A DNA stretch of 64,000 bases, taken from positions 2,108,001 through 2,172,000 of the forward strand of contig NZ_CP119809.1 in NCBI RefSeq assembly GCF_029338395.1, read 5' to 3'. Origin of the DNA: Halorussus caseinilyticus. Its GTDB lineage: Archaea > Halobacteriota > Halobacteria > Halobacteriales > Haladaptataceae. The notes below the pieces were generated by a model. The model saw only the letters and a program-made list of their open reading frames with translations. It made no database searches and was not told where the DNA came from. Position numbers and translations under genes: made by a program. This document shows positions 1-64,000 of this stretch, piece after piece. Every line of letters begins with the position of its first letter. The stretch's first letter is position 1.

Positions 1-567
1 CTGATGCGGGCCGGGTTGGACGTGGCCGCCGAGTACGTCGCGGACGGCGACCCCGCCGAGTCGGACGAACCCGTCGGACCCGGCGAGGCCGTCGCGCTCA
101 AGACCGGCCGCCCGCACTACGACACCGCCGACGCGGTGTGGGAGGCGTCGAACGCGGTCCTCCGGCACGGTCTCGAACTCGGCGCGGAAAACGACTGCGC
201 GGTCCAACTCCACACCGAGGCCAGCGAGGACCTGACCGACATCGCGGGGTGGGCGGAGGACGCGGGACTCGACCCCGAACGCGTCGTCAAGCACTACGCT
301 GGCGGCCGACTCGCCGGGCCGACCCCGAGCGTGATGAGCGAGAAAGACCGCCTCGAACTCGCGGCCGAATGTGGCGACCCCTTCCTGATGGAGACCGACT
401 TCGTGGACGACCCCGACCGACCCGGCGCGGTCATGGGACCCAAGACCGTCCCCCGGCGCGTCCGGTGGATGCGCGAGTCGGGTTACGACGACGCGATTCA
501 CAACGCCCACGTCGAGACTCCCCGGCGGGTGTACGGACTCGACACCGAGGCGACCCTCCGGCGATAG
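1..567 (+). CDS. TatD-related metal-dependent hydrolase, 5' truncated by window edge
   Basis: The reading frame is already open at base 1, so only the C-terminal 188 or so residues are seen. The protein resembles archaeal TatD-like amidohydrolases (TIM-barrel metal hydrolases). Visible hallmarks are a strand ending in VQLHTE (metal-ligand type His-x-Glu), a later VVKHYAG strand carrying another His, and a MMETD-like strand reading LMETDFVDD that would supply the catalytic Asp. The C-terminus HNAHVETPRRVYGL is the usual helix of this family. The substrate is unknown; TatD relatives act as nucleases or deaminase-like hydrolases. It is transcribed in the same direction as the next gene, 111 bases downstream. 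Confidence 0.7.
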   Translation: MMRAGLDVAAEYVADGDPAESDEPVGPGEAVALKTGRPHYDTADAVWEASNAVLRHGLELGAENDCAVQLHTEASEDLTDIAGWAEDAGLDPERVVKHYAGGRLAGPTPSVMSEKDRLELAAECGDPFLMETDFVDDPDRPGAVMGPKTVPRRVRWMRESGYDDAIHNAHVETPRRVYGLDTEATLRR

Positions 568-678
568 CCGAACCTCTCGGCGTCCCCGTGTCGTCCCGCC
601 AGCGAGTCCGAGACGGCGGTTTTCGCCGAGGAAAGCCGCCTCGCAGGATTTATGAAGCGCGCAACACTCCGAAGAGAC

Positions 679-1269
679 ATGAGCGCGCCTCCGGAGGAAT
701 TCTACTCCGACGAACGCTGGCAGAACTGGCTCGACCGCATCCGCGAGGAAGACATCGACCCCGAGGACGAGGATTCCGCCCGTCTCCTCCTCAACTTGCA
801 GGACGACGTGGCAATCGCCGTCGCCAAAATCGTCACCGCCTACGACGACGGTGACATCGACGAGGAGGAGGCGACGGACGAACTCACCGACATCCGGGAG
901 GTCGTTCTCGACGAGGTTTCGTTCGAGAACGACGACAAGGCCATGCTCATCGACGGCGTTCAGACGAGTCTCGTCTGCGTCTTCTACGCGGCCGAGCAGT
1001 ACGTCGCCGAGGGCGCGGCGGACGAGGCCGCAGTCGAGGAGTACGTTCTGGAGGCGGGCCGCGCTGAGGAGGCCGAGGACCTCGATTCGGCGCTCGGACT
1101 GGTCGCGGCCGGTGGAACCCGCATCATCGACGGCGAGGAACTCGACATGTCGGTCACGGAGGAACTCGAGTACGGTCTCGTCACCGAGTGGGTCAACGGA
1201 CTCGACAGTCTCCAGAGTGCGATGAGCGACCCCGAAGTGGTCGAAGAGGAAGACGAAGCCGACGAGTAG
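679..1269 (+). CDS. DUF2150 family protein
   Basis: An acidic 196-residue soluble protein that I recognise as the haloarchaeal/methanogen DUF2150 family, whose function is unknown. It opens MSAPPEEFYS with WQNWLDRI soon after, which is typical of the family, and ends in a Glu/Asp-rich tail. An in-frame ATG at 652 would add nine residues, but a TATA-like TTTATG sits at about 648-653, roughly 27 bases before 679, which fits a leaderless transcript starting at 679. No membrane segment or signal peptide is visible. Assignment to the family is by recall of its N-terminal pattern, not by a search. Confidence 0.75.
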   Translation: MSAPPEEFYSDERWQNWLDRIREEDIDPEDEDSARLLLNLQDDVAIAVAKIVTAYDDGDIDEEEATDELTDIREVVLDEVSFENDDKAMLIDGVQTSLVCVFYAAEQYVAEGAADEAAVEEYVLEAGRAEEAEDLDSALGLVAAGGTRIIDGEELDMSVTEELEYGLVTEWVNGLDSLQSAMSDPEVVEEEDEADE

Positions 1270-1317
1270 GACCGACAGGCGCTACGTTTAACTGCTATCC
1301 CTGAAAGAAACCGAGTA

Positions 1318-3084
1318 GTGCGACTGCGAACCGACGACCGAGGCGTGACGGTCCAAATCGGGACGGTACTGCTATTTGCGGTACTCATCGTCCTGCTCTC
1401 GACGTATCAGGCCTCGGTCGTCCCCCAACAGAACGAGCAGGTGGAGTTCAACCACAACCAGCAGGTCCAGAGCCAACTGCAGGACCTCCGGGACGAACTC
1501 CTCCGGACCGCCGTCACCGGGAGCGACGGGTCGTCGTCGGTCGCCCTCGGCACCCAGTACCCCGTCCGTGCGTTCTTCGTCAACCCCGCGCCGCCGTCGG
1601 GGACCCTACGGACGACCCCGCCCGCGAGGGTCGAACTCGGCAACGCGGAGGCCGTCGGCGAGACCGGCGACTACTGGAACGGCGACACCCGCAGATTCCG
1701 GACTCGCGGCGTGACCTACGACCCGACCTATCACGTCTATCAGAACCCGCCGACGACGGTCTACCGGAACGGCGTCCTCTACAACCGGTTCGACAGCGCC
1801 GACCGGGTGGTCGCGGGCCAGCGACTCGTGCAGGGAAACGCTATCTCGCTGGTCGCGGTGAACGGGAGTCTCTCGAAGTCGAGTAGCGCGACCGCCTCCG
1901 TGAACATCCGGGCGGTCAGCGCCGCGACCCGGACCGTGACCGTCCGCAACGAGGTTCCGGGCGACGAGGTTACGCTGGTCGTTCCGACCAACCTGACCGC
2001 GACCAAGTGGGAGGACCTGCTCGAAAGCGAACTCGACCCCGCGGGAACGAGTAGCGACGACCACGTTTCGGCGGTCCAACCCGTCGCGGGACGGGACGCG
2101 GTTCGCATCCTGCTGGAACCCGGCGTCTACGAGTTACGACTGGCGAAGGTCGGCGTCGGAACCGACGTGAGCGGAGTCGAACCCCACTACGCCACCGACG
2201 TTCGCGGCGACAACGCCAGCGTCCCCGAGGGCGGCACCCGGAAACTCGTCGTGGAGGTCCGGGACCGGTACAACAATCCGGTGTCGGGCGCGCGGGTAAA
2301 CCTCTCGCTGAACGCCAGCGAACCCAACGACCCCGACGACGCACTCGTCCACCGCGGTACGTCCGCAGACTCGTTTTCGGACCTCCGGACCGACTCGGAG
2401 GGCCGAGTCGCGGTCCAGTTCGCGGCGGGCGAGTTCGACGGGGACACCCGCGAGGAGAGCGTGAACGTGAGCATCGCGGACGTGCCGAACGGCGATTTCA
2501 ACGTCGAAGCGAAAGAGAACGTCACCTTCGACCTACAGGTCTACAGTCTCGACGGGGGGACCCCGGACCCGGACCCGGACCCGGACCCGGACCCGGACCC
2601 GAAGGGCCTCTCGAAGGACGGCACCGCGACTGCGACCGACGTGGACGGCGACGGGACGCCCGCGGGCGTGACCTTCGACGTGAGGAACGACTACGACCAG
2701 CAGGTGACTATCACCGACGTTCGAGTTGACCCCCAACAGGGCCGGATAAAGCGACTGAGCGACCCCTCGTCGGGAGAGGGCAAGTGGGAGAGCGAGGTGT
2801 ACGTCGAGGCCGACGTGCGCAACGGCGTCCACGACACGCCCGACGGTTCCGACCTCCCCCGGACGTTCGACATGGACCGGTTCTGGTGGCGGACCACCCA
2901 GTCGGTCGAACCGGTGCTGTCGGGCGGGAGCACCGCGACGTTCTACCTCCACCAGTTCCGCGAGAACCCCGGCGAGCGCCAGTCGGACGTGACCGGCAGT
3001 CCGGTCGACATCCAGTTCACCTATCGGCTCGCCAACGGGACCACCGGCACCGACAGCACGACGGTGACGCCGACCGGCGCGTAG
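1318..3084 (+). CDS. Pilin-like anchored surface protein with Pro-Asp linker
   Basis: 588 residues starting at GTG; a TATA-like CGTTTAAC lies about 30 bases upstream. Residues 1-12 are polar (RTDDRGVTVQIGT) and are followed by a hydrophobic stretch of about 18 residues, the arrangement of archaeal type IV pilin N-termini (pre-pilin signal then helix). The rest is extracellular in character: Asn-glycosylation sequons, an Ig-like/Big-1 type domain around 310-400 (RDRYNNPVSGARVNLSL), then a PD dipeptide linker at about 418-430 encoded by CCGGAC hexamers, and a C-terminal beta domain. Probably a cell-surface protein displayed by its N-terminal helix. Family-level function unknown; no partner pilus genes are adjacent. 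Confidence 0.6.
   Translation: MRLRTDDRGVTVQIGTVLLFAVLIVLLSTYQASVVPQQNEQVEFNHNQQVQSQLQDLRDELLRTAVTGSDGSSSVALGTQYPVRAFFVNPAPPSGTLRTTPPARVELGNAEAVGETGDYWNGDTRRFRTRGVTYDPTYHVYQNPPTTVYRNGVLYNRFDSADRVVAGQRLVQGNAISLVAVNGSLSKSSSATASVNIRAVSAATRTVTVRNEVPGDEVTLVVPTNLTATKWEDLLESELDPAGTSSDDHVSAVQPVAGRDAVRILLEPGVYELRLAKVGVGTDVSGVEPHYATDVRGDNASVPEGGTRKLVVEVRDRYNNPVSGARVNLSLNASEPNDPDDALVHRGTSADSFSDLRTDSEGRVAVQFAAGEFDGDTREESVNVSIADVPNGDFNVEAKENVTFDLQVYSLDGGTPDPDPDPDPDPDPKGLSKDGTATATDVDGDGTPAGVTFDVRNDYDQQVTITDVRVDPQQGRIKRLSDPSSGEGKWESEVYVEADVRNGVHDTPDGSDLPRTFDMDRFWWRTTQSVEPVLSGGSTATFYLHQFRENPGERQSDVTGSPVDIQFTYRLANGTTGTDSTTVTPTGA
2563..2603 (+). repeat. CCGGAC hexamer run encoding a Pro-Asp linker
   Basis: About six back-to-back CCGGAC units inside the surface-protein gene encode alternating Pro-Asp. 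Such a run is prone to slippage in steps of two residues, so linker length may differ between strains. Confidence 0.85.
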
Positions 3085-3115
3085 TTCGACGAACGTCGAA
3101 ACAGTCATCGACAAA

Positions 3116-3142
3116 ATCTTATAGCCGGTCGCCGGAGGTGAA
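3116..3142 (+). promoter_or_regulatory. TATA-like box and Shine-Dalgarno of HMG-CoA synthase
   Basis: ATCTTATA at about 3116-3123 is followed by GGAGGTG at 3134-3140, six bases ahead of the ATG at 3146. The ribosome binding site fixes this start. If transcription begins about 25 bases after the TATA-like box, the leader would be very short, so the true promoter may lie slightly upstream. Confidence 0.5.
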
Positions 3143-3145
3143 GAT

Positions 3146-4483
3146 ATGACAGCCGTCGGTATCGACGCCATCGAAATCTGGACCGGGAAGCTCAAGCTAG
3201 ACCTCGCGGAGACGTTCGCGCCCGAGAAGGGCGAGGACCCCGAGAAGTACACCAAAGGACTCGGCCTGCACGCGAGTTCGTTCCCGGACGCCCACGAGGA
3301 CATCGTGACGATGGGCGCGAACGCGGCCAAGCGCCTGATGGACCGCAAGGACCTCACGCCCGACGACATCGGCCGCATCGACGTGGCCACCGAGTCGGCG
3401 TTCGACAACTCCAAACCGGTCTCGACCTACATCGCGGGCTGTCTCGAACAGGTGTACGACGGCGACTTCCACCACGCCAACAAGGGCGAACGCAAGTTCG
3501 CCTGCATCGCTGGCACCCAGAGTCTGGACGACGCCTACAACTGGATAAAGGCCGGACGCAACCGCGGCCGGTCGGCGCTCGTCGTCGCCACCGACACCGC
3601 CCTCTACGCCCGCGGCGACCCCGGCGAAGCGACGCAGGGCGCGGGCGCAGTCGCCATGCTCATCTCCGAGGACCCGAATCTAGTGGAACTCTCGGCCGAA
3701 CAGGGTTACGGGAGCGCCGACGAGACGGACTTCCTCAAGCCCAACCAGCAGTTCCCGAGCGTGGACGGCAAGCGCTCGATGCAGGTGTACCTCGCCCGGA
3801 TGCGCGAGGCGCTTGAGGACTACGAGTCGGTCGCGGGTGCCTCCCACCCCGACGACTTCGCGTACATCCCGTTCCACACGCCGTTCCCCGGCATGGTCCG
3901 AAAGGCCGCGGTGCTGGCCTATCGGCACATGATTCGAGATACGCCCGTCGAGGAGGAACTCGCCGAGGAAATCGGCTTCCAACCGCGCGAGGAGGACTTC
4001 GAGGACCGCGAAGCATACGAGGAGGCCATCCGCGACCACATGGACGACCTGAAATCGACCGAGGCGTACCGCGACTGGTACGACGCCACCGTCGAACCGA
4101 CGCTCTCGCTCTCCCGACAGGTGGGTAACTGGTACACCGGGTCGGTCCACATCGCCCGCGCCGCCGCACTCAAGGAGGCCGCCGAGCAGGACATCGACCT
4201 CGCGGGCGAGAAACTCGGCGTCGGTTCCTACGGCTCCGGCGCACAGGCCGAAATTCACGCCGAGACGGTTCGAGACGGCTGGAAAGGCGAAATCGAGGCG
4301 CTCGACATCGACGAGCAAAACGACGCCCGCTACGACCTCTCGTTCGCCGAGTACGAGAACGTCCACGACCGGCACAACCACGACAAGACCATCGAGATGG
4401 AGGACTTCACCGTGCCGGACGGCGAGTTCGTCTTCACCGGTCGCGGCCGGATGAACGAGCGGATGTACGACTACGTGGAGTAG
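3146..4483 (+). CDS. hmgB: Hydroxymethylglutaryl-CoA synthase
   Basis: 445 residues, typical for haloarchaeal HMG-CoA synthase, a cytoplasmic thiolase-fold enzyme that condenses acetoacetyl-CoA with acetyl-CoA to HMG-CoA for the mevalonate route to archaeal isoprenoid lipids. The catalytic triad can be read: Glu83 in ATESAFD, nucleophile Cys120 in FACIAGTQ, and His244 in IPFHTPFPGM. A strong Shine-Dalgarno precedes the ATG. The neighbours (surface protein upstream, convergent protease downstream) are not pathway genes, so it is probably transcribed alone. HMG-CoA reductase is not in this window. Assignment is firm from length plus all three catalytic motifs. Confidence 0.95.
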   Translation: MTAVGIDAIEIWTGKLKLDLAETFAPEKGEDPEKYTKGLGLHASSFPDAHEDIVTMGANAAKRLMDRKDLTPDDIGRIDVATESAFDNSKPVSTYIAGCLEQVYDGDFHHANKGERKFACIAGTQSLDDAYNWIKAGRNRGRSALVVATDTALYARGDPGEATQGAGAVAMLISEDPNLVELSAEQGYGSADETDFLKPNQQFPSVDGKRSMQVYLARMREALEDYESVAGASHPDDFAYIPFHTPFPGMVRKAAVLAYRHMIRDTPVEEELAEEIGFQPREEDFEDREAYEEAIRDHMDDLKSTEAYRDWYDATVEPTLSLSRQVGNWYTGSVHIARAAALKEAAEQDIDLAGEKLGVGSYGSGAQAEIHAETVRDGWKGEIEALDIDEQNDARYDLSFAEYENVHDRHNHDKTIEMEDFTVPDGEFVFTGRGRMNERMYDYVE

Positions 4484-4508
4484 TCCGCCCTCCCCTTCGG
4501 TCGCGGTC

Positions 4509-7019
4509 CTACTCTTCGGTCGGTCCGTACGCTCGGTGCTGGAGCGTGCTGTCCGTACCGACCGCGAAGGCGTCGAGTCGGTCGGGGGTGCGCGACACCG
4601 CGGCCGGGGCGGTAATCGACACCCCGCCGAGGTCCTCCCAGTCGTCCCACGACCCGTCCCACGAGCGACCGTACAGTCGGTTGTCGGTGCCGACGGCGAA
4701 GACATCGAGGGTGCCCTCCGACCGCGAAGTCGCCGCCGGACCGCGGACGAAGGGTCCGCCGAGGCTCTCCCACCCTCTCCAACTGCTCCCGTCCCACCAC
4801 TTGTGATAGAGGTGGTTGTCGGTGCCGAGGACGAACACGTCGAGGCTGTCCTCGCCCCACGCTGTCGCGGCGGGTTCGGAGTTGCAGGGTCCGCCGAGAC
4901 TCTCCCAACTCCCCCACCCGTCGGCGTCTCTCGTCTTGTGGCGAAGCTGATTGTCGAACCCGACGGTGAACACGTCGAGTCGGTCCTCGCCCCACGAAGT
5001 CGCGGCGACCCCCTCAGAGCAGGGGCCGCCGACCCGTTCCCACCCGCGCCACTCGTCGCCGTCCCACCACGTCCGAAAGAGGTGATTGTCGGTGCCGAGG
5101 ACGAACACGTCGAGGCTGTTCTGGCCGCGGGTCGTCGCGGCGGGTTCGGAGACGCAGGTCCCGCCGAGGCGCTCCCAGTCGTGCCACCCGTCGGTGTCCC
5201 ACGCCCGGCGGTAGAGTTCGGCGTCCGGACCCACGGTGAACGCGTCCACGCGTTCGGCGCTCCACGACGCGACCCCGACCCCGTGGAGACAGGTGCCGCC
5301 GAGGTCCTCCCAGTCGCCCCACCGGGACTCGGCGCGCGACTCGAAGGCCTTCTCACCGTCTACGATTCCCGCCCCCGAGTGGATGTCGAACCCCTCGGGA
5401 CCGATGTCGGTGGCGGTCCGCTTCAGGCGGTCTTTCAGGTCGCTCTGGGTCGTGGAGGGGTCGGCCTGCTTCAACAGCGTCACCAACCCGGCCGCGACCG
5501 GCGTGGCCGCCGAGGTTCCGCTGTCTGCGCTCTCTTTGTACCCTTTGAAGTGCGTCACCGAGCAGAAGTCGGGCTTGTCCTCGGCGAGCGAGGCCGGTCC
5601 CTGACTGCTGTAGCCGACGAACTGGCCTTCGATGTTGACGCCGCCGACGGTCATCACCGCGCCGTGGCCGTTGGCACCCCAGATGCTCCCGCCGGGACCG
5701 GTGGACCCGCACCGCGAGTCCGACCACGAACACCCGTCGCCGCAGTTTCCGGCGGCGAACAGCACGAGGATGCCCTCGTCGATTGCCTCCACGATTTTGC
5801 GCGTGACCTGATGGTCGGGGTCCTCGGCGTAACTCGGCGCGAGCGACTTCCGGTAGATGCCGTTGCTCAGCGTGAGGACGTGGGGCGTGCCGTCCTCCCG
5901 GTGTTTGCGGATGGCCCAGTCCACGCCGTGGAACAGCCGCGAGAGGTACGCTTTCGTGCCGCCGGTCCGCGATGCGACCCTGATGTCGTACAACTCCGCC
6001 TTCGGCGCGATGCCGAGTACGTCCGTCGCGCACATGTTGCCGTGGCGGTCCCAGAGCGCGGTGGTCCCCCAGTCGTCCTCGGGCCACCCGCCGACAACTC
6101 GGGGAATCTCGCCGTTCGAGGTCTGGCCGGTGGCCGTGATACCGCCGTCCACGACGCCGACCACCATCTCCTCGCCCTCGTATCCGGCGTCCCAGAGGCG
6201 TTTGGCGCCGACGTACTCGGCCACCTCGTCGAGGGTGCCCTTCGCCTCGCTCGGCGAGCAGTCGCAGGGCGGAATCGGACAGACGCCGAGCGCTTGCCCC
6301 GTCTCGACCGGAAGTTCGCGCGCCTCGGCCCCCTCGGTCCGCGCGTCGGCGGTCGCCGACGCGCGGGGCGACTCCGAAGTTCGCCCCGACTCCGTGGTCC
6401 GGGCCTCGGCGACCGGCGCGGGTCGGACCCGACGCGAGGAGTCGCCCGCGCGTCGGGACCTGTCGGCGCGTCGTCCGGGGTGACCCGACGACTCCCCGCG
6501 GTCTCTCGTGCGGTCGAACGGTTCGATAGCCGCGGCGTCCTCGTCTACGCGGACGATGCCGGACTGGTCTTCGAGGTCGGCTATCTTGTCGCGCCGGACC
6601 GTCCCGAACACAGTGACCGTCCGACTCGGGCCTCGCTCGTCCGCGCTGGCGTCGGACGGCGGCACGCGGTTGACCCGCGGTTGAAACTCCCTGTCGATTT
6701 CGAACTCCTCTACGTCGATGTTCTCGGCGCGTTCGAGCGCGGTCTCTTCGAGTGCCTCATCGTCCATCGCCTCCATCCGGGCGTCTTCGACCGCCATCTC
6801 CACGAGGATACCGACGCGTTCGCGCTCGGAGTCGCCGCGTTCGACGGTCCCCTCGGGCATACTGCTCTCGGTCGGTGCTTGCTCGCCGGTGCCTTCCATC
6901 TCGCCGCCCGGCATCGAGCCGCTCCCGGACCCGCCGCCCTCGGTCATCCCCCCGCCGGGCATCTCGCCGTCCGGTTGGTCGGACGGGTCGTCGCTCGCGT
7001 CGTCGTTGTCCCCCACCAT
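4509..7019 (-). CDS. Subtilisin-like serine protease with C-terminal lectin-type propeller
   Basis: 836 residues. The S8 catalytic triad is complete: Asp291 in VVGVVDGG, His326 in DRHGNMCA and Ser503 in GTSAATPVAAG, with the oxyanion Asn near LFAAGN at about 425. Residues 1-240 form a very acidic, Gly/Met-rich prodomain-like region without an obvious Sec or Tat signal. Residues about 565-830 hold roughly five copies of a 50-residue motif (DVFVLGTDNHLY, W-DG-W, W-LGG), resembling the fucose-lectin/PLL-type beta-propeller. Ten or so cysteines in the catalytic region suggest disulfides. A TATA-like box (complement of 7041-7050) sits about 25 bases upstream. Likely exported or surface-associated; target unknown. 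Confidence 0.85.
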   Translation of the reverse strand: MVGDNDDASDDPSDQPDGEMPGGGMTEGGGSGSGSMPGGEMEGTGEQAPTESSMPEGTVERGDSERERVGILVEMAVEDARMEAMDDEALEETALERAENIDVEEFEIDREFQPRVNRVPPSDASADERGPSRTVTVFGTVRRDKIADLEDQSGIVRVDEDAAAIEPFDRTRDRGESSGHPGRRADRSRRAGDSSRRVRPAPVAEARTTESGRTSESPRASATADARTEGAEARELPVETGQALGVCPIPPCDCSPSEAKGTLDEVAEYVGAKRLWDAGYEGEEMVVGVVDGGITATGQTSNGEIPRVVGGWPEDDWGTTALWDRHGNMCATDVLGIAPKAELYDIRVASRTGGTKAYLSRLFHGVDWAIRKHREDGTPHVLTLSNGIYRKSLAPSYAEDPDHQVTRKIVEAIDEGILVLFAAGNCGDGCSWSDSRCGSTGPGGSIWGANGHGAVMTVGGVNIEGQFVGYSSQGPASLAEDKPDFCSVTHFKGYKESADSGTSAATPVAAGLVTLLKQADPSTTQSDLKDRLKRTATDIGPEGFDIHSGAGIVDGEKAFESRAESRWGDWEDLGGTCLHGVGVASWSAERVDAFTVGPDAELYRRAWDTDGWHDWERLGGTCVSEPAATTRGQNSLDVFVLGTDNHLFRTWWDGDEWRGWERVGGPCSEGVAATSWGEDRLDVFTVGFDNQLRHKTRDADGWGSWESLGGPCNSEPAATAWGEDSLDVFVLGTDNHLYHKWWDGSSWRGWESLGGPFVRGPAATSRSEGTLDVFAVGTDNRLYGRSWDGSWDDWEDLGGVSITAPAAVSRTPDRLDAFAVGTDSTLQHRAYGPTEE

Positions 7020-7040
7020 GCCCGACGCTACTCCGAGTAC

Positions 7041-7050
7041 GAAAATAAAG
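7041..7050 (-). promoter_or_regulatory. TATA-like box of the subtilase gene
   Basis: CTTTATTTTC on the minus strand lies about 22-31 bases upstream of the start codon at 7019, the spacing expected for a leaderless haloarchaeal transcript. Confidence 0.5.
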
Positions 7051-7235
7051 GACGACTACCGTTCATCAAACGAAGGGTGCCGTGTCTCGATTGCGAGCGC
7101 ACACGTCGGAACCGACCGCGTGGAGAAGGGGGACCCGACCGAGGGCAGTAGGAACCGACGGACCAACGACCCGAGGGCGCGCGACCGGCAAGCACCCGTT
7201 GAATCGGCGCAACGAAGGGTACGGCGACTCCCGGA

Positions 7236-7949
7236 TTACGGGAACTCCCGAAGCGCGTGCAACACGTCGTCTATCGGTTCGTTCGTCACCGCGAGCGAGA
7301 ACCCGTCGAGGCGGGCCATCTTGGACGCGTGTTCCCAGAGGTCCTCGCGGTCGAGTCCGTGGAGGACCACCGCGTTCGGCGTGGGGTTGACCACGCGCAT
7401 CGCCACGAGCGGCGACTCGCCGCGGGTGACGTTGGTGAACATCAGCGCCCTGCTCGTACTCTGGCCGTAGAGCCGATAGAACTCCTCGCTGGAGAGTCTG
7501 GTGATGGCCTCGATGCTGTCGATGACGGTGTGGCCGGTGACGTGGTGCTGGTCGCCGCCCGCGAGTTCGGTCGCGCCCACCGCGTCGTAGAATCGGTCGA
7601 GCGCGACGGTGGTGGGGTACTCCCGGAGGTCGTTCACGATGTCGCTCTCGAACCCGGCCGAGAGGACCCGGGCGTACTGGCGGATTCGGTCGCCGCCCCG
7701 TCGCTCGTCGATGTCCAGCAGCGCGTTCACGAGTCGGGAGACGACGCCGATGCCCGGACTCTCGCGGCGGCCGCTCTCGTAGTCGCTGACGACCGACGAC
7801 GACACGTCGAGGTGGTCGGCGAGGTCGGTCTGGGAGACGCCGAAGTCGGTCCGCCACTTCCGGAGGGTCGCGCCGGGGTCCTCCGACAGCGTTATCTCGC
7901 CCGCGATGCGTTCGGCGAGGTCCTCGCGGGGGTCGGTCGGTTCGGTCAT
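7236..7949 (-). CDS. Xre-type helix-turn-helix transcriptional regulator
   Basis: 237 residues from the ATG at 7949. Residues about 30-85 form a classical HTH_3 domain: LRKWRTDFGVSQTDLADHLDVSSSVVSDYESGRRESPG. The remaining 150 residues are a conserved haloarchaeal C-terminal domain (VVNPTPNAVVLHGL, LWEHASKMARLDGFSLAVTNEP) seen by me only in this type of archaeal Xre regulator; it may sense a ligand. Longer in-frame extensions upstream are low-complexity Arg/Thr-rich and therefore unlikely. The divergent membrane-protein gene at 8056 shares the short intergenic region, so the regulator could act on it. Ligand and target unknown. Confidence 0.8.
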   Translation of the reverse strand: MTEPTDPREDLAERIAGEITLSEDPGATLRKWRTDFGVSQTDLADHLDVSSSVVSDYESGRRESPGIGVVSRLVNALLDIDERRGGDRIRQYARVLSAGFESDIVNDLREYPTTVALDRFYDAVGATELAGGDQHHVTGHTVIDSIEAITRLSSEEFYRLYGQSTSRALMFTNVTRGESPLVAMRVVNPTPNAVVLHGLDREDLWEHASKMARLDGFSLAVTNEPIDDVLHALREFP

Positions 7950-8055
7950 GGTCCTGCGTGCGGGGGTCGGTCGGAAAAGGGTATCGAAGTCGGGGTTCGA
8001 CGTTCGCCGAACACGCCGGGAAACTGATATTGTCCAGCGAGTCGAATGGGTGTGC

Positions 8056-8814
8056 ATGCCATCGACGGTGGTACACGTCGCGCTCGCGGGGTTGGTGGGG
8101 ACGGCGCTTCTCGCCGAACACTTCGACGGGAAAGCGGTGGCGGTGGTGATGGCGGCGACGGCGCTGGTGGACTTCGACGTGTTTCTGGGGTTCTGGATAG
8201 CGGGTGCCCACCGGTCGGCGTTCCACACGCTCCTGTTACCCCTCGCCGCGGGCGGGGTCCTGTGGTGGGACTTCGTGCGGCGCGACCGGTCGCTGGTCCG
8301 CGCGCGGTGGGGTGCGCGCGGCGTCCGAGTCGCGTGGGTCGGCGTCGTCGCCGTCGCGTTCGCGGGTATCGGTCTCGACGCCTTCTTCAACGGCGTGAAC
8401 CTGTTCTACCCGGTCCACGACAGGTTCTACGACCTCTCGGGCAAGGTGTTCTACTCGACCGAAAAGGGATTCGTCCAGACGCTCGTGAGTGTCGATGTCG
8501 AGGCGGTGGCCGACGCCCTCCTGCCTCACGAGGGCGGGAGTTCCGGACCGGCGGGCGGGTCCGGTGGAGGCGCGTCGGCGTCGGGCGGTGCCGGTGGGTC
8601 GGGCGGCGGAGGCGGCGCTGGCGGCGACTCCGCGCCCGCCCCGACGACGGAGAACACCCACTACAGTACCGGCGTGGACCCGCAGAAGGGCGCGGAGGAC
8701 GAGAGCGTCGAACGCCTCTTCCCCATCGCGTACACCGGGGAACGCGCGCTTGTCGCGCTGACTGGCTACTCGGTCGTGGGTCTCCGAGTCTGGATGGAGC
8801 GACGGCGGGAGTGA
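8056..8814 (+). CDS. YdjM/LexA-binding-type predicted membrane hydrolase with Gly-rich linker
   Basis: 252 residues, mostly membrane-spanning. The start MPSTVVHVALAGLVG, the conserved Asp pair in ALVDFDVFLG and the His in HRSAFHTLLLPL match the family of predicted membrane-bound metal-dependent hydrolases (DUF457/YdjM type). Reaction unknown. An unusual Gly/Ser/Ala-rich stretch at residues 159-191 separates the membrane part from a C-terminal helix. A TATA-like CTGATATTG at about 8024-8032 lies close to 27 bases upstream. A second member of the same superfamily is at 53592. The homopolymeric linker could be slippage-prone. Confidence 0.65.
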   Translation: MPSTVVHVALAGLVGTALLAEHFDGKAVAVVMAATALVDFDVFLGFWIAGAHRSAFHTLLLPLAAGGVLWWDFVRRDRSLVRARWGARGVRVAWVGVVAVAFAGIGLDAFFNGVNLFYPVHDRFYDLSGKVFYSTEKGFVQTLVSVDVEAVADALLPHEGGSSGPAGGSGGGASASGGAGGSGGGGGAGGDSAPAPTTENTHYSTGVDPQKGAEDESVERLFPIAYTGERALVALTGYSVVGLRVWMERRRE

Positions 8815-8830
8815 AGGAGTCGAAACGCCG

Positions 8831-8872
8831 GAGAAGGGGGTCTGGTCGGAGAAGGGGGTCTGGTCGGAGAAG
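8831..8872. repeat. 18-bp tandem repeat, 2.3 copies
   Basis: The unit GAGAAGGGGGTCTGGTCG is present at 8831-8848 and 8849-8866 and a third copy starts at 8867. It lies just after the stop codon at 8814 and directly before the terminal inverted repeat of the element at 8874. Confidence 0.9.
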
Positions 8873-8873
8873 C

Positions 8874-9168
8874 TAGCTACTGCTTGAACCGATGACTCGT
8901 GAGACCGGCCGAACCCTCGTGGACGGTCCCACCGGGCACTATCGCGGGTTTTACCCCTGCGTTTCGTGGATTGTCGCCGACCACGGGACGCGCGCCGCGT
9001 TCGCGCGGTTCCGCGCGAACGCGGCGCGGGGAGGTACGGGGCGCGGTGCGGTATGATTGGTTCAAGCCTGAAGTCGTCGTCTCCCCGTCGGGTCTTAGCG
9101 TCTCCCCGTCGGGTCTTCCGGTTGCAGTGCGGTTGCGGTGCGGTCTTCACGGGTTCAAGCAGTAGCTA
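8874..9168. mobile_element. MITE-like intergenic element with terminal inverted repeats and long hairpin
   Basis: A 295-bp non-coding segment between two genes. Its ends are 17-bp perfect inverted repeats: TAGCTACTGCTTGAACC at 8874-8890 and the reverse complement at 9152-9168. Inside, 8991-9008 and 9011-9028 form an 18-bp perfect hairpin with a two-base loop. The hairpin is flanked by CCACGGGACG on the left and GGGAGGTACGGGGCGCGGT on the right. An 18-bp direct repeat GTCTCCCCGTCGGGTCTT occurs at 9079 and 9100. No transposase is encoded. Related flanks and hairpin occur at about 40.9 kb, and the end motif GCTTGAACC recurs at 24.8 kb. A non-autonomous mobile element is an inference; a structured RNA repeat is the alternative. 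Confidence 0.55.
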
Positions 9169-9278
9169 CCGTCGCTACGTCCGCTGAACTCGCGGTTAGC
9201 GTCGGTCTACTCGCGTTCCCGGTTCACCGCGCGGTCCGACTCGCAACCGCTAACATCCCGGTCCGCCAACCTCCGGGT

Positions 9279-9893
9279 ATGAGCGACGACGTTCGACTCC
9301 GACCCTACGACCCGGACCGCGACCCTCACGACCTGTGGGACCTCAAGCGCGGCTTCGAACTCGGTCTCGGGTCGGGCACGGGCGGCGAGGACAAGCAGGC
9401 CGTCTACGAGGGGAAACTGACCGACGAGTACGGCGAGCGATACCTCGACTGGGTGTTCTGGTGTACGAAGCACGACCCGCGGTGCGTGACCGTGGCCGAG
9501 GTCCGAGATGGTGCGGACGAGACGGACGCGGACGACGCCGAGAGCAACCAAAATAATTCCGGAAGCAATAGAGAAGATGCTGAAGAAAACAAAAAGGAAT
9601 CTACAGAACAGGAAAAGATGTCTCTCGCGGGGTACGTGTTCGTTCTCCCTCAGCAGTTGGCGATGATTTGGGACGCCGCGGTCCTCAACGAGATTTACGT
9701 TCGGCCGGAGTACCGGGGGACCGGCGTCGCCGACGACCTGATGGACGCCGCGGTCGAGTCGGCCGCCGACCAAGACTTGCCGCTGGACCGCCTCGTCCTC
9801 GACGTGGACCGCGAGAACGACCGCGCGCAAGCGTTCTACGACCGCCACGGCTTCGAACACTGGGGCGAGATGGTCGCCCGGAAGTTGGAGTAG
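9279..9893 (+). CDS. GNAT family N-acetyltransferase with AT-rich polar insertion
   Basis: 204 residues. The acetyl-CoA binding core is at the C-terminal half: LNEIYVRPEYRGTGVADDLMDAA (motif A with the R-G-x-G-x-A/V loop) then LDVDRENDRAQAFYDRHGFE (motif B). Substrate unknown. Residues about 89-110 are a low-complexity Asn/Glu/Lys linker (SNQNNSGSNRED, EENKKESTEQEK) encoded by AT-rich DNA at about 9546-9620, unlike the rest of the gene and its neighbours. The insertion falls between the N-terminal beta strands, a surface position that should tolerate it. ATG at 9279 follows CCTCCGGGT; no in-frame closer alternative. Confidence 0.85.
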   Translation: MSDDVRLRPYDPDRDPHDLWDLKRGFELGLGSGTGGEDKQAVYEGKLTDEYGERYLDWVFWCTKHDPRCVTVAEVRDGADETDADDAESNQNNSGSNREDAEENKKESTEQEKMSLAGYVFVLPQQLAMIWDAAVLNEIYVRPEYRGTGVADDLMDAAVESAADQDLPLDRLVLDVDRENDRAQAFYDRHGFEHWGEMVARKLE

Positions 9894-9912
9894 CGAGGCC
9901 CGCGGAACGGGG

Positions 9913-10020
9913 CTACGTCGCTTCGACCGAGTTCCCGCACTCGCTACACAGGTTCGGTTGCCACGAGACCGTTTTCACGATTTGTCGTTGCCGTCTACAG
10001 TAGTCACACCAGCTCTCCAT
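9913..10020 (-). CDS. Small zinc-finger protein, 35 residues
   Basis: A very short gene reading MESWCDYCRRQRQ at its start and NLCSECGNSVEAT at its end. Two Cys-x2-Cys knuckles (Cys5/Cys8 and Cys25/Cys28) make a plausible single zinc-binding site. Haloarchaea encode many such zinc-finger microproteins, several shown to affect motility, biofilm or nucleic-acid related functions, but the role of this one is unknown. It lies between convergent and divergent genes in an otherwise gene-free 400-bp stretch. An ACTAAAGG-like box precedes it on the minus strand. Length alone would not support it; the paired knuckles do. Confidence 0.6.
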   Translation of the reverse strand: MESWCDYCRRQRQIVKTVSWQPNLCSECGNSVEAT

Positions 10021-10297
10021 CGAGAAGTAGTTGAATACCCAACCTTTAGTAGCGTGTGAAAGTTTGACACTGTTTTCGGCCCCAAGCCGCCGCTCCAGAG
10101 CGGTAATCGGGTTCTCGCAGTTCGTAAGCCGCTCCGTCCGATTCGTCGTTTGCCGTCGTCGGCCGCCAACGTCGCGTTAGAATCGTCGGCGCGGCCACAA
10201 AATCAAGAGATTGCGCTAAAACCCGTATTAGCGCTCTGAAACGGCAATATGATGCGTTAGAACCGTGGCGCAATCAACTCGGTCCGACCGCTGTCGG
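10021..10297. other. Intergenic stretch with no recognisable gene
   Basis: Between the small zinc-finger gene and the membrane protein ending at 10298. The GCGTTAGAA motif occurs twice (about 10172 and 10253) and GCGCTAAAACCC/TTAGCGC pairs are present around 10213-10235. Reading frames here are Arg-rich and look non-coding. Confidence 0.5.
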
Positions 10298-10879
10298 TCA
10301 CTCCACCGCGCCGACGACGACACCACCGACCGCGCCGAACGCCGCGGGGTAGACCACGCCCGCGAGCAGGATTGCGGTCACGGGGTCGGCCGAGATAGCC
10401 GCCCAGGTGTCGCCGATGGCGTGCGTCGTCACGAACGCGGCCATCGCCGAGAGCGGAAGATAGCCGAGCGCGAGCGCCGCACCCGCCGCGAGTCCGCCGG
10501 GACGACCGTACGCCGCGACTGCTCCGGCGACGAGCAACAGTAGCGGCGGGAGCGCCAGCAGGAGGGTCGAACCGCCCTCGCCGGTCACGACGTTGGTCGT
10601 CCGGGTCCCGCCCGTGACGGTGGGAAACCGAGTCGCCACGAAGTGGGCGTTCAGGAAGAGCCACGTCACGCCCTTCCACGCGGGAATCGCTTCCCCGCCG
10701 AGCAGTCTGGAGACGAACCCGACGCCCTCCAACGCCTCCGAGACGGCTCGGGCCTTCCAGACGTAAGCGAGTAGATAGCCGAGCAACCACGCGCCGACGC
10801 CCGCGACTGCGCCGCGGGCGAGCGTTCCGCGACGGACTCGTCCGTCGCTCGCGGCCGTCGTCTCGTCTACCGGGGACAT
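10298..10879 (-). CDS. Haloarchaeal multi-pass membrane protein
   Basis: 193 residues from the ATG at 10879. Four to five hydrophobic segments can be read (GAVAGVGAWLLGYLLAYVW, LLLALPPLLLLVAGAVAAYG, AAGAALALGYLPLSAMAAFV, ILLAGVVYPAAFGAVGGVVVG). This architecture matches the haloarchaeal family often annotated simply as transporter (DUF7978, recalled with modest certainty). The N-terminal twenty residues are polar and cytoplasmic. No catalytic motif is visible and no partner is adjacent; the divergent amidohydrolase begins 135 bases away. Function unknown. Confidence 0.55.
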   Translation of the reverse strand: MSPVDETTAASDGRVRRGTLARGAVAGVGAWLLGYLLAYVWKARAVSEALEGVGFVSRLLGGEAIPAWKGVTWLFLNAHFVATRFPTVTGGTRTTNVVTGEGGSTLLLALPPLLLLVAGAVAAYGRPGGLAAGAALALGYLPLSAMAAFVTTHAIGDTWAAISADPVTAILLAGVVYPAAFGAVGGVVVGAVE

Positions 10880-11013
10880 GCCCGGAGCGACCCGTCGCCG
10901 CCGGGAGTATCTTGTGGCCGGACGACAGCGGTGCGACACCTCTGGGACTCTGCGACCGATTCCGACGAGAGCATTCGCGGGATTCAAGAGCGCGGAATGG
11001 GAACGTTCACCAA

Positions 11014-12198
11014 ATGATTCTGCGTGACGCCCGCGTGGTGGACGGGACCGGCGAAGTCCACGACGAGGCATCGCTCCAGTGCGACCCCGAATCGGGCCGG
11101 GTCGAGACCGTCGGCGACGCCGACCCCGGCGAGGACGAACCGGTCTACGACCTGTCGGGAAAGACGGTCGTGCCGGGACTGGTCGATGCCCACGTCCACT
11201 TCTCGCTGTCGGGCGAGGCCAGCGTCGCCGACGTGGTGTCGATGAGCGAGGCCGAACTGATGTTGACCGAGGTCGAGAACGCCCGCGAGACCCTCGAATC
11301 CGGCGTGACGGGCGTCCGAGCGATGGGTGCCCGTGACCTCGACGTGGTGCTGGCCGAACGCGTCGCCCGCGGGAGCGTTCCCGGTCCCCGGATGGTCGCC
11401 AACTGTCGGTCGATAACCATCACCGGGGGACACGGCCACCACCTCGGCCGGGAGGTAGACGGGCCGACCGAGTGCCGGAAGGCGGTCCGCGAGCAGGTCA
11501 AGCGCGGCGCGCAGTTCATCAAGTTCATGGCGACCGGGGGGGTGACGACGCCCGGTACCGACCCGAACTCGCCCGCGTTCACTCAAGAGGAGATGGACGC
11601 CTTGGTAGACGAGGCCCACCGCCGCGGGGTCCACGTCGCCGCCCACGCACACGGCGCGGAGGGCGCGCGCGCCGCCGTCCGCGCGGGCGTGGACACCATC
11701 GAACACGGCACGTTCCTCGACGCCGCGACAATCGACCTGCTCGTCGCCGAGGACGTGGTGCTGGTGCCGACGCTCTCGGCACCCTACCACATCGTCCGGA
11801 ACGCCGACCACGCCACCGACGAGGCGCTTCAGAAGACCCACGACGTGTACGAGCGCCACCTCGAAGCCTTCGCGGACGCGGTAGAGGCGGGCGTCGAAAT
11901 CGTCGGCGGCACCGACGCCGGGACGCCGTTCAACTACCACGGCGCGAACGCCACCGAACTCTCGTTCATGGCCGAGTACGGGATGGACCCCCACGACGCC
12001 CTCGTCGCCATGACCGGCCGGGCGGCCGACGTAATCGGTCTGGACGACGCGGGCACCCTCGAATCCGATTCTTTCGCCGACTTCCTCGTGGCCGAGGACG
12101 ACCCCCTCGAAGACCTCGGGACGCTTCGGAACCCCGAGACGGTCGTCAAGGGCGGCGAAGTCGTCGCGGGAACGTCGTTCGACCGACTCGCCGAGTAA
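11014..12198 (+). CDS. Amidohydrolase family protein (prolidase/imidazolonepropionase-like)
   Basis: 394 residues with the full metal-dependent amidohydrolase signature: VPGLVDAHVHFS (His-x-His), the carbamylated-Lys type strand QFIKFMATGG, VHVAAHAHG and TIEHGTF (metal His residues), and GGTDAGTPF (catalytic Asp). It groups by eye with the cytoplasmic Zn-dependent Xaa-Pro/Xaa-Arg dipeptidase and imidazolonepropionase-like subset rather than dihydroorotase. The N-terminal and C-terminal strands (ILRDARVVDGTG, FADFLVAEDDPLED) complete the small beta domain. Actual substrate unknown. Start is the ATG at 11014; no signal peptide. Confidence 0.85.
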   Translation: MILRDARVVDGTGEVHDEASLQCDPESGRVETVGDADPGEDEPVYDLSGKTVVPGLVDAHVHFSLSGEASVADVVSMSEAELMLTEVENARETLESGVTGVRAMGARDLDVVLAERVARGSVPGPRMVANCRSITITGGHGHHLGREVDGPTECRKAVREQVKRGAQFIKFMATGGVTTPGTDPNSPAFTQEEMDALVDEAHRRGVHVAAHAHGAEGARAAVRAGVDTIEHGTFLDAATIDLLVAEDVVLVPTLSAPYHIVRNADHATDEALQKTHDVYERHLEAFADAVEAGVEIVGGTDAGTPFNYHGANATELSFMAEYGMDPHDALVAMTGRAADVIGLDDAGTLESDSFADFLVAEDDPLEDLGTLRNPETVVKGGEVVAGTSFDRLAE

Positions 12199-12225
12199 CG
12201 GCGCGTGCGCCGCTACTCGGCGACT

Positions 12226-12456
12226 TCAGTGGGTGAACACCAGAATCCGACCCTCCTCGCGGACGACGCAGAACCGGCCGTCCGGCGGGTTGAAACTGTT
12301 GTGGCGCTTCTCGGAGACGAGCAGGTCGGCGAAGGCATCGTCGCACGCCGGGCACGCCAACTCCTTTTTGTTCTCCCACAACTGCGTCTGGCCGGTGTCC
12401 TTGCGGAGTTTCAGCGCGTGGCGGTGGTCGTGAACGTCGAATCGCTCGTCGGTCAT
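12226..12456 (-). CDS. Small haloarchaeal CPxC protein (flagella-cluster-type, DUF7385)
   Basis: 76 residues: RFDVHDHRHALKLRKDTG, then ACPACDDAF and a C-terminal DGRFCVVREEGRILVFTH. I recall this pattern from haloarchaeal proteins labelled flagella cluster protein. The label is historical and no archaellum gene is near. One Cys-x2-Cys knuckle plus a lone Cys in GRFC and several His could bind a metal. It shares a short gap (16 bases) with the acetyltransferase gene transcribed ahead of it on the same strand, so the three genes 13716 to 12226 may form one transcript. Confidence 0.65.
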   Translation of the reverse strand: MTDERFDVHDHRHALKLRKDTGQTQLWENKKELACPACDDAFADLLVSEKRHNSFNPPDGRFCVVREEGRILVFTH

Positions 12457-12472
12457 CGGGTGCGAGTTCTCG

Positions 12473-13078
12473 TCAGTCCCCCTTCGTCGCTTCGCTCCAC
12501 TGCTCGCGGGTGACGGTGTAGCGATGCAGGTCGTCGACGCGCTCGCCCATCGGCACCCAGTTGCGAAGCACCCCGTCGTACTGACCGCCGAACCGCTCGA
12601 CGTACTTGCGAATCGCGCGCTCGGACTTCTCGTTGCCCTCGTTGTGGCCCGCCGTGGCGAGTTCGAGGTCGAGGCGGTCGAAGGTCAGTTCCAGCAGGGC
12701 CGCCGCGCGCTCGCCGGAGTAGCCCCGGCCCCAGAAGGGCTTGCAGAGGACGAGACCGAGCCTCCCGGTCCGGCGCTCCCACTCGCAGAAGAGACTGGTC
12801 GTTCCGGCGATTTCCCCGGACCCGTCCTCGCCGTCCGCCGGTCTGACGACGTACTCGGCCGCTCGCCCCTCGCGCCAGCGTTCCTCGGCGTCTTCGATGC
12901 GGTCGTGGGCCGCTTTCGGCGCGTGCCACGGCTCTTCGGGCACGTACTCGAATACTTCCTCGTCGGCAACTCCCGCCGCGAAGCAATCGTAGAGAGCGAG
13001 AGCGTCCACGTTCCCGTGACAGAGCCGTTCCAGCAGGAGACGTTCGGTCTCGACGCGCTCGGGAAACAGGTGGCTCAT
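12473..13078 (-). CDS. RimJ/RimL-type GNAT acetyltransferase, copy 2 of a tandem pair
   Basis: 201 residues. N-terminal FPERVETERLLLERL is the usual RimJ/RimL opening; the acetyl-CoA loop reads KPFWGRGYSGERAAALLE, followed by NEKSERAIRKYVERFGG. Its ATG overlaps the stop of the upstream paralogue by four bases (ATGA at 13075-13078), implying translational coupling. The two proteins share long matching blocks in the acetyl-CoA half and diverge in the N-terminal substrate half. RimJ/RimL relatives acetylate protein N-termini, but many members act on small molecules, so the substrate is open. Confidence 0.88.
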   Translation of the reverse strand: MSHLFPERVETERLLLERLCHGNVDALALYDCFAAGVADEEVFEYVPEEPWHAPKAAHDRIEDAEERWREGRAAEYVVRPADGEDGSGEIAGTTSLFCEWERRTGRLGLVLCKPFWGRGYSGERAAALLELTFDRLDLELATAGHNEGNEKSERAIRKYVERFGGQYDGVLRNWVPMGERVDDLHRYTVTREQWSEATKGD

Positions 13079-13716
13079 CGGGTCTCGCCTCCGCTTCGGA
13101 CTATTTCGACAGTCGGCGTCTCCTCGCCGGTCGCGTCCGCCCACTGCTCGCGGGTGACGCTGTAGCGGCGAACGTCCACCGGCCCGTCGGGGGCGAGACC
13201 GGCGTTCCGGAGCAGACCCTCGTGTTGGCCGCCGAATCGTTCGACGTACTTGCGAATCGCGCGCTCGGACTTTTCGTTGTCGACCTGATGCGTGACCGCG
13301 ACGACTTCGAGGTCGAGGCGCTCGAACGCGACTTCCATCAGGACCGCCGCGCGCTCGCCGGAGTAGCCCCTGCCCCAGAACGGTTTGCGGAGCCACGTCC
13401 CGAGGGTGGCGGTCCGGCGCTCCCAGTCGGGATGGAGACCTGCCGCACCCGCGATTTCGCCCGCGCCGTCCTCGCCCTCGGCGGGTCGGACGACGTAGCC
13501 CGCGTCCTCGCCCGCGGCCCGCGCCTCCTCGCGGGATTCGAGGAAGTCGAGCGTCTCCTTGGGCGTCTCGTGGGGGTCCCACGAGAGATACTCGGTTATC
13601 TCCTCGATGTCGGGGTTCCGGTGAGAGGTGTGACCGTAGAACGCCAGCACGTCCACGTACTCGGGGGTGAGGGGTTCGAGGACGAGGCGGTCGGTCTGGA
13701 TGCGCTCCGGAAACAT
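13075..13716 (-). CDS. RimJ/RimL-type GNAT acetyltransferase, copy 1 of a tandem pair
   Basis: 213 residues from the ATG at 13716; an in-frame start at 13743 would add nine residues, but MFPERIQTDRL aligns with the paralogue's MSHLFPERVETERL, favouring the shorter form. The acetyl-CoA binding loop KPFWGRGYSGERAAVLME and NEKSERAIRKYVERFGG are almost identical to the downstream copy, while the N-terminal region (PEYVDVLAFYGHTSHRNPD) differs. First gene of the coupled pair. This looks like a tandem duplication followed by divergence of substrate recognition. Confidence 0.88.
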   Translation of the reverse strand: MFPERIQTDRLVLEPLTPEYVDVLAFYGHTSHRNPDIEEITEYLSWDPHETPKETLDFLESREEARAAGEDAGYVVRPAEGEDGAGEIAGAAGLHPDWERRTATLGTWLRKPFWGRGYSGERAAVLMEVAFERLDLEVVAVTHQVDNEKSERAIRKYVERFGGQHEGLLRNAGLAPDGPVDVRRYSVTREQWADATGEETPTVEIVRSGGETR

Positions 13717-13828
13717 GCCAGAAGGCTCGGAGGCCGAAGTCAAAAGCGTTGTCCGAGGATGCTAGCTGGTGTCACGGTCGAAGCACGGAGGGCGCGTCGG
13801 TCGAGCGGCGAACACCGCTCGACCGACC

Positions 13829-14812
13829 TCACAGCACGTCGAAGAGCCACCGACCGACCGTCACGGCGACCGACACCGCCCCTTCCGGTCGCGTCAGTCG
13901 CCCTCGCGTGGCTAAGAGTCCGACCACGAACGCCGACAGCGCGACCAGCCAGACCGCCGCGTCGAACGCGACCGGCGACACCGCCAGCGGACGGACCACT
14001 GCCGAGACTCCGAGGATGCCGAGGACGTTGAACACGTTGCTCCCGACGAGGTTGCCCGCGGCGAGGTCGCTCGCGCCGCGCCGCGTTGCGACGACGGAGG
14101 TGACTATTTCCGGCGCGGACGTGCCGACTGCCACGACGGTCTCACCGATAGCCCACTCCGAGACGCCAGCGAGTCGTGCGAGACCGGTCGCCGACGAGAC
14201 GAGGGCGTTCGCACCGACGAGGACGACGGCGAGTCCGGCGACCGCTACCGCGACCGACCGGCGGGTCGTCGGTTCGGCGTCCTCCCGCGGGAGGACGCCG
14301 TTCGTCGTTCCGCTCGCGAGGTCATCTGTTGTCGCGCCTGTACCGTCCGGCGTCCCGCGGGCGGCGAGCAACGCGACGTATCCGACGAGCAGGGCGACTA
14401 GTACCGTCCCCTCGGTTCGACCGACGAGTCCGTCCCGGACGACGAGGGCCGCCAACCCCGAGACCGCAACCATGAACGCCCCGTCTCGCCGAATCAACGT
14501 CCGAGAGGATGGAATCGGACGCAGGACGCCGACGACGCCGAGGATGATGCCGACGTTGAAGAGGTTCGACCCGACGACGTTGGCGACGGCTATATCTCCG
14601 GCACCCGCGAGCGCCGCGCCGACCGACGTGGTGAGTTCCGGTGTCGAGGTACCGAACCCGACGACGGTGAGACCGACGACCAGTTCCGACACTCCGGCGC
14701 GACGAGCGATTCGGGCCGCGTTCTCGACCAGTAGCTTCGCCCCGACCCAGAGCGCGCCGACGCTCGCCACGATGACCGCGAGGTCGAGTGCGATGGCAGT
14801 CGGGTCAGCCAT
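13829..14812 (-). CDS. Na+/Ca2+ exchanger family (CaCA) transporter
   Basis: 327 residues with about ten membrane segments in two inverted halves. Each half has the ion-binding alpha repeat: VGFGTSTPELTTSV near residue 55 and VAVGTSAPEIVTSV near residue 235, both followed by GNLVGSNVFN/ANVVGSNLFN. This is the YrbG/CaxA-like cation exchanger family, which moves Ca2+ or a similar cation out against Na+ or H+. The loop between the halves (about 155-190) is polar. Convergent with nothing close; monocistronic as far as can be seen. Ion specificity cannot be told from sequence alone. Confidence 0.92.
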   Translation of the reverse strand: MADPTAIALDLAVIVASVGALWVGAKLLVENAARIARRAGVSELVVGLTVVGFGTSTPELTTSVGAALAGAGDIAVANVVGSNLFNVGIILGVVGVLRPIPSSRTLIRRDGAFMVAVSGLAALVVRDGLVGRTEGTVLVALLVGYVALLAARGTPDGTGATTDDLASGTTNGVLPREDAEPTTRRSVAVAVAGLAVVLVGANALVSSATGLARLAGVSEWAIGETVVAVGTSAPEIVTSVVATRRGASDLAAGNLVGSNVFNVLGILGVSAVVRPLAVSPVAFDAAVWLVALSAFVVGLLATRGRLTRPEGAVSVAVTVGRWLFDVL

Positions 14813-14983
14813 TCGTCCCGCCCGTGTTCGGTCCTCGGCGGCGTCTCGGACGGACTGGCCGTCGCGTTCCAGTCGTCGCGGACTCGCTACTCACAGTCAC
14901 GTTGTCTACACCGACGTTTGTAACCGTGTGGGACGATTGGCGCTCCGCAACCACTAAACGCCGTTCACCCCTACCAACGCACA

Positions 14984-16447
14984 ATGACCGACTGGACCGA
15001 GAAATATCGCCCTTCCTCTCTCTCCGAGATTCGCGGGAACAACAAGGCCCGCGACCAGTTGAAGAAGTGGGCCGACACGTGGGACGACCACCGGGACGCC
15101 GTTATCGTCCACGGCAGTCCGGGCGTGGGCAAGACCTCCGCGGCCCACGCGCTGGCCAACGACATGGGGTGGCCGACCATCGAGTTGAACGCCAGCGACA
15201 CCCGGACCGGGGACGTGGTGGAGAAACTCGCCGGAGGTGCCGCGCAGAATCAGGCGCTGACGGGCAACGCTGGCGGTCGGCAACTGGTCGTCATGGACGA
15301 GGCCGACAACCTCCACGGCAACGCGGACCGCGGCGGGTCGAAAGCCATCACCGAAGTCGTCACGGACGCGGGTCAGCCGATGATTCTCATCGCCAACGAG
15401 TTCTACGACATGTCGAACACGCTCCGGAACAACTGCGAGACCATCGAGTTCCGGGACGTGCAGGCCCGGTCCATCGTGCCCGCGCTCAGACACATCTGCA
15501 AGCAGGAGGGCGTCGAGTACGAGAAGGCGGCCCTGCGCGCCATCGCCGACAAGAACGACGGCGACCTCCGGTCGGCGGTCAACGACCTACAGGCCATCGC
15601 CGAGACCAACGAACGACTCACCGAAGACGACGTGACCGTCACGGGCGAGCGCGACCGGTCAAGCGGCATCTTCGACTTCCTCGACGCGCTCTTCAAGGAG
15701 AAAGACGCCAAGAGCGCGCTCGAAGAGTCCTACGACGTTGACGAGACGCCAGACGACCTGCTGAACTGGGTCGAGGACAACGTGCCCAAAGACTACGAGG
15801 GCGCGGAACTCGCCACCGCCTACGGCTTCCTCTCGAACGCCGACAAGTGGCTCGGCCGGGTCCGGGCCACGCAGGACTACTCGATGTGGCGCTACGCCAC
15901 CGACAACATCGCGGCCGGGGTCGCCGCCTCTCGGCGGGGCGAGAAGGGCGGGTGGACCCGGTACGGCCCGCCGAGTTACTGGCAGAAGCTCGGGAGTTCG
16001 AAGGCCAACCGAAAGAAGCGCGACTACGTGGCCCGCAAGATAGCCCAGACCGAGGGCGTGAGCATGTCCACCGCGCGCCGGGAGATGATGCCGTTCCTCG
16101 CGGCGATGACCCACCACTGCAAGAACCGCGAGTTGACGGTTGCGATGACTGCGAAGTACGACCTCGACGCCGAACACGTCTCGTTCGTCACCGGGTCGGG
16201 CAAGGACACCAACAAGGTCGGGAGCGTCGTAGAGGACGCCCAGACCCTCCGGGAGGAGGCGGCCGTGGAACACTCCGGCGGTGCGTTCGAGGGCGCGAGG
16301 GGGTCGGCGTCGGACGACGACCGCGCCGACTCGGAGGGCGGCGGTTCCGACGGAACCGCCGTGGAGGAGCGAGCGGAGGACTCGGAGGCCGAGGCCAGCG
16401 GGGAAGACGACGACAGTCAGACCGGACTGGCCGACTTCGGTACCTGA
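14984..16447 (+). CDS. rfcL: Replication factor C large subunit
   Basis: 487 residues. The clamp loader AAA+ ATPase features are Walker A GSPGVGKTS at residues 44-52, Walker B LVVMDEADN near 101-109, and the sensor/arginine region around 120-150. It opens the PCNA ring onto primed DNA together with the small RFC subunits. Residues about 410-475 are an acidic, low-complexity tail (Glu/Asp/Ser/Gly), and the last residues QTGLADFGT form a PIP-box-like motif for PCNA binding. The short CACTAAACG at about 14956 may be the TATA-like box. No small subunit gene is in the window. Haloarchaeal RfcL proteins usually carry such acidic tails. Confidence 0.96.
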   Translation: MTDWTEKYRPSSLSEIRGNNKARDQLKKWADTWDDHRDAVIVHGSPGVGKTSAAHALANDMGWPTIELNASDTRTGDVVEKLAGGAAQNQALTGNAGGRQLVVMDEADNLHGNADRGGSKAITEVVTDAGQPMILIANEFYDMSNTLRNNCETIEFRDVQARSIVPALRHICKQEGVEYEKAALRAIADKNDGDLRSAVNDLQAIAETNERLTEDDVTVTGERDRSSGIFDFLDALFKEKDAKSALEESYDVDETPDDLLNWVEDNVPKDYEGAELATAYGFLSNADKWLGRVRATQDYSMWRYATDNIAAGVAASRRGEKGGWTRYGPPSYWQKLGSSKANRKKRDYVARKIAQTEGVSMSTARREMMPFLAAMTHHCKNRELTVAMTAKYDLDAEHVSFVTGSGKDTNKVGSVVEDAQTLREEAAVEHSGGAFEGARGSASDDDRADSEGGGSDGTAVEERAEDSEAEASGEDDDSQTGLADFGT

Positions 16448-16456
16448 GACCGTCGC

Positions 16457-16765
16457 CTACCGCGGGGGCCACACCAGTATCTCGCCGTCGGCGCGGACGG
16501 TCACGTCGTGGCCCTCGTACTGGAACGTGATGCTCGTCTCCGTCTCGCGGTCGCGCATCGAGGCGACGAACTCGTGGAGGGCGTCGGGGTCCATATACTC
16601 GTAGAGCGGCGCGAGTTCCCGAACCGAGACCCCGGTGGCCCGAGAAATCGCGCAGGTTATCGCCGAGTCCAGCGTCTCGGTGCCCGACCAGTCGGCCTGC
16701 ACTCGCAGGGGTGTCTCGCTCTCGTACTCCATCGCGTCTACCGTGTGCGTTTCGGTCTTCGACAT
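16457..16765 (-). CDS. HalOD1 output domain protein
   Basis: 102 residues, almost entirely one HalOD1 domain: DSAITCAISRATGVSVRELAPLYEYMDPDALHEF followed by ITFQYEGHDVTVRADGEILV. HalOD1 is a haloarchaeal domain predicted as a signalling output module, often attached to response regulators or standing alone as here. Molecular function is unknown. It is convergent with rfcL, its stop lying nine bases from the rfcL stop, so the two genes probably terminate against each other. Confidence 0.8.
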   Translation of the reverse strand: MSKTETHTVDAMEYESETPLRVQADWSGTETLDSAITCAISRATGVSVRELAPLYEYMDPDALHEFVASMRDRETETSITFQYEGHDVTVRADGEILVWPPR

Positions 16766-17008
16766 GCTATCTCGCCGACTGTGAGGAGGACGGACAGGTG
16801 CTTCAAGCCCCGAAACCCTGAAATCAGATTACCGGGCCTGAGGGCGGCTTGCGCTCGAATTAACCCGAGTTAAACGCCCCAAGTCGGTCGTAACCCGAGT
16901 AACGCCGACCTACGCCGAGGAAACGAGCCGTGGAACCTTCCTCGAAACGGTAAGACGACCCAAAACGACGCAATCCCTTTTTCGTTGCGCGTCGGAGGGT
17001 CGGGACGA

Positions 17009-18076
17009 ATGGGGACGCGACAGTTCGTAGCGTTGCTCGCCGCGGTCTGCTGTCTCGTGGCCGCGGTCGGCACAGCCACCGGTGTCGCCGCGTCCGTCGC
17101 CGACGAGTCGGCGACGGACGCGGACGGCGCGACGACGGACCTCGACGAGCGTGCGACCGCCGCGCCGTCGAAGGCGCGGGTCCAGCAGGTGACTCCCGAC
17201 ACCGTGGTCCTCGACGTTCGCGTCCACGAGAACGGGACCGCGGCGTGGCAGGTGGTCTACCGGACCCGACTCGACGACCCCGAGACCTCCGCGGCGTTCC
17301 GGGAGTACAAGGCCGACATCGAGAACAACTCCACGAAGTACAGTCGGCAGTTCGTCGGCCGGATGAACCGCACGCTCCGGAGCGCAGAGCAGTCCACGGG
17401 CCGGGAGATGTCGGGCACGAACTACTCGGTCCGGGCCGAAATCCGGGAGTTCCCCCAGCGCTACGGCGTGGTGGTCTACTCGTTCCGGTGGCGGGGGTTC
17501 GCCGCCGTCTCGGACGGGCGACTCCGCGTCGGCGACTCGCTGTCGGGGTTGATTCTCAACGAGAAGACCCGACTGCTGGTCAAGTGGCCCGAGGGCTACG
17601 AGGCCGCGACGATACAGCCGCAATCCGAAACCGGCTACGAGAAGCGCGAGCAGGCAGTCGTCTGGAACGGTCCCATCGAGTTCGCGGGTAACGAACCCCG
17701 AATCGTCCTCGCCGCGCCGGGCGTCGGCGGGCCGAACGTCCCGTGGGTGCCCGTCGCCGCGGCGCTCGGCACGCTCGCGGCCCTCGCGGTGCTGGTCGGC
17801 GGCGGGGTGTGGCTCTACCGCAACCGCGACGGCGGCGAGGCGAAACCGCCGGAAGAACCTCCCGAGGGACTGCTGAGCAACGAAGAGCGAGTCCTCAAAC
17901 TGCTCGAACGGCGCGGCGGCCGGGTCAAGCAGAAGGCCGTGGTGGACGAACTCGGGTGGACCGAGGCCAAGACGAGTCAGGTCGTCGGGAGCCTGCGCGA
18001 CCAAGGCAAAATCGAGAGCTTCAGGCTCGGTAGGGAGAACGTACTCGCGCTCCCGAGAGAGCGACAGGAGTCCTGA
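17009..18076 (+). CDS. Membrane-anchored winged-helix regulator with exported sensor domain
   Basis: 355 residues from the ATG at 17009 (a TTG at 16985 is less likely; a TATA-like CCTTTTTCG lies about 27 bases before the ATG). Residues about 6-30 are a signal sequence; the next 200 residues are an extracytoplasmic domain rich in sequons (NGTAAW, NNSTKY, NYSVRAEI). A membrane segment follows at about 245-265 (WVPVAAALGTLAALAVLVGGGVW). The C-terminus is a cytoplasmic winged helix, LLSNEERVLKLLERRGG with KQKAVVDELGWTEAKTSQVV. This is a one-component transmembrane sensor layout; ligand and promoters controlled are unknown. The following gene at 18149 encodes a secreted helical protein and may be functionally linked. 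Confidence 0.75.
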   Translation: MGTRQFVALLAAVCCLVAAVGTATGVAASVADESATDADGATTDLDERATAAPSKARVQQVTPDTVVLDVRVHENGTAAWQVVYRTRLDDPETSAAFREYKADIENNSTKYSRQFVGRMNRTLRSAEQSTGREMSGTNYSVRAEIREFPQRYGVVVYSFRWRGFAAVSDGRLRVGDSLSGLILNEKTRLLVKWPEGYEAATIQPQSETGYEKREQAVVWNGPIEFAGNEPRIVLAAPGVGGPNVPWVPVAAALGTLAALAVLVGGGVWLYRNRDGGEAKPPEEPPEGLLSNEERVLKLLERRGGRVKQKAVVDELGWTEAKTSQVVGSLRDQGKIESFRLGRENVLALPRERQES

Positions 18077-18148
18077 AACCGCTTAATCCGGCTAAATTCT
18101 GGTTCAGTAACGACGGCTTGTTGGCCCGAGAGAGCGTGGAAACGAGCG

Positions 18149-18802
18149 ATGAGACCCACCTTCGTCTTGGTACTCGTCGCGGTTGCCCTGTTCGGAGCGA
18201 CGGGAGTCGTGGCGGCGGACGGCGGACAGAACCAACCGACGTGGCCGGGAGGCGACACCACGACGGCCAACGAGAGTAACGAAACGACCGTCTCGCCGGG
18301 CCAGCGACTCGCCGGAGCGGTCGGCGCGCAAGGCGCGTCGCTGGAGGGAGACCTCTGGAACCGGACGCTCTCGGCGCGACTGGGGGCGGCGACCACCGCC
18401 GCCGAACGCGCAGCGGTGGTCGCCGACGAGGTGGAGACCCTCGAAACCTACCTCGACAGTCTCGAAGCGGTGCGGTCGAACCTGACCGCGGCGCGGGCCG
18501 ACGGCGACGTGTCGGAGGGTCAGTACCGCGCCTCGCTGTCGGAGTTCGTGGTTCGGGCGCGCACCGTCGAACGCCGGGCCAACCAGACCGTGCGGGCGGC
18601 CGCGGACCTGCCGTTCGCGGTGCGGGAGCGAAACGACATCAACGTCACCCACGTCCGGAATCTGAGCGTGCAGGCTCACGAACTCTACCAGTTCGAGAGC
18701 GAGGTCGGACGGGAAGTCGCCAACGAGACGCTGGCTAACGAGGGGACCTTCCTGAACGCGAGCCGAGCGTCCGCGGAGCGGGACACGGATAACTACAGTT
18801 AG
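18149..18802 (+). CDS. Secreted helical protein of unknown function
   Basis: 217 residues with a Sec-type signal (MRPTFVLVLVAVALFGATGVVAA). The mature part begins with a Thr/Asn-rich linker and continues as a long, Ala-rich, probably coiled-coil or helical bundle region with many N-glycosylation sequons (NESNET, NRTLSA, NLTAAR, NQTVRA, NVTHV, NLSVQ). I recall a haloarchaeal family of this type (DUF7096) next to winged-helix membrane proteins, with low certainty. Located 72 bases after the membrane-anchored regulator on the same strand, so co-transcription is plausible. It could be the periplasmic-side partner of that sensor; this is inference. Confidence 0.6.
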   Translation: MRPTFVLVLVAVALFGATGVVAADGGQNQPTWPGGDTTTANESNETTVSPGQRLAGAVGAQGASLEGDLWNRTLSARLGAATTAAERAAVVADEVETLETYLDSLEAVRSNLTAARADGDVSEGQYRASLSEFVVRARTVERRANQTVRAAADLPFAVRERNDINVTHVRNLSVQAHELYQFESEVGREVANETLANEGTFLNASRASAERDTDNYS

Positions 18803-18870
18803 CCGCGATAACGATATATCTAATTATAACAAACCAATAGAATTGTAATAGGAATCTAAAGTGGCCCGGC
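18803..18870 (-). other. AT-rich terminator region
   Basis: The stretch TAACGATATATCTAATTATA and following bases is strongly AT-rich, between two convergent genes. It probably serves as transcription terminator for both. Confidence 0.4.
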
Positions 18871-18899
18871 GGAGCGCGCCGTCACCGACGGCGCGCTCC
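18871..18899 (-). terminator. Perfect 13-bp hairpin after the ATP-grasp gene
   Basis: GGAGCGCGCCGTC at 18871-18883 pairs perfectly with 18887-18899 around a three-base loop. It begins two bases after the minus-strand stop codon at 18901 and is followed by AT-rich DNA, so it may end that transcript or protect its 3' end. Confidence 0.55.
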
Positions 18900-18900
18900 G

Positions 18901-20172
18901 TCAGCGTCGGGTCAGAAGCGTCTGGAGGGCCGCCCGGAGTCCCGACCGCTGTTCGGAGGCCGTCGCTCGTTCGCCGCGCAGGTGGCCGAGGGTGTTCCGA
19001 ACGTCGCGGACGAACGGCCCGAGGTCGTCGGCCGCGAGGTAGTCGAAGCGTCGGTCGCCCGCGACCGACGCGAGAACTTCGACCGTAGTTCGGCCGAGCG
19101 ACGGTCGTTCGACCAGCGGATAGTCGTCGGCCACGATGCTGTGGAGGTGGAGGAGTTCGCCCCGGAGCAGGTGCCCGGCCACGCCCACGTCGTAGTCGGG
19201 CGGACGCGCTATCGGGTCGCCGGTCGCCTGCCGCCAGTACAACCACGGGAAATCGACCCCCGCCTGTACCGTGAACGGGAGCGACGACCAGAACCGGGGG
19301 TTGACCTCCATGAGTTCGAACGCCCCAGTCTCGGGGTTCCGGAGGAACTCGACCATCGCCACGCCGTGCCAGTCGAGGGCGTCGAGGAGTCGTCGGCCCG
19401 ACGACTCCAGTTCCGGGATGGACACCGACTCGCGGTAGGCGCTCGGCCCGCCGCAGTACTTCCACCCCCGGCGCTGTCGGTGTTGGAACGTCGCCACCGC
19501 CTCGCCCTCGTCGTAGAGCGCGAAGAATCCGTACTCGTCGGCGGCCGGGACGTACTCTTGGGCCAGCGGAACGTGACCCATCTCGGCGACGAGTCTCTCG
19601 GGGTCGGGCGTCTCGTCAGAGGCGACGTATCGGGTCGAACTCCACTGGGTGTGACTCGCGTCGAATCGGTCGGCGTACTCGGCGGCGTGGACCGTGTATC
19701 GGGGTTTGACGATGATGTCGCGGTCCCAGTCGTCCCACTCGTCGAGCGGTTTCGTCGCGGGCGTGGCGACCCCGACCTCGCGCGCGGTGTCGAAGAGTCG
19801 CACCCGGTCTTGGGCAGTTCGAAGGGCGTCGAGCGACGGCCACGGCGTGCCGACGTGGGCCGCGAGCGTCTGCCTGTTCCGCGCCAAGACGTACACGTCG
19901 GACTCGCGGAACGGGAGAATCGTCCGCACGTCGCGGCGGCGCGCGAGTTCGATTAGCGTCTCCTCGTAGGCCCGGAGGTCCCGTGCGGGGTCCGGAACGG
20001 TGACAGCTTCGTCGCAGTACTTGGAGTGATACCCCGGTGGATTCGCGCGTTCGGAGACTGCGACCGTGCGAACGTCGCGCCGACCGAGCGAACGGAGGGC
20101 GGCAGTGCTACTCGCCGTGTCGATAGCGGGGACGACCACCTCCGGTTCGGACGTGGGTTGGCGACTGCCCAT
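18901..20172 (-). CDS. ATP-grasp family carboxylate-amine ligase
   Basis: 423 residues. An N-terminal Rossmann-like preATP-grasp domain (VVVPAIDTASSTAALRSLGR) is followed by the ATP-grasp fold: DIIVKPRYTVHA (ATP-binding Lys), LAQEYVPAADEYGFF, and the Mg2+-binding signature VEFLRNPETGAFELMEVNPRFW near 290-310 (Glu and Asn ligands). Members join a carboxylate to an amine or thiol using ATP. Haloarchaeal copies of this group often lie near polysaccharide or cell-surface genes, but here no partner is adjacent, so the substrate is unknown. A TATA-like box on the minus strand at about 20196-20205 fits a leaderless start at 20172. Confidence 0.82.
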   Translation of the reverse strand: MGSRQPTSEPEVVVPAIDTASSTAALRSLGRRDVRTVAVSERANPPGYHSKYCDEAVTVPDPARDLRAYEETLIELARRRDVRTILPFRESDVYVLARNRQTLAAHVGTPWPSLDALRTAQDRVRLFDTAREVGVATPATKPLDEWDDWDRDIIVKPRYTVHAAEYADRFDASHTQWSSTRYVASDETPDPERLVAEMGHVPLAQEYVPAADEYGFFALYDEGEAVATFQHRQRRGWKYCGGPSAYRESVSIPELESSGRRLLDALDWHGVAMVEFLRNPETGAFELMEVNPRFWSSLPFTVQAGVDFPWLYWRQATGDPIARPPDYDVGVAGHLLRGELLHLHSIVADDYPLVERPSLGRTTVEVLASVAGDRRFDYLAADDLGPFVRDVRNTLGHLRGERATASEQRSGLRAALQTLLTRR

Positions 20173-20379
20173 GAGTCAGGCATCAACTTTTCGAGGTTTA
20201 GTTATGCGGAGGCTGTTGGACGGGCAATAAATTTCTCCGATTCCAGAACTATCACAAATCCGGTCTTACGCCCGATAATCTCTGCCTACGGCTCCGAAAC
20301 GGGCGTTCCGGATGGGCCATCGTGACGACGACACGGGCGGGAACGCGGACGAGGCGGTCGGCCGTCGCGCCCGCGTCAG

Positions 20380-21126
20380 CTATTTGACCCGCGAGAGGAA
20401 CTGCTTGGCCCGGTCGGTCGTCGGGTTCTCGAAGAACTGCTCGGGCGGTCCGGTCTCGATGACGTTCCCGTCGGCCATCAGCACGATGCGGTCGCCGACC
20501 TCTCGGGCGAATCCCATCTCGTGAGTGACGACCAGCATGGTCATCCCCTCGTCGGCGAGCGTCCGCATCACCGACAGCACCTCGCCCACGAGTTCGGGGT
20601 CCAACGCCGAAGTCACCTCGTCGAACAGCATCACGCTCGGGTCCATCGCCAGTGCGCGGGCGATGGCGACCCGTTGCTGTTGACCGCCGGACAACTGGTT
20701 GGGATAGGAGTCGGCTTGGTCGCCGAGTCCGACCTCCGCGAGCAAGTCGCGTCCGCGGTCCTCGGCCTCGGACTTCGGGAGACCCCGGACTTCCGTCGGC
20801 GCGAGCGTGACGTTTTCGAGCGCCGTCTTGTGCGGGAAGAGGTTGAAGCTCTGGAACACCATCCCGATGCGCTGGCGCAGGCGGTTCACGTCCACGTCGG
20901 GGTCGGTGATGGGCGTCCCCTGAATCCGAATCTCGCCGTCCTGAATCTCTTCGAGGCGGTTGACGCAACGCAGGAGCGTCGATTTCCCGCTCCCGCTCGG
21001 CCCAATGATGACGACGACCTCCTGTTCCTCGATGGAGAGGTCGATGTCCTTCAGGACGTGGGTCTCGCCGAAGTACTTGTCCACGCCGTCGAACTCCACG
21101 GCCGGAATGTTACTCACCGGTCTCAC
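20380..21126 (-). CDS. Polar amino acid ABC transporter, ATP-binding protein
   Basis: 248 residues; GlnQ/HisP-like ABC ATPase. Walker [10 protein letters not shown] at 42-50, signature LSGGQQQR at 145-152, Walker B VMLFDE at 165-170, and the H-loop in VVTHEMGFA. It energises import of a polar amino acid through the permease encoded just upstream. GTG at 21126 overlaps the permease stop by 17 bases; a GTG at 21117 (SNIPAVEF) is a possible alternative and would overlap by eight. Third gene of the operon binding protein-permease-ATPase. Amino acid specificity is not evident. Confidence 0.95.
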
Positions 21127-21943
21127 CCCATTCGGAGCGCCGTTCGAGGTAGCGCACGAGTTTGCCCAACGGGAGCGTGATGGCGAGGTACGCCACCGCC
21201 ACCAGCACGATGGGCGTCCACGCGTCGAACTGGTTGCTGTTGACGTTCCGGAAGACGCTGATGATTTCGGGCACCGCGATGACCGTCAACAGCGACGTGT
21301 CTTTCACCAGAATCACTTGGTCGTTACCCAGCGCCGCCAGTGCGTTCCGGGCGGCCTGTGGTAGGATGACCTCGCGCATCGAGTCGATGTAGGACATGCC
21401 CAGCGACCGGGCGGCCTCCATCTGGCCGTCGGGGACGGCGGTGATGCCGCCCTTGATGGCCTCGCCGGAGTAGGCGGCGTGGTTCAGCGTCAGGCCGATG
21501 ATTGCCGCGGCGAAACTCCAGTTTTCGAGCGGGAACTCGCCGGGCGGCCAGAACGCCGGGATGCCCAGATAGATGATGAAAAGTTGGAAGAGCAACGGCG
21601 TCCCGCGGAAGAACTCGACGTACCCCGTCGCTATCGACCGGGTGAACGTCGTCCGGGAGACCCGGCCGAGTCCGACGAACGTCCCGGCGACCAGCGAGAG
21701 GACGCTGGAGATGAGGAAGATTTGCAGGACGAGGAGGTAGGCGTCCACGAACCGCGGAACCACGCCCGTCAACAGGTCGTAGTCCACGAAGTCGGTCAGT
21801 ATTCGGTACAACAGGTAGCCGACCGCCGAAGTGAACAGTCCGGCGACGGCGATGCCGAACCACTTGACCCGTCGGTCAGTGAGCAGACCGTCGTCGGTCT
21901 GGGGTTCTTCGACCGTCGTTTCGTCTGAGTATGTTCCCGCCAT
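21110..21943 (-). CDS. Polar amino acid ABC transporter, permease
   Basis: 277 residues of the HisM/GlnP family. After a 30-residue polar N-terminus there are about five membrane segments, beginning [19 protein letters not shown]. The EAA-type loop that contacts the ATPase reads [31 protein letters not shown] at about 190-220. The family forms homodimeric or heterodimeric channels; only one permease gene is present, so a homodimer is likely. It sits between the binding-protein gene (52-base gap) and the ATPase gene (overlapping). Confidence 0.95.
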
Positions 21944-21994
21944 TGTCGATGTGTATCACGGAGTCGTCAACGACCAAAAAACCTCCCTCGGTCG

Positions 21995-22906
21995 TCAGTT
22001 GCTGGACGATTCGAAGTACTCGGCGTAGATTTCGTCGTACCGACCGCTCTCCTTGATGGCGGCCAGCGCCTCGTTGACCTTCTTGCGGAACTCGTCGTCG
22101 TCCTTCCGGAAGGCGATTCCGTACTCTTCGACGGTGAGCGTGAGGTACGGCGGCGCGTTCTTGCCCTGTTCGGCGGCCTCGCCTTCGCCTTCGAGGAAGA
22201 CCACGCTGTCCTGTTCGTTGACGTACTTGGCGTTGACCGTGTTGTCGTTGACGACCGCGACGGCCTGATTGTTCAGTAGCGCGTTGAACGCGCCGGTAAT
22301 CTGGTCGTAACTGTCGATAGTCAGGTTGCCGTCGAAGTCCTTCTTGAGTTGCTCGGCCGCGCCCTCGCCGGTCGTCCCCTTCTGGACCGCGACGGTCTTG
22401 CCCTTCAGGTCGTCGAGTTTGCCGATTTCGCCGTTCTTCAGGATAGCGACGGTCTGGTAGGCCGTGAAGTAGGGGTCCGAGAAGTCCACCTTCTCCGCGC
22501 GTTCGGGTTTGATGGTCATCGCCGACATGATGAGACGGAAGTTCCCGTTGTTCAGACTCGGGATGATGGTGTCGAACCCGGTCTTCTTGAACTCGTAGTC
22601 CAGACCCATCTCCTCTTTGAACACCGCTTGGGCGATGCTCACGTCGAACCCGGTCAGGTCGCCGTTCTCTTTGCGGTACTCGAACGGCGGGTACGGGATG
22701 TCCGACCCGATGACGAGGGGTTCCTCCACGTCGAGACCTTCCGAGGCAGTCTCCTCGGGCGTCGTTCCGTCTCCGGTGGTTTCGCTCGCCTCGGTGGTCT
22801 CGGTGGTCTCGGTCTCTTCGCCGTCGCCGGAACCGCCCATACAGCCTGCGAGCGTCAGTCCGGTAGTGATACCTGCACTTCCTTTCACGAACGTACGTCT
22901 TTTCAT
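21995..22906 (-). CDS. Amino acid ABC transporter substrate-binding lipoprotein (Tat)
   Basis: 303 residues from the ATG at 22906. The N-terminus carries a twin-arginine lipoprotein signal: KRRTFVKGSAG followed by the lipobox LAGC, then a Thr/Glu-rich linker. The mature protein is a family-3 (PBP2, HisJ/GlnH-type) solute-binding domain: IGSDIPYPPFEYRKENGDLTGFDV, FDTIIPSLNNGNFRLIMSAMT, GKTVAVQKGTTGE. Captures the amino acid outside the cell and delivers it to the permease encoded downstream. A homologous but separately transcribed binding protein lies at 23047-23949. Minus-strand AT-rich DNA at about 22929-22960 is a likely promoter. Confidence 0.93.
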   Translation of the reverse strand: MKRRTFVKGSAGITTGLTLAGCMGGSGDGEETETTETTEASETTGDGTTPEETASEGLDVEEPLVIGSDIPYPPFEYRKENGDLTGFDVSIAQAVFKEEMGLDYEFKKTGFDTIIPSLNNGNFRLIMSAMTIKPERAEKVDFSDPYFTAYQTVAILKNGEIGKLDDLKGKTVAVQKGTTGEGAAEQLKKDFDGNLTIDSYDQITGAFNALLNNQAVAVVNDNTVNAKYVNEQDSVVFLEGEGEAAEQGKNAPPYLTLTVEEYGIAFRKDDDEFRKKVNEALAAIKESGRYDEIYAEYFESSSN

Positions 22907-23046
22907 GGGTATGATAGACATACCTTTGACTCATGTGACTTTACTCTTTTTCATTTGGGCGTATACTGTGAAATCCGTTGACGATTACTCGGATACTGCT
23001 CTCGAAACCTCCCGTCCCTTCGGAGAATGCGAAAAAACGGTGAAAA

Positions 23047-23949
23047 TCAGGTGTCGGTCGAGTTGTCCGACGCCGTAGTCGTCGCGTTCCCCCCAGTCGT
23101 CGTCCCCGGTTGTCGGGCGCGTTCGAGGATGCTCGCGGGCGGTCGCCCGCTGAAGTACTCCGTGTATATCTCCTCGTACCTACCGCTCCGGATGACGGCG
23201 TTCAGCGCCTCGTTGACCTGCTGGCGGAACTCGTCGTCGTTCTGGCGGAAGGCGATGCCGTAGCGTTCGACCGTGAGCGTGAGGTACGGCGGTGCGCTCT
23301 CGAACTCTTCGGCGGCCGCACCCTCGCCCTCCAGCAAGACGACGTTCTCGTTGTCCTGCGAGTACTGGACGTTGACCGAGTTGTCGTTGATGACCGCGAC
23401 AGCCTGATTGTTCAGCAGTGCGCTGAAGGCGCCGGGAATCCGGTCGTAGCTGTCGATGGTGAGGTTCCCGCCGAACTGCTCTTTGAGTTGCTCGGCCGCC
23501 GTCTCGCCCGTCGTCCCCTTCTGGACCGCGACCGTCTTGCCTTCGAGGTCCGAGACCTGACCGATGTCGCTCCCCCGTAAGATGGCGACGGTCTGGTACG
23601 CGACGAAGTACGGGTCCGAGAAGTCCACCTTCTGGTCGCGCTCCTCGTTTATCGTCATCGCCGACATGATGATGCGGAAGTTCCCGTTGTTCAGACTCGG
23701 AATGATGGTGTCGAACCCGGTCTGGACGAACTCGTATTCGAGACCCATCTCCGAGAAGATGGCGTCGGCCAACTCCACGTCGAACCCGGTCAGAGACCCG
23801 TCCTGCGTCCGGTACTCGAACGGCTTGTACGGGATGTCCGACCCGATTCGGACGACCCCTTGGTCCTGCGCTCCCGAGACGCCGCCCAGCGCGAGACCGC
23901 CGACGATTCCTGCACTCCCCTTGACGAACGACCGCCTGTCGATGTCCAT
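23047..23949 (-). CDS. Second family-3 substrate-binding protein (Tat-exported, orphan)
   Basis: 300 residues from the ATG at 23949. Very similar to its neighbour over the whole binding domain (IGSDIPYKPFEYRTQDG, FDTIIPSLNNGNFRIIMSAMT, VAVQKGTTGETAAEQL) but it has a Tat signal without a lipobox: DRRSFVKGSAGIVGGLALGGVSGA, and ends in a Thr/Asn/Ser tail. It therefore may be released or held by another anchor. No permease or ATPase follows directly; the operon downstream could serve both. This looks like a recent tandem duplication with changed anchoring, possibly widening the substrate range. Confidence 0.9.
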   Translation of the reverse strand: MDIDRRSFVKGSAGIVGGLALGGVSGAQDQGVVRIGSDIPYKPFEYRTQDGSLTGFDVELADAIFSEMGLEYEFVQTGFDTIIPSLNNGNFRIIMSAMTINEERDQKVDFSDPYFVAYQTVAILRGSDIGQVSDLEGKTVAVQKGTTGETAAEQLKEQFGGNLTIDSYDRIPGAFSALLNNQAVAVINDNSVNVQYSQDNENVVLLEGEGAAAEEFESAPPYLTLTVERYGIAFRQNDDEFRQQVNEALNAVIRSGRYEEIYTEYFSGRPPASILERARQPGTTTGGNATTTASDNSTDT

Positions 23950-24040
23950 GTGTTCTCCCCCGACGTTACGTCTACGCGATACCACATAATCGTTGGCTCG
24001 AAAATCCCAGATTCGGGCGACAGCGCGCCTAAAATCAGCG

Positions 24041-24517
24041 TCAGTCGTCGCTCGGATAGCCCGCGGTCGCGTCGGCCCCGCGAGCGTCGGGCGCGCCCCC
24101 GGTCTCGTAGGACCAGAGTGTCGTCGCCACGAGCGACCCGAAGATAACGAGCGCGGCGGCGTGGTGAGCGACCTGCACGAGCGGAGTGTAGACGAACACC
24201 GTCGCGCCGCCGAGGACGATTTGAAGCGGCGTGACCGCCAGCGCAAGGGTGGCCGCGCCCCGGATGCGCTTCTGGGCGGTGTACTTCCACGCACCGGCGG
24301 CGGTGCCGATGATGAAAAAGCCGGTTATCATCGCGACGAGTCGGTGGAACCACTCGATGAAACTCGGCCACGTCTGCGGAATCAGGCCGCCGTCGCAGAA
24401 CGGCCACTGTGCCGAGCAGGACAGCCCTGCGCCCATCGCGGCGGTGTAGACGCCGAGTAGGATGAGCGCGAAGGTGAGGGCGGTGGTCGTGGCCGCGAGG
24501 TGACGGAACCGGACCAT
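24041..24517 (-). CDS. ctaA: Half-size heme A synthase-like membrane protein (CtaA/COX15)
   Basis: 158 residues with four membrane segments, half the length of bacterial CtaA, as known for archaeal forms. Features include the Cys pair in GLSCSAQWPFCDG, the heme-ligand-type His in EWFHRLVAMITG, and the second conserved HHAA in QVAHHAAALVIFG. CtaA/COX15 oxidises the heme O methyl group to give heme A for terminal oxidases; half-size archaeal enzymes are thought to dimerise. No oxidase or CtaB gene is in the window. The C-terminal 25 residues are a polar tail. Confidence 0.85.
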   Translation of the reverse strand: MVRFRHLAATTTALTFALILLGVYTAAMGAGLSCSAQWPFCDGGLIPQTWPSFIEWFHRLVAMITGFFIIGTAAGAWKYTAQKRIRGAATLALAVTPLQIVLGGATVFVYTPLVQVAHHAAALVIFGSLVATTLWSYETGGAPDARGADATAGYPSDD

Positions 24518-24780
24518 CAGCGCGCACCTCCCCGCGGGACGGTTCGGAACGTGTGGACTTGCACTGTTGGAACTCCCCTTAGCGGACGTTTCGGCCGGTC
24601 GTACTTAGGTCTGTTCGACTGGTTCTCGGACGGACCGACGTAACAGGATATAGATTAACAATTCCTAAACAAATATTTATATGTTCTAAAGGACCCTCTA
24701 GGTTGCTTACATCTCTCGGAGTTCTGCCCCGTGAACCGACAAAGACCGGACCGCGACCGCACAGAACGACGACGTGAGGA
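24518..24780. other. Intergenic region with AT-rich promoter-like core
   Basis: No gene is recognised. An AT-rich block at about 24648-24690 (AATATTTATATG included) interrupts GC-rich DNA and looks like a promoter or terminator, but the nearest plus-strand gene starts 380 bases later. Confidence 0.4.
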
Positions 24781-24785
24781 GAACG

Positions 24786-24950
24786 GCCAAAGAAGCTAGC
24801 TTCGGGCTTGAACCGATGAAGACCGCACAGCACTGCGAACGCTACAGCACCGCAAACCGCACCGCTACCGCGGACTGCACTGCCCCCCGAACCTCCCCGC
24901 GAGCGCGAGCGCAGACGCGGCGCGTCCCGTGGTTCGATATTCGGAGCGCG
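24786..24950 (+). repeat. Intergenic repeat related to the 8.9 and 40.9 kb elements
   Basis: Starts with AAGCTAGCTTCGGGCTTGAA, continues with several ACCGCA blocks and ACCGCACCGCTACCGCGGAC, then CGAACCTCCCCGCGAG and GCGGCGCGTCCCGTGG. The same succession of blocks, on the opposite strand, is found at 8874-9168 and 40855-41066. The central hairpin is imperfect here, so this copy looks decayed. Any reading frame through it is Arg/Thr-rich and unlike a haloarchaeal protein, which is why the peptidase start is set downstream at 25071. Confidence 0.55.
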
Positions 24951-25070
24951 CCCCCTGTTCGTGAGGCAGAGAGTACTCGTGGTCTATCGAGACCCGCGAG
25001 ACGACTGCTGGCCGACCGAAGACTGGCCGAATCCGTCTCCTTCAAGGCCGTCGCCCACGACCCACCAGAC

Positions 25071-26189
25071 ATGACCAAGCAGGAGCGTCTCGACGCCTAC
25101 CTCGCGGAGAACGACCTCGAAGCCGTCTGGTTCGCGCGACCCAACTCCTTCGCGTGGCTGACCGGCGGGAACAACGTCGTGGACCGCGAGGGCGACGTTG
25201 GCGTGGCCGCGGTGGGATACGACGGCGACGGACTCGAAGTCGTGACCAACAACATCGAGGCCGACCGCCTCCGCGACGAGGAGTTGGCCGACGACGTGCC
25301 AGTCACCGAGTTCGACTGGTACGACCGGTCGCTGGCCGAGGCGGTCGCCGACCGCACCGCAGACCCCGCCGCGGCCGACTTCGACGTGCCCGGCGCGGAG
25401 TCGCTGGACGCTTCGCCACTGCGCCAACCCCTGACCGACGACGACATCGAGCGATACCGCGAACTCGGCCGGGAGACCGCCGAAGCGGTGGAAGCGGTGT
25501 GCCGGGAACTCCAACCCGGCGACGTGGAGTCGGAAGTCGCCTCGGCGCTCCGGGTCGCGCTCTCGGCCCGAGGAATCGAGGCACCCGTCGCGCTCGTCGG
25601 CGGGAGCGAGCGCGCCCGGAAGTACCGCCACTACACGCCCCGAGACGTGGAACTCGGCGAGTACGCGCTGGTCTCGGTCACGGCCGAGCGCGACGGACTC
25701 CACGCCAGCACGACCCGGACCGTCGCGTTCGAGTCCGAGATGGACGACGCAGACCTGAACGAGCTCGGCGAGCGACACCACGCCGCCCGCATCGTGGAGA
25801 CGACGGCGCTCGGCGCGACCCAAGCCGTCGCGGGACTCTCGGGCGACCCGACCAGCGTCTTTCAGGCGATACAGGCCGCCTACGAACACCTCGGCCACGC
25901 CGACGAGTGGGAGCGCCACCATCAGGGCGGCGCGGCCGGGTTCGCGGGCCGGGAGTGGATTGGCGCGCCCGAGATGGACGAGTCGGCCGAAGTCACGACG
26001 CCGATGGCCTACGCGTGGAACCCGACGGTTCAGGGTGCCAAGAGCGAGGACACCGTGCTGGTGACGGACGAGGGGTTCGAGGTGCTGACCGACACCGGAC
26101 GGTGGCCGACGACTGTCGTGGACGCCTACGACTACGACGCCGTGATAGAGCGACCGGACGTGTTGGTGCGGGAAGACGGGGAGGAGTAA
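25071..26189 (+). CDS. M24 family metallopeptidase-like protein (Xaa-Pro peptidase fold)
   Basis: 372 residues from the ATG at 25071. The N-terminal creatinase-like domain (RLDAYLAENDLEAVWFARPNSFAWLTGGNN) is characteristic. The C-terminal pita-bread region is recognisable (ELGRETAEAVEAVCRELQPGDVESEVA, HHQGGAAGFAGREW), but the usual metal ligands of M24 peptidases are not obvious: I do not see the expected D-x10-D and E...E pattern, and the sequence has ITALVSVTAERDGLHAST where Asp residues are expected. It may be a non-peptidase member, as several haloarchaeal homologues appear to be. A longer in-frame extension runs back into an intergenic repeat and is rejected. Confidence 0.75.
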   Translation: MTKQERLDAYLAENDLEAVWFARPNSFAWLTGGNNVVDREGDVGVAAVGYDGDGLEVVTNNIEADRLRDEELADDVPVTEFDWYDRSLAEAVADRTADPAAADFDVPGAESLDASPLRQPLTDDDIERYRELGRETAEAVEAVCRELQPGDVESEVASALRVALSARGIEAPVALVGGSERARKYRHYTPRDVELGEYALVSVTAERDGLHASTTRTVAFESEMDDADLNELGERHHAARIVETTALGATQAVAGLSGDPTSVFQAIQAAYEHLGHADEWERHHQGGAAGFAGREWIGAPEMDESAEVTTPMAYAWNPTVQGAKSEDTVLVTDEGFEVLTDTGRWPTTVVDAYDYDAVIERPDVLVREDGEE

Positions 26190-26194
26190 GCCGC

Positions 26195-26204
26195 ATCTTT
26201 ATAC
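26195..26204 (+). promoter_or_regulatory. TATA-like box of the toxin-antitoxin pair
   Basis: TCTTTATACG lies about 30 bases before the ATG at 26233, the usual leaderless spacing. Confidence 0.5.
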
Positions 26205-26232
26205 GTATGGACCAAATAACATAGGTCGCTGG

Positions 26233-26558
26233 ATGGCGGGCTACACCGTAATCGAAGACTGGCAGTCTGTCGAGGCCGGATACGTGTTGGACGTGACCAT
26301 TCGGAAAACGGAGGACGATAAGTATCCGAGTGGATGGGACTACAGTCTCCACCTCGGAGAGGTCGGCGGCGACACGGTTCTCCGGTACGACAACGCCCAC
26401 GAACGGACAAAAGGTCACGAACGGCACACGAGAGGGGAAGTCGAGTACATCGACTTTCCCGGTATGTGGAACTCTACGACCGATTCGAGACCGAAGCCGA
26501 GGAAACGACAGCCGATGAGTGGAGTTGGCAAAATCGGTGTAGACCACCACGGAGGTGA
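26233..26558 (+). pseudogene. tumE: TumE-type toxin gene, apparently frameshifted
   Basis: The N-terminal 79 residues (ending VEYIDFPGMW) match the TumE/DUF6516 toxin family: DVTIRKTEDDKYPSGWDYSLHL, VLRYDNAHERTKGHERHT. After codon TGG at 26467-26469 the open frame runs into unrelated sequence and ends at 26601 inside the next gene. In a frame displaced by one base the expected family ending appears, VELYDRFETEAEET and then a stop at 26558, nine bases before the antitoxin ATG. Restoring one G (TGG GAA CTC) would join both halves. Either a genuine one-base deletion that inactivates the toxin, or a base-calling error. TumE toxins are putative nucleases; the partner is the HTH protein downstream. 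Confidence 0.65.
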
Positions 26559-26566
26559 CATCTACC

Positions 26567-26971
26567 ATGCCCAAACTCAAAATCACCGTCGGCGAACGTG
26601 ACCGATTGCGAGACCGAACGCGCCGACGTATCGAGGCGGCCGAAGAAGACGTTTCTCTCGATGACGTTCAGCCAGTGCTGAACTTCGAGTCGTACGCCGA
26701 CCTGAGCAGACTTCTCAGCCAAAAAAATCTGGAGTTGCTCGAAGCTATCGCCGAACACGAACCGGACAGTATCCGTGAGGCGGCGAAGATAGTTAGTAGA
26801 GACTACAAGCAGGTTCACCGAAATCTCTCCGAACTCGAAGACATCGGGGTTCTCGAATTCGAGGGAGGAGGCCGCGGGCGTCCGAAAAAGCCAATGCTGG
26901 CCTACGACGGGTTAGAAATAGACTTGCCGTTTACCGACTCGGGTGGCGACACCGATGTCGCTACGCCGTAG
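26567..26971 (+). CDS. tumA: HVO_A0114 family HTH antitoxin (TumA-type)
   Basis: 134 residues with a GGAGG Shine-Dalgarno at about 26551. The C-terminal half is a winged helix: [46 protein letters not shown], then [16 protein letters not shown] wing region. This matches the HVO_A0114 family, which is regularly found directly after TumE-type toxins in haloarchaea and is taken as the DNA-binding antitoxin that also represses the operon. Its gene is intact while the toxin is frameshifted, so it may persist as a solitary regulator. Confidence 0.82.
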
Positions 26972-27020
26972 CCGCTTTCTTTCGTCGTCTGTCGAACCCC
27001 GGTTCGACGCGTTCGAGTAG

Positions 27021-27030
27021 CTTTTTACCC
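27021..27030 (+). promoter_or_regulatory. TATA-like box of the malic enzyme gene
   Basis: CTTTTTACCC is centred about 27 bases before the ATG at 27052, fitting a leaderless mRNA. Confidence 0.5.
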
Positions 27031-27051
27031 TCGGGGACGGTTGGCCCGACC

Positions 27052-29310
27052 ATGGGATTAGACGAGGACTCCCTCGATTATCATCGGGAAGAGCCGCCGG
27101 GGAAAATCGAGATTTCGACGACCAAGCCGACGAACACCCAACGCGACCTGAGTCTGGCGTACTCGCCGGGCGTGGCCGCGCCGTGTCGCGCAATCGACGC
27201 GAACCCCGACGACGCCTACAAGTACACCGCGAAGGGGAACCTCGTGGGCGTCGTCTCGAACGGGAGCGCAGTGCTGGGACTGGGCGACATCGGCGCGCAG
27301 GCGTCCAAGCCCGTCATGGAGGGCAAGGGCGTCCTCTTCAAGCGGTTCGCCGACATCGACGTGTTCGACATCGAGTTGGACCAAGAGAGCGCCGAGGACC
27401 TGATTCGGACGACGAAGGCGATGGAACCCACGTTCGGCGGCATCAACCTCGAAGACATCAAAGCGCCGGAATGCTTCGAAATCGAGGAGACCCTGCGCGA
27501 GGAGATGGACATCCCCGTGTTCCACGACGACCAGCACGGCACTGCCATCATCTCCGGGGCGGCCCTGCTCAACGCCACCGAACTCAACGGAAAAGACCTC
27601 GAAGACCTCGAAATCGTCTTCTCGGGGGCGGGTGCCTCGGCCATCGCCACCGCGCGGTTCTACGTCTCGCTGGGCGCGCGCAGGGAGAACATCACGATGT
27701 GTGACTCCTCGGGCATCATCACCCAGAACCGGGCCGACCACGGTGACGTGAACGAGTACAAAGCCGAGTTCGCCCGCGACGTTCCCGAGGGCGAACTCGC
27801 CGACGCGATGGAGGGCGCGGACGTGTTCGTCGGTCTCTCGGTCGCTGGCATCGTCTCCCAAGAGATGGTCCGGTCGATGGCCGACGACCCAATCATCTTC
27901 GCCATGGCGAACCCCGACCCCGAAATCGGCTACGAGGAGGCCAAGGACGCCCGCGACGACACGGTTATCATGGCGACGGGGCGGTCGGACTACCCCAACA
28001 TGGTCAACAACGTCCTCGGGTTCCCGTTCATCTTCCGGGGTGCCCTCGACGTACGCGCGACCGAAATCAACGAGGAGATGAAGATTGCCGCCGCCCAAGC
28101 CCTCGCAGACCTCGCAAAGCAGGACGTGCCCGACGCCGTGGTGAAAGCCTACGGCGACCAACCGCTCCAGTTCGGCCCGGAGTACATCATCCCTAAGCCA
28201 CTCGACCCGCGGGTCCTCTTCCAAGTCGCGCCCGCCGTCGCCGACGCCGCGATGGAGTCGGGCGTCGCCCGGAGCGAGTTGGACACCGAGTCGTACGTCG
28301 AGACGCTCGAAGCGCGCCTCGGCAAGTCCCGCGAGATGATGCGCGTGGTCCTCAACAAGGCCAAGTCCGACCCCAAGCGGGTGGCGCTGGCGGAAGGCGA
28401 CGACGAGAAGATGATTCGCGCCGCGTACCAGATGCAGGAGGAGGGAATCGCCAACCCCGTCCTCATCGGCGACGGCGAGGCTATCGAGGCCACCGCCGCG
28501 GACCTCGGACTCGACTTCGACCCGGACATCGCCGACCCAGCGAACGGCGACTACGACGAGTACGGTCGCCGCCTCTACCAACTCCGGCGGCGCAAGGGCA
28601 TCACCGAGAGCGAGGCCGAGGACCTCGTTCGCAAGGACAGCAACTACTTCGGGAGCGTGATGGTCGAACAGGGCGACGCCGACGCGATGCTCACGGGCCT
28701 GACCCACCACTACCCGTCGGCGCTCCGTCCGCCGCTACAGGTCATCGGCACCGACGAGGACGCCGACTACGCCGCCGGGGTGTACATGCTGACGTTCAAG
28801 AACCGAGTCGTCTTCTGCGCCGACGCCACCGTCAATCAGGACCCCGACGAGGACGTGCTGGCCGAAATCACCCGCCACACTGCGGAACTCGCCCGCCGGT
28901 TCAACGTCGAACCGCGAGCGGCGATGCTGTCGTACTCGAACTTCGGGAGCGTGGACAACGAGGGGACTCGAAAGCCCCGGAACGCGGCCGAGCAACTCCG
29001 CGCGGACCCCGACGTGGACTTCCCGGTGGACGGCGAGATGCAGGCCGACACCGCCGTCGTGGAGGACATCCTCAACGGTACCTACGAGTTCTCGGAACTC
29101 GACGACCCCGCGAACCTGCTGGTGTTCCCGAACCTCGAAGCGGGCAACATCGGCTACAAACTCCTCCAGCGACTCGGCGGCGCGGACGCCATCGGCCCGA
29201 TGCTGGTCGGCATGGACAAGCCAGTCCACGTCATCCAGCGCGGCGACGAGGTGAAAGACATCGTAAACCTCGCGGGCGTCGCTGTAGTTGACGCACAGAA
29301 GAACGAGTAG
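27052..29310 (+). CDS. maeB: NADP-dependent malic enzyme fused to phosphotransacetylase-like domain
   Basis: 752 residues. The malic enzyme part covers residues 1 to about 420: [43 protein letters not shown], the NADP-binding [12 protein letters not shown], and [14 protein letters not shown]. It decarboxylates malate to pyruvate with NAD(P)H. From about 430 a phosphotransacetylase-like domain follows ([50 protein letters not shown]). In bacterial MaeB fusions this second domain is thought to be regulatory (acetyl-CoA sensing) rather than catalytic; the same is likely here. Two T6 tracts follow the stop. Confidence 0.95.
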
Positions 29311-29340
29311 AACCGCGAGCGAAGCGTCTCGGAAATCTGA

Positions 29341-29372
29341 GCGGGCTTTTTTGGAGGAGGTTTTTTGCGCGA
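29341..29372 (+). terminator. T-rich terminator of maeB
   Basis: Two T6 runs at 29347-29352 and 29361-29366 lie 30-55 bases after the maeB stop; oligo-T tracts on the coding strand are the main archaeal termination signal. Confidence 0.65.
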
Positions 29373-29514
29373 GTGGTGTCCCGAGCGAGTGAAACGAGCG
29401 AGGAGACACATAGAAAACCATCCGTTCGGGGTATCGTAATATGTTCACAGACGATAATTCCCGAAAGATATATGTTAGAATACCATAATAACTTGCGTGT
29501 GGGCTAAATAAACT

Positions 29515-29527
29515 GGAGGAAACGACT
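29515..29527 (+). promoter_or_regulatory. Shine-Dalgarno of the chemotaxis transducer
   Basis: TGGAGGAAACGAC places GGAGG about nine bases before the ATG at 29528 and decides that start over the in-frame ATG at 29564. The AT-rich DNA at about 29430-29500 upstream can hold the promoter, so this mRNA has a leader, unlike many neighbours. Confidence 0.7.
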
Positions 29528-31162
29528 ATGAAATTTACTCGGGTTTTACTCAGCGGAACCGATATGGAACCGACGGACGACGACGCGGCCCGACTCGGCT
29601 CGGATACTTCGACCGAGGACGCCGTAGATGTCGAGACCGAGGTGTTACTTCAGAACATCTTGGATGGTCTCGAAGCCGCGACTCTCGTCGTAGACGCTGA
29701 CGGCGACGTTACTCATCTCAATCGACAGGCACTCGCTCTCTTCGACACGACGCAAGAGGACGCAGTTGGCCGGACGCCGGACGAGTTACGAGGCGACGGT
29801 GGGCAAAGCCCCCGACTGGTGGAGGAGGCTCTAGAGACCGGAGAGGAAATCCAACAACGACAGGAGACTCTCGAAGTCGGTGGGGAGACTATCGTCATCA
29901 GCCGAAGCATCGTCCCGTTCGTAACCGACGAGGGAGAGGTTACGGGCGGTCTCGAAATCGACCGCGACGTGACGGCACGAATCGAGGAAGAGCGGCGAAA
30001 AGAAAAGCTAAACGACTACCAGCAACGCGTTCTCACGGACCTCCAGACGAAGTTGGACGCGCTCGCGGACGGCGACTTGACTATCGACCCGTCGGTTCCG
30101 GAACCCGACGCCGACTTCGCCGAGATGCAGGAGACCCACGCGGAGTTCACTGCGATGAATCGGTCGCTCGAACGGGCGGTCGAGAACATCCAGACGGTAG
30201 TCGAGGATTTGACGGCGCTAGCGGACGAACTCGCGGCGTCGAGCGAGCAACTCAGCGGGTCGAGCGAAGAGGTGACGAGTTCCATCGAGCAAATCGAAGC
30301 CTCCGGTCAAGAGATTACCCGCGGCGTCGAGGACCTCGCCAACAAAACCGAGCGCGCGGAGTCGAACGTCACCGACCTGAGTGCGTCGATAGAGGAAGTC
30401 ACGAGCGCGGCCCAACAGATAGACGCCCAGTCCGACCGGACAGCAGAACTGGCGTCGGAAGGCAACCGGAGCGTCTCACAGGCAGTCGAGAAAATCAGAG
30501 ACGCAACCGCGTCTGCCGACCAAATCGAGACCGACATCGAAGCCCTCCAAGAGAGCATGGAGGACGTGAGTCGGATTACGGAGGTAATCGCGGACATCGC
30601 GGACCAGACGAATCTGTTAGCACTGAACGCCAACATCGAAGCGGCACGGGCCGACGAAGACGGCGACGGATTCGCCGTCGTAGCGAGCGAAATCAAGAAC
30701 CTCGCCGAGGAGTCCCAAGAATCGACCGACGAAATCACTGCGATAATCGAGACGGCCCGCTCGCAGACCGAGACCGTCGTCACGAGTATCGAGGAAATGA
30801 ACGCGAACGTGGCGGACGGAGCCAACGCGGTCGAAGATGTCGTGACCACGCTCGGCGACATCGAGGCAACCGCCGAACAGACCAGCGAAGGGGTGGCGGA
30901 AGTCAGCGATGCCGTCGAAGACCAAGCCCAGAACGCCGAGGAGGTCAGCGTCGTAGTCGAGGACACCGCAGAGTTGAGCCAACGAATCACGGCCTCGATT
31001 CAGGAAGTCTCCGCCGGAGTCCAGCAACAGGCCACGGCGATGGACCAAGTTGCGGACTCCGCAGAGGCCCTGAGCGCAATGGCCGACGACCTCTACGAGA
31101 GCATCGACCGATTCAAAACGAGTTCGGACGAAACTGCCGACATCAAGGATACAGTGAATTGA
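29528..31162 (+). CDS. Soluble methyl-accepting chemotaxis transducer with PAS sensor
   Basis: 544 residues with no membrane segment. Residues about 40-150 form a PAS domain ([32 protein letters not shown]), residues 155-215 a linker helix, and from about 220 a long MCP coiled-coil. The conserved hairpin tip that contacts CheA/CheW reads [38 protein letters not shown] at about 358-396. Likely methylation sites are in flanking Glu/Gln helices. A cytoplasmic receptor for an internal signal such as redox state or a metabolite; no heme or flavin ligand residue can be assigned. No che or archaellum genes are nearby. Confidence 0.93.
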
Positions 31163-31238
31163 ATCGAGCGTCGAGCAGGTAGCGCCTCTGAGAGGCTCCT
31201 ACAACGCCGAACTTCACGCGCTGAAGTTGTCGATACCC

Positions 31239-31247
31239 TTTTATCCC
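31239..31247 (+). promoter_or_regulatory. TATA-like box for the small HTH/membrane pair
   Basis: CTTTTATCC stands about 30 bases upstream of the GTG at 31272. Confidence 0.5.
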
Positions 31248-31271
31248 GTTTGCATAATTACATAGATAACT

Positions 31272-31616
31272 GTGAGTGAGGACTGTGATGTCGAGGATAT
31301 TGCGGCGCTCCTCGAGGACGAGACTGTCCGGACCATCCTCACCGAAACGAGTATCGAACCCATGTCAGCGAACGCACTGAGCGAGCGATGCGGGGCATCG
31401 GAACCGACAATTTACCGTCGGTTGAAGGACCTGCGCGCGTACGACCTCATCGAAGAACAGACCCGACCGGACCCGACCGGGGGCCACCACTACAAGGTGT
31501 ACTCGCCGCGACTCCGGCGCGTAACCGTCGAACTGGAGGACGGGTCACTCACAGTCGAACTGAAACGCGAGGAGGACATCGCCGACAGATTCACCGACCT
31601 CGTCGAGGGGATGTGA
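31272..31616 (+). CDS. ArsR-like winged-helix regulator
   Basis: 114 residues starting at GTG. The winged helix covers about residues 10-85: IAALLEDETVRTILTETSIEPMSANALSERCGASEPTIYRRLKDL with wing YKVYSPRLRRVTVELEDGS. No cysteine metal site except one in RCGA. It is followed after one base by a small membrane protein gene, an association I recall in other haloarchaea (HTH plus DUF7521). The HTH protein probably controls its own operon. The signal is unknown. Confidence 0.85.
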   Translation: MSEDCDVEDIAALLEDETVRTILTETSIEPMSANALSERCGASEPTIYRRLKDLRAYDLIEEQTRPDPTGGHHYKVYSPRLRRVTVELEDGSLTVELKREEDIADRFTDLVEGM

Positions 31617-31617
31617 C

Positions 31618-31938
31618 ATGACGGCGTTACAACTCGCGCCAGCGGACATCCCCAACTGGGTGCGGATACTGTCGCAAATCCTAAGCATCGCCACGGCGCT
31701 GGTGGGTCTCCTCATCGCGTATCAGGCCTACCGGGGCTATCGTCGGAACGACAGCAGACCGATGCTGTTCATCGCAATCGGGTTCACGCTCACCGTCGGA
31801 CTCCCGTTCGTGATGGTGATTCCGGCGCTCGTTCTCTCCCAGAGTGCGTTCGCGGCGACGGCCATCGCCCTCCTCTCGGACCTGAGTACGCTGGTGGGAC
31901 TCGGGTGCATCCTCTACGCGCTCCGGATGCCCGGCTAA
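31618..31938 (+). CDS. DUF7521-type small membrane protein
   Basis: 106 residues with three hydrophobic segments: VRILSQILSIATALVGLLIAYQAY, MLFIAIGFTLTVGLPFVMVIPALVL and TLVGLGCILYALRMPG. Short loops with RRNDSRPM between the first two. It starts one base after the winged-helix gene's stop, so the two are almost certainly co-translated. The pair may form a membrane-linked regulatory unit, with the membrane protein sequestering or signalling to the HTH partner; this is inference. Biochemical role unknown. Confidence 0.75.
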   Translation: MTALQLAPADIPNWVRILSQILSIATALVGLLIAYQAYRGYRRNDSRPMLFIAIGFTLTVGLPFVMVIPALVLSQSAFAATAIALLSDLSTLVGLGCILYALRMPG

Positions 31939-32106
31939 GCCGAGACACGTAATTCGCTGTCTTTCGCAATTCTAAACACTCCTTTGGAAATTCTATTTAA
32001 TTCTATACCGTCGTATTTCCGTACACTCCGGAGCCACCGGCGGCCGTCCGACTCGTCTGACGGCCGCCGGGAGTAGCTTCAACTGTCCCGCCCGAGAGAA
32101 ACGCAC

Positions 32107-33075
32107 ATGGAACATCGTTCGGAGCGCGTCACGCTCGCGCGCCTCCCCTCGGGCGTCGAAATCGAGACGACCGTTCACACCTACGACGGTCGGGCCGACG
32201 GCCCGACCGTCTACGTACAGGCCGCTCAACACGGCCGCGAGATAAACGGGACCGAGACCCTGCGGCGGGTCCACGACCGACTCGCGGGCGACGACCCGGA
32301 CCTCGCGGGCCGGGTCGTCGTCGTGCCGGTTGCCGACCCGCTCACGTTCGACCGTGTGTCGTACACGACGCCCGAGCAGTTAGACAGCGTGAACCCCAAC
32401 ATGAACCGGGTGTGGCCCGGCGACTCCGACGGCACCCTCCACGAACGGATGGCCGCCACGCTCTGGGAGTACGTCGAGGACGCCGACGCGGTTATCGACC
32501 TCCACACCGGGAGCGCCGACATGCTCCCGCACGTCGTCTTCATGGAGGGCCACGACGAGTCGCGCGCCCTCGCCGAAGCGTTCGGCACGGGTCTCCTGCT
32601 CTCGGAGGAGGCGGGCGAGGACGCCGACGCCGAGTGGGACGCGCGGGACTTCGGCGGGAAGTTGCGGGTCGCGGCCACGCGGAAGGGCATCCCGACAATC
32701 ACGCCCGAACTCGCGCACAACAAGCGACTCGCCGAGGACGCCATCGAGACCGGCGTCGAAGGGACTCTCGACGCCCTCCGGCATCTCGGACTGCTCGCGG
32801 GCGACCCGAGCGACCGCGACCCGACGCTGGCGCGCAACCACCTCGGTCGGGTCACGGCCGACGAGTCCGGACTATTCCGCGCGGACCCCGACCGGGAAGT
32901 GGGTCAGCGCGTCGAACCCGGCGAGCGAGTCGGCACGCTCTACGACCCGACGACCTACGAGACGCTACAGGAGGTCGAGACCGACCGCGGCGGAGTCCTC
33001 TACTCGCTGACGCGGGAAGCGACCGTAACTGGCGGCGAAAAACTGCTGAGTGTCGCGCTCGTGCGTGAGTCGTAA
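32107..33075 (+). CDS. Succinylglutamate desuccinylase/aspartoacylase family protein
   Basis: 322 residues of a zinc carboxypeptidase-like amidohydrolase. Metal ligands and catalytic residues are readable: AAQHGREINGTE (His-x2-Glu), DLHTGSADMLPHV (second His), and ITPELAHNK (catalytic Glu). Related enzymes deacylate N-acyl amino acids, but haloarchaeal members also include uncharacterised peptidase-like proteins. A C-terminal beta domain (EPGERVGTLYDPTTYETL) is typical. Upstream 31939-32106 is a short AT-rich then GC-rich gap. Substrate not determinable. Confidence 0.88.
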   Translation: MEHRSERVTLARLPSGVEIETTVHTYDGRADGPTVYVQAAQHGREINGTETLRRVHDRLAGDDPDLAGRVVVVPVADPLTFDRVSYTTPEQLDSVNPNMNRVWPGDSDGTLHERMAATLWEYVEDADAVIDLHTGSADMLPHVVFMEGHDESRALAEAFGTGLLLSEEAGEDADAEWDARDFGGKLRVAATRKGIPTITPELAHNKRLAEDAIETGVEGTLDALRHLGLLAGDPSDRDPTLARNHLGRVTADESGLFRADPDREVGQRVEPGERVGTLYDPTTYETLQEVETDRGGVLYSLTREATVTGGEKLLSVALVRES

Positions 33076-33085
33076 GTTTCTGCTC

Positions 33086-33346
33086 CTATCGGCGCGCCGT
33101 GATGTACAGAAGCGGCGCGACGACCAGCAGGGCGATGCCGAGGAACTTGTAGTGTAGCGGTGCCAGACTCGCCGGTGTCAGGATGAACACCAGTCCGAAC
33201 GTGATGGCGTTCAGCGACAACACCTTCCGAGAGCCGAGCGGGATTGCCGCCAGCACCGACAGAACGAACAGCAACAACAACGCCTGCCCGACGTTGTAGT
33301 TGATGAGGAAGTCGTCGATGAGGGGCAGTGGCACGAACTCTATCAT
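33086..33346 (-). CDS. Small three-segment membrane protein
   Basis: 86 residues: a polar N-terminus (IEFVPLPLIDDFLINYN), then QALLLLFVLSVLAAIPLG, ITFGLVFILTPASLAPL and FLGIALLVVAPLLYITARR. The length and the spacing of the segments resemble small haloarchaeal membrane proteins without assigned function. Convergent with the aspartoacylase-like gene, ten bases apart. No recognisable motif. Confidence 0.6.
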   Translation of the reverse strand: MIEFVPLPLIDDFLINYNVGQALLLLFVLSVLAAIPLGSRKVLSLNAITFGLVFILTPASLAPLHYKFLGIALLVVAPLLYITARR

Positions 33347-33423
33347 CGTTACCCAAAAGTCGCCTCGAAATACCCTTTAAAGTTCCGCTATGGCGCTATG
33401 CCGGGGTCGTTCGCTCGCCGAGT

Positions 33424-33624
33424 TCATCCGCTCGCTCCTTGGAGGTCCAGCGGACGCACCCAGACGTACCAGACGACCAGTACCGCGGTGAGGTAGCCGC
33501 TCACCCACACCGCGGTTCCGAGCGACTCGTAGCCAGCGGTGGTCAGCACGTACTTGAGGAATCCCGGAACCGTGACGCCGAGCGCGAGCGCCAGACCGAA
33601 TCGGGCTTTCTCGCCGAGACCCAT
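33424..33624 (-). CDS. Small two-segment membrane protein
   Basis: 66 residues from the ATG at 33624: GEKARFGLALALGVTVPGFLKYVL and TAVWVSGYLTAVLVVWYVWVRPLD. An upstream in-frame start at 33708 would add 28 polar residues (NRAFDLGRVPTTG) that look like non-coding translation, so the shorter form is chosen. Possibly in one transcript with the 33086 gene. Function unknown. Confidence 0.5.
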   Translation of the reverse strand: MGLGEKARFGLALALGVTVPGFLKYVLTTAGYESLGTAVWVSGYLTAVLVVWYVWVRPLDLQGASG

Positions 33625-33775
33625 CAGCGACCACCGCCGTTCCGTGGGGACATGCCCGGTAGTAGGCACTCGACCAAGGTCAAACGCTCGGTTCGGGTCG
33701 GCCGACACCTCTCTGCAATCCGACTCTTTATACCTACACCTAGAGATATAGTTGCAATATTCACAAATTACATGG

Positions 33776-33784
33776 TTTTATATG
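33776..33784 (+). promoter_or_regulatory. TATA-like box of the secreted nuclease gene
   Basis: TTTTATATG is 23-31 bases before the ATG at 33807, supporting that start and a leaderless mRNA. A second box-like TTTATACC lies at about 33725. Confidence 0.6.
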
Positions 33785-33806
33785 TGAAGAGAAGGTGGTT
33801 CTCCAC

Positions 33807-36527
33807 ATGCGTAGACGTACCTTCCTGTCAGCACTCGCAACCGCGGCGGGCAGTTCGGCCGCAGGCATCGAACTCACCGGTCGCGTCCGCGCGGCGACCG
33901 GCCAGATACCCGAACTGGAAACGTACTCCACGTCGAGTCTGGTGAACTACAACTACGGACCGCTCACGAACGACTCCTACGTCGCGGTGTGGGCAGAGGA
34001 CACCGCCACGAACGGTGACGCCGACAGTAGCGCCGACGCCGTGACCTACGGCGAGAACACCCCGATTCCGGTCGTCGCCACCGACTGGAACGTCGTCGGG
34101 TTCGGGTCGATGCTCGTCACGGACTCGGACACCAACTGGCAGAAGGGCAACGAGGAGTTCGTCCTCAACGTCTGGGACGACGCCCTCGGCGGGTCGGGGA
34201 CCGTCCTCTGGGACGAAGGTCACGGCCAGTACTACACCCGCTCGAAGTTCTCGAAGTTCGCGTCCTACGCCGAGAACAACGGCTACACCGTGAACGCGAC
34301 CACTTCGCTCACCTCGGACCTCTCGGGGGCCGACGCCGCGGTCATCACCTCGCCGAGTACGGCGTTCACTCAGTCGGAGCTGAACGCCCTCGGCGACTTC
34401 GTGTCCAACGGCGGTTGGTTGTTCCTCCACGACCAGTCGGACTACGGCAACTACGACCAGACGGCCAACCTCAACGACATCGCAGGCTACCTCGAACTCG
34501 CGTTCCGGTTCAACGACGACCAAGTGACCGACGACTTCCGGAACGCGGGCGAACCCTACCAACCGGTTACGACCCAATTCAACACCGCGTTCGACTACTT
34601 CGGCGACCGGGACGGACTCGGACTCGACCCGAACAAGACCTACACCGTGCCGGTCAAAGAGGTCATCGACGGCGACACGGTGAAAGTGACGTTCGACGAC
34701 GGTACCACCGAGAACATCCGCATCCTCGGCACCGACACGCCCGAGAAGGAGGTCAACGACCAGTACGAGCGCATCCAAGAGTGGGAGGGCATCGAGTCCA
34801 ACACCTACCTCGAAAGCAAGGCCGCCGACGCCACCGACTTCGGCAAGAGCGAACTCGGCGGCAAGACGGTGGACCTCGTGTTCGACGACAACGAACCCGT
34901 CCGGGACGCCTTCGGCCGGGTGCTTGGCTACCTCTACTACGACAAGTCCGGCGACGGCACGCGGAACGCCAACTACAACCACCAACTCGTCAAGCAGGGC
35001 CACGCACGCGTCTACGACTCGTCGTTCTCGAAGCACTCGGCGTTCATCGACTCCGAGGAGACCGCGAGGGCGAACGGGACGCAGGTGTGGGCTGAGAGCG
35101 ACCCCGCAAACTCCAGCGAGATTCGGGACAATCCCGTGGACGACCTCTTCTTCCCGAAGACCGCGAGCGTCCGGACCGCGACCGGCGGGGTGTCGGACTC
35201 GCGGGTCCCGGTGTACGCCGAGACGACCGCGACCCAGAACTTGGACGGCGGTTACAGTTACGGCGGCGACATCCCGCTGGTGGCCGTGGACGAGAGCGCC
35301 AACGTCGCAGTCGTCGGCGGTCCCTTCATCGACGAGGGCTACGAGAAGAACGAGGGCTACAGCACCGACACGTCGAGTTACGGCAACTACCCGTTCCTGA
35401 CGAACCTCGTGGACTACCTCGCCGACACCTCGGGCGACGTTCTCATCGACGGCGGTCACGGGCAGTTCGGCGCGGACTACGGTCTCTCGGCCGAGGACGC
35501 GGCCTACTACATGCGTTACCTCGAAGGACAGGACATCGCGTTCGAGGGCATCAACGACTTCACCAGCGCGAACCTCGACGGCGCGCGCGCAGTCGTCGTC
35601 ACGACGCCGCCCGAGTCGTTCACCCAGACCGAAATCGACAACCTGAACACCTTCGTCTCGAACGGCGGCGCTGTCGTCCTGATGGGAAGCGGCAAGACTA
35701 CCCCCGAGGCGCGCGGAAACATCAACTCCCTCGCCAGCGGACTCGGCACCGACCTCCGGGTCAACGCCGACCAAGTGACCGACGACACCAACAGCGTGGC
35801 TACCAGTTCGGAGGTGCCCGAGACGACGGCCTTCGACTCGTCGTTCCCGCTGTTCGACGCCTACACGCCCGGAACGTCGTCCGGATACTCGGTCTCCATC
35901 CCGACCATCAGCGAGGACGGCTCGACGCTCAACGACGAGTACGTGGACGTGAAAAACGGTGGGTCGAGTAGCCTCGACCTGACCGGATGGACGCTCGAAG
36001 ACGAGGCCGGAAACAGCTACCAGTTCCCCGACGGCTTCTCGCTGGCGGCGGGCGACACTGTGCGCGTCCACACCGGAAGCGGCACCGACTCCTCGACGGA
36101 CCTCTACTGGGGCCGTGGCTCGGCGGTGTGGAACAACAGCGGCGACACGGCGTACGTCTACGACGACGCCAACAACCTCGCCACGGAGCAGACGTACCCG
36201 ACCAACGACTCCGACAGCAAAATCGCCGTCAAGACAGTCAACGAGGACGGTTCGACGCTCAACGACGAGTACGTGGACTTCGAGAACACCGGGTCCAGCG
36301 GCGAGGACCTGACCGGGTGGACCGTCGAGGACGAGGCCGGAAACAGCTACCAGTTCCCCGACGGCTTCTCGCTCGGCGCGGCGGACGTGGTGCGGCTCCA
36401 CTCGGGCGACGGCACCGACTCGGCCACCGACCTCTACTGGGGCGGGTCGTACATCTGGAACAACGGCGGCGACACGGTGTACCTCTACGACGACACCGGA
36501 AGCCTGCACACGGATTACAGCTACTGA
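33807..36527 (+). CDS. Secreted multidomain nuclease: DUF4350-like, SNase, DUF4350-like, two lamin-tail domains
   Basis: 906 residues with a Tat signal (RRRTFLSALATAAGS). Order: a GATase-like DUF4350 module at about 125-245 (VLWDEGHGQYYT, VITSPSTAFTQSEL); a staphylococcal-nuclease domain at about 278-432 with KEVIDGDTVKVTFDDG, ENIRILGTDTPE and GRVLGYLYY, the region that supplies the Ca2+-binding Asp and catalytic Arg/Glu residues; a second DUF4350-like module at about 540-665 (VLIDGGHGQFGA); and two lamin-tail (LTD) repeats at about 695-795 and 800-900 (STLNDEYVDV, LTGWTLEDEAGNSYQFPDG). Likely digests extracellular DNA, with LTD domains binding DNA or cell surface. No C-terminal anchor is visible. 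Confidence 0.85.
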   Translation: MRRRTFLSALATAAGSSAAGIELTGRVRAATGQIPELETYSTSSLVNYNYGPLTNDSYVAVWAEDTATNGDADSSADAVTYGENTPIPVVATDWNVVGFGSMLVTDSDTNWQKGNEEFVLNVWDDALGGSGTVLWDEGHGQYYTRSKFSKFASYAENNGYTVNATTSLTSDLSGADAAVITSPSTAFTQSELNALGDFVSNGGWLFLHDQSDYGNYDQTANLNDIAGYLELAFRFNDDQVTDDFRNAGEPYQPVTTQFNTAFDYFGDRDGLGLDPNKTYTVPVKEVIDGDTVKVTFDDGTTENIRILGTDTPEKEVNDQYERIQEWEGIESNTYLESKAADATDFGKSELGGKTVDLVFDDNEPVRDAFGRVLGYLYYDKSGDGTRNANYNHQLVKQGHARVYDSSFSKHSAFIDSEETARANGTQVWAESDPANSSEIRDNPVDDLFFPKTASVRTATGGVSDSRVPVYAETTATQNLDGGYSYGGDIPLVAVDESANVAVVGGPFIDEGYEKNEGYSTDTSSYGNYPFLTNLVDYLADTSGDVLIDGGHGQFGADYGLSAEDAAYYMRYLEGQDIAFEGINDFTSANLDGARAVVVTTPPESFTQTEIDNLNTFVSNGGAVVLMGSGKTTPEARGNINSLASGLGTDLRVNADQVTDDTNSVATSSEVPETTAFDSSFPLFDAYTPGTSSGYSVSIPTISEDGSTLNDEYVDVKNGGSSSLDLTGWTLEDEAGNSYQFPDGFSLAAGDTVRVHTGSGTDSSTDLYWGRGSAVWNNSGDTAYVYDDANNLATEQTYPTNDSDSKIAVKTVNEDGSTLNDEYVDFENTGSSGEDLTGWTVEDEAGNSYQFPDGFSLGAADVVRLHSGDGTDSATDLYWGGSYIWNNGGDTVYLYDDTGSLHTDYSY

Positions 36528-36857
36528 AACCCCGGTTCGTCGCGTTTTACTTTTCTTCGGCTACGGCATCGAAACGCGGGAAAGGGGAAAGAGGGAACCG
36601 AGGGGGAGAAACGACGCGGCAACGACTGTTTGCTGACTGGTTGTGGCGTGCGGGGGCGTAGATGACAGGTGCCATGCCGATGTCGAGTTGCGGCGCGACA
36701 GGTATCGCACGCCACGTTTCGGTCGTCCCGGCCGGAGATGAAAAGCCTCGCTAATTGCCGACTATAGCTCTCCGTATCTATATACTCCGCTCCCGAACGA
36801 CGACCTCCGAACGCCGCTTCGGTCACGAACGCCGCCCGCGCCGCGCGCGGGCGGCGA
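36528..36857. other. Gene-free region with terminal hairpin
   Basis: No gene seen in 330 bases. A 10-bp perfect hairpin (36831-36840 with 36846-36855) lies directly after the minus-strand stop at 36858 and may end that transcript. ATCTATATACTCC around 36778 could be a TATA-like box or a terminator element. Confidence 0.45.
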
Positions 36858-38060
36858 CTACCCGTCTTCGGGGCCGGTCAGAACCAGCGGGCAGTTCACC
36901 AGCGCGCCCGCGGCCCGAAGGCCGCCGAGTTGGTCGTTCACGGTCCCGTCGGGCGCGGCGGTCGCCAGTCGCTCGCGCCGGAACGCGGCGATAACCTCCT
37001 GATGGCTGGTCAGTCGGCGTCGCCGTCCGGCGTCGATAGCCTCGGCGGTCCACTCGACGGGATGCACGTCCCACAACGGACTGTAGAACAGGGCGTCACA
37101 GTCCTCGCGGAAACTCGGGTCGCCGCAGGTCTGTTGTTCGGCGACGACGTTCAGCGGACTCCCCTCGCCAGCGACCGCAGAGCGCAACCCCTGTCGGTCG
37201 GGGTCGTCGGCACCCATCGGGCCGTTCACGACGGGGATAATCGGCTCGCGCGCGGACGTGGCCGTCGTGCGGTCGCCCGCTGACGGGGCCGCGTTGAGCG
37301 CGGGCGCGTACGTGGCGGCTTCGAGCGCGGCGAGTTCGGGCGAGGAGGCCTCGGTGCTGGCGTACAACACACGCTGGCCCTCGTAGAACCCGGCGGTCAA
37401 CCGCATCGTCACCTCCATCCCGTCGCGGTCGATTTCGACGATTGCGTCGTGTTCGCCCGAGTCGTTGGCGACGTGCGGGGCGTTGTACACCGTGCCGCGC
37501 CGGGTGACGAAAAGCGGGGTGTAGCGCTCGCCGCGCGCGCCGGGGTTGGTGCCGCCGCCGAGCGGGAACCCCTCCGGGCCGGGGACGACCTGACGCTCCA
37601 GCGCGAAGTTCGGCGTCGCGGTGAACGTCACCCCGGCGCTCTCGCGATTCCGCGCTCGGGGTTGCCTGCCGCTGGCGCGCTGGACCGCGTTGGTGTCGAG
37701 CGCGTTGGCGAGTTTGGGCGACCAGTTGAGACCGCGGTCGGTGGCGACTCGAAGGCTGGTCGTCTCGAAGACGACGTAGTGGACCGTCCCCGTGGGTGCT
37801 TGGCCGCTGTAGAGCGGGAGCGTGACGGTGCCGTTCTCGGCGTCCACGTCGATGGCGCTCGGGAGTCGCGGTGGGATGGCGACCTCCCGTCGGTCTTGGC
37901 CGTCCTGCCCGTCCCGCGCGTCCCGTCGGCGGGTGCGACCCGCCGTCCCGTCCCGCTGGCGGGGTCGCGCGCCCGCGAGCCCGACCGCGCCGACCGCTAC
38001 CCCGGTGCTGAGAAGCGCGCGCCGCGTCACTCCGGCCGGTCCTGAGCCGTCGGAAGTCAT
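36858..38060 (-). CDS. Tat-exported protein of unknown function
   Basis: 400 residues from the ATG at 38060. A Tat signal is present: VTRRALLSTGVAVGAVGLAGA, followed by an Arg/Asp/Gly-rich linker. The mature domain (VTLPLYSGQAPTGTVHYVVFETTS, LNWSPKLANALDT, FALERQVVPGPEGFPLGGGTNPG, PLWDVHPVEWT) belongs to a conserved family I recognise from haloarchaea and some bacteria but cannot name with certainty (DUF7482 comes to mind). Two Cys in QQTCGDPSFREDCDALFYSPLWDVH may be a disulfide. No enzyme motif. The in-frame extension beyond 38060 runs through an intergenic repeat and is rejected. Confidence 0.6.
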   Translation of the reverse strand: MTSDGSGPAGVTRRALLSTGVAVGAVGLAGARPRQRDGTAGRTRRRDARDGQDGQDRREVAIPPRLPSAIDVDAENGTVTLPLYSGQAPTGTVHYVVFETTSLRVATDRGLNWSPKLANALDTNAVQRASGRQPRARNRESAGVTFTATPNFALERQVVPGPEGFPLGGGTNPGARGERYTPLFVTRRGTVYNAPHVANDSGEHDAIVEIDRDGMEVTMRLTAGFYEGQRVLYASTEASSPELAALEAATYAPALNAAPSAGDRTTATSAREPIIPVVNGPMGADDPDRQGLRSAVAGEGSPLNVVAEQQTCGDPSFREDCDALFYSPLWDVHPVEWTAEAIDAGRRRRLTSHQEVIAAFRRERLATAAPDGTVNDQLGGLRAAGALVNCPLVLTGPEDG

Positions 38061-38237
38061 GGGTGGTCTCGACGGCGAGAGGGTCCGGACTTGCATAAGA
38101 CGCGCCGACCGTTCATCCGAGTCCGCCCGCGGAACGCTCCCGTTGTCGGCCGGAAACGCGGATTGCCAGCGCGGAATCAGCGCTTGGCCGGGGTCGCTCT
38201 TGACCCGAACGCGCTCGGTGAGACGTTCCACGAGGAC

Positions 38238-38470
38238 GCGCTCGGCCGACCAACCGCCAGCGAACGCTCGGCCGACCAACCGCCAGCGAACGCTCGGCCG
38301 ACCAACTGCCGGGGTGGGATGAAGGGGCCGCCCGCTCGCGTTCATCTTGGTCGCCTCAGCGACCCCTATCTGAGACGAACCGAAGGTGAGTCGAAGATAT
38401 GTCGCTGAGCGACCGCGAGCGGGCGGGGGCTTTCTGGGACTTCTTGGTACCATTCCGGCGGTTGCTACAC
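38238..38470 (+). repeat. Structured intergenic repeat, copy 1 (13-bp outer and 9-bp inner stems)
   Basis: Shared with 52956-53150. CCGCCCGCTCGCG at 38328-38340 pairs perfectly with 38414-38426; inside, CTCAGCGAC at 38355-38363 pairs with GTCGCTGAG at 38401-38409. Alternatively each inner arm folds locally (GGTCGC-CTCA-GCGACC at 38349-38364). The 5' part holds a 26-bp unit (CTCGGCCGACCAACCGCCAG plus CGAACG) in 2.7 tandem copies at 38241-38309. No convincing reading frame. Non-coding RNA, a mobile-element remnant, or a DNA structural repeat are all possible. Confidence 0.6.
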
Positions 38471-38576
38471 TGTTGTAGAGCGGGGGATTTTCCGAGCGTT
38501 CGTCACCACGATTCCGGCGGTCACGATACCGAGTGAGCGAGAACGTCCGAGGACGAAACACGCTAGCAGAAAAACC

Positions 38577-38585
38577 GTTTTACCC
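38577..38585 (+). promoter_or_regulatory. TATA-like box of the VOC gene
   Basis: GTTTTACCC lies about 26 bases before the GTG at 38607. Confidence 0.5.
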
Positions 38586-38606
38586 GCCGACCCCGACGCC
38601 TCGCGT

Positions 38607-38957
38607 GTGAGCGCAATCACCTTCTTCGCCACGACCGACTTGGAGCGAATCGTCGGCTTCTACGCCGAAACCGTCGGTGCGGACGTGTGGCTCGAACAAA
38701 CCGACTGCACGATTCTGAAGTACGACAACCAACTGCTCGGGTTCTGCGAGCGCGAGACGGCCGACACCGAGGGCATCGTCACGTTCGTCTACCCCGACCG
38801 CGAGGGCGTGGACGCGATGTACGAGACGGTGGCCGACCACGCCCGCGACGAACCCCACGAGAACGAGACCTACGACATCTACCAGTTCTTCGCCGAGGAC
38901 CCCGACGGCCGAACGGTAGAGTTCCAGACGTTCCTCCATCCGACGGACGAAGTATAG
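38607..38957 (+). CDS. VOC family protein (glyoxalase/bleomycin-resistance fold)
   Basis: 116 residues from a GTG start. The two beta-alpha-beta-beta-beta modules are recognisable: ITFFATTDLERIVGFYAETVGADVWLE and FFAEDPDGRTVEFQTFLHP, the latter with the usual D-P-D-G-x-x-x-E/Q turn and Glu metal ligand. Members bind a divalent metal and act on diverse small substrates or drugs. The substrate is unknown. Flanked on both sides by non-coding repeats, so it is monocistronic. Confidence 0.85.
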   Translation: MSAITFFATTDLERIVGFYAETVGADVWLEQTDCTILKYDNQLLGFCERETADTEGIVTFVYPDREGVDAMYETVADHARDEPHENETYDIYQFFAEDPDGRTVEFQTFLHPTDEV

Positions 38958-39124
38958 TTGTCTTTTAGCAATATATCTGTTTTTTAGAGACCTATTTTTG
39001 TTTCTTAGAGAATTTGCTGTCGTGCCGTCGGGCCGTGACAGACGCGGTAGGAGCCACTTTCGACGGGGACGACCAGCGGACACAGAACCGCGAGGCGAGC
39101 AGAGGGAACGACGAAAGAGACTGG

Positions 39125-39188
39125 CGACCGACGCGAGAAATCGGAACGACACGGGGGAGACGACCGACGCGAGAAATCGGAACGACAC
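39125..39188. repeat. 28-bp direct repeat, period 36
   Basis: The 28-bp block beginning CGACCGACGCGAGAAATCGG occurs at 39125-39152 and again at 39161-39188, in the gene-free stretch between the VOC and ferredoxin genes. Confidence 0.85.
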
Positions 39189-39217
39189 GAGAGGTGACAG
39201 AGGACCACGAGCGAGCT

Positions 39218-39330
39218 AGCTTCAGGCTCGAACCTATCAGACCGCGACCGCACCGCTACCGCGGACCACACGCCTCCCCAACCGACTCGCTCACTCGCGC
39301 CGTCGGCGCTCGTTCGCTCGTCCCTCGCGC
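39218..39330 (+). repeat. Intergenic repeat of the GCTTGAACC/ACCGCACCGC family
   Basis: Starts GAGCTAGCTTCAGGCTCGAA, then GACCGCGACCGCACCGCTAC, CGCCTCCCC and a series of CTCGC/GCGCCG blocks. Very close to the first half of the 24786 copy; the long perfect hairpin is replaced by GCGCCGTCGGCGC. The stretch 38958-39480 holds no gene. Confidence 0.5.
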
Positions 39331-39480
39331 GACGATGGCGCGACACGCTCCGCGGTCGCGCCAGCGCGCGCCGGGTCGTCAGTCCCGCCCGGCGCGTCCG
39401 CGGTCAAGTTCCGAACCGAGCGCGTCCACGTTCCCGACGAATGCTAACTTCTAACAACCTGTCCGTCGTACGTCGGTGCC

Positions 39481-39843
39481 ATGCCGACGATTCACTTCCG
39501 GGGGAACGAAATCGAGTGCGAGGACGGCGAGGTGCTTCGGGACGCACTGCTCGACGCGGACCTGTCGCCGCACAACGGCGCGTCGGAGTACCTCAACTGC
39601 CGGGGTCACGCGACCTGTGGCACCTGTGCGGTCGAGGTCCGCGGCGGCGTGAGCGGGATGGCCGACGACGAGCGCAGGCGCCTCTCGCTTCCGCCCCACG
39701 ACGAGGACTCGGGCCTCCGACTCGCGTGCCAGACCCGCGTGCGGGGCGACGTAGAGGTAGTGAAACACCCCGGCTTTTGGGGCCAGAAGGTCGAACGCGG
39801 CGAACGAGACGAGCGCATGGAGTCGGTCGCGCCGGACGAGTGA
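39481..39843 (+). CDS. Plant-type 2Fe-2S ferredoxin
   Basis: 120 residues; the four iron-sulfur ligands are Cys40, Cys46, Cys49 (YLNCRGHATCGTCAVEV) and Cys83 (RLACQTRV). The ferredoxin fold matches the short haloarchaeal type rather than the longer Fdx that carries an acidic N-terminal insertion. Acts as a cytoplasmic one-electron carrier. Its partner is not evident. The C-terminal 25 residues (FWGQKVERGERDERMES) are polar. Monocistronic, with a repeat-rich upstream region. Confidence 0.92.
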   Translation: MPTIHFRGNEIECEDGEVLRDALLDADLSPHNGASEYLNCRGHATCGTCAVEVRGGVSGMADDERRRLSLPPHDEDSGLRLACQTRVRGDVEVVKHPGFWGQKVERGERDERMESVAPDE

Positions 39844-39962
39844 GACACAGAGAAGTTACCTTACTTTTGGGAGTACCGCCACGTGACCACGACGCCGTAC
39901 ACGTACAACTACACGAGCTACAAGTCTATCGAGACGTAATCGGAGCTCCCGACCCCGCCGAC

Positions 39963-40736
39963 CTATAACAGCGACTCCACGTCGGCCACCGAGTCTACCA
40001 CGTAGTCCGGAACCACCTCCGAAACCTCCGCGTCCCCGCGCGTGGTCACGCCCGAGAGCGCGAGCGCGGTCGTCATGCCCGCGCGCTCGCCCATGAGAAC
40101 GTCGGTGTCGAGTCTGTCGCCGACGACCAGAATCTCCGCGCCGGTTCCCGTCACGCGTGATTCGACGGCTTCGGCGGCGGTCGTGGCGGGTTTGCCGAGC
40201 ATCGCGTCGGGGTCGCGGTCCGCGGCCTCGGCGACGGCGGCGACGATGGCACCCGACCCCGGAACCGGGCGGTCGGCCGCGGGAATCGTCCGGTCCGGGT
40301 CGGTGGCGACGAACGCCGCGCCCTCCAGCGCCCAGAGCGCCTCGCGGAGTCGGTCGTAGGTGAACTCCCGGTCGATGGAGGCGACGACCACCTCGGCGGC
40401 GTCGGGGTCGGCGACCAGCGGAACCCCGCGGTCGGCAAGCATCGCGCGCAGGCCCGCCTCGCCGAGCAGGTACGTCGCGCTGTCGGGGTACTCCGCGGCC
40501 ACGTAGTCGGCCGTGAGCGCCCCCGAGGTCAGCACCTCGTCGGGACCGACCGCGAACCCGAGGTCCGCGAGCCAATCGGCGTAGTCGGCCGGAGTCCGCG
40601 TCGGGTTGTTCGAGAGCATCAGCACGTCGAGTCCGCGCTCGCGGAGGCGGTCCACCGCCGCGACCGCGCCGGGGATGGTCTCGTCGCCGCGGACGAGGGT
40701 GCCGTCCACGTCGAGGACGACGCTCCGGACCGTCAT
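39963..40736 (-). CDS. HAD superfamily IIA phosphatase (NagD-like)
   Basis: 257 residues. HAD motif I is VVLDVDGTLVRGDE (catalytic Asp pair), motif II is MLSNNPTRT, and motifs III/IV are near GKPATTAAEAVE and VVGDRLDTDVLMGERAGM. The C2-type cap lies between about 80 and 180. Family members dephosphorylate nucleotides or sugar phosphates such as p-nitrophenylphosphate or 2-phosphoglycolate; the exact substrate is unknown. The gap downstream (39844-39962) is empty. Confidence 0.9.
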   Translation of the reverse strand: MTVRSVVLDVDGTLVRGDETIPGAVAAVDRLRERGLDVLMLSNNPTRTPADYADWLADLGFAVGPDEVLTSGALTADYVAAEYPDSATYLLGEAGLRAMLADRGVPLVADPDAAEVVVASIDREFTYDRLREALWALEGAAFVATDPDRTIPAADRPVPGSGAIVAAVAEAADRDPDAMLGKPATTAAEAVESRVTGTGAEILVVGDRLDTDVLMGERAGMTTALALSGVTTRGDAEVSEVVPDYVVDSVADVESLL

Positions 40737-40854
40737 CGGTCGCTCGCCTCCGCCGGGCGCGCCGAGTCTGGAGTGTCTACGTGCATGGAGAGAGGTTCGG
40801 ACTCCGGGGCCAAGGGTCTGTCTGCACCGTCGGACCCCGGAACGCGCTCGGTGT

Positions 40855-41066
40855 CACAGTCCACGGGACGCGCGCGACGCCACAGTCCACGGGACGCGCC
40901 GCGGGCGCGCAGAACTGCGCGCCCGCGGCGGGGAGGGACGGGGCGCGGTTGCGGTGCGGTCCTGAGTGGCGTCGGCAATCGACCGCTGTGCGGTGGCGGT
41001 TGCGGTGCGGTCGCAGTGTCGCACGAAACGGTCACGTGCGGTCCGACTGGTTCGAGCAGTAACCGA
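40855..41066. repeat. Intergenic repeat with 16-bp perfect hairpin, related to the 8.9 kb element
   Basis: A 19-bp direct repeat CACAGTCCACGGGACGCGC occurs at 40855 and 40881. The second is followed by the hairpin 40897-40912/40915-40930 (16 bp, AA loop), then GGGAGGGACGGGGCGCGGT and GCGGTTGCGGTGCGGTC twice, ending at GGTTCGAGCAGTAACCG. The flanking words CCACGGGACG and GGGAGG-ACGGGGCGCGGT are the same as around the hairpin at 8991-9028, but the stem sequence differs while pairing is kept. No gene is seen in 40737-41163. Confidence 0.6.
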
Positions 41067-41134
41067 CGACTCACCGAACGACTCCCGCCGACGCACCCGA
41101 CCCCGATTTTTCGGCCTCGCGCACACCACAAAAC

Positions 41135-41143
41135 ACTTTATAC
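41135..41143 (+). promoter_or_regulatory. TATA-like box of the PGF-CTERM gene
   Basis: CTTTATACC is 21-29 bases before the ATG at 41164, a leaderless arrangement. Confidence 0.6.
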
Positions 41144-41163
41144 CAACCCGTGAGCCTCCGAAT

Positions 41164-42192
41164 ATGAACCGCGAGACGATACTGGCGGGTGCAATCGCCC
41201 TCGTCGTCGCGGTGTCCGTCCTCGCCGTCGCCGTGGTCCCCGGCGCGATAGCCGACGCCGACACCGAACGCGACCCGGTTCGGCCCGGCCACCTCGACAT
41301 CCAAGAGGTGTCCATCGCACCCGGCCCGGTGTCGGGCGGCACCGCGACCCTACAGGTCGATACCCGCCTCGCACACTCCAGAGGTCGCTCCGAGAACGTC
41401 TCCGTCCTCGTCCGGGCGGTCCACCTCGAATCCGGACTGGTCGAGACGACGAAACAGACCCCGGTTTCGACCATCTCGGGCGAGCGCGAAGTCTCGGTCC
41501 TCCAGAACGTCTCGGTCGAGCGGTCGGGCGGTTATCGCGTCGAGACCATCGTCTACCGCGACGACGAGCGAATCGCCGAGGGGAGCAAGGAGGTCCGCGG
41601 CGTCGGCACCCTGACGCCGGAGTACGCCCGGACCAGCGTCCGGTTCCACTGGCAGGGCGGCGACGGCCTGCCGCCGATAGAGTACACCGTCGCGGACGCC
41701 GCGGACAATCGGACGACCCTCGACGTTTCGACGTTCCTCACCAACGAAGGAGACGCCGCTTCCAAGGAGTTACGAGTCGTGTTCACCGCGCGGCAGGCCG
41801 ACTCGAACATCGTCGCCGACCGCGCGTCGGTCGAAGTCGGCACCGTCCGACCCGGCCGGACCGCCACCCCGAGCGTCGAACTCGCCGTGCCCGACGGCTA
41901 CAACTACTACCTCGACGCGGTGCTGTGGAAGGACGGCGTTATCGTCGGCACGGCCCGGAGCGTAGCGAACCTGAACCCGACCGAAACTGTCGAAGCCAAC
42001 GAGACGGTCCGCGAAGTCGGTCTGGAAGTCGGCGACTTCGACGGCGACCGACAGGACGAGAAGAGACGCGACTACGAGGAGACGGTCACCGAGAGCGCGG
42101 CGGCAGACGGCGGCGTGCCCGGATTCGGCGTCGGCGCGGCAACCGCGGCGCTGGTCGGCGCGCTACTGCTCGCGCGGAGGAGGAACTCATGA
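41164..42192 (+). CDS. PGF-CTERM-anchored surface protein
   Basis: 342 residues. Signal sequence: NRETILAGAIALVVAVSVLAVAV. The mature part has repeated Ig-like beta domains (DIQEVSIAPGPVSGGTATLQV, LDVSTFLTNEGDAASKELRVVFTARQAD) with sequons, resembling the DUF7490 group. The C-terminus has the archaeosortase sorting signal: a G-V-P-G-F-G motif, a hydrophobic segment AATAALVGALLLA and basic RRRNS. Archaeosortase A would remove the C-terminal helix and attach a lipid anchor. The next gene overlaps by four bases (ATGA), so the two are translationally coupled. Confidence 0.8.
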   Translation: MNRETILAGAIALVVAVSVLAVAVVPGAIADADTERDPVRPGHLDIQEVSIAPGPVSGGTATLQVDTRLAHSRGRSENVSVLVRAVHLESGLVETTKQTPVSTISGEREVSVLQNVSVERSGGYRVETIVYRDDERIAEGSKEVRGVGTLTPEYARTSVRFHWQGGDGLPPIEYTVADAADNRTTLDVSTFLTNEGDAASKELRVVFTARQADSNIVADRASVEVGTVRPGRTATPSVELAVPDGYNYYLDAVLWKDGVIVGTARSVANLNPTETVEANETVREVGLEVGDFDGDRQDEKRRDYEETVTESAAADGGVPGFGVGAATAALVGALLLARRRNS

Positions 42193-42458
42193 GCGAAGCC
42201 AACACCGACACCGAGATACCAGAGGAATCGACCACCGACTTCGAACTCCGGACGAACCTCTACCGGGCGGCGCTGGCGCTGTTCGTCCTGCTGGCCGTGG
42301 TCGCGGTGATTCAACTCTACGCCAGCGTGAACGCCACCATCAACACGTTCATCACCCACGAGTACCGGCCGCTGTTCCGCGCGGCGTTCAATCTGGTCGT
42401 GCTGTTGGTCGCGGGACTCGGCATCTCGTGGAGCGTCCGGGAGTTGGTTGGGGAGTAG
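42189..42458 (+). CDS. Small two-segment membrane protein coupled to the PGF-CTERM gene
   Basis: 89 residues: a polar N-terminus (TDTEIPEESTTDFELRTN) followed by YRAALALFVLLAVVAVIQLYAS and FNLVVLLVAGLGISWSVRELV. Its ATG overlaps the stop of the surface-protein gene (ATGA at 42189-42192). The tight coupling suggests a joint function at the membrane, but no known family function applies. Confidence 0.65.
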   Translation: MSEANTDTEIPEESTTDFELRTNLYRAALALFVLLAVVAVIQLYASVNATINTFITHEYRPLFRAAFNLVVLLVAGLGISWSVRELVGE

Positions 42459-42464
42459 GCCGCG

Positions 42465-44681
42465 CTACCGCGACCCGTCGCGCTGGCGTAGCGTCTCCTC
42501 GGCCTCGCGCATGAAGATTTCTTGGGCGTTCCTGACTTCCTCGCCCTCCGCGGGCCGAATCCGGTCGTAACTCCCGTCGGCGTTCATCGCCCACCGGTTC
42601 CGGTTGTCCGAGAGAATCGTCGCCAGCACGCAGTCCAGACGCTCGCGCAGTCGCGGGTCCTCGATTGGCGTCACGGCCTCGACCCGGTTGTCCAGATTCC
42701 GGGTCATCCAGTCGGCCGACCCGACGTAGTAGCCGGGGTCGTCGTTCTCGAAGTGGTAGATGCGGGAGTGTTCGAGGAACCGGCCGACGACGCTGTACAC
42801 GTCGATGTTCTCGCTGACGCCCTCCAAACCGGGCCGGAGACGACAGATGTCTCGGACCACGAGGTGGATGTCCACCCCGGCCATCGACGCCTCGTAGAGT
42901 TCCGCGACGATTTCGGGGTCCTCCAGTCGGTTCATCTTGGCGACGATGCGGGCGTCCTCGCCCCTGCGGGCGCACTCGGCCTCGTTGCGAATCTTCTCCA
43001 CGAACCGCTCGCGCATGTTACCGGGCGCGACCAGCAACTCGCGGTACTGCTCGTGGAGCGAGTGACCCGTGAAGTAGTTGAACAGTTTCACAAGGTCTTG
43101 GCCTACGTCGCGGTCCGCGGTCAGCAGACCGAGGTCCTCGTACTTCTTGGCGGTCTCGGAGTGGTAGTTACCCGTGCCGACGTGGGAGTACAACTGGACG
43201 CCCTCGCCCTCGTCGCGGACGACCAGCGAGGTCTTTGTGTGGGTCTTGTAGCCGATGGTGCCGTAGGCGACGTGGATGCCCTCGGCCTCCAGTTTCTTGG
43301 CCCACTCCAGATTGTTCTCCTCGTCGAACCGGGCCTTGAGTTCGACCATCACCGCGACCTGCTTGCCGTTCCGGGCCGCCTCGATGAGGGTCTCGACCAC
43401 CTTCGAGTCGCTGGCGGTCCGGTAGATGGCCGCCTTGATAGCCAGCACGTCGGGGTCGTGGGCCGCGGCGTCGAGGAACTGCTGGACCGTCCCGGTGAAC
43501 GAGTGGTAGGGGTGGTGGACCAGCACGTCGTCGTCGCGGATTTCGGCGAAGATGTCGCCGCCGTCGGCGCTCGCGCCCGCGTCGGCGAGTCTCGGGTGCG
43601 GTTTGGGCGACCAGCTATCGAGTTTGAGTTCGGGTCGGTCGAGGTCCAGAAGCGAGTCGAAGTCCCGGAACGCCAGCGGTCCCCGGCGCTCGAACACCTC
43701 GCGGTCGCCCACGCCGAGTTTGTCGGCGAGGATTTCCCGGACCTTCGGATGGGCGTCGTCCTCGATTTCGAGTCGGACGACCGTGGCGAATCGCCGTTCC
43801 TCCAGCACCTCCTCTATCATCTCGATGAGGTCCTCGGCCACCTCCTCGTCGCGGCCGACTTCGGCGTTTCGCGTCACCCGGAACGTCGAGTAGTCCACGA
43901 TTTCGACGTTCGGAAACAGCAGGTCGAGGTTGTCGGCGATAACGTCCTCCAGCAGGACGAACCGGTCTTCCCGTCCGCTCGCGGCGGCGTCCCCGTCGGG
44001 GTCGCCGCCGACGCGGACGAGTCGCGGGCGGTTCTGCGGGACCTTCACTCGCGAGAAGGTGAGGTCGTCGTCCGGGTCTTCGCGGGTCAACACCCCGAGC
44101 GAGAGGCTGAGGTTCGAGATGTGCGGGAAGGGGTGTGCGGGGTCGAACGTCAGCGGCGTCAGCGTCGGCAGGACTGAACTTTCGAAGTACCCTCTGAGGT
44201 CGCGGCGCTCGCCCGCCGAGAGGTCGTCGTAGTCCAGAATCCGAATTCCGGCGTCGGCGAGCGCGGGCCGAACGGTCTCGTGGTAGCAGTCGGTCTGGCG
44301 CTCGAACATCGGCCGAGCGGTCTCGTGAATCGCCTCCCACTGCTCGCGCGGGGTGCGACCGTCGGGCGTTCGCTCGCTGACCCCGGCCGCAATCTGCTGT
44401 TTCAGGCCGCCGACCCGCTTGCGGAAGAACTCGTCCATGTTGGTCGTGAAGATGGCGAGGAACTTCACGCGCTCCAACAGGGGGTTGCGCTCGTCGGTCG
44501 CCTCCGCGAGGACGCGCTTCTGGAACTCCAGTTCGCCGAGTTCCCGGTTGAGGTAGTACCGAGGGTCGTCGCGGTCGAAGTCGGATTCGGGGGTCTCGGC
44601 GTCGGTCGTCTCGGTCTCGACTCGCTCCGACTCGATTCGCTCGGCGTCGGCGTCGTCCGCTCGCGGTCGCTCGCTCGACAT
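42465..44681 (-). CDS. ppk1: Polyphosphate kinase 1
   Basis: 738 residues. N-terminal domain: YYLNRELGELEFQKRVLAEA, NMDEFFRKRVGGLKQQI. The first phosphorylated His is in YKTHTKTSLVVRD (about residue 481) and the second in GRFLEHSRIYHFEND. PPK1 forms inorganic polyphosphate from ATP and works also in reverse; polyphosphate serves as phosphate and energy store and in stress tolerance. An unusual acidic N-terminal tail of about 38 residues precedes the conserved domain. The gene starts one base after the stop of the metallophosphoesterase gene at 44683, so both are in one transcript. Confidence 0.96.
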   Translation of the reverse strand: MSSERPRADDADAERIESERVETETTDAETPESDFDRDDPRYYLNRELGELEFQKRVLAEATDERNPLLERVKFLAIFTTNMDEFFRKRVGGLKQQIAAGVSERTPDGRTPREQWEAIHETARPMFERQTDCYHETVRPALADAGIRILDYDDLSAGERRDLRGYFESSVLPTLTPLTFDPAHPFPHISNLSLSLGVLTREDPDDDLTFSRVKVPQNRPRLVRVGGDPDGDAAASGREDRFVLLEDVIADNLDLLFPNVEIVDYSTFRVTRNAEVGRDEEVAEDLIEMIEEVLEERRFATVVRLEIEDDAHPKVREILADKLGVGDREVFERRGPLAFRDFDSLLDLDRPELKLDSWSPKPHPRLADAGASADGGDIFAEIRDDDVLVHHPYHSFTGTVQQFLDAAAHDPDVLAIKAAIYRTASDSKVVETLIEAARNGKQVAVMVELKARFDEENNLEWAKKLEAEGIHVAYGTIGYKTHTKTSLVVRDEGEGVQLYSHVGTGNYHSETAKKYEDLGLLTADRDVGQDLVKLFNYFTGHSLHEQYRELLVAPGNMRERFVEKIRNEAECARRGEDARIVAKMNRLEDPEIVAELYEASMAGVDIHLVVRDICRLRPGLEGVSENIDVYSVVGRFLEHSRIYHFENDDPGYYVGSADWMTRNLDNRVEAVTPIEDPRLRERLDCVLATILSDNRNRWAMNADGSYDRIRPAEGEEVRNAQEIFMREAEETLRQRDGSR

Positions 44682-44682
44682 C

Positions 44683-45414
44683 CTACTCGAACACCGACTT
44701 CTCGCCGTCGAGTCGGACGATTTTGTCCGCGCTCCGCTCGACGTAGGTCTCCTCGGCCGACACCGCGACGAACTCCTCGGCGCGCCAGTCGTAAGCGGTC
44801 AGCGCGCCGCCGTGGACGCACCCGGTGTCGAGGGCGACTCCGCCGTCGGCGTCGTGGGGTCGCTCGTGGACGGTGTGGCCCGAGAAGACGGTCGTCGCGC
44901 CGTCGTACTCGTCGTACCAGAGCGGTCCCTCGTACTCCTCGTCGGCGTGGGGTGCGCGCATGTTGAGCAGGTCGTTCACGCTGTGGTCGGCGAGTTCGCG
45001 CCGGGGGTCCACGCCGCCGTGGACGACCAGTGCGCCCTCCCACGAGAGGGCGACGGGGAGCGACCGGACGAACTCGGCGTTCGCCTCCGAGAGGTCGAGG
45101 TCTGTCTCTCCCCGGAGAATCTTCGCCTCGTTGTTCCCCCGGATGCTCACCAAGTTGGGTCGCGTGCGCACGAGGTCCAGCACGCCCTCGGTGTCGGGAC
45201 CCTTGCGAACGAGGTCCCCGACGAAGGCCACGAAGTCGTCGCCGGTCACGTCGAGGCGGTCGAGGAGCGTTTCGAGTTCGGCTCGACAGCCGTGTACGTC
45301 GCCGACGACGTAGATGTCGTCCCATTCCTCGGCGTCGATTCGCTCGTGGGGGACGCACTCGGCGAAGGCGGAGTCGGTCACGGTGTCGCGTCGCTCTCCC
45401 AGTGTGACAGCCAT
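44683..45414 (-). CDS. Metallophosphoesterase (PrpA/ApaH-like)
   Basis: 243 residues. Metallophosphoesterase motifs are complete: VVGDVHGCRAE (Asp-x-His), FVGDLVRKGPDTEG, IRGNNEAK (a GNxE variant of GNHD), VVHGGVD and FSGHTVHERP. This Ser/Thr phosphatase/Ap4A hydrolase subgroup dephosphorylates proteins or cleaves dinucleoside polyphosphates. First gene of a likely two-gene transcript with ppk1, with only a one-base gap. The pairing suggests a role in polyphosphate or nucleotide polyphosphate balance; that is inference. A TATA-like box on the minus strand is at about 45437-45446. Confidence 0.88.
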   Translation of the reverse strand: MAVTLGERRDTVTDSAFAECVPHERIDAEEWDDIYVVGDVHGCRAELETLLDRLDVTGDDFVAFVGDLVRKGPDTEGVLDLVRTRPNLVSIRGNNEAKILRGETDLDLSEANAEFVRSLPVALSWEGALVVHGGVDPRRELADHSVNDLLNMRAPHADEEYEGPLWYDEYDGATTVFSGHTVHERPHDADGGVALDTGCVHGGALTAYDWRAEEFVAVSAEETYVERSADKIVRLDGEKSVFE

Positions 45415-45637
45415 TACGATGTGATAAGGCCCGAGACGGTATTAAACGAGTGCTATGATGGATATATAGGGGTTTTGAGCGAGGGGTAGAAAAATCGGAG
45501 TCGCCCCCGACACGCTCAGTCGGGAGTCGTACTCTCCGGTGTCCACGCTCGGAACGGACGCTATCGACGGGGAACGACCGAACCCGAAGTGTAAGAACCA
45601 GTCGAGACTAGAGGCAACGAGAGAAACGTAAAGGAAG

Positions 45638-45711
45638 TGGGCCAACGCGGATTTGAACCGCGAACCTCCCGGTTATCAGCCGAGCGCTCAACCTGATTGA
45701 GCTATTGGCCC
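45638..45711 (-). tRNA. tRNA-Ile (anticodon GAU)
   Basis: 74 bases. On the minus strand the acceptor GGGCCAA pairs with TTGGCCC followed by discriminator A; D-arm GCTC...GAGC; anticodon loop CTGATAA (anticodon GAU) on a five-base stem CTCGG/CCGGG; T-arm CGCGG TTCAAAT CCGCG. No intron and no encoded CCA. The AT-rich GCTTAAACA box (complement of about 45738-45746) lies about 27 bases upstream and is the probable promoter. Confidence 0.97.
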
Positions 45712-45830
45712 GAGCGCATTCACTGCTTGCGCCCTTGAATGTTTAAGCGTTTCCTTTCACTCCGAGTTCGGTACGCCCTCACGGAGTTTGTCGGCGAAAT
45801 CGCTCGGTTGCCACGCCTCGTCTGCGCCGA

Positions 45831-46433
45831 CTACTTCTCGTCCTCGCGGTCCTCGAACTCGATGTCGTAGGCGTCGTCGTCCACGCGGTAGGTGTCGTCG
45901 TCGGACTGGCCGCTCGCGGTCGAACCGCTCGCTCCGCCCGCGCTTGCGCCGCCTGTACCCGCGCCGCTTGCGCCCGCGCCGGTGCCGGTTCCGCTGGCGC
46001 TCACGTCCTCGGCGTTCGGGAACCCGAAGGTGTAGACGTTGCCGGAGGCGAACCCGCCGGTCTTCTTCTCGAGGTAGGGCTTGACGACCCACTTCTGAAC
46101 CGCCTCGCGCACGAGGATGCGCGAGGGCGGGAACGCCAGCAGAAAGCCCACGGTGTCGGTGACGAGACCCGGCGTGAGCAAGAACGCGCCCGCCGCGATG
46201 AGCAGGGCACCGTCGGTCAGTTCGTCGGCCGGGACCTCGCCCTTTTCGAGGGTCCCCTGAAGTCGCCGGATGGTGTGACGGCCCTCCGCGCGGACGAACA
46301 GCGTCCCGACCAGCGCGGTCAGGACCACCAGCGCGACCGTGAGGACGGCCCCGAGTTGCGTCGCCACGTAGACGAGGAACAGCGCGTCTACGAGCGGAAT
46401 CAGCAGGAGTCCGATTAGTGCGCGTTTGAGCAT
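45831..46433 (-). CDS. fxsA: FxsA family membrane protein
   Basis: 200 residues. FxsA domain at residues about 1-130 with membrane segments RALIGLLLIPLVDALFLVYVAT, VLTVALVVLTALVGTLFV and DGALLIAAGAFLLTPGLVTDTVGFLLAFP, and the helical MLKR start. The family is a small cytoplasmic membrane protein; in E. coli FxsA relieves phage F exclusion, elsewhere its role is unknown. The C-terminal 55 residues are a low-complexity Ser/Gly/Thr then Asp-rich tail (SGTGTGAGASGAGTGGASAG), an extension I would expect in haloarchaea. The tRNA gene follows on the same strand. Confidence 0.88.
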   Translation of the reverse strand: MLKRALIGLLLIPLVDALFLVYVATQLGAVLTVALVVLTALVGTLFVRAEGRHTIRRLQGTLEKGEVPADELTDGALLIAAGAFLLTPGLVTDTVGFLLAFPPSRILVREAVQKWVVKPYLEKKTGGFASGNVYTFGFPNAEDVSASGTGTGAGASGAGTGGASAGGASGSTASGQSDDDTYRVDDDAYDIEFEDREDEK

Positions 46434-46754
46434 CGGTTCTGTCTTGGCCGTGAGTAGTCGCTCGCGCGGTAAAACGCTTTAGGTGGGTTCTGGTACAGGA
46501 GATTTTGAGTTGGAAGTTTTTGGTCGTGACGCTTTGTCGTTTTCGGGAATCACCATTACCGTCCGCTGGCGTTGAAACTCCGTGGCGTGATAGTTCATCA
46601 ATACTGTTGTCGTACTACGCTAGGTCCGTCTCACAATGTATCCATTCCCACTAGTAGTCTGTTTATTCGATACTTATTACCCATACAGCAACAAACTTTA
46701 TTATATATTTATATATTAGAAAATTTTATTTTATAACCACTTAAGTTTAGCAGT
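46434..46754. other. AT-rich intergenic start of the low-GC island
   Basis: No gene seen. Base composition turns strongly AT-rich from about 46480; TTATATATTTATATATTAG at about 46700 and TTTTATTTTATAA at 46725-46737 are TATA-like, the latter centred about 27 bases before the ATA codon at 46755. Confidence 0.5.
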
Positions 46755-47807
46755 ATACCTGAGCAATCAAGGCGCGAACTGCTGAAAGCTGTATCGGGAA
46801 TTGGAATCGGCGCTACGGCGAGTAGTGCTTTTACAGGAACCGTCTCTGCCGCTGAAACGTTGCCGAACGATGTCTGGACGTACGATTTGGGCTGTGATCA
46901 AGATTCGAACTGTCCGGGTACGGTAACATCTGGTGAGTTCACAATTCGTGATGACGATAAATTCACAACTGTCGGTAGTTACGGTCTCAACTGGTACGGT
47001 ACTGCGTACGGTGATGTTCTAGGTTGGGCGCACGGTCTCGGATTTGGAGGTGGATGTGAGGTGAAAGATAACGACACTTACGACGGACTTCCATCGAACC
47101 TCCGTGGTCAACGATACAGCATCCATGTTCCAAATCCCACAAACCAAGACAGTATCCTAAAAGATACCTCTAACCATCTCCACGGGGTTCATCCATCACC
47201 AACCGATGACGACATGAACTGGTCGAAAACCATTTTAGAGGCGAGCGTCATGAGCGCGATGAGTCAGATCGACTTCGGGATCCCCATAAGTACTCTAGTA
47301 AACTCGATGGCAGAATACGACGGGTTTGACTTCAATCAGCACGACGTAGGCTACGGATATCAGCACACTTCTGACTCGTATCCGGTAGAGTTCTGGGATG
47401 AATGTGCTCATTCTGATGCGGTGATCTACTCTAGCGGCGATAACCTACTTGAAACGGTCACACTAAAACACGGCTACTTAGAACATATCCATTTGACAGG
47501 GACCACAGTCTGGGAGGAAAAAGAGTACACAGTCTCTGGATTCGAATCTAACGTAAGCTCTTCCTCAACCGATCTCACAGTTAATAGTTCAAATGTCGAG
47601 CGACCAGATAGTAGACCGTCTAGCGGTCACCCTGAAGAGATGACACCCGAGGAACGGAGACAGTGGGGTGTGAAATCGGTGAAAGGAAAAGGTCTTACGA
47701 GAGAGGTTAATGGGCAGGTAGAGGAGATCACACACATTCTGACAAAGAATCCGTTCACGGTCATTGACGAACGGCGAACATCTGAAGAAGTCGAAATCGA
47801 AAACTGA
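46755..47807 (+). CDS. Tat-exported protein of unknown function, with ATA in place of a start codon
   Basis: In the frame that runs to a stop at 47805-47807, the upstream part encodes a complete twin-arginine signal: PEQSRRELLKAVSGIGIGAT and then SAAE. The only candidate for its first codon is ATA at 46755; there is no ATG, GTG or TTG in frame between an upstream TAA (about 46734) and the TTG at 46860, which would drop the signal. A TATA-like box 27 bases before the ATA fits a leaderless mRNA starting right there. About 350 codons. The mature protein is Asp/Ser/Gly-rich with Cys in GCDQDSNC, GGGCEV and DECAHS, ending in a charged segment. Base composition is far more AT-rich than the surroundings. 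Function not recognised. Confidence 0.55.
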   Translation: MPEQSRRELLKAVSGIGIGATASSAFTGTVSAAETLPNDVWTYDLGCDQDSNCPGTVTSGEFTIRDDDKFTTVGSYGLNWYGTAYGDVLGWAHGLGFGGGCEVKDNDTYDGLPSNLRGQRYSIHVPNPTNQDSILKDTSNHLHGVHPSPTDDDMNWSKTILEASVMSAMSQIDFGIPISTLVNSMAEYDGFDFNQHDVGYGYQHTSDSYPVEFWDECAHSDAVIYSSGDNLLETVTLKHGYLEHIHLTGTTVWEEKEYTVSGFESNVSSSSTDLTVNSSNVERPDSRPSSGHPEEMTPEERRQWGVKSVKGKGLTREVNGQVEEITHILTKNPFTVIDERRTSEEVEIEN

Positions 47808-47828
47808 GTATCTTTTAATTTTTACCTT

Positions 47829-48233
47829 TCATTGACCACAGCTTATATCTGTACTTTGAAGAATCGTCGGCTTGTCGGCTAATTCGTATTCAATATATAT
47901 TTCTGGACAGACTTTCTGTGAACTGTAATCTTGTAGTTCTTCACGGAGCGTATATCCGGCAACAGAGCCATGAATTGCGATAACTTTCTCCTTTTTTGGT
48001 GGTTCTACTCTGATAGTTTCCTTTGATTTTGCTTTTAATCTATGTGACGACCATTCTTGGCGTCCTTCAGTAGTTTCAAGTGCAAACCTATATGTGTGTT
48101 TTTTATCTTGGCCATTTACGAGAATAATAGTTAAGTTGGCTATATCTGAGGATGGACTATCAAACTGGGAACATCCTGAAAATAGTGGCAATGTACTGCT
48201 GGCGAGTAGAACATCTCGTCGGCTAAGTGGCAT
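47829..48233 (-). CDS. Tat lipoprotein of unknown function
   Basis: 134 residues. The start PLSRRDVLLASSTLPLFSGC is a twin-arginine signal with a lipobox-type LFSGC, so the mature protein would be a lipid-anchored 110-residue beta-rich domain (LTIILVNGQDKKHTYRFAL, IRVEPPKKEKVIAIHGSV). Two further Cys (VCPEIYI, ISCGQ) may form a disulfide. Such small domains occur in many haloarchaeal lipoproteins. AT-rich, with Lys and Ile unusually frequent for the neighbourhood. Convergent with the 46755 gene, 21 bases apart; probably part of the same acquired island. Confidence 0.7.
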   Translation of the reverse strand: MPLSRRDVLLASSTLPLFSGCSQFDSPSSDIANLTIILVNGQDKKHTYRFALETTEGRQEWSSHRLKAKSKETIRVEPPKKEKVIAIHGSVAGYTLREELQDYSSQKVCPEIYIEYELADKPTILQSTDISCGQ

Positions 48234-48534
48234 AGAAATTCAAGTAACCTTGCGAAGAATAAAAGTTTCGGTAGTCAAAAGCCGACAGAAAATGATCTAT
48301 TTTACATAAATGTGGGGGCCAGACTATGGTGTTGTAGATTATGTGAACACAACAAACGGAACGGTGAATCCTTCTTTCTCTCACAGCGGTTTAATCCACT
48401 CAGCGTCAACTGGCGGGTTATAGCCTCAAGTACATCCACGGCCGTTGGTCGGCCGTGACGCGACCGGTGGATGAGAGGCCGGAGCGCCAACCGTTTCGAA
48501 CGTGTTATGGGGTTTCCTACCAGTCTGGCGTCAC
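48234..48534. other. Gene-free junction with nested hairpin, edge of the AT-rich island
   Basis: No reliable gene. Composition changes from AT-rich to GC-rich at about 48410. CATCCACGGCCGTTGGTCGG continuing to GTGGATG at about 48434-48474 forms nested inverted repeats (outer CATCCAC/GTGGATG, inner CGGCCG-TTGGT-CGGCCG). Such an end hairpin may be the scar of an IS200/IS605-type element, but no transposase remains. Confidence 0.4.
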
Positions 48535-49272
48535 ATGTGGGTTTCGCCGAAGACGTTGCTCTTGCTCTGTTGCCTGCTGACCGCCAGCGTCGTCGGGGGA
48601 GCGACGCCCCGAGAGACGGCCGCGAGGGACAAATTTCCGAGCGAGTGTCTCGACGCCCCCGAAGTCCGGCCGGGCGAGACGGTGGGGCAGGTCAACTCTG
48701 CGATGGACATCGACGTGTTCCAAATCCCGGTGACGAAAGGCGACGTAATCGAGGTGAACGCGACGGTCAGCGCCGAGAACGCGACGGTCAAAATCGACCA
48801 CGAGGCCGCCTTCTCCGACGCGGTGGTAGACGTGAAGAATCCCTCGAACGACTCGCTGACCGACTCCCCGTGGAGCAACTGGGTGGAACTCGACCACGCC
48901 GGAGGGTCGTGGAACGTCGTCGTGGAGAAGTCCGGATTCTTCTGCGTGGAACTCTCGCGGGAGTTGGACGCCAACACGTCCGCGGAGACCCCCTACGACT
49001 GGTCGTACGCCTACGAGAAGCGAGCGAGAGGGACGAACCGGTCGGTTCCGGCGAACCGGACCGCCACCGCCGGACCCGGCGGCGTCGTGGACGCCGACGG
49101 CGACGGCGTTCCCGACGACGAGGACTGGGCACCGCGGAATCCCGGCATCCAGAACCGGAGCGACGTGTACACGACCGAACGGAGTACCGGCGTGCCGGGA
49201 TTCACTCCGGCCGTGACCCTCGCCGCGTTCACGGCGGCTCTGGTCGTCGGCGTCGTCCGCGGGCGCTGGTGA
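48535..49272 (+). CDS. Secreted protein with PGF-CTERM-like C-terminus
   Basis: 245 residues from the ATG at 48535: signal sequence WVSPKTLLLLCCLLTASVVGGA. The middle is a pre-peptidase-like beta domain (VFQIPVTKGDVIEVNATVS, WNVVVEKSGFFCVEL) of the type that binds or stabilises secreted proteins, with sequons. Near residue 195 a Ca2+-binding-like VDADGDGVPDDEDW occurs. The C-terminus GVPGFTPAVTLAAFTAALVVGVVRGRW matches the archaeosortase PGF-CTERM pattern (P-G-F, hydrophobic helix, Arg). A GTG at 48502 would add 11 residues before the signal and is less likely. Function unknown. Confidence 0.72.
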   Translation: MWVSPKTLLLLCCLLTASVVGGATPRETAARDKFPSECLDAPEVRPGETVGQVNSAMDIDVFQIPVTKGDVIEVNATVSAENATVKIDHEAAFSDAVVDVKNPSNDSLTDSPWSNWVELDHAGGSWNVVVEKSGFFCVELSRELDANTSAETPYDWSYAYEKRARGTNRSVPANRTATAGPGGVVDADGDGVPDDEDWAPRNPGIQNRSDVYTTERSTGVPGFTPAVTLAAFTAALVVGVVRGRW

Positions 49273-49278
49273 GTGCCG

Positions 49279-50109
49279 CTACACGCCGCCCTGTATCGTC
49301 ACCCACGCGACGAACACGGCGACGGCCCCGAGACCCGTACTCACCACGGCCTGCGCGCGGAGGCGGTCCAAGAGAGCGTGAGCGTCGTCGGTGATTTGCG
49401 CCACCTCGTACACCTCGCCGCCCAACTCGCACCGCGGGAGGAAGTCCATGGCGACGTGGAGGAACACCCCGGCCGCAAATCCGAAGACGAGACCGTTCAC
49501 CGGGTCGCTACTCGGTAGGGTCAACAGCGACGACGGAAGCGCGGTGAGACCGACGCCCGCCGCGGGGAGCAGGATGACCGAGACGGGTTTGTCGGCCCGT
49601 CGGAGTCGGTCCGCCGCGGCGTAGCCTGCGGGACCTTTATGGGAGACGATAGAGAGTCCGAGCAGGAGTCCGAGGTCCGGCATGTTACCGTACACCAGTC
49701 CGATGACGGCGCCCGCGGCCAGCGAGTGAGCGGTCAGTTCGACCGCGGTGTGGTCGAAGGGGAGGTCGGCGTGCATCGCCCGGTGGCCGAGCGTGTGCGC
49801 CGAGAACCCGACCAGCACGCCGAGCGCGATGCCGAACCCGCCGAATCGCGGGTGATGACCGATGGCCCCCGGCACGATGAACACCGCCGCGCTGGTAATC
49901 ATCGCGCCGCTGGCGAGACCGTACCCCCACACGAGTCGTCCGGCGTCGGTCGTCGCGCCGGTTCGCTCGCCGAGGAACGCCGCGCCGCCCATCGCGGCGA
50001 ACGCCACCCACGAGATGCCGACGACTTTTGTCAGTCCCGCCCGGAGCGCGAGCGGTGTGAGCGCGACGAGTGCGACCGGACCGAGGAGTCCGAGACGAGA
50101 GATGCGCAT
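49279..50109 (-). CDS. ZIP family metal transporter
   Basis: 276 residues with about eight membrane segments. The metal-path His residues are in SAHTLGHRAMHADLPFDHTAVELTAHSLAAG and VSHKGPAGYAA, and GVFLHVAMDFLPRCE. The usual ZIP signature HxxxE of the fourth and fifth helices is present only in part, so it is a divergent ZIP-like protein. It would import Zn2+, Fe2+ or Mn2+. Convergent with the PGF-CTERM gene. A second, more canonical ZIP gene is at 55594. Confidence 0.75.
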   Translation of the reverse strand: MRISRLGLLGPVALVALTPLALRAGLTKVVGISWVAFAAMGGAAFLGERTGATTDAGRLVWGYGLASGAMITSAAVFIVPGAIGHHPRFGGFGIALGVLVGFSAHTLGHRAMHADLPFDHTAVELTAHSLAAGAVIGLVYGNMPDLGLLLGLSIVSHKGPAGYAAADRLRRADKPVSVILLPAAGVGLTALPSSLLTLPSSDPVNGLVFGFAAGVFLHVAMDFLPRCELGGEVYEVAQITDDAHALLDRLRAQAVVSTGLGAVAVFVAWVTIQGGV

Positions 50110-50249
50110 GTTGTTAAGACGCCACCAAGAGTTAATAAGGTCGTCGGTTCCCCAGTCGCGGGTCGGAACCCGTTCCGGCGATTTCCCGGCGTGTCCCGTC
50201 GTCCGGTTCCGCCGCGGCGCATATGTCCGTCGGGCGCGTCTGTCGGGGT

Positions 50250-50996
50250 ATGCACATCGCTTCGGCCGTCGGCGACCTTCCCGCGGTGTCGCTGACGTGG
50301 CGAGACGGCCTGTTCGCCCACTGGCCGGTGGACCCCTCGCGGGTCCGACCGCTAGTCCCCGACGAACTCGACGTTGACACCCGCGAAGGGACCGCGTGGG
50401 TGTCGGCGCTCCCGTCGCTCGTGGCGGCGAGTCGGCCGTGGTTCCTGCCCGAACGCGTCGGTCTGACCTTCCCGCAGGTCAACCTCCGGACGTACGTCCG
50501 GTACGGGGGTCGGCCGGGCGTCTACTTCCTGAGTCTGGACGCGCCGACCGAACTCGGCGTCCGACTCGCCCGGTCGGTGTGGGACCTACCGTACCACCTC
50601 GCGGACATCGACTTCGAGACGACCGGCGATGTCCGGCGGTTCGACTGCCAGCGAGTCCACACCGACGAGTCGCCCGCGCGCTTCGCCGCCGAGTACCGAC
50701 CCACCGGAAGGCCCGCCTACGCCGACCCGGACTCGCTGTCGGCCTTCCTCGCCGAGCGATACCGACTCTACCTCGTCCGCGGCGGGAGTCGCGGTGGGAG
50801 CGGGACGGTGTGGTGCGCGCGAGTCGAACACGACCCGTGGCGGCTCTGTCCGGTCGAGGCGACGGTTCACGCCGACGCACTGCTGGAGTCGGTCGGTCTG
50901 CCAGCACCCGCCGAGGACCCCGTGGTTCATTTCGCGCCGAGCGCCACGTTCAGGGTCCGGACGCCGTTCCGACCGCGGGCGCAAGTACCGATTTAG
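50250..50996 (+). CDS. DUF2071 (YqjF) family protein
   Basis: 248 residues from the ATG at 50250; an in-frame ATG at 50223 adds nine residues. DUF2071 hallmarks: LTWRDGLFAHWPVDPSRVRPLVPDELDVDTREGTAWV, FPQVNLRTYVRYGGRPGVYFLSLDA, and PYHLADIDFE. The family resembles acetoacetate decarboxylase in fold and has no assigned reaction. The PNPOx-fold gene begins 23 bases after its stop on the same strand, so an operon is plausible. The longest possible version beyond 50996 does not exist. Confidence 0.85.
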   Translation: MHIASAVGDLPAVSLTWRDGLFAHWPVDPSRVRPLVPDELDVDTREGTAWVSALPSLVAASRPWFLPERVGLTFPQVNLRTYVRYGGRPGVYFLSLDAPTELGVRLARSVWDLPYHLADIDFETTGDVRRFDCQRVHTDESPARFAAEYRPTGRPAYADPDSLSAFLAERYRLYLVRGGSRGGSGTVWCARVEHDPWRLCPVEATVHADALLESVGLPAPAEDPVVHFAPSATFRVRTPFRPRAQVPI

Positions 50997-51019
50997 GGGT
51001 CGGCGTCGTGGGGTCGTTC

Positions 51020-51436
51020 GTGACGACGATACCAGAGGAGTTCCGCGACCTGTTCGAGAAGAAGACGTTCGCTCACCTCTCGACGCTCCTGCCCGACGGG
51101 ACGCCCCACTCCGTGCCGGTGTGGATAGATTACGACGCCGACGAGAACCGCCTGCTGGTCAACACGGTCCGGGGGTCCCGAAAGGAGCAGAACGCCCGCG
51201 AGACGGCCCACGTCGCCGTCTCGATGACGGACCCCGACGACCCCTACCGATTCCTGACGGTGCGGGGCGAGGTGGTCGAACTCACCGAGGAGGGCGCAGT
51301 CGAACACGTCAACCGACTCGCAAAACGCTACATGGGCGTCGAGGAGTACCCGCGCCTCGGCGAGGAAGACGGCGCGCGGGTGATGCTGAGGATTCGGCCC
51401 AACAGCGTCACCACGGGCGACCCCGGCGACGACTGA
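51020..51436 (+). CDS. PPOX class F420/FMN-dependent oxidoreductase-like protein
   Basis: 138 residues from a GTG start at 51020. The split-barrel flavin fold is clear: FRDLFEKKTFAHLSTLLPDGTPHSVPVWIDYD, NRLLVNTVRGSRKEQNARETAHVAVSMTD, and YRFLTVRGEVVELTEEGA. It resembles F420-binding PPOX-class proteins of archaea and actinobacteria (TTLPDG and RKEQN region). Reaction unknown. Follows the DUF2071 gene closely. Two similar split-barrel proteins occur elsewhere in the window (56520, 62250). Confidence 0.88.
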   Translation: MTTIPEEFRDLFEKKTFAHLSTLLPDGTPHSVPVWIDYDADENRLLVNTVRGSRKEQNARETAHVAVSMTDPDDPYRFLTVRGEVVELTEEGAVEHVNRLAKRYMGVEEYPRLGEEDGARVMLRIRPNSVTTGDPGDD

Positions 51437-51503
51437 TGGGGAGAGTGAAACGCGCGTTTCAGCCTCTGGAACGGTTATCACAATGGATTCCGGAGTTCGA
51501 CGC

Positions 51504-52145
51504 ATGCCGGAGCGAACACGACGGGCGCTCCTCGCGGTCGGTGGGAGCATCGCGCTCGCGGGGTGTCTGACCGACCTCGGGGGACGCCTCCCCGACGACT
51601 CGACCACGACCCGAGAATCGGACACCGCAGGGGACTGGATAGAACGGGCCTCGAACAGTCCGAACCCCGACCACTCGATACTGGTTCGCAACGAGGCGTC
51701 CGAGTCCCGGACGCTCCGGGTCGAAGTCGTCCGAGAGGCGACGGGCGAACCCGTCTTCGAGACGACCAAAGAGGTGTCGGCGGGCGACGAGTTCACGCTG
51801 TACAACCTCCGAGAGGCCGACCCGGGTGGCGTCGAGACGTTCGAGGTGTGCGCCCGACTCGTCGGCGAGGGGACGACGACCACCGGTTCGGACTCGCCGC
51901 GCCGGGAGTGCGCCCGTCAGCGACCGCAGGCGCGCGTGGGGCTTTCCGGGCCTTCTGCCCCGCGAGTGGGCCAGTCCGACGCAACTCCGTGCCCGATTTC
52001 GACCGTCACGCCGTCGCCTTCCGGAACTCCTTCAGGCCGACGACGACGCCGTCAACGTCCTCGGCGGGCGCGTCGTTCGCGGCCCAGAAGAAAAGGTCCG
52101 CGGCGTCTTCGGGGTCGCGGCCCTGTCCGCCGGTCAGGTCGGTAG
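51504..52145 (+). CDS. Lipoprotein with doubtful C-terminal third
   Basis: From the ATG at 51504: PERTRRALLAVGGSIALAGC, a Tat-like (RTRR) lipoprotein signal with lipobox LAGC. The mature N-terminal part (DHSILVRNEASESRTLRVEVVREATGEPVFETTKEVSAGDEFTLYNL) is a convincing small beta domain typical of haloarchaeal lipoproteins. After about residue 135 the translation turns into Arg/Pro/Ser-rich sequence, and the last 140 bases overlap the SDR gene on the other strand. The true 3' end is probably before 52005, after a frameshift near 51900. A small secreted protein of unknown function. Confidence 0.45.
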   Translation: MPERTRRALLAVGGSIALAGCLTDLGGRLPDDSTTTRESDTAGDWIERASNSPNPDHSILVRNEASESRTLRVEVVREATGEPVFETTKEVSAGDEFTLYNLREADPGGVETFEVCARLVGEGTTTTGSDSPRRECARQRPQARVGLSGPSAPRVGQSDATPCPISTVTPSPSGTPSGRRRRRQRPRRARRSRPRRKGPRRLRGRGPVRRSGR

Positions 52146-52701
52146 CGACCGCGCCGGGGTCCACGACGCCCACGGTCGGGTCGATTTCCGCGGCGAACTG
52201 TCGGACGACCGACTCGGCGGCCGCCTTCGAGACGGCGTAGGACCCGTAGCCCGGTTTCGCGTCGCGGGCGACCGACCCCGAGGGGACCAGCACCCGCGCG
52301 CCCTCGGCGAGGTGGGGCAGGGCCTCCTTGACCGTGGCGAAGACGCCGCGGGCGTTCGTCCGGAAGGAGTCGTCGAACGCGGAGTAGGCGTCGTCGGCCA
52401 GCGGCGTCTCGCCGGGACTCCCGTGGTAGACCCCGGCACAGGCGACTACCACGTCGATGCCGCCGTCGCTCCCGCGGGCCGCGGTCTCCATCAGTCGCTC
52501 CACGTCGAACTCGTCGCGCACGTCGGCGCGCATCGCCTCTACGTCGCCGCCGTCGTCCGCGATGTCCTCGACGGTCCCGTCGAGGGCGTCCTGTTCTCGG
52601 GCGCAGGCGACGACCCGCGCGCCCTCGGCGGCGAACCGCCGGGCCACCGCTTCGCCGATGCCACGACTCGCGCCGGTCACGACCGCAGTCTGTCCGTCCA
52701 T
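52006..52701 (-). CDS. Short-chain dehydrogenase/reductase
   Basis: 231 residues. NAD(P)-binding TGASRGIGEAVARRFA near the start, DVVVACAGVYHG (the NNAG-equivalent), catalytic Ser in VLVPSGSVAR, and the YxxxK motif in YGSYAVSKAAAE. The C-terminal GAVATDLTGG is typical. Classical SDRs reduce or oxidise many substrates; the coenzyme pattern (AREQD after strand 2) suggests NADP but is weak. It overlaps the 3' part of the convergent lipoprotein frame, and this gene is the more believable of the two. Confidence 0.93.
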   Translation of the reverse strand: MDGQTAVVTGASRGIGEAVARRFAAEGARVVACAREQDALDGTVEDIADDGGDVEAMRADVRDEFDVERLMETAARGSDGGIDVVVACAGVYHGSPGETPLADDAYSAFDDSFRTNARGVFATVKEALPHLAEGARVLVPSGSVARDAKPGYGSYAVSKAAAESVVRQFAAEIDPTVGVVDPGAVATDLTGGQGRDPEDAADLFFWAANDAPAEDVDGVVVGLKEFRKATA

Positions 52702-52890
52702 GCCTCACCGGACGGTCTCCGGCCCCAAACCGGTTTCTGCATCGGCCAAGCGTCCGCCGCGGCGTCCGACGAGAGCGGCAAGGAACTGTACTTATTTCCT
52801 TTAGCAATATTTTATTATCCTTAAAAAATTCATGGGTTTGTCTAACAGTTCTAAAGGTTTCTTCTCCCGACTCCGCGAGCGCCCGGCCAA
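52702..52890. other. Gene-free AT-rich stretch before the structured repeat
   Basis: The segment 52790-52850 is AT-rich (TTAGCAATATTTTATTATCC then AAAAAATTC) and is promoter-like for both directions. No gene recognised. Confidence 0.4.
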
Positions 52891-53150
52891 GCGTCCGCCG
52901 CGGCGGACGCTCGGCGCGACGGTCCACGGGGCGCGCTCGCCCCGACAAACCACTGGGACGCGCTCGGCCGACCAACCGACGGGGTGGGGTAAAGGGGCCG
53001 CCCGCTCGCGTTTACTTCAGTCACCTCAGCGACCCCTATCCGAGCGAGCGAACGCAGTGAGCGAGCGAGGATATGTCGCTGAGCGACCGCGAGCGGGCGG
53101 GGGCTTTCGAGACGTTCGTCGTCATGATTCCGGCAGTCGCTGTGCTGTTG
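52891..53150 (+). repeat. Structured intergenic repeat, copy 2
   Basis: The start is a 20-bp perfect palindrome GCGTCCGCCGCGGCGGACGC at 52891-52910. From 52956 it shares block after block with 38238-38470: CTCGGCCGACCAAC, GGGGTGGG, GGGGCCGCCCGCTCGCG, CCTCAGCGACCCCTATC, GATATGTCGCTGAGCGACCG and CGAGCGGGCGGGGGCTTTC. The outer stem is 52998-53010 with 53088-53100 (13 bp), and the inner stem 53025-53033 with 53075-53083 (9 bp). The loop sequence between the inner arms differs completely from copy 1, so only the pairing segments are conserved. Confidence 0.6.
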
Positions 53151-53199
53151 CGGAGGCAGAGAATTTCGAGAACGAACGTACACCTCCAGACACTGCGAC

Positions 53200-53531
53200 G
53201 ACTCCAACGACAGAGACCGCACCGACAGCGACGACTCCAACGACAGAGACCGCACCGACAGCGACGACTCCAACGACAGAGACCGCACCGACAGCGACGA
53301 CTCCAACGACAGAGACCGCACCGACAGCGACGACTCCAACGACAGAGACCGCACCGACAGCGACGACTCCAACGACAGAGACCGCACCGACAGCGACGAC
53401 TCCAACGACAGAGACCGCACCGACAGCGACGACTCCAACGACAGAGACCGCACCGACAGCGACGACTCCAACGACAGAGACCGCACCGACAGCGACGACT
53501 CCAACGACAGAGACCGCACCGACAGCGACGA
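53200..53531 (+). repeat. 33-bp tandem repeat, 10 copies
   Basis: The 33-bp unit starting ACGACTCCAACGACAGAGAC and ending CGCACCGACAGCG is repeated ten times with almost no change. The period is a multiple of three and one frame gives TPTTETAPTAT per unit, like the Thr/Pro-rich linkers of haloarchaeal surface glycoproteins. In that frame there is no plausible start and no stop until 54790, so it seems to be a relic of such a gene, or non-coding. Near-identity of copies implies recent expansion. Confidence 0.9.
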
Positions 53532-53591
53532 AAACGCGGACAGAAACCACACTCCACCACAGTTACGTCCCCGCGGCGTCCACCTCCGGCC

Positions 53592-54110
53592 ATGTTCAGG
53601 CCCGGTCACTACGGCGTGGCGCTCGCGGCGTACGCTCCCGTCGGCGGGTTGCTACTCGCCCGCGGACACCCGACGGCCGCCGTCGCGGGCGGTGCGGGCG
53701 TCCTCTGGTTGACGATGCTCCCCGACTGGGACCACCGCGTCCCGTTCGTCGCCCACCGCGGGCCGACCCACACCCTGCCGTTCGCGGCGCTGGTGGCGGG
53801 CGGCGCGTGGGCGGCCACGAACGCCGCCGCGAGTGCGACCGGTCTCGCCGGTCACGCGGTCGAACCGGTGGCGCTCCCGGCGTTCGCGGCGGGCATCGCC
53901 GCGCTCGCGGTTCTCGCGCACCTCGCGGCCGACCTGCTGACGCCGATGGGCGTGGCGCTTCTGTGGCCCGTCTCGGACGAACGCTACTCGCTGTCGGTGA
54001 CGCCCGCCGACAGCACGCTCTGGAACTACGCGCTGTTCGCCCTCGGCGTCTTCGCGACCGCGGTGGCGGCGTCCCTCGGCGTGGAACTGCTGACTGGTGG
54101 GTCGCCCTGA
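53592..54110 (+). CDS. YdjM-type predicted membrane-bound hydrolase
   Basis: 172 residues from the ATG at 53592. Start MFRPGHYGVALAAYAPVG and the block LPDWDHRVPFVAHRGPTHTLPFAAL are typical of the DUF457/YdjM (LexA-binding, inner membrane-bound metal-dependent hydrolase) family; the Asp-x-Asp-His and His-x3-Thr-His residues are the probable metal site. Four or five membrane segments follow. The same superfamily as the 8056 gene. The frame is open far upstream through the 33-bp repeat but the N-terminal motif fixes the start here. Reaction unknown. Confidence 0.82.
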   Translation: MFRPGHYGVALAAYAPVGGLLLARGHPTAAVAGGAGVLWLTMLPDWDHRVPFVAHRGPTHTLPFAALVAGGAWAATNAAASATGLAGHAVEPVALPAFAAGIAALAVLAHLAADLLTPMGVALLWPVSDERYSLSVTPADSTLWNYALFALGVFATAVAASLGVELLTGGSP

Positions 54111-54206
54111 AATCGCCGACTCGTCGGAGCGTGTTCGTCTCCCCGTCGGCGAGCGCCACGCCACGACAGGCAACAACCCTTTGCCCGTGCCGACGCTATT
54201 TTCACT

Positions 54207-54779
54207 GTGACTCGGGACTCCAACGACCCGACGCCCGGTCCGAACGAGGGTCTCCGTTCGCTCGCCGACGACGCCTTCCTCGCTCCCTTCCGAGAGACGG
54301 ACGACCCCGTGTTGACCACCGCGGAAGTCTGCGATACCGTCTCGTTCGGTCGCGGGCCGACCGTCGAGCGACTCGAACGACTCGCCAGCGAGGGCGTCCT
54401 CGAACGCAAGTCGGCGGGCGAGGAGACCGTCTGGTGGTTGCCGGGCCACACCGGAACCGACGAGCAACGCGGTCCGCATCCGGGGCTAGCCCACGACTAC
54501 GAGGGCGGACTCTCCCGGCGACTCGAAAACGCCATTTCGACGCTCTCGGCCCCCGACGAGCGCGAGCGAGTCGCAATCTACGCGGTGTGCTACTACCTCT
54601 CGGAGTACGGACCGGCGACCCCCGAGACGCTCCGGAACGAGGTGTACCCGACCGACACCGGCGGCCACGACGACGCCGAATCGTGGTGGAGCGAGTGCGT
54701 CCGACCGGCGCTGGCGGCGCTGGAGGAAGTCGAACTCGACGGCGACGAGTGGCGCATCGCCCGAAAAGAGACGGCTTAG
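54207..54779 (+). CDS. Winged-helix domain protein
   Basis: 190 residues with a GTG start. Residues about 25-80 form an HTH domain: LAPFRETDDPVLTTAEVCDTVSFGRGPTVERLERLASEGVLERKSAGEETVWWL. The C-terminal part (IYAVCYYLSEYGPATPETLRNEVYP, PALAALEEVELDGDEWRI) looks like a second winged-helix-like segment. A DNA-binding regulator of unknown signal. Convergent with the DUF7344 gene, with the stop codons overlapping (54776-54779). Confidence 0.75.
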   Translation: MTRDSNDPTPGPNEGLRSLADDAFLAPFRETDDPVLTTAEVCDTVSFGRGPTVERLERLASEGVLERKSAGEETVWWLPGHTGTDEQRGPHPGLAHDYEGGLSRRLENAISTLSAPDERERVAIYAVCYYLSEYGPATPETLRNEVYPTDTGGHDDAESWWSECVRPALAALEEVELDGDEWRIARKETA

Positions 54780-55189
54780 AACTCCGATAGCGTGGCGCTG
54801 TCGGACCCCCGTCGGAGCGGTCGGCGTTCGTCTTCGGCGGCGGTGAGGTAGCGTCGGAACGGTTCGGAGTCGGTGGCGAGGCGTACGGTCTCGGCCGCGG
54901 GGTCGTAGTCGGCGACTCCCACGTCAGCGAGTTTGGGGAGGTGGACGTGGTGGAGGGACGTGGCGACACGTTCGGCGTCGGCGTCTTCGGCCCCGGCTAT
55001 CTCCTCGGCGAGTTCGGACAGCGTAATCCCTTCGGCACGTCGGTACAGCACGTACAGCGCGTTTCGGCGGCGTTCCGCGGCGAGTGTCTCGAAAATCTCG
55101 TCGAGCGACCGGACGCACGAGCCACGGCGGTCTTCGGGCGGCGCGTTCGTGGTCTCTTCCCCCGTGGAATTGTTCGGTGCCTGACTCAT
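54776..55189 (-). CDS. DUF7344-type winged-helix regulator
   Basis: 137 residues. The pattern LDEIFETLAAERRRNALYVLYRRAEGITLSELAEEIA and VATSLHHVHLPKLADVGVADYDPAAETVRL is the haloarchaeal DUF7344 winged-helix domain, an ArsR-like regulator family with many paralogues per genome. A TATA-like GATTTATG (complement of 55226-55233) is upstream and a Shine-Dalgarno GGAGG precedes the ATG. Ends against the convergent wHTH gene. Confidence 0.85.
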   Translation of the reverse strand: MSQAPNNSTGEETTNAPPEDRRGSCVRSLDEIFETLAAERRRNALYVLYRRAEGITLSELAEEIAGAEDADAERVATSLHHVHLPKLADVGVADYDPAAETVRLATDSEPFRRYLTAAEDERRPLRRGSDSATLSEF

Positions 55190-55354
55190 GTCCTCCGATA
55201 GTCGTTCTCACACACACGTCATAAATCTATGTGGATTACTCACAAATACGGAGTTTCGGAATAAATAGAGGTCTGCTGACGGACTCGAAACCGGTGGTAG
55301 CGCGGTCGATTTGGGTCTCTCACCTCGGTCCCTCGCGGCGGTCCGACCGGTCGC

Positions 55355-55501
55355 TCACCAGTCCCGATACGTCAACTCGTCGGCCTTGTTGGTGACCGCC
55401 TGCATCATGCATCCTCGACACACCCACATGTCGCCGCCGGTGCGCGAGACCAACCGGGTTCCGCCGGGTTTCTGCTGTTCGCAGATGTCGCAAACGCGCA
55501 T
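55355..55501 (-). CDS. Small zinc-finger protein, 48 residues
   Basis: From the ATG at 55501: MRVCDICEQQKPGG, then WVCRGCMMQ and a polar end TNKADELTYRDW. Two Cys-x2-Cys knuckles (Cys4/Cys7, Cys28/Cys31) can form one zinc site. It belongs to the haloarchaeal small zinc-finger proteins; function unknown. It sits alone between divergent regions (DUF7344 gene on one side, ZIP gene on the other). Codon use and acidity fit a real gene. Confidence 0.7.
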   Translation of the reverse strand: MRVCDICEQQKPGGTRLVSRTGGDMWVCRGCMMQAVTNKADELTYRDW

Positions 55502-55593
55502 ACCCCACGTTGGACGCCCGTGGCTTTCAATCTCGTGGGCGCCTGAGGTCTCCGGCGGCGGATTTTTCCCGCTGGTCGTCCGACGTACCTGTG

Positions 55594-56472
55594 ATGCTGA
55601 GCGAGTGGTTCGTCCGAATCGTCGGCCACGACCCGGTGATGCAGGGTCTGGCAGGGGGCGTCGTCATCGCGGCGATGAACACCCTCGGGGCCGCGCTGGT
55701 CGTCGTCTGGCGGAATCCCTCCGAGCGCGCACTCGACGGCGCACTCGGGTTCGCGGCGGGCGTGATGCTGTCGGCGAGTTTCACCAGTCTCATCCTGCCG
55801 GGAATCGAAATCGGGGGCATCCGGCCCGTACTGGTCGGGTTCGCCCTCGGCGTCGTCCTCTTGGACCGGGCCGACCAGTGGGTCCCCCACATCCACGTCG
55901 TGATTACGGGTCGCGGGTCCCGCGACTCGGACGAGGCGGGACCCGACGAAACCCGACCCGACGGCGACCCTCACGTCGAAACCGACACCGCGACCGGTCG
56001 AGAGCGCATCGACCCCGACGACGCCCGGACCGCCTCGGTCCTGCTGTTCATCGTCGCCATCACGCTCCACAACATGCCCGAGGGGTTGGCGGTCGGCGTC
56101 GGATTCGGGTCCGGTAATCTGGGGGACGCGCTGGCGCTCATGCTCGCCATCGGGATTCAGAACATCCCCGAGGGACTCGCGGTGTCGGTCGCGGCCGCCA
56201 ACGCCGGGTTCGGGTCGCTGTTCTACGCCACCCTCGCTGGCGTCCGGGCCGGACTCGTGGAGATTCCGCTGGCGGTGTTCGGTGCGGTCGCGGTCGGCGT
56301 CGCCGCCCCGATACTGCCCTACGCGATGGGGTTCGCCGCGGGCGGGATGCTGTTCGTCATCAGCGACGAAATCGTCCCGGAGACCCACGCCCGCGGCCAC
56401 GAGCGGGTAGCCACCCTCGGGACGATGGTCGGGGTCGCCGTGATGCTCTACCTCGACGTGGTGCTGGGGTAG
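55594..56472 (+). CDS. ZIP family metal transporter (canonical)
   Basis: 292 residues, eight membrane segments. The metal-binding helix-4 motif HNMPEGLAVGVG and the helix-5 motif QNIPEGLAVSV are both present, as in ZupT-type ZIPs. The loop between segments 3 and 4 (about residues 105-150) is Asp/Glu/Pro-rich with DPHVETD, a possible cytoplasmic metal-sensing loop. It imports Zn2+ or Fe2+; specificity unknown. The ATG at 55594 follows a GTG at 55591; a longer extension to 55510 is Arg/Ser-rich and rejected. Confidence 0.92.
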   Translation: MLSEWFVRIVGHDPVMQGLAGGVVIAAMNTLGAALVVVWRNPSERALDGALGFAAGVMLSASFTSLILPGIEIGGIRPVLVGFALGVVLLDRADQWVPHIHVVITGRGSRDSDEAGPDETRPDGDPHVETDTATGRERIDPDDARTASVLLFIVAITLHNMPEGLAVGVGFGSGNLGDALALMLAIGIQNIPEGLAVSVAAANAGFGSLFYATLAGVRAGLVEIPLAVFGAVAVGVAAPILPYAMGFAAGGMLFVISDEIVPETHARGHERVATLGTMVGVAVMLYLDVVLG

Positions 56473-56519
56473 CGCGGCCGTCGGCAAGCGGTTATGTCGG
56501 TCGCGCTCGTCTCTCCGGT

Positions 56520-56945
56520 ATGGAACACGTCGAATACGTCTACACCTTCGGGATGACCGACGAGGAACTGGACGAGTACCTCCGGAACGCCGAAGTCGGC
56601 GTCCTCTCGCTCGCCGACGAGGGGGACGCCTACGCCGTGCCGGTCGGCTACCACTACGACGGCGAGCGACTCGTCGTCCGCCTCGGCGAACGCGACGACA
56701 GCACGAAGATGGACTACCTCGAAACCACGACGACGGCCACGCTGGTCGTCTACGAGAAGGAGGGCGAGCAGTCGTCGTGGAGCGTCCTCGTCCGCGGGAC
56801 TCTCCGGGAACTCCCGCCGGAGACCGACCGCGAGATAAACGAGCAGTTCGAGCCTTTCCGACTCTTCGACGAGACCATCGAAGACGTGGACGCCGCGGTC
56901 TACGAACTGGAGATGGCGGAGGTCACGGGCCGACGGACCGACTGA
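56520..56945 (+). CDS. Pyridoxamine 5'-phosphate oxidase family protein
   Basis: 141 residues of the split-barrel flavin-binding (PNPOx-like) family: MEHVEYVYTFGMTDEELDEYLRNAEVGVLSLADEGDAYAVPVGYHYDGERLV and KMDYLETTTTATLVVYEKEG. The opening pattern is common among haloarchaea. Flavin or F420 binding is likely, substrate unknown. One of three split-barrel proteins in the window. No operon partner; the next gene is 83 bases on. Confidence 0.88.
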   Translation: MEHVEYVYTFGMTDEELDEYLRNAEVGVLSLADEGDAYAVPVGYHYDGERLVVRLGERDDSTKMDYLETTTTATLVVYEKEGEQSSWSVLVRGTLRELPPETDREINEQFEPFRLFDETIEDVDAAVYELEMAEVTGRRTD

Positions 56946-57028
56946 AGCGCGCGAACGACGGCGAGCGACCGGGAGCGGCCCGACCGGGGTACGACTTTTC
57001 CCGGCCCGCGTCGTAGGTCTCGCGTCCG

Positions 57029-57286
57029 ATGCCAGTCGTACACTTCGAAGAAGCCGACGGTCCCGAGCGCACCCAAATCGGCGAGGCGCTCGTCAAGTTC
57101 GCACGACAGGCCGACCGGCTCGAAACCGGCCGTTCGGAGGGCAAGTACTTCCTGAACCACGAGGAGGGGTGTCACGTCGGCGGCGAGCGAATCGAGACCG
57201 GCGACGAGTTCTACCTCGACACCGAGACCGGCGAGATTCTCTGTACCGACCACGGCCGGGCGCGCCGGGAAGAGCGCGAGGCGTGA
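57029..57286 (+). CDS. Small conserved haloarchaeal protein
   Basis: 85 residues, soluble and acidic, with two Cys/His clusters (HEEGCHVGG and ILCTDHGR) that could bind a metal. The block EALVKFARQADRLETGRSEGKYFLNHEEGCHVGGE is well formed, and codon use is typical, so the gene is believable. No family function comes to mind. Lone gene between the PNPOx protein and a hairpin-bearing intergenic region. Confidence 0.6.
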   Translation: MPVVHFEEADGPERTQIGEALVKFARQADRLETGRSEGKYFLNHEEGCHVGGERIETGDEFYLDTETGEILCTDHGRARREEREA

Positions 57287-57444
57287 ACTACGCTCTCCCC
57301 CACCACGTCCTCTACCTGCCACTCGGGAGCCACCAGCATCTGGTCGTCGCGCGGGGAGTGACTCGTGTGGCCGCGTGTGCCCGCGCTCGCGCTGTGCGGT
57401 CGGGGTCGCGTTCGCACTCGCACCGCGCCCGAGTACGTCGCGTC

Positions 57445-57476
57445 GGCGTCCGCGCGCAGGACTGCGCGCGGACGCC
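57445..57476. repeat. Perfect 15-bp hairpin, possibly related to the 8.9 and 40.9 kb hairpins
   Basis: GGCGTCCGCGCGCAG at 57445-57459 pairs with 57462-57476 around GA. The CGCAG-GA-CTGCG apex closely resembles CGCAG-AA-CTGCG at 40.9 kb. It precedes the membrane-protein gene at 57524 by about 48 bases. The flanking conserved words are only partly present here. Confidence 0.55.
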
Positions 57477-57523
57477 GCGCAGAGACCGACAGACCGATTT
57501 TCCCTCGCCGCGTTGGGCCGGGC

Positions 57524-57865
57524 ATGGCAACGAGTTCGACCGCCGAATCGTCGTCCGAGACCGACGCCATCGCTCCGTCCGACGTGAACTCCGCCATCCG
57601 GTCGGACGCCGACGCGGAGGCGTCGGCGTCCGACACCGGTTCGTCGGACGCGTCGTCGCTGACCGACAAACTCGACACCGCCGCGACCGTTCTCCGGGCC
57701 GTCTTCCTCGCCTTCGTTCTCGTCCTCACGCTGATTCCCGTGGTGGGTCTGCTCGCGGGTTCCCCGCCGTTCCCCGCGCCCGACCCGGCGGCGTACTACG
57801 CGCTCGTCGGGTTCGCGCTGGTCGGGACCATCGCGCTGGTCGCGGCCGAACTGTGGGGCGGGTAG
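57524..57865 (+). CDS. Small two-segment membrane protein
   Basis: 113 residues: a long Ser/Asp/Ala-rich cytoplasmic N-terminus (about 45 residues, TSSTAESSSETDAIAPSDVN), then VLRAVFLAFVLVLTLIPVVGLLAGS and YYALVGFALVGTIALVAAELWGG. No function recognised. The ATG at 57524 is chosen because the upstream frame contains the hairpin. Followed by the rhodanese gene 59 bases later on the same strand. Confidence 0.65.
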   Translation: MATSSTAESSSETDAIAPSDVNSAIRSDADAEASASDTGSSDASSLTDKLDTAATVLRAVFLAFVLVLTLIPVVGLLAGSPPFPAPDPAAYYALVGFALVGTIALVAAELWGG

Positions 57866-57924
57866 CGGCCGAGCGACCGGTCGAGAGCGCGACTTCTAAA
57901 GCGACCGAGACGCTATCGGACGCT

Positions 57925-58290
57925 ATGAGCGAAATCGGACCCTCGGAACTCGGGGAACGACTCGCCGACGGCGACGTGTTCGTCCTCGACGTTCGGCCCC
58001 GCGAGAACTACCGGAACGGTCACATCGACGGAAGCTACAACGCGCCGGTGTACCACGACCTGCGGAGCGGCGACCACGCGGCGCTCGACGACCACATGGA
58101 CGAGATTCCGGCGGACGCCGACGTGGTGACGGTGTGTAAGGCAGGGGTCGTGGCGAAGAAGGCGACGAGTCGCCTACGGGAGCAGGGGTACGACGCGCGG
58201 ACCCTCTCGGGCGGCTTCACGGGGTGGAAACACTACGAGGACGACACCCTGCTCTACCGGGTCGCGTCGGCGGTTCGGGGTCTCTTCTGA
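57925..58290 (+). CDS. Rhodanese-like sulfurtransferase
   Basis: 121 residues, a single rhodanese domain: IGPSELGERLADGDVFVLDVRPRENYRNGHIDGSYNAPVYH, with active-site Cys71 in VVTVCKAGVVAKK and the typical ending LSGGFTGWKHYED. It transfers sulfane sulfur through a Cys persulfide. The C-terminal extension is short. Single-domain rhodaneses serve in sulfur trafficking, molybdopterin or thiamine pathways, or stress defence; context gives no clue. Confidence 0.93.
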   Translation: MSEIGPSELGERLADGDVFVLDVRPRENYRNGHIDGSYNAPVYHDLRSGDHAALDDHMDEIPADADVVTVCKAGVVAKKATSRLREQGYDARTLSGGFTGWKHYEDDTLLYRVASAVRGLF

Positions 58291-58314
58291 GAGCGCCCAT
58301 GTCGTCGGACTCGG

Positions 58315-59178
58315 CTACCCGTCGCCCTCGTACTCCTGATAGATGACGTGCCCGCAGGCCTTGCAGTGGGAGGCGTCGGGGTCGTGGGCCGAGAGACCGC
58401 AGTTCGGGCAGGTCACGTCCACCTTCTCGGTGCTGGTCCACGCCCGGACGATGCGACTCGCCTGCCACGGGATGAGGATGATGCCCGCCAGAATCGCCGA
58501 CACCGTGACCCACTTGCCGAGTCTGGTCACGGGAACCACGTCGCCGAACCCGACCGTCGAGAGCGCGACCACCGTGAAGTAGAAAGCGTCCCCGAACGTC
58601 GCTATCGCCGGGTTCGCGCGGTTTTCGGCCGCGTAGAACAGGCCCGCGGCGGTGAAGAAGACGACCAGCACCGTCAGCAGTAGCTTCATGGCCCGGAGCG
58701 TCCCGACTTCGACGGTGCCGAAGAAGAACTCCTCGTCCTTCGTGAATCGGTAGAACCGCAGGACGCGGACGACCCGGAAGACCCGGAGGAAGCCGATGTC
58801 GGCCGCGACGGACGGAATCGGCGACAGCAGGACGACCAGCGTCGGCAGAATCGACAGCAGGTCTACTACCGTGTAGGGGTTCGAAGCCTCTGCGGTCCGG
58901 TCTCGCGCGCCGTAGAGTCGGAGGACGTACTCGACCAGAAAGACCCCCGTGATGGCGACTTCCGCCTGCCAGAGGAGCGACTGGGTTCGGTCGGAGACGG
59001 AATAGGTCTCGACCACGAAGATACCGACGAACGCGAGGTTCAGCGCCAGCAACGCCACGTCGATGGCCATGCCGAGATACGTCTGATGGTCGAGCAGGTA
59101 GAACCGTACCGACTCCCGGAGGTCTCGGTCGTCCCTCGGAGTGGCGCGCCCGGCCATACGGGGTTCGACGGTCGGCAT
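58315..59178 (-). CDS. Voltage-gated K+ channel with C-terminal zinc ribbon
   Basis: 287 residues. Six membrane segments (S1-S6). The voltage sensor S4 is at 130-145 (LRVFRVVRVLRFYRF, with Arg every third residue). The pore has the K+ selectivity filter TVGFGD at 208-213. After S6 a zinc ribbon follows: Cys257, Cys260, Cys272, Cys275 (CPNCGLSAHDPDASHCKACG). The domain is unusual as cytoplasmic gate regulator of a K+ channel. The channel probably helps K+ homeostasis, which is central to a salt-in strategy. Monocistronic and convergent with the rhodanese gene. Confidence 0.9.
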   Translation of the reverse strand: MPTVEPRMAGRATPRDDRDLRESVRFYLLDHQTYLGMAIDVALLALNLAFVGIFVVETYSVSDRTQSLLWQAEVAITGVFLVEYVLRLYGARDRTAEASNPYTVVDLLSILPTLVVLLSPIPSVAADIGFLRVFRVVRVLRFYRFTKDEEFFFGTVEVGTLRAMKLLLTVLVVFFTAAGLFYAAENRANPAIATFGDAFYFTVVALSTVGFGDVVPVTRLGKWVTVSAILAGIILIPWQASRIVRAWTSTEKVDVTCPNCGLSAHDPDASHCKACGHVIYQEYEGDG

Positions 59179-59246
59179 CGGTAAGGGTCTCTCGGAACGA
59201 CCCGCCGAAGCGTACCCTTTTGGAAACGCGGCCCCCTCGTGTAGCT

Positions 59247-59507
59247 ATGAGCAACACCCCGTTCCGCGACCGGATGTATCGGTGCGCCCAGTGCAGTCGG
59301 GACGTTCGCGTCCGGTCGGTGTTCGGCCACTACGAGATGATACACGACGAGTCGCTGGTGACGAGAGCGCGCGACGGGACCGACTCGTGTACCCTCTGCC
59401 GGATGGAACTCCCGCCAGCGGACGCGAACGACGCGTGGAAACTCCGGGTGCGTCACTTCCGGGACCACCACGGCAAGCGGTTGGTCGATACGGACGCGGT
59501 TCGGTAG
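59247..59507 (+). CDS. Small protein with two Cys2His2-type zinc fingers
   Basis: 86 residues from the ATG at 59247. Two C-x2-C...H-x3/4-H fingers: YRCAQCSRDVRVRSVFGHYEMIHDES and CTLCRMELPPADANDAWKLRVRHFRDHHGK. In archaea C2H2-like fingers are rare in this arrangement, but related haloarchaeal proteins exist. It may bind nucleic acid. Its start is shown by MSNTPFRDRM; the promoter region overlaps the divergent channel gene. Convergent with the NCS2 gene, one base apart. Confidence 0.72.
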   Translation: MSNTPFRDRMYRCAQCSRDVRVRSVFGHYEMIHDESLVTRARDGTDSCTLCRMELPPADANDAWKLRVRHFRDHHGKRLVDTDAVR

Positions 59508-59508
59508 G

Positions 59509-60891
59509 TCAGTCCTCGCCGGAGGCCGCGAGGTTCCGGGACTCCGCTCGGGTCTCGTCGGGCGCGGCGTCGAACAGCGGACTCTGCTCGCCCGGCGTGA
59601 GCGTGTTGAGAACCAACGCCGACAGCGCGGTCATGATGACCGGTTCGCCGAAGAACGTCTCGGCGGCGCTCGGGAGTCCCTGAAGCGCCTCGGGGCGGGT
59701 GGCGACCCCGAGACCCAGACCCAGCGAGACCCCGACGATGACCATGTTTCGACGGTTCAGGTGGGTGTGGAGGGAGATGAGTCGGGTTCCGCTCGCGGCG
59801 ACCATCCCGGCCATCAGCAGGACTGCGCCGCCGAAGACGGCGCTCGGGATGGTGGCGACTGCGGCCCCGACCTTCGGACTGAAGCCGAGAATCGCCAGCA
59901 GGACGCCCGCCACGCCGACGACGTGTCGACTCATGACGCCGGTGAAGTTGACGATGCCCGCGTTCTGGGAGAACGACGTGACCGGGAACGCGCCGAACGC
60001 CGCGCCGAGCGAACTCAGCAGGCCGTCGGTGAACAGGCCGCCCCGGAACTCCTCGTCGGTCGGAGTCCGCCCCTCCGCGGCCGTGACCGACGACATGTCG
60101 CCGACCGTCTCCATCGCCGAGACGAGAAAGAGGAACGCGAACGTGACGATTGGAACCGGTTCGAAGGCGACACCGAACGCGCCGGGGCGGGGGACCGCGA
60201 CCCACGCGGCGTCGGCGACCGGCGCGAAGTTCACCAGACCCGCGGCGACGGCGGCCCCGTAGCCCACCGTGATGCCGACGAGGGTGCTTAGGAGTCGCGT
60301 GACGCCCGAGGTGAAGAGGTTGAGCGCCACCGAGACGAACAGGACGAGCGCCGCGAGTCCGACGTTGTGCGTCGCACCGTAGTCGCTCGCGCCGACCCCG
60401 CCCGCCGAGTAGTCGATGGCGACCGGAATCAGGTAGAGACCGATGATGACGACGACCAGTCCGGTGACCAACGGCGGGAAGAACGGTCGGATGCGCTCGA
60501 ACTGCCAGCCGATGAGTCCCTCGACCACGAACCCGGAGACGAGTATCGCGCCGAAGACGGCCGCGAGTCCGGCGTTCGCGCCGATTGTCGTCGCCGCGCC
60601 GACGAAGGTGAAACTCGTCCCCATCACGATTGGGAGTCGCGCGCCGACCGGACCGACGGTGTAGGCCTGCACGACAGTCGCCAGTCCGGAGAACAGCAGG
60701 ACCATCTGGACGATGTACGCGGTGTCGGCCGCGCTCAGACCGACCGCACCGGCGACGATGTAGGCCACCGCCGTCGCCGGGACTATCATCACCGCGACGT
60801 GCTGGACGCCCAACAGGAGCGACTTCACCCACGGTGGCTTGTCGTCGAGTTCGTATTCGAGTTCTATCTCCCCCTCGGTTTCGGTCGTCAT
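59509..60891 (-). CDS. Xanthine/uracil permease (NCS2 family)
   Basis: 460 residues with about fourteen membrane segments. NCS2 motifs: LLLGVQHVAVMIVPATAVA, SVTAAEGRTPTDEEFRGGLFTDGLLSSLGAAFGAFPVTSFSQNAGIV (the conserved TSFSQN, with substrate-contact Gln/Asn), and GGAVLLMAGMVAASGTR. These symporters import xanthine, uric acid or uracil with H+ or Na+. Specificity is not clear from motifs alone. No purine or pyrimidine catabolic gene is adjacent, but a hypoxanthine-type phosphoribosyltransferase gene is 2 kb away (62714-63259). Confidence 0.94.
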   Translation of the reverse strand: MTTETEGEIELEYELDDKPPWVKSLLLGVQHVAVMIVPATAVAYIVAGAVGLSAADTAYIVQMVLLFSGLATVVQAYTVGPVGARLPIVMGTSFTFVGAATTIGANAGLAAVFGAILVSGFVVEGLIGWQFERIRPFFPPLVTGLVVVIIGLYLIPVAIDYSAGGVGASDYGATHNVGLAALVLFVSVALNLFTSGVTRLLSTLVGITVGYGAAVAAGLVNFAPVADAAWVAVPRPGAFGVAFEPVPIVTFAFLFLVSAMETVGDMSSVTAAEGRTPTDEEFRGGLFTDGLLSSLGAAFGAFPVTSFSQNAGIVNFTGVMSRHVVGVAGVLLAILGFSPKVGAAVATIPSAVFGGAVLLMAGMVAASGTRLISLHTHLNRRNMVIVGVSLGLGLGVATRPEALQGLPSAAETFFGEPVIMTALSALVLNTLTPGEQSPLFDAAPDETRAESRNLAASGED

Positions 60892-61052
60892 TCTATACCC
60901 CGGAGGTGCGGGTCACGCTAGATAATAGTTTCGCGTTCGAGCGCATATTCGTCCCCGAGGGTCGAGTTTTATGCAAGAACGTGGATTAGGTCGGCCGTCG
61001 CCGCCGACCGACTCGCGCAACCCCTATCCTTCCGGCGACCCAACGGAGAGTC

Positions 61053-61481
61053 ATGAGTGAGAACCCCGAACCGACGGGCGACGACCTGCCGGAGACCGAC
61101 GAGGAGTGGCGCGAGCGACTGGGCGACGAGGAGTACCGCGTCCTCCGAGAGGCCGGGACCGAGCGACCCTTCTCGGGCGAACACGTGGACCGCAAGGACG
61201 ACGGCACCTACGTCTGTGCGGGGTGCGGCGCGGAACTGTTCGACTCCGAGACGAAGTACGACTCGGGGTGCGGGTGGCCGAGTTTCTACGACACCGACGA
61301 CGACCGCATCGAGACCCGGCGAGACACCAGCAAGGGGATGGACCGAATCGAAGTGCTGTGCGCCAACTGCGGCGGCCACCTCGGGCACGTCTTCGAGGAC
61401 GGCCCGGAACCCACCGGCAAACGCTACTGCATCAACTCGGCCGCGATGGACTTCGAGGGCGAGGAGTCGAGCGCCGAGTGA
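61053..61481 (+). CDS. msrB: Peptide-methionine (R)-S-oxide reductase
   Basis: 142 residues. Structural zinc ligands Cys55/Cys58 (VCAGCG) and Cys103/Cys106 ([13 protein letters not shown]), catalytic Cys126 in RYCINSAAM, and the substrate loop SGCGWPSF at 71-78. It reduces R-methionine sulfoxide with thioredoxin. The N-terminal 20 residues are acidic and extend the family minimum slightly. The upstream 160-bp gap separates it from the permease, which is divergent. No msrA in the window. Confidence 0.97.
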
Positions 61482-61509
61482 GGTGCGAAGAATTTACTTA
61501 GAAACCCAA

Positions 61510-61520
61510 CATTTATTTTT
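61510..61520 (+). promoter_or_regulatory. TATA-like box of the PKD protein gene
   Basis: CATTTATTTTT is 22-32 bases ahead of the ATG at 61542, a leaderless arrangement that fixes the start there rather than at TTG 61533. Confidence 0.55.
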
Positions 61521-61541
61521 CTGACACCTCTGTTGCGGGAT

Positions 61542-62189
61542 ATGGTAGACCAACCAGACGTACGCACTAGCGGTCGAACACTGCTACAGACCACCGAGTC
61601 GGCGGACGCCGACGCCGCGTCCGGCGCGGTCCGGAACCGGTCGAACGTCGCGGTCCGGCACGGTCCCAGCGTTCCGGTTGTGGACACCCCCGTCCTGTTC
61701 GAAGTCGAACTGCCGGCCGACGAGTCGGACTGTCGGTGCGAGTGGACCTTCGGCGACGGTTCGACGGCGACGGGCGAGAAGGCCAGTCGCATCTACGACG
61801 CCGCTGGCGAGACGGAAGTCACGCTGACCGTCGCGCGCGACGACGGCGAGACCGAGACGGTCCGCGAGTCGGTGACGATTTACCGCGAAGTCGGCGTCGA
61901 ACTCCGCGAGAGCGAGACCGAAGACGGACTGATGCCGGTCGTCCTCCGGGGCGACGGCGACCTCGACCCGGCGACGGCCGTCGCGGTGGAGTCGCTCCGG
62001 TTCGGCGCGCCGACTGCGCTGGCGATGGGAAGCGGCGCGGCCCCGGTCCGGACCGAGACCCGCGAGGGGGACCTCTGCGTCTGGGTCCGCGAGGACCGAA
62101 CCGGTCTCGGAGACGGGGACGCCACGCCCCGTCTCGCCGGACGAACGGTAGACGGCCGTCCGCTGGCGGGCACTGCCGACGGAGCCTGA
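61542..62189 (+). CDS. PKD-domain protein without recognised signal
   Basis: 215 residues. Residues about 40-120 form a PKD/Ig-like domain: VPVVDTPVLFEVELPADESDCRCEWTFGDGSTATGEKASRIYDAAGETEVTLTVARDDGETE, with the W-x-F-G-D-G motif that defines PKD repeats. No signal peptide or membrane anchor is visible at either end, unlike typical secreted PKD proteins. The C-terminal 90 residues are a different, Ala/Gly/Thr-rich domain (VVLRGDGDLDPATAVAVESLRFGAPTALAMGSGA). Cytoplasmic or secreted by an unrecognised route; function unknown. Confidence 0.7.
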   Translation: MVDQPDVRTSGRTLLQTTESADADAASGAVRNRSNVAVRHGPSVPVVDTPVLFEVELPADESDCRCEWTFGDGSTATGEKASRIYDAAGETEVTLTVARDDGETETVRESVTIYREVGVELRESETEDGLMPVVLRGDGDLDPATAVAVESLRFGAPTALAMGSGAAPVRTETREGDLCVWVREDRTGLGDGDATPRLAGRTVDGRPLAGTADGA

Positions 62190-62249
62190 TTCCGACGTTG
62201 TTCGGCGACAGAGACGATTCTTCGAGGAACGGCCGGAACGGTCGGATTC

Positions 62250-62639
62250 TCAGTACGTCCGATAGCTCGCCGACCCCACCTCGACCCGGACCAGCACGTT
62301 CTCGGGGTACTCGTCGGGGTCCGAACCGTACTTGGGATGGATGCGCTCGGCCGCCTCCCGGCGTGCTTCGGGGTCCTCGACCACCGTCGCGGTCCCGCAC
62401 AGAGTGACTCGCCACCGGGCCTGTCCGCCCTCGTCTTTCTGGACCGACACCGCGACTCTCGGGTTCTCGCGGACGTTCGCCAGCTTTCGGCCGCCGGTCA
62501 GCACCTCCAGCACGCCGTCGTCGTAGTGGTACCACACCGGCGCGACGTGCGGGCGGTCGTCGGCGCAGGTGGCGAAGTGAGCCATCAGGGGTTCGCTGGT
62601 CAGCAACGCTTCGGCTTTCGACGGGATGGCGCTGGACAT
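62250..62639 (-). CDS. Split-barrel flavin/F420-type oxidoreductase family protein
   Basis: 129 residues from the ATG at 62639; longer readings upstream run through the antisense of the phosphoribosyltransferase gene and are rejected. The PNPOx fold is evident: IPSKAEALLTSEPLMAHFATCADDRPHVAPVWYHYDDGVLEVLTGGRKLANVRENPRVAVSVQ with TATVVEDPEARRE. Its length and motifs match TIGR03618-like F420-dependent enzymes, although the cofactor is not certain. Transcribed after the Hpt-like gene, with a 74-bp gap, so a joint transcript is possible. Confidence 0.87.
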   Translation of the reverse strand: MSSAIPSKAEALLTSEPLMAHFATCADDRPHVAPVWYHYDDGVLEVLTGGRKLANVRENPRVAVSVQKDEGGQARWRVTLCGTATVVEDPEARREAAERIHPKYGSDPDEYPENVLVRVEVGSASYRTY

Positions 62640-62713
62640 GGCCCACATCAAGGTAGTGGCGTGGAAAACGCTTCCGCCGGTCGCGCGCCGGGACCGTGCC
62701 CGGTCCGTGCCGG

Positions 62714-63259
62714 TCAGTGAATCGTCACTTCGTAGTCCTCGACAGAGATGTCCACGAGACTGGTCGCCTCGTAGTCGGTCTCGTCGAGCGCTGTCTCGCC
62801 CACCTTCCGGATGACGACCACGATGTCGGCTATCTCCGCGCCGATTTCGTCCATCGCGTCGCAGATGGACGCCAGCGTCCCGCCGGTCGAGAGCAGGTCG
62901 TCCACGATGAGAACTCGGTCGCCCTCCTCCACGTCGTTGATGTACATCTCCGACTCGGAGTAGCCCGTGGTTTGGTGGAGCGCGACTTCGCCCTCCAGTC
63001 CGTACTCGCGCTTGCGGATGACGACGAGGGGCACGTCGGTCTGTAGCGAGAGCGCGGTGGCGATGTGGATGCCCATCGCCTCGGGCGCGACGATTTTGTC
63101 CACGTCGAGGTCCGCGGCCCGCGTGACCTCGACCACGACTTCCCGCAGAAGTTCGGGTTCGAGCATCGGCACGCCGTTGCTGATGGGGTGGACGAGGTAC
63201 TGGTAGCCGTCCTTGTCGATGATGGGCGCGTCGTGCAGCGATTCGAGGAGTCGGTCCAT
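62714..63259 (-). CDS. Hypoxanthine-type phosphoribosyltransferase (archaeal Hpt-like)
   Basis: 181 residues from the ATG at 63259. The PRPP-binding loop is [14 protein letters not shown] near residue 120; the preceding region [26 protein letters not shown] and [20 protein letters not shown] match the archaeal HGPRTase-like group (Hpt/Apt). It would salvage a purine base to its nucleotide with PRPP. The base preference cannot be set from motifs. Longer frames upstream are Arg-rich and rejected. The NCS2 permease at 59509 could supply its substrate. Confidence 0.92.
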
Positions 63260-63401
63260 GCGGTGTGTTGGGGAGAAGGGTGAGAAAAGCGGTTCGTTCT
63301 TCGGGCGAGGTCGGGACTGGCGGACGCGGGTCGGCGTTCTGCAAGAGCGGTTGTCTGACCCGGCGATAACCTCACGAGCATGCAAGCCGAAGGAGGTCCA
63401 G

Positions 63402-63875
63402 ATGACTGCCTACCGGTTCCGCGTCAAGTTCGACCCCGACCCGACTTCGCTGTGGCGCGATATTGTCGTCGGTGAAAATCGCACCGTCGAAGAGTTCCAA
63501 ACAGCGATTAATCGAGCAGTCGGTCTCGACCACGGACATCTCTGGTTCGTCGGAACCGACGAAGACTACTGGAACAGCGAGGTAAAATACGAATGCACCG
63601 AGGCCTTCGGGGAAACGCCGAATCTCGGGGGTTTCGGATTCGACGAGGAGACGTACGACGCCAGCGAGACCACGATTGGCGAGATGGTCCGACAGTTAGA
63701 ACTGGAGGAACGAGACCGTCTCTGCTACTTGTACGACTACGGCGACGAGTGGCGCTTCTACGCCATCTGTACGGAAATCGTCGGCGACGAATCGAGCGAC
63801 CGAGAGCCGGAAGTCCGAAAGCGAAAAGGCGACCCAATCGACCAGTACGGTGCGTCCAATCCGCGGGAGACCTGA
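63402..63875 (+). CDS. pRiA4b ORF-3-like protein
   Basis: 157 residues with a strong Shine-Dalgarno AGGAGGTCC about five bases upstream. The family hallmark is clear: [48 protein letters not shown] and [34 protein letters not shown], the PRiA4_ORF3 fold found on plasmids and chromosomes. Function is unknown. The gene is more AT-rich than its neighbours, consistent with transfer but not proof. The acidic, Lys/Arg-flanked tail ends at [10 protein letters not shown]. Confidence 0.85.
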
Positions 63876-64000
63876 GCGTACTCGACGCGCCGAGAGCTAC
63901 CAGTCACGTCTCGAAGGCCTCGGCACTCGAACCAGTGATTATTACCGACTTACGAAACTATTTATAGAAAAATCCAATTCTCATTCAAACCGACAGACGA
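63876..64000. other. Window edge without gene
   Basis: No gene recognised. AT-rich segment GAAACTATTTATAGAAAAAT (around 63955-63974) resembles a promoter for a gene beyond the window. Confidence 0.4.

Follow-up and report, generated by a model that had tools for sequence, protein, structure and literature searches.

A dispersed intergenic palindromic repeat of Halorussus with conserved boxes and freely varying stems

Two hairpins in one archaeal chromosome are flanked by the same short words, CCACGGGACG on the left and GGGAGGNACGGGGCGCGGT on the right, and their stem sequences differ, yet each is fully paired. What kind of element keeps its pairing and not its letters? The question arises from a window of 64,000 nucleotides of Halorussus caseinilyticus (the whole stretch of DNA that was analysed), which lies on contig C1 (3.48 Mb) of a 4.39 Mb genome. 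The answer that we find somewhat the likelier is that both hairpins belong to a Halorussus family of dispersed, intergenic palindromic DNA repeats, here called R1, once mobile and now kept by vertical descent, and putatively recognised by its boxes and the shape of its hairpin.

Architecture of R1 and its copies in the window

The R1 core consists of a left box (CCACGGGAYGCG), a palindrome usually of 14-18 bp and a right box (GGGGAGGNNCGGGG), in that order. The right box, also written GGGGAGGNNCGGGGSCGCGG, continues as GGGGAGGNNCGGGG(G)CGCGG and runs into a variable number of GCGGT/GCTGT repeats, usually followed by a tail. Ahead of the left box there is often a leader of 25-26 bp iteron-like units that end in TCACMGA; upstream of the core at L098 (G000:C1 35700-41700, the same copy as L002) the leader comprises about five near-identical 24-25 bp tandem units, GTTCCGAGAGTCGTCACAACCGC. 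In the source genome (G000) the tail is GGTTCAAGCCTGAAGCTAGC, which occurs at 123 places with three mismatches or fewer (control, 0). Tails in other species are different words, often ending in GTAGCTAGC, and an exact search with the tail word across genome contigs gave no match.

Both hairpins stand where the preliminary description placed them, with the flanking words confirmed by direct reading. Copy 1, on the forward strand, has the left box CCACGGGACG at 8981-8990, a perfect palindrome at 8991-9028 (18+2+18, apex GGTTCC; fold z -4.35) and the right box GGGAGGTACGGGGCGCGG with the start of the GCGGT repeats at 9029-9052, reading GGGAGGTACGGGGCGCGGT from 9029; the R1 model matches 8969-9054 at 81.3 bits. 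Its tail, GGTTCAAGCCTGAAG at 9059-9078, was found as a 20-mer match at four mismatches. By direct reading the whole module is bracketed by tail-like words, AGCTAGCTACTGCTTGAACC inverted at 8871-8890 (reverse strand) and GGGTTCAAGCAGTAGCTACC at 9151-9170 (forward strand). Such inverted tail words are missing around most other copies, and no terminal inverted repeats were found across copies. Copy 2, also on the forward strand, begins with an extra 26-bp leader unit at 40861-40886 that opens with CCACGGGACGCGC (two exact matches 26 bp apart). The left box CCACGGGACG at 40887-40896, a perfect palindrome at 40897-40930 (16+2+16, apex AGAACT; fold z -4.86) and the right box GGGAGGGACGGGGCGCGG with its GCGGT repeats at 40931-40956, reading GGGAGGGACGGGGCGCGGT from 40931, complete a core matched by the model at 40875-40957 (80.8 bits); the tail, GGTTCGAGCAGTAACC, lies at 41049-41064. 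As single DNA strands (z -4.4 and -4.9), neither copy was equalled in stability by any of 200 dinucleotide shuffles. The letters do leave two nucleotides between the arms, as had been described, but folding gives a 4-nt loop on both copies because 2-nt loops cannot close.

How many further relatives does the window hold? Two decayed ones had been proposed, and the two proved to be different things. The first, at 24786-24950, contains a true R1 member on the reverse strand at 24872-24944 (copy 3; 44.6 bits), with its tail GGTTCAAGCCCGAAGCTAGC at 24795-24814; both boxes are kept, the 3' arm of the palindrome is deleted and no hairpin is left (fold z +0.40). The second, at 39218-39330, is instead an intact member of another family, R2, which occupies 39215-39379 on the reverse strand: nested hairpins followed by GGTTGGGGAGG at 39265-39379 (88.4 bits, E 5e-19) and the tail GGTTCGAGCCTGAAGCTAGC, common to the R1 family, at 39215-39234. 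What it has in common with R1 does not go beyond GGGGAGG, the tail and the GCGGT repeats. A hairpin with a similar apex had also been listed at 57445-57476. Its pairing is perfect (reverse strand, 57415-57496; fold z -6.2), but its boxes are eroded and its kinship to R1 is doubtful (30 bits, genome-wide E 0.035).

Pairing of the stems in DNA or RNA

The stems of copies 1 and 2 differ at three positions, every one compensated. The wider family was examined with a covariance model built from 15 genomic copies and with two sets of equal-length copies (25 and 18 sequences), which were aligned without gaps so that the structure had no part in the alignment. The set of 25 holds 62 cells changed on both sides, against 20.3 ± 3.2 when shuffled, and 3 changed on one side; the set of 18 holds 45, against 11.1 ± 3.0, and 1. 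Together this is 107 both-side against 4 one-side (wobble) cells. Covariation scores are 0.44 and 0.51, compared with 0.11 and 0.14 for shuffled sequences; none of 500 shuffles reaches them, and shifted pairings collapse. Across 101 distinct stems with 1,574 pairs there are only 19 distinct isolated interior mismatches, two of which derive from a chance ORF match in L102. Pairing kept under stem change, as first proposed from the two window hairpins, is strongly upheld in both gap-free sets and across the 101 distinct stems as a set, and stems changing without paired substitutions were not observed across genomic copies.

Does kept pairing mark a selected structure, in RNA or as a cruciform, as the preliminary description held? 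The pairing stands, but the step to selection was too quick, because one-step copying from arm to arm and exchange of stems would leave paired changes likewise. Selection on the hairpin of a small RNA gene or UTR element would account for the strong covariation; we judge this improbable, since a selected RNA is expected to be rich in G.U pairs, with G.T exceeding A.C on the transcribed strand, and neither is observed. G.U is almost lacking, and a strict count of interior mismatches gives G.T 7 against A.C 4, a difference that is not significant; it replaces a first, loose count (20 against 13) that took in many stem ends. Moreover, the relation to flanking genes is not fixed, no promoter-like word was seen by eye at a fixed distance, and neither the window nor ten sampled loci gave an Rfam match to the element. 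Covariation alone, we caution, does not prove an RNA.

DNA is the favoured alternative. Copies with the same arms carry reverse-complement loops in 7 pairs against 1.1 expected (0/2000), a small count set against a simple null; at orthologous loci, AA faces TT in L263/L272 and in L114/L285. The near absence of wobble and the inverted loops point to DNA hairpin processing, and to arms being rewritten together in DNA hairpins. How might this work? The palindrome would form a hairpin or cruciform in DNA, and synthesis or repair templated by the hairpin would carry a change from one arm into the other in a single step, leaving the arms perfect; copies within one genome would also exchange stems. 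We infer such arm copying and exchange because wobble intermediates are lacking, loops are inverted and stems are similar within species. A putative trans-acting protein would then read the two boxes and the shape of the hairpin, not its letters. The same paired changes without wobble intermediates, and the same inverted loops, are also what a purely mutational account predicts: here the repeat would be dispersed and neutral, template switching during replication would keep its palindromes perfect, and neither a hairpin-needing protein nor selection on the hairpin would be involved. We regard this account as unlikely; what weighs against it is the behaviour of the boxes at orthologous loci, considered below.

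Inheritance, gain and loss of copies

The left box has 29 exact matches genome-wide, most of them heading a hairpin. The R1 model finds 40 places in the source genome, all on C1, of which 39 are unique copies because the two ends of that contig overlap; near-identical copies at G000:C1 22098 and 3468497 indicate this overlap of a circular chromosome. Contig C2 may likewise have overlapping ends (G000:C2 3241 and 386534). Placement is confined to the chromosome (39/39 on C1, 0 on the other four contigs; p 1e-4), where the spacing of copies is not distinct from random (CV 1.10 vs 0.96, p 0.16). Fifteen of 18 Halorussus genomes carry R1, with 1 to 40 copies each. The R1 search found none in G008, G016 and G017, so any function of the element is dispensable. 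G008, in which the models find neither R1 nor R2 copies, is a natural negative for partner genes.

Outside the genus there are three weak cases, G019, G165 and G299, the latter two from 391 Halobacteria genomes. The G165 locus, L319, looks like a true R1 core: positions 1501-1590 hold a clean R1-like arrangement of CCACGGGACGCGC, palindrome and GCGGGGAGG, in another haloarchaeal family and adjoining R2-like sequence. Among named records, the right box occurs mostly in Halorussus (litoreus, ruber, salinisoli, amylolyticus, halobius and aquaticus), with one Halobacteriales MAG. A viral origin was considered and rejected, its one match being a right box without a palindrome and due to chance; an Actinomycetota match is likewise chance.

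All 127 copies examined are intergenic by the calls of a home-made gene finder, and their neighbours show no orientation bias (36 tandem-same, 26 tandem-opposite, 35 divergent and 30 convergent). Intergenic, GC-rich hairpins might suggest transcription terminators or attenuators. That reading has next to nothing to recommend it here, as neither side has a T-run, convergent genes flank only 30 of the 127 copies, and orientation is random.

Are the copies inherited or inserted? At loci matched by shared neighbour proteins, 45 species pairs have the element in the same orientation and 7 inverted, though these pairs are not independent. Stem arms at 45 orthologous pairs are 0.643 identical, against 0.627 for random loci of different species (p 0.53), so the places are inherited and the stems are not. 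Random loci within one species are slightly closer (0.674, p 3e-4). Homogenisation within species is small on average; in H. ruber (G015), four loci have nearly one stem, and their orthologues elsewhere have unrelated stems. The boxes are about 0.87 and 0.91 identical in all comparisons, orthologous loci included, while DNA 10-70 bp away at orthologous loci is near random (0.63 vs 0.60). This contrast, together with the few decayed copies in the R1 score list, argues against the neutral, template-switching account, though detection bias takes force from each of the two: the search needs boxes and rewards pairing, so that box conservation is overstated, whereas the free variation of stem letters is not explained thereby.

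Copies also come and go. The gap that holds copy 2, between a HAD hydrolase gene and a DUF7490 gene, is without the element in 14 other species that have a close hydrolase orthologue, some of these gaps being rearranged (for example in G004 and G007); G010 has one element across the hydrolase gene from this gap. The copy 1 gap has an element in G007, G009 and G011 and none in the remaining genomes examined; one of these is G006, which a two-gene tree places in the same clade. Neither an insertion boundary nor a target duplication could be delimited. A MITE would have terminal inverted repeats and a target site duplication; here no inverted repeats recur across copies, and no empty site could be aligned in which to look for a duplication. 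The history of the family is a mix of inheritance, insertion and loss. That R1 occurs patchily and is lacking in some related species also suits the neutral repeat set out above. Under the reading that we prefer, R1 would have spread as a non-autonomous mobile repeat, as we infer from its random orientation, a copy number of 0-40 per species and a site specific to one species; that it is now mostly inherited at fixed places is shown by the gene neighbours and the orientation that copies have in common. The conservation of the boxes and of the positions is a better argument for function than the paired changes. A bolder reading, with rather poor prospects, is that of a chromosomal DNA-hairpin system, in which a putative host protein or recombinase would recognise the shape and the two boxes and actively rewrite and exchange palindromes between fixed sites, hairpin copying keeping a shape-coded, sequence-free mark.

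Why does the family matter? R1 is a rare case: in more than 100 natural copies the DNA pairing is kept while the sequence has turned over fully, and the loci have recognisable counterparts in other species. It makes two ideas testable in culturable hosts: that copying templated by the hairpin renews perfect palindromes, and that DNA is read by a protein through its shape. The work also exposes R2, a far larger, class-wide haloarchaeal family.

Partner proteins, R2 and known systems

Does a transposase act on the hairpin? A near-terminal palindrome, the lack of terminal inverted repeats and of an internal transposase, and an intergenic, species-specific presence would fit an element of the REP or PATE type that an IS200/IS605 Y1 transposase mobilises. 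We nevertheless hold this quite unlikely. Y1_Tnp (PF01797), matched in 10 of 18 Halorussus genomes, has no match in G000 or G010, both rich in copies, with controls positive; an enzyme may have been lost after the spread or be extinct. No R1 core lies near 40 Y1/TnpB loci of Halorussus (128 kb searched), R1 copy number does not follow the number of Y1 or TnpB genes, and each R1 unit has a single hairpin. The Y2 transposase profile (PF04986) of IS91/Helitron-like rolling-circle elements matched nothing in the 18 Halorussus genomes, nor did it match any control. A recurring partner gene was sought by comparing 482 neighbour proteins all-against-all and rejected, since no recurring family dominated once orthologues and common acetyltransferase-like groups were set aside. 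The Y1, TnpB and neighbour-gene searches found no enzyme or binding protein for R1.

Among the systems most like R1 is R2, which runs from CCCGGCGCGCGC through a nested hairpin to GGTTGGGGAGG and GCGGT repeats, with the tail of R1 in the source genome. The two families share hairpins, GGGGAGG, GCGGT repeats, that common tail and paired stem changes (in the R2 nested hairpin, 12 both-side changed cells vs 2.7 shuffled). They differ in the left part, which in R2 has nested hairpins, and in range: R1 is almost confined to Halorussus, whereas R2, with 140 matches in the source genome and present in 17 of 18 Halorussus genomes, occurs in 52 of 116 sampled Halobacteria genomes and 20 of 45 genera. 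R1 copy number is not significantly tied to that of R2 (rho 0.37, p 0.13). R1 may be a Halorussus offshoot of R2 with a swapped left part. R2 was noted at L129-L148 and L350-L361 as well as in the window; sampled loci gave no Rfam match, and the literature searched held nothing on R2. A third repeat, GGGTGGATAAAGGGGC or GGGACTGAAAGGGGC ... GGGGGCTTTC, stands behind the R1 leader in the source genome (L006, L010, L023, L030) and, in other genera, follows immediately on R2 (L353, L354, L357, L359, L361).

R1 itself was not found in Rfam or in the literature searched (box words, Halorussus repeats). How does it compare with what is known? The PATEs of Haloquadratum walsbyi are haloarchaeal and transposase-free, with a near-terminal palindrome, no terminal inverted repeats and conserved short terminal words (PMC3119063). 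R1 is alike in being haloarchaeal and transposase-free, in its near-terminal palindrome, its lack of terminal inverted repeats and its short conserved words; it is unlike them in having one palindrome per unit, not two, in sites largely common to several species, and in showing no likeness to IS605-type ends at the 40 Y1/TnpB loci. With REP/BIME sequences and their RAYT (Y1 tyrosine) transposases, R1 shares a dispersed, intergenic, palindromic organisation in many copies with short flanking words, but its stem sequence is free, its source genome has no Y1 transposase, and its foot, CCACGGGAYGCG / GGGGAGG, is long and unlike GTAG.

BOX elements of Streptococcus pneumoniae are modular repeats of separate blocks with a variable middle part. 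R1 is likewise modular with a variable middle, but that middle is a palindrome of rewritten sequence instead of a block that repeats. Integron attC sites are folded single-stranded DNA read mainly by shape, with a variable stem between conserved short boxes. The likeness to R1, a variable stem sequence between conserved boxes, is one of analogy only: the R1 boxes are not mutually complementary, there are no cassettes and no linked integrase, and copies flank unrelated chromosomal genes. By the tests made, R1 is not a member of REP, PATE or attC; by analogy, its way of working may be like that of REP/PATE elements or of the attC type of DNA read by shape.

Follow-up and report, generated by a model that had tools for sequence, protein, structure and literature searches.

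Dispersed intergenic repeats with a conserved hairpin in Halorussus caseinilyticus and other haloarchaea

We analyzed a 64,000-nt stretch of the Halorussus caseinilyticus genome (contig NZ_CP119809.1, positions 2,108,001 to 2,172,000; hereafter, the window). Two loci in the window, 38238–38470 and 52956–53150, had been described in a first-pass annotation as a two-copy structured repeat with conserved stems and a divergent loop. Both loci lie in long intergenic gaps, as the annotation had stated, and reading and alignment bear out that each contains a 13-bp outer stem (CCGCCCGCTCGCG/CGCGAGCGGGCGG) and a 9-bp inner stem (CTCAGCGAC/GTCGCTGAG). Each locus includes a conserved core, but not all of it is conserved: the rest of the first locus is a 26-nt tandem repeat and a degenerate 3' flank, and the remainder of the second also lies outside the core (Table 1).

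Table 1. Features of the two copies in the window.
Feature	Position in window	Strand	Details
Core hairpin, copy 1	38314..38434	+	covariance model R1, 136.2 bits; extracted as L001
Outer stem 5' arm, copy 1	38328..38340	+	CCGCCCGCTCGCG; pairs with 38414-38426
Outer stem 3' arm, copy 1	38414..38426	+	CGCGAGCGGGCGG; pairs with 38328-38340
Inner stem 5' side, copy 1	38355..38363	+	CTCAGCGAC; pairs with 38401-38409
Inner stem 3' side, copy 1	38401..38409	+	GTCGCTGAG; pairs with 38355-38363
Three tandem 26-nt units preceding core, copy 1	38239..38316	+	like the units before most copies, spacing 26
3' flank, copy 1	38435..38495	+	degenerate form of the 57-75 nt unit in which other copies carry a repeated 3' arm
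Core hairpin, copy 2	52984..53108	+	R1, 121.3 bits; extracted as L016
Outer stem 5' arm, copy 2	52998..53010	+	CCGCCCGCTCGCG; pairs with 53088-53100
Outer stem 3' arm, copy 2	53088..53100	+	CGCGAGCGGGCGG; pairs with 52998-53010
Inner stem 5' side, copy 2	53025..53033	+	CTCAGCGAC; pairs with 53075-53083
Inner stem 3' side, copy 2	53075..53083	+	GTCGCTGAG; pairs with 53025-53033
Single 26-nt unit preceding core, copy 2	52961..52986	+	
3' flank, copy 2	53109..53540	+	degenerate unit, then 33-nt tandem array rich in ACN triplets

When the window was scanned with R1, a covariance model of the core, the two copies scored 136 and 121 bits and the next site scored 19.6 bits (the opposite strands of both copies were set aside). 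In single-strand folding, each copy forms one long hairpin, at -70.6 kcal/mol for copy 1 and -65.0 kcal/mol for copy 2; 0 of 200 shuffled sequences folded as well as copy 1 and 3 of 200 folded as well as copy 2. For both copies, the MFE and centroid structures are identical or nearly so, and the opposite strand folds almost equally well. The loop had been said to lack similarity between the copies, which does not hold as a blanket claim, as most copies carry variants of GAG-CGAACGNAGTGAG-CGAG.

The window also contains a second widespread haloarchaeal intergenic repeat at 39245–39380 (- strand), of the form GCGCGAGGGAYGA-(variable palindrome)-CGGYTGGGGAGG. It is also found at L053, L058–L060, L066, L069, L070, L169, L174, L202, and L030, and in other genera it often lies immediately 5' of the core hairpin; CGGYTGGGGAGG is found in 50 of 266 loci. 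AT-rich intergenic stretches around TTTAGCAATAT...TTAAA were seen by eye at 52797–52835 and 38960–39020 of the window and upstream of L027, L036, and L037. In this GC-rich genome, they are perhaps another dispersed motif.

The two window loci are copies of a dispersed intergenic repeat family. A blastn search of the H. caseinilyticus genome (G000) with copy 1 gave at least 47 matches (the best 40 of 199 candidates were scored), and copies in this genome are 79–95% identical to copy 1. We aligned 36 copies (alignment A2) and derived the covariance model R1 from the pair counts. In the 4.39-Mb genome, R1 has at least 108 matches with E ≤ 1e-3, at least 93 of which have 60 bits or more (among the best 150 of 8265 candidates). 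After removing four of 86 matches (one duplicate, two opposite-strand matches, and one 34-bit match), we extracted 82 copies with their flanks. With at least 82 full copies and at least 108 model matches in its own genome, the repeat is clearly not a two-copy one.

According to a simple codon-usage gene finder, 81 of the 82 extracted copies are intergenic, and the remaining one is probably a wrong gene call. Relative to the core, the upstream and downstream genes are in the same and same orientation for 31 copies, opposite and same for 22, opposite and opposite for 17, and same and opposite for 11. The orientation of the upstream gene is even (42 to 39), so the space behind genes is not preferred. 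The downstream gene is on the core's strand for 53 of 81 copies. Both window copies do end in GCGGGCGGGGGCTTTC, as the first-pass annotation had reported, but this end is not terminator-like: there is no T run, and a scan for terminator patterns and non-archaeal promoter patterns found neither at the window copies. Given these results and the even orientation of the upstream genes, we rejected an intrinsic terminator.

In nearly all copies, the core is 103–135 nt long. It opens with GRNGGACTGAAAGGGGC, which varies, and closes with GGGGGCTTTC, and the 13-bp outer arms sit within GAAAG...CTTTC ends. The consensus from G000 runs from GTGGGATAAAGGGG to the outer arm CCGCCCGCTCGCG, a bulge on the 5' side, an inner stem of GGTCG and CTCAGCGAC, an asymmetric internal loop (CCC against T), the pairing TATCC:GGATA, and the variable loop, and then returns along the mirror strand to GGGGGCTTTC. 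Of 76 copies, 24 have a local hairpin of 4 bp or more within the 5'-side bulge. Most copies are preceded by 26-nt units. The firmer sign of these is the spacing, which is 26 in 58 of 92 listed gaps; the count of units is loose because the unit is partly palindromic, and in 25 of 82 copies the reverse strand also yields one hit or more. ACN-rich tails lie 3' of 12 of the 82 copies.

Among the copies that we examined, 51 (23 from G000 and 28 from other genomes) carry, downstream of the core, a second GGGCTTTC-type end with an arm-like stretch before it. In G000, this downstream unit is usually 57–75 nt from end to end. In the 28 copies from other genomes, the repeated 3' arm matches the copy's own arm at 9.79 against 6.81 of 13 positions (0 of 5000 shuffles, which cross species). 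Within G000, this tracking is weak (160 of 5000 shuffles). For the arm tracking, as for the ortholog pairs described below, we picked clear matches by hand rather than using every match.

We considered whether the copies might be a chromosome-polarity or segregation motif and rejected this: the 88 of 93 strong matches that lie on the main contig are randomly spaced (CV 1.04), and a runs test gave z of -1.27. Cargo between inverted pairs of cores was also rejected, as the four cases viewed contained ordinary genes alone. Three near-identical cores (L002, L003, and L004) lie within 8 kb of each other on contig C1 of G000 (1923785–1931039), and their flanks differ, a pattern that local gene conversion would produce.

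The core fold has 35 pairs. In A2, 98.3% of cells are paired (versus 36–45% for slid controls), 12 of the 35 pairs changed on both sides, and 0 of 500 shuffles reached the covariation score. Three further alignments were fitted to R1 and lean towards the model: A3 (83 distinct rows) has 97.5% of cells paired and 19 pairs changed on both sides; A6 (53 rows from fetched Halorussus loci) has 95.3% and 23; and A5 (50 rows from Halosimplex, Halopiger, Haloarcula, MAG, and other loci) has 95.1% and 29. Across five measures of covariation, 0 of 500 shuffles did as well for all five in A3, A5, and A6; in A2 this was true of four, with 7 of 500 for pair types. Conservation of the stem in more distant copies had been named as a test beforehand, and the covariation in A3, A5, and A6 shows that the stem is kept. 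The family therefore has the covarying base pairs that are used as a criterion for structured noncoding RNAs.

Among 5498 cells of A3 to A5, we counted 467 Watson-Crick double changes, 86 G-U pairs, 44 A-C mismatches, and 133 other mismatches. (For this count, we removed duplicate rows, along with those in which fewer than 75% of the pairs were Watson-Crick, and this took the three sets from 86 to 81, from 36 to 33, and from 50 to 45 rows.) The low share of G-U pairs may point to constraint at the level of DNA, to gene conversion, or to template switching. That G-U outnumbers A-C by 2:1 may hint mildly at selection on RNA, and it is partly a bias of aligning to the model.

Searching haloarchaeal genomes with the covariance model and counting copies per genome, both of which had been proposed, revealed a wide family with patchy copy numbers. 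In an order-wide scan with R1, at least 116 of 293 genomes and at least 41 of 78 genera have matches with E ≤ 1e-3 (among the best 12 candidates per genome). GC-rich hairpins that match by chance may account for the weakest of these. Within the genus, copy number varies from 0 (G008), 1 (G013), 6 (G004), and 10 (G003 and G014) up to at least 61 (among the best 61 candidates per genome). In a plasmid collection, 13 records from Halorussus, Haladaptatus, and Haloarcula have matches; a phage collection has no match to the core hairpin. An exact pattern is found in 77 stretches of genome contigs and in no viral contigs. From the phage and viral-contig results, we rejected a link to phages. The 77 stretches are from taxa that include Halorussus ruber, H. 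halobius, H. aquaticus, H. salinisoli, H. litoreus, and H. amylolyticus, and from genera that include Halosimplex, Haloarcula, Halomicroarcula, Halopiger, Halostagnicola, and Halobacterium. A Rhodobacteraceae MAG (L204) matched the exact pattern and not R1, and we took this to be chance. In Halopiger goleimassiliensis (L198, L190, L167, and L227), there is an inverted relative whose GACTGAAAGGGGCCG...CGGGGGCTTTC ends are those of the element and whose interior differs; it is oppositely oriented and a few hundred bp away from the core.

We compared the site of copy 2 by eye in 12 relatives, using 52001–52740 and 53551–54105 of the window as flanks. The site is empty, with the flanks at most 40 bp apart, in seven of them (G013, G014, G016, G009, G004, G005, and G002). 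In G007, the site carries a copy oriented as in the window, and G011 has an inverted copy (L104) that was seen by eye and not reported by R1 at E ≤ 1e-4. Two others (G003 and G010) have unrelated DNA at this site, and the site is rearranged in G006. At the site of copy 1, G015 carries a copy (L072) that is oriented alike and whose arms differ considerably.

When we compared the flanks of the listed copies, we found nine pairs with both flanks in common between genomes. All nine are in the same orientation, which fits inheritance better than random insertion. At the seven such sites that are shared with G000, the identity of the cores is 0.80–0.92, versus a median of 0.84–0.89 to other copies in G000: the core is no closer to its counterpart at the same site than to other copies in its own genome. 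In five of these seven ortholog pairs, both arms differ and yet still pair. In another of the seven (L112 against L164), the 3' arm alone differs, and a mismatch is left.

G003 and G014 are a closer pair of genomes. They have five copies in common with similar flanks, and the aligned pieces are 88–96% identical; at a sixth site, both have cores and the intergenic DNA is unrelated. For two copies that are unique to one of these genomes, the intergenic stretch in the other genome is unrelated, with aligned flanks that are 89–95% identical. At these two sites, we found neither a clean target site nor a target duplication. Since the whole intergenic stretch differs, rather than there being a precise insertion, the repeat may move through gene transfer or when intergenic DNA is replaced. 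Overall, the many copies, their patchy number, and the occupied and unoccupied orthologous sites support the other reading that the first-pass annotation had offered, a repeat of unknown mobility.

The main rival explanation, which we consider possible but rather unlikely, is that the core is a class of structured noncoding RNA or RNA domain that has multiplied in some genomes. Selection would then act on the hairpin as + strand RNA, which might, for instance, serve intergenic transcripts in processing, stability, or protein binding. The covariation across genera, the excess of G-U over A-C, and the strand of the downstream genes are consistent with this. Also, on the Haloarcula plasmids pNG500 and pHH126, where the neighbor of the core is annotated as a SOSS complex subunit B family gene, a conserved TATA-like TATATAAA box lies 257–258 nt 5' of the core. 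Of six aligned Haloarcula-type sequences long enough to cover this position, five contain the box and one (JP-L23) does not. This box is the strongest pointer to a putative transcribed form and leaves an RNA reading viable there. In contrast, no box of this kind was seen before the window copies, G-U pairs are very few, the upstream genes are evenly oriented, and around 100 divergent copies would be unusual for a single RNA gene. Rfam 15 families resemble the core in their pair covariation, but none matches it: at the gathering score, the window has no match other than one tRNA; seven loci have none up to E = 1; and pNG500 has three weak matches, one of them over the core with E = 2.5. A specific version of the RNA reading, a noncoding RNA with two states formed by alternative local hairpins, is not supported. 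The pairings GATGAA:TTCATC (copy 1) and GTAAA:TTTAC (copy 2) seemed to point to such switching, but one fold dominates, and across 76 copies GATGAA:TTCATC does no better than shuffled pairings, so the alternative pairing is not a feature of the family. Separately, a long inverted repeat, GGAAAGACAC...GTGTCTTTCC, lies between the SOSS-B-like gene and the core in pNG500 (L263, 3481–3620) and pHH126 (L264) and is possibly a plasmid replication region.

The covariation could also arise without any selection on the fold, if these are neutral intergenic palindromes in which one arm is rewritten from the other by template switching, with gene conversion then spreading the variants. Double changes do dominate over single ones, adjacent pairs change together in blocks, and the mechanism has been proposed for RNA stems (in the accessible part of PMC8794818). 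We nevertheless think this improbable, because the unpaired CCC against T, a GGG against GGG, and the bulge persist across genera and should have been erased, and because different genera also share the conserved flanks GACTGAAAGGG and GGGCTTTC. A small protein gene at first seemed convincing: a frame from GATATG encodes MSLSDRERAGAF, followed by hydrophobic units of 19–25 residues that end in SERAGAF and then by Thr-rich tails, into which the frame stays open in several copies; the lengths of the 3' units are mostly multiples of three; and the second codon position is the least variable. It became scarcely credible once stops, start loss, and frame changes were counted. Among 65 distinct copies ending in CTTTC, the first codon past the core is a stop in 10, and a stop lies within 66 nt in 16; the synonymous fraction is 0.408 in frame versus 0.388 in the next frame; many copies have no ATG; and by eye the frame is different in Halosimplex. 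Three translations had no NCBIfam match and, in Pfam, a weak mucin match alone (E = 0.32).

As for how the repeat might move, its conserved hairpin, its many intergenic copies with a transposase-free interior, and the five IS605 TnpB genes in G000 would suit a palindrome element that is moved by a Y1 transposase, of the REP/RAYT type or the IS605-derived PATE type. But Y1 (PF01797) has no match in G000 (in a control search, 5 of 14 genomes were positive), nor in G010, G002, G009, G016, or G001, and these six genomes hold 30 to over 60 copies. Y1 is present in 10 of 18 genomes of the genus, with no evident relation to copy number. Furthermore, at the five TnpB loci of G000 and 10 Y1 loci of relatives, R1 found nothing better than E = 0.086. 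We judge movement by Y1 to be highly improbable. Reverse transcriptase (PF00078) has no match in any of the 18 genomes of the genus (3 of 14 genomes were positive in the control), and we rejected a retro-mobilized element for G000. A MITE would be expected to share its terminal repeats with an autonomous transposon and to carry a target duplication; we saw no transposon with the ends of the core among the scanned TnpB and Y1 loci, and no duplication at the two unique G003 and G014 sites.

Our searches of the openly available literature, which takes in few subscription papers, turned up no account of this family, and the accessible parts of PMC3402447 and PMC5496347 contain nothing on it. Judging from the accessible parts of the papers cited here, the closest concept is SMR-A and SMR-B of Haloquadratum walsbyi (Dyall-Smith et al. 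2011, PMC3119063). These are 80–110 bp long, without a transposase and with prominent terminal inverted repeats that are unrelated to known transposons; they cause no target duplication, are present in tens of strain-patchy copies, and their mobilization was called enigmatic. Unrelated DNA at one position in two Haloquadratum strains was explained there as deletion-coupled insertion. Our family is similar in its size of around 110 bp (the core is 103–135 nt, and its reading frame has no convincing family hit), its inverted repeats, its lack of a transposase, its tens of patchy copies, and the unrelated DNA at matching sites, as at the two unique G003 and G014 sites. However, identity within an SMR type is commonly over 95%, whereas here it is 79–95% to copy 1, and SMR-A targets PATE/IS605 palindromes, whereas this family sits between ordinary genes (81 of 82 copies). 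Also unlike SMRs, as far as their published description goes, this family is flanked by tandem units at either side, and its internal fold covaries. REP/REPIN elements with RAYT are likewise high-copy extragenic palindromes with a conserved hairpin (PMC3116915, PMC2817692, PMC3733652), but REPs are 20–40 bp (PMC3733652) and are linked to a Y1-type transposase, which G000 lacks. PATEs, which are related to IS605 (PMC3119063), are transposase-free, palindromic, and haloarchaeal, but our family has no similarity to the TnpB and Y1 loci that we scanned.

That these loci belong to a dispersed repeat family, an unusually well structured and widespread one, is firm. With moderate confidence, we read it as short intergenic repeats that occur across the haloarchaea and lack a transposase, with a conserved hairpin and with copies that are homogenized within genomes. 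The mechanism that we infer is that a putative enzyme of the host or the element would recognize the hairpin, most likely as a DNA structure, and would copy or move it into intergenic DNA. Gene conversion, which is documented in polyploid haloarchaea (in the accessible parts of PMC8223754 and PMC11276520), would then homogenize the copies within one genome, so that the two arms change in step. A bolder version, which we offer tentatively and consider doubtful, is that this is an order-wide class of hairpins that evolves in concert and whose spread involves no transposase or reverse transcriptase of a known kind. At inherited sites, the arms, the inner stem, and the extra 3'-arm copies downstream would be rewritten to match the type of their genome, with pairing preserved. 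If so, concerted rewriting would represent a novel way of maintaining repeats, and it might go together with gene conversion in polyploid cells and with entire intergenic stretches being replaced.

Covariation is taken as a mark of RNA function, so strong pair covariation in what may be mobile DNA, and not RNA, matters for RNA discovery. The covariance model of the core can be applied to any haloarchaeal genome, and the family offers many natural replicates for testing how transposase-free repeats multiply and are homogenized in polyploid archaea.
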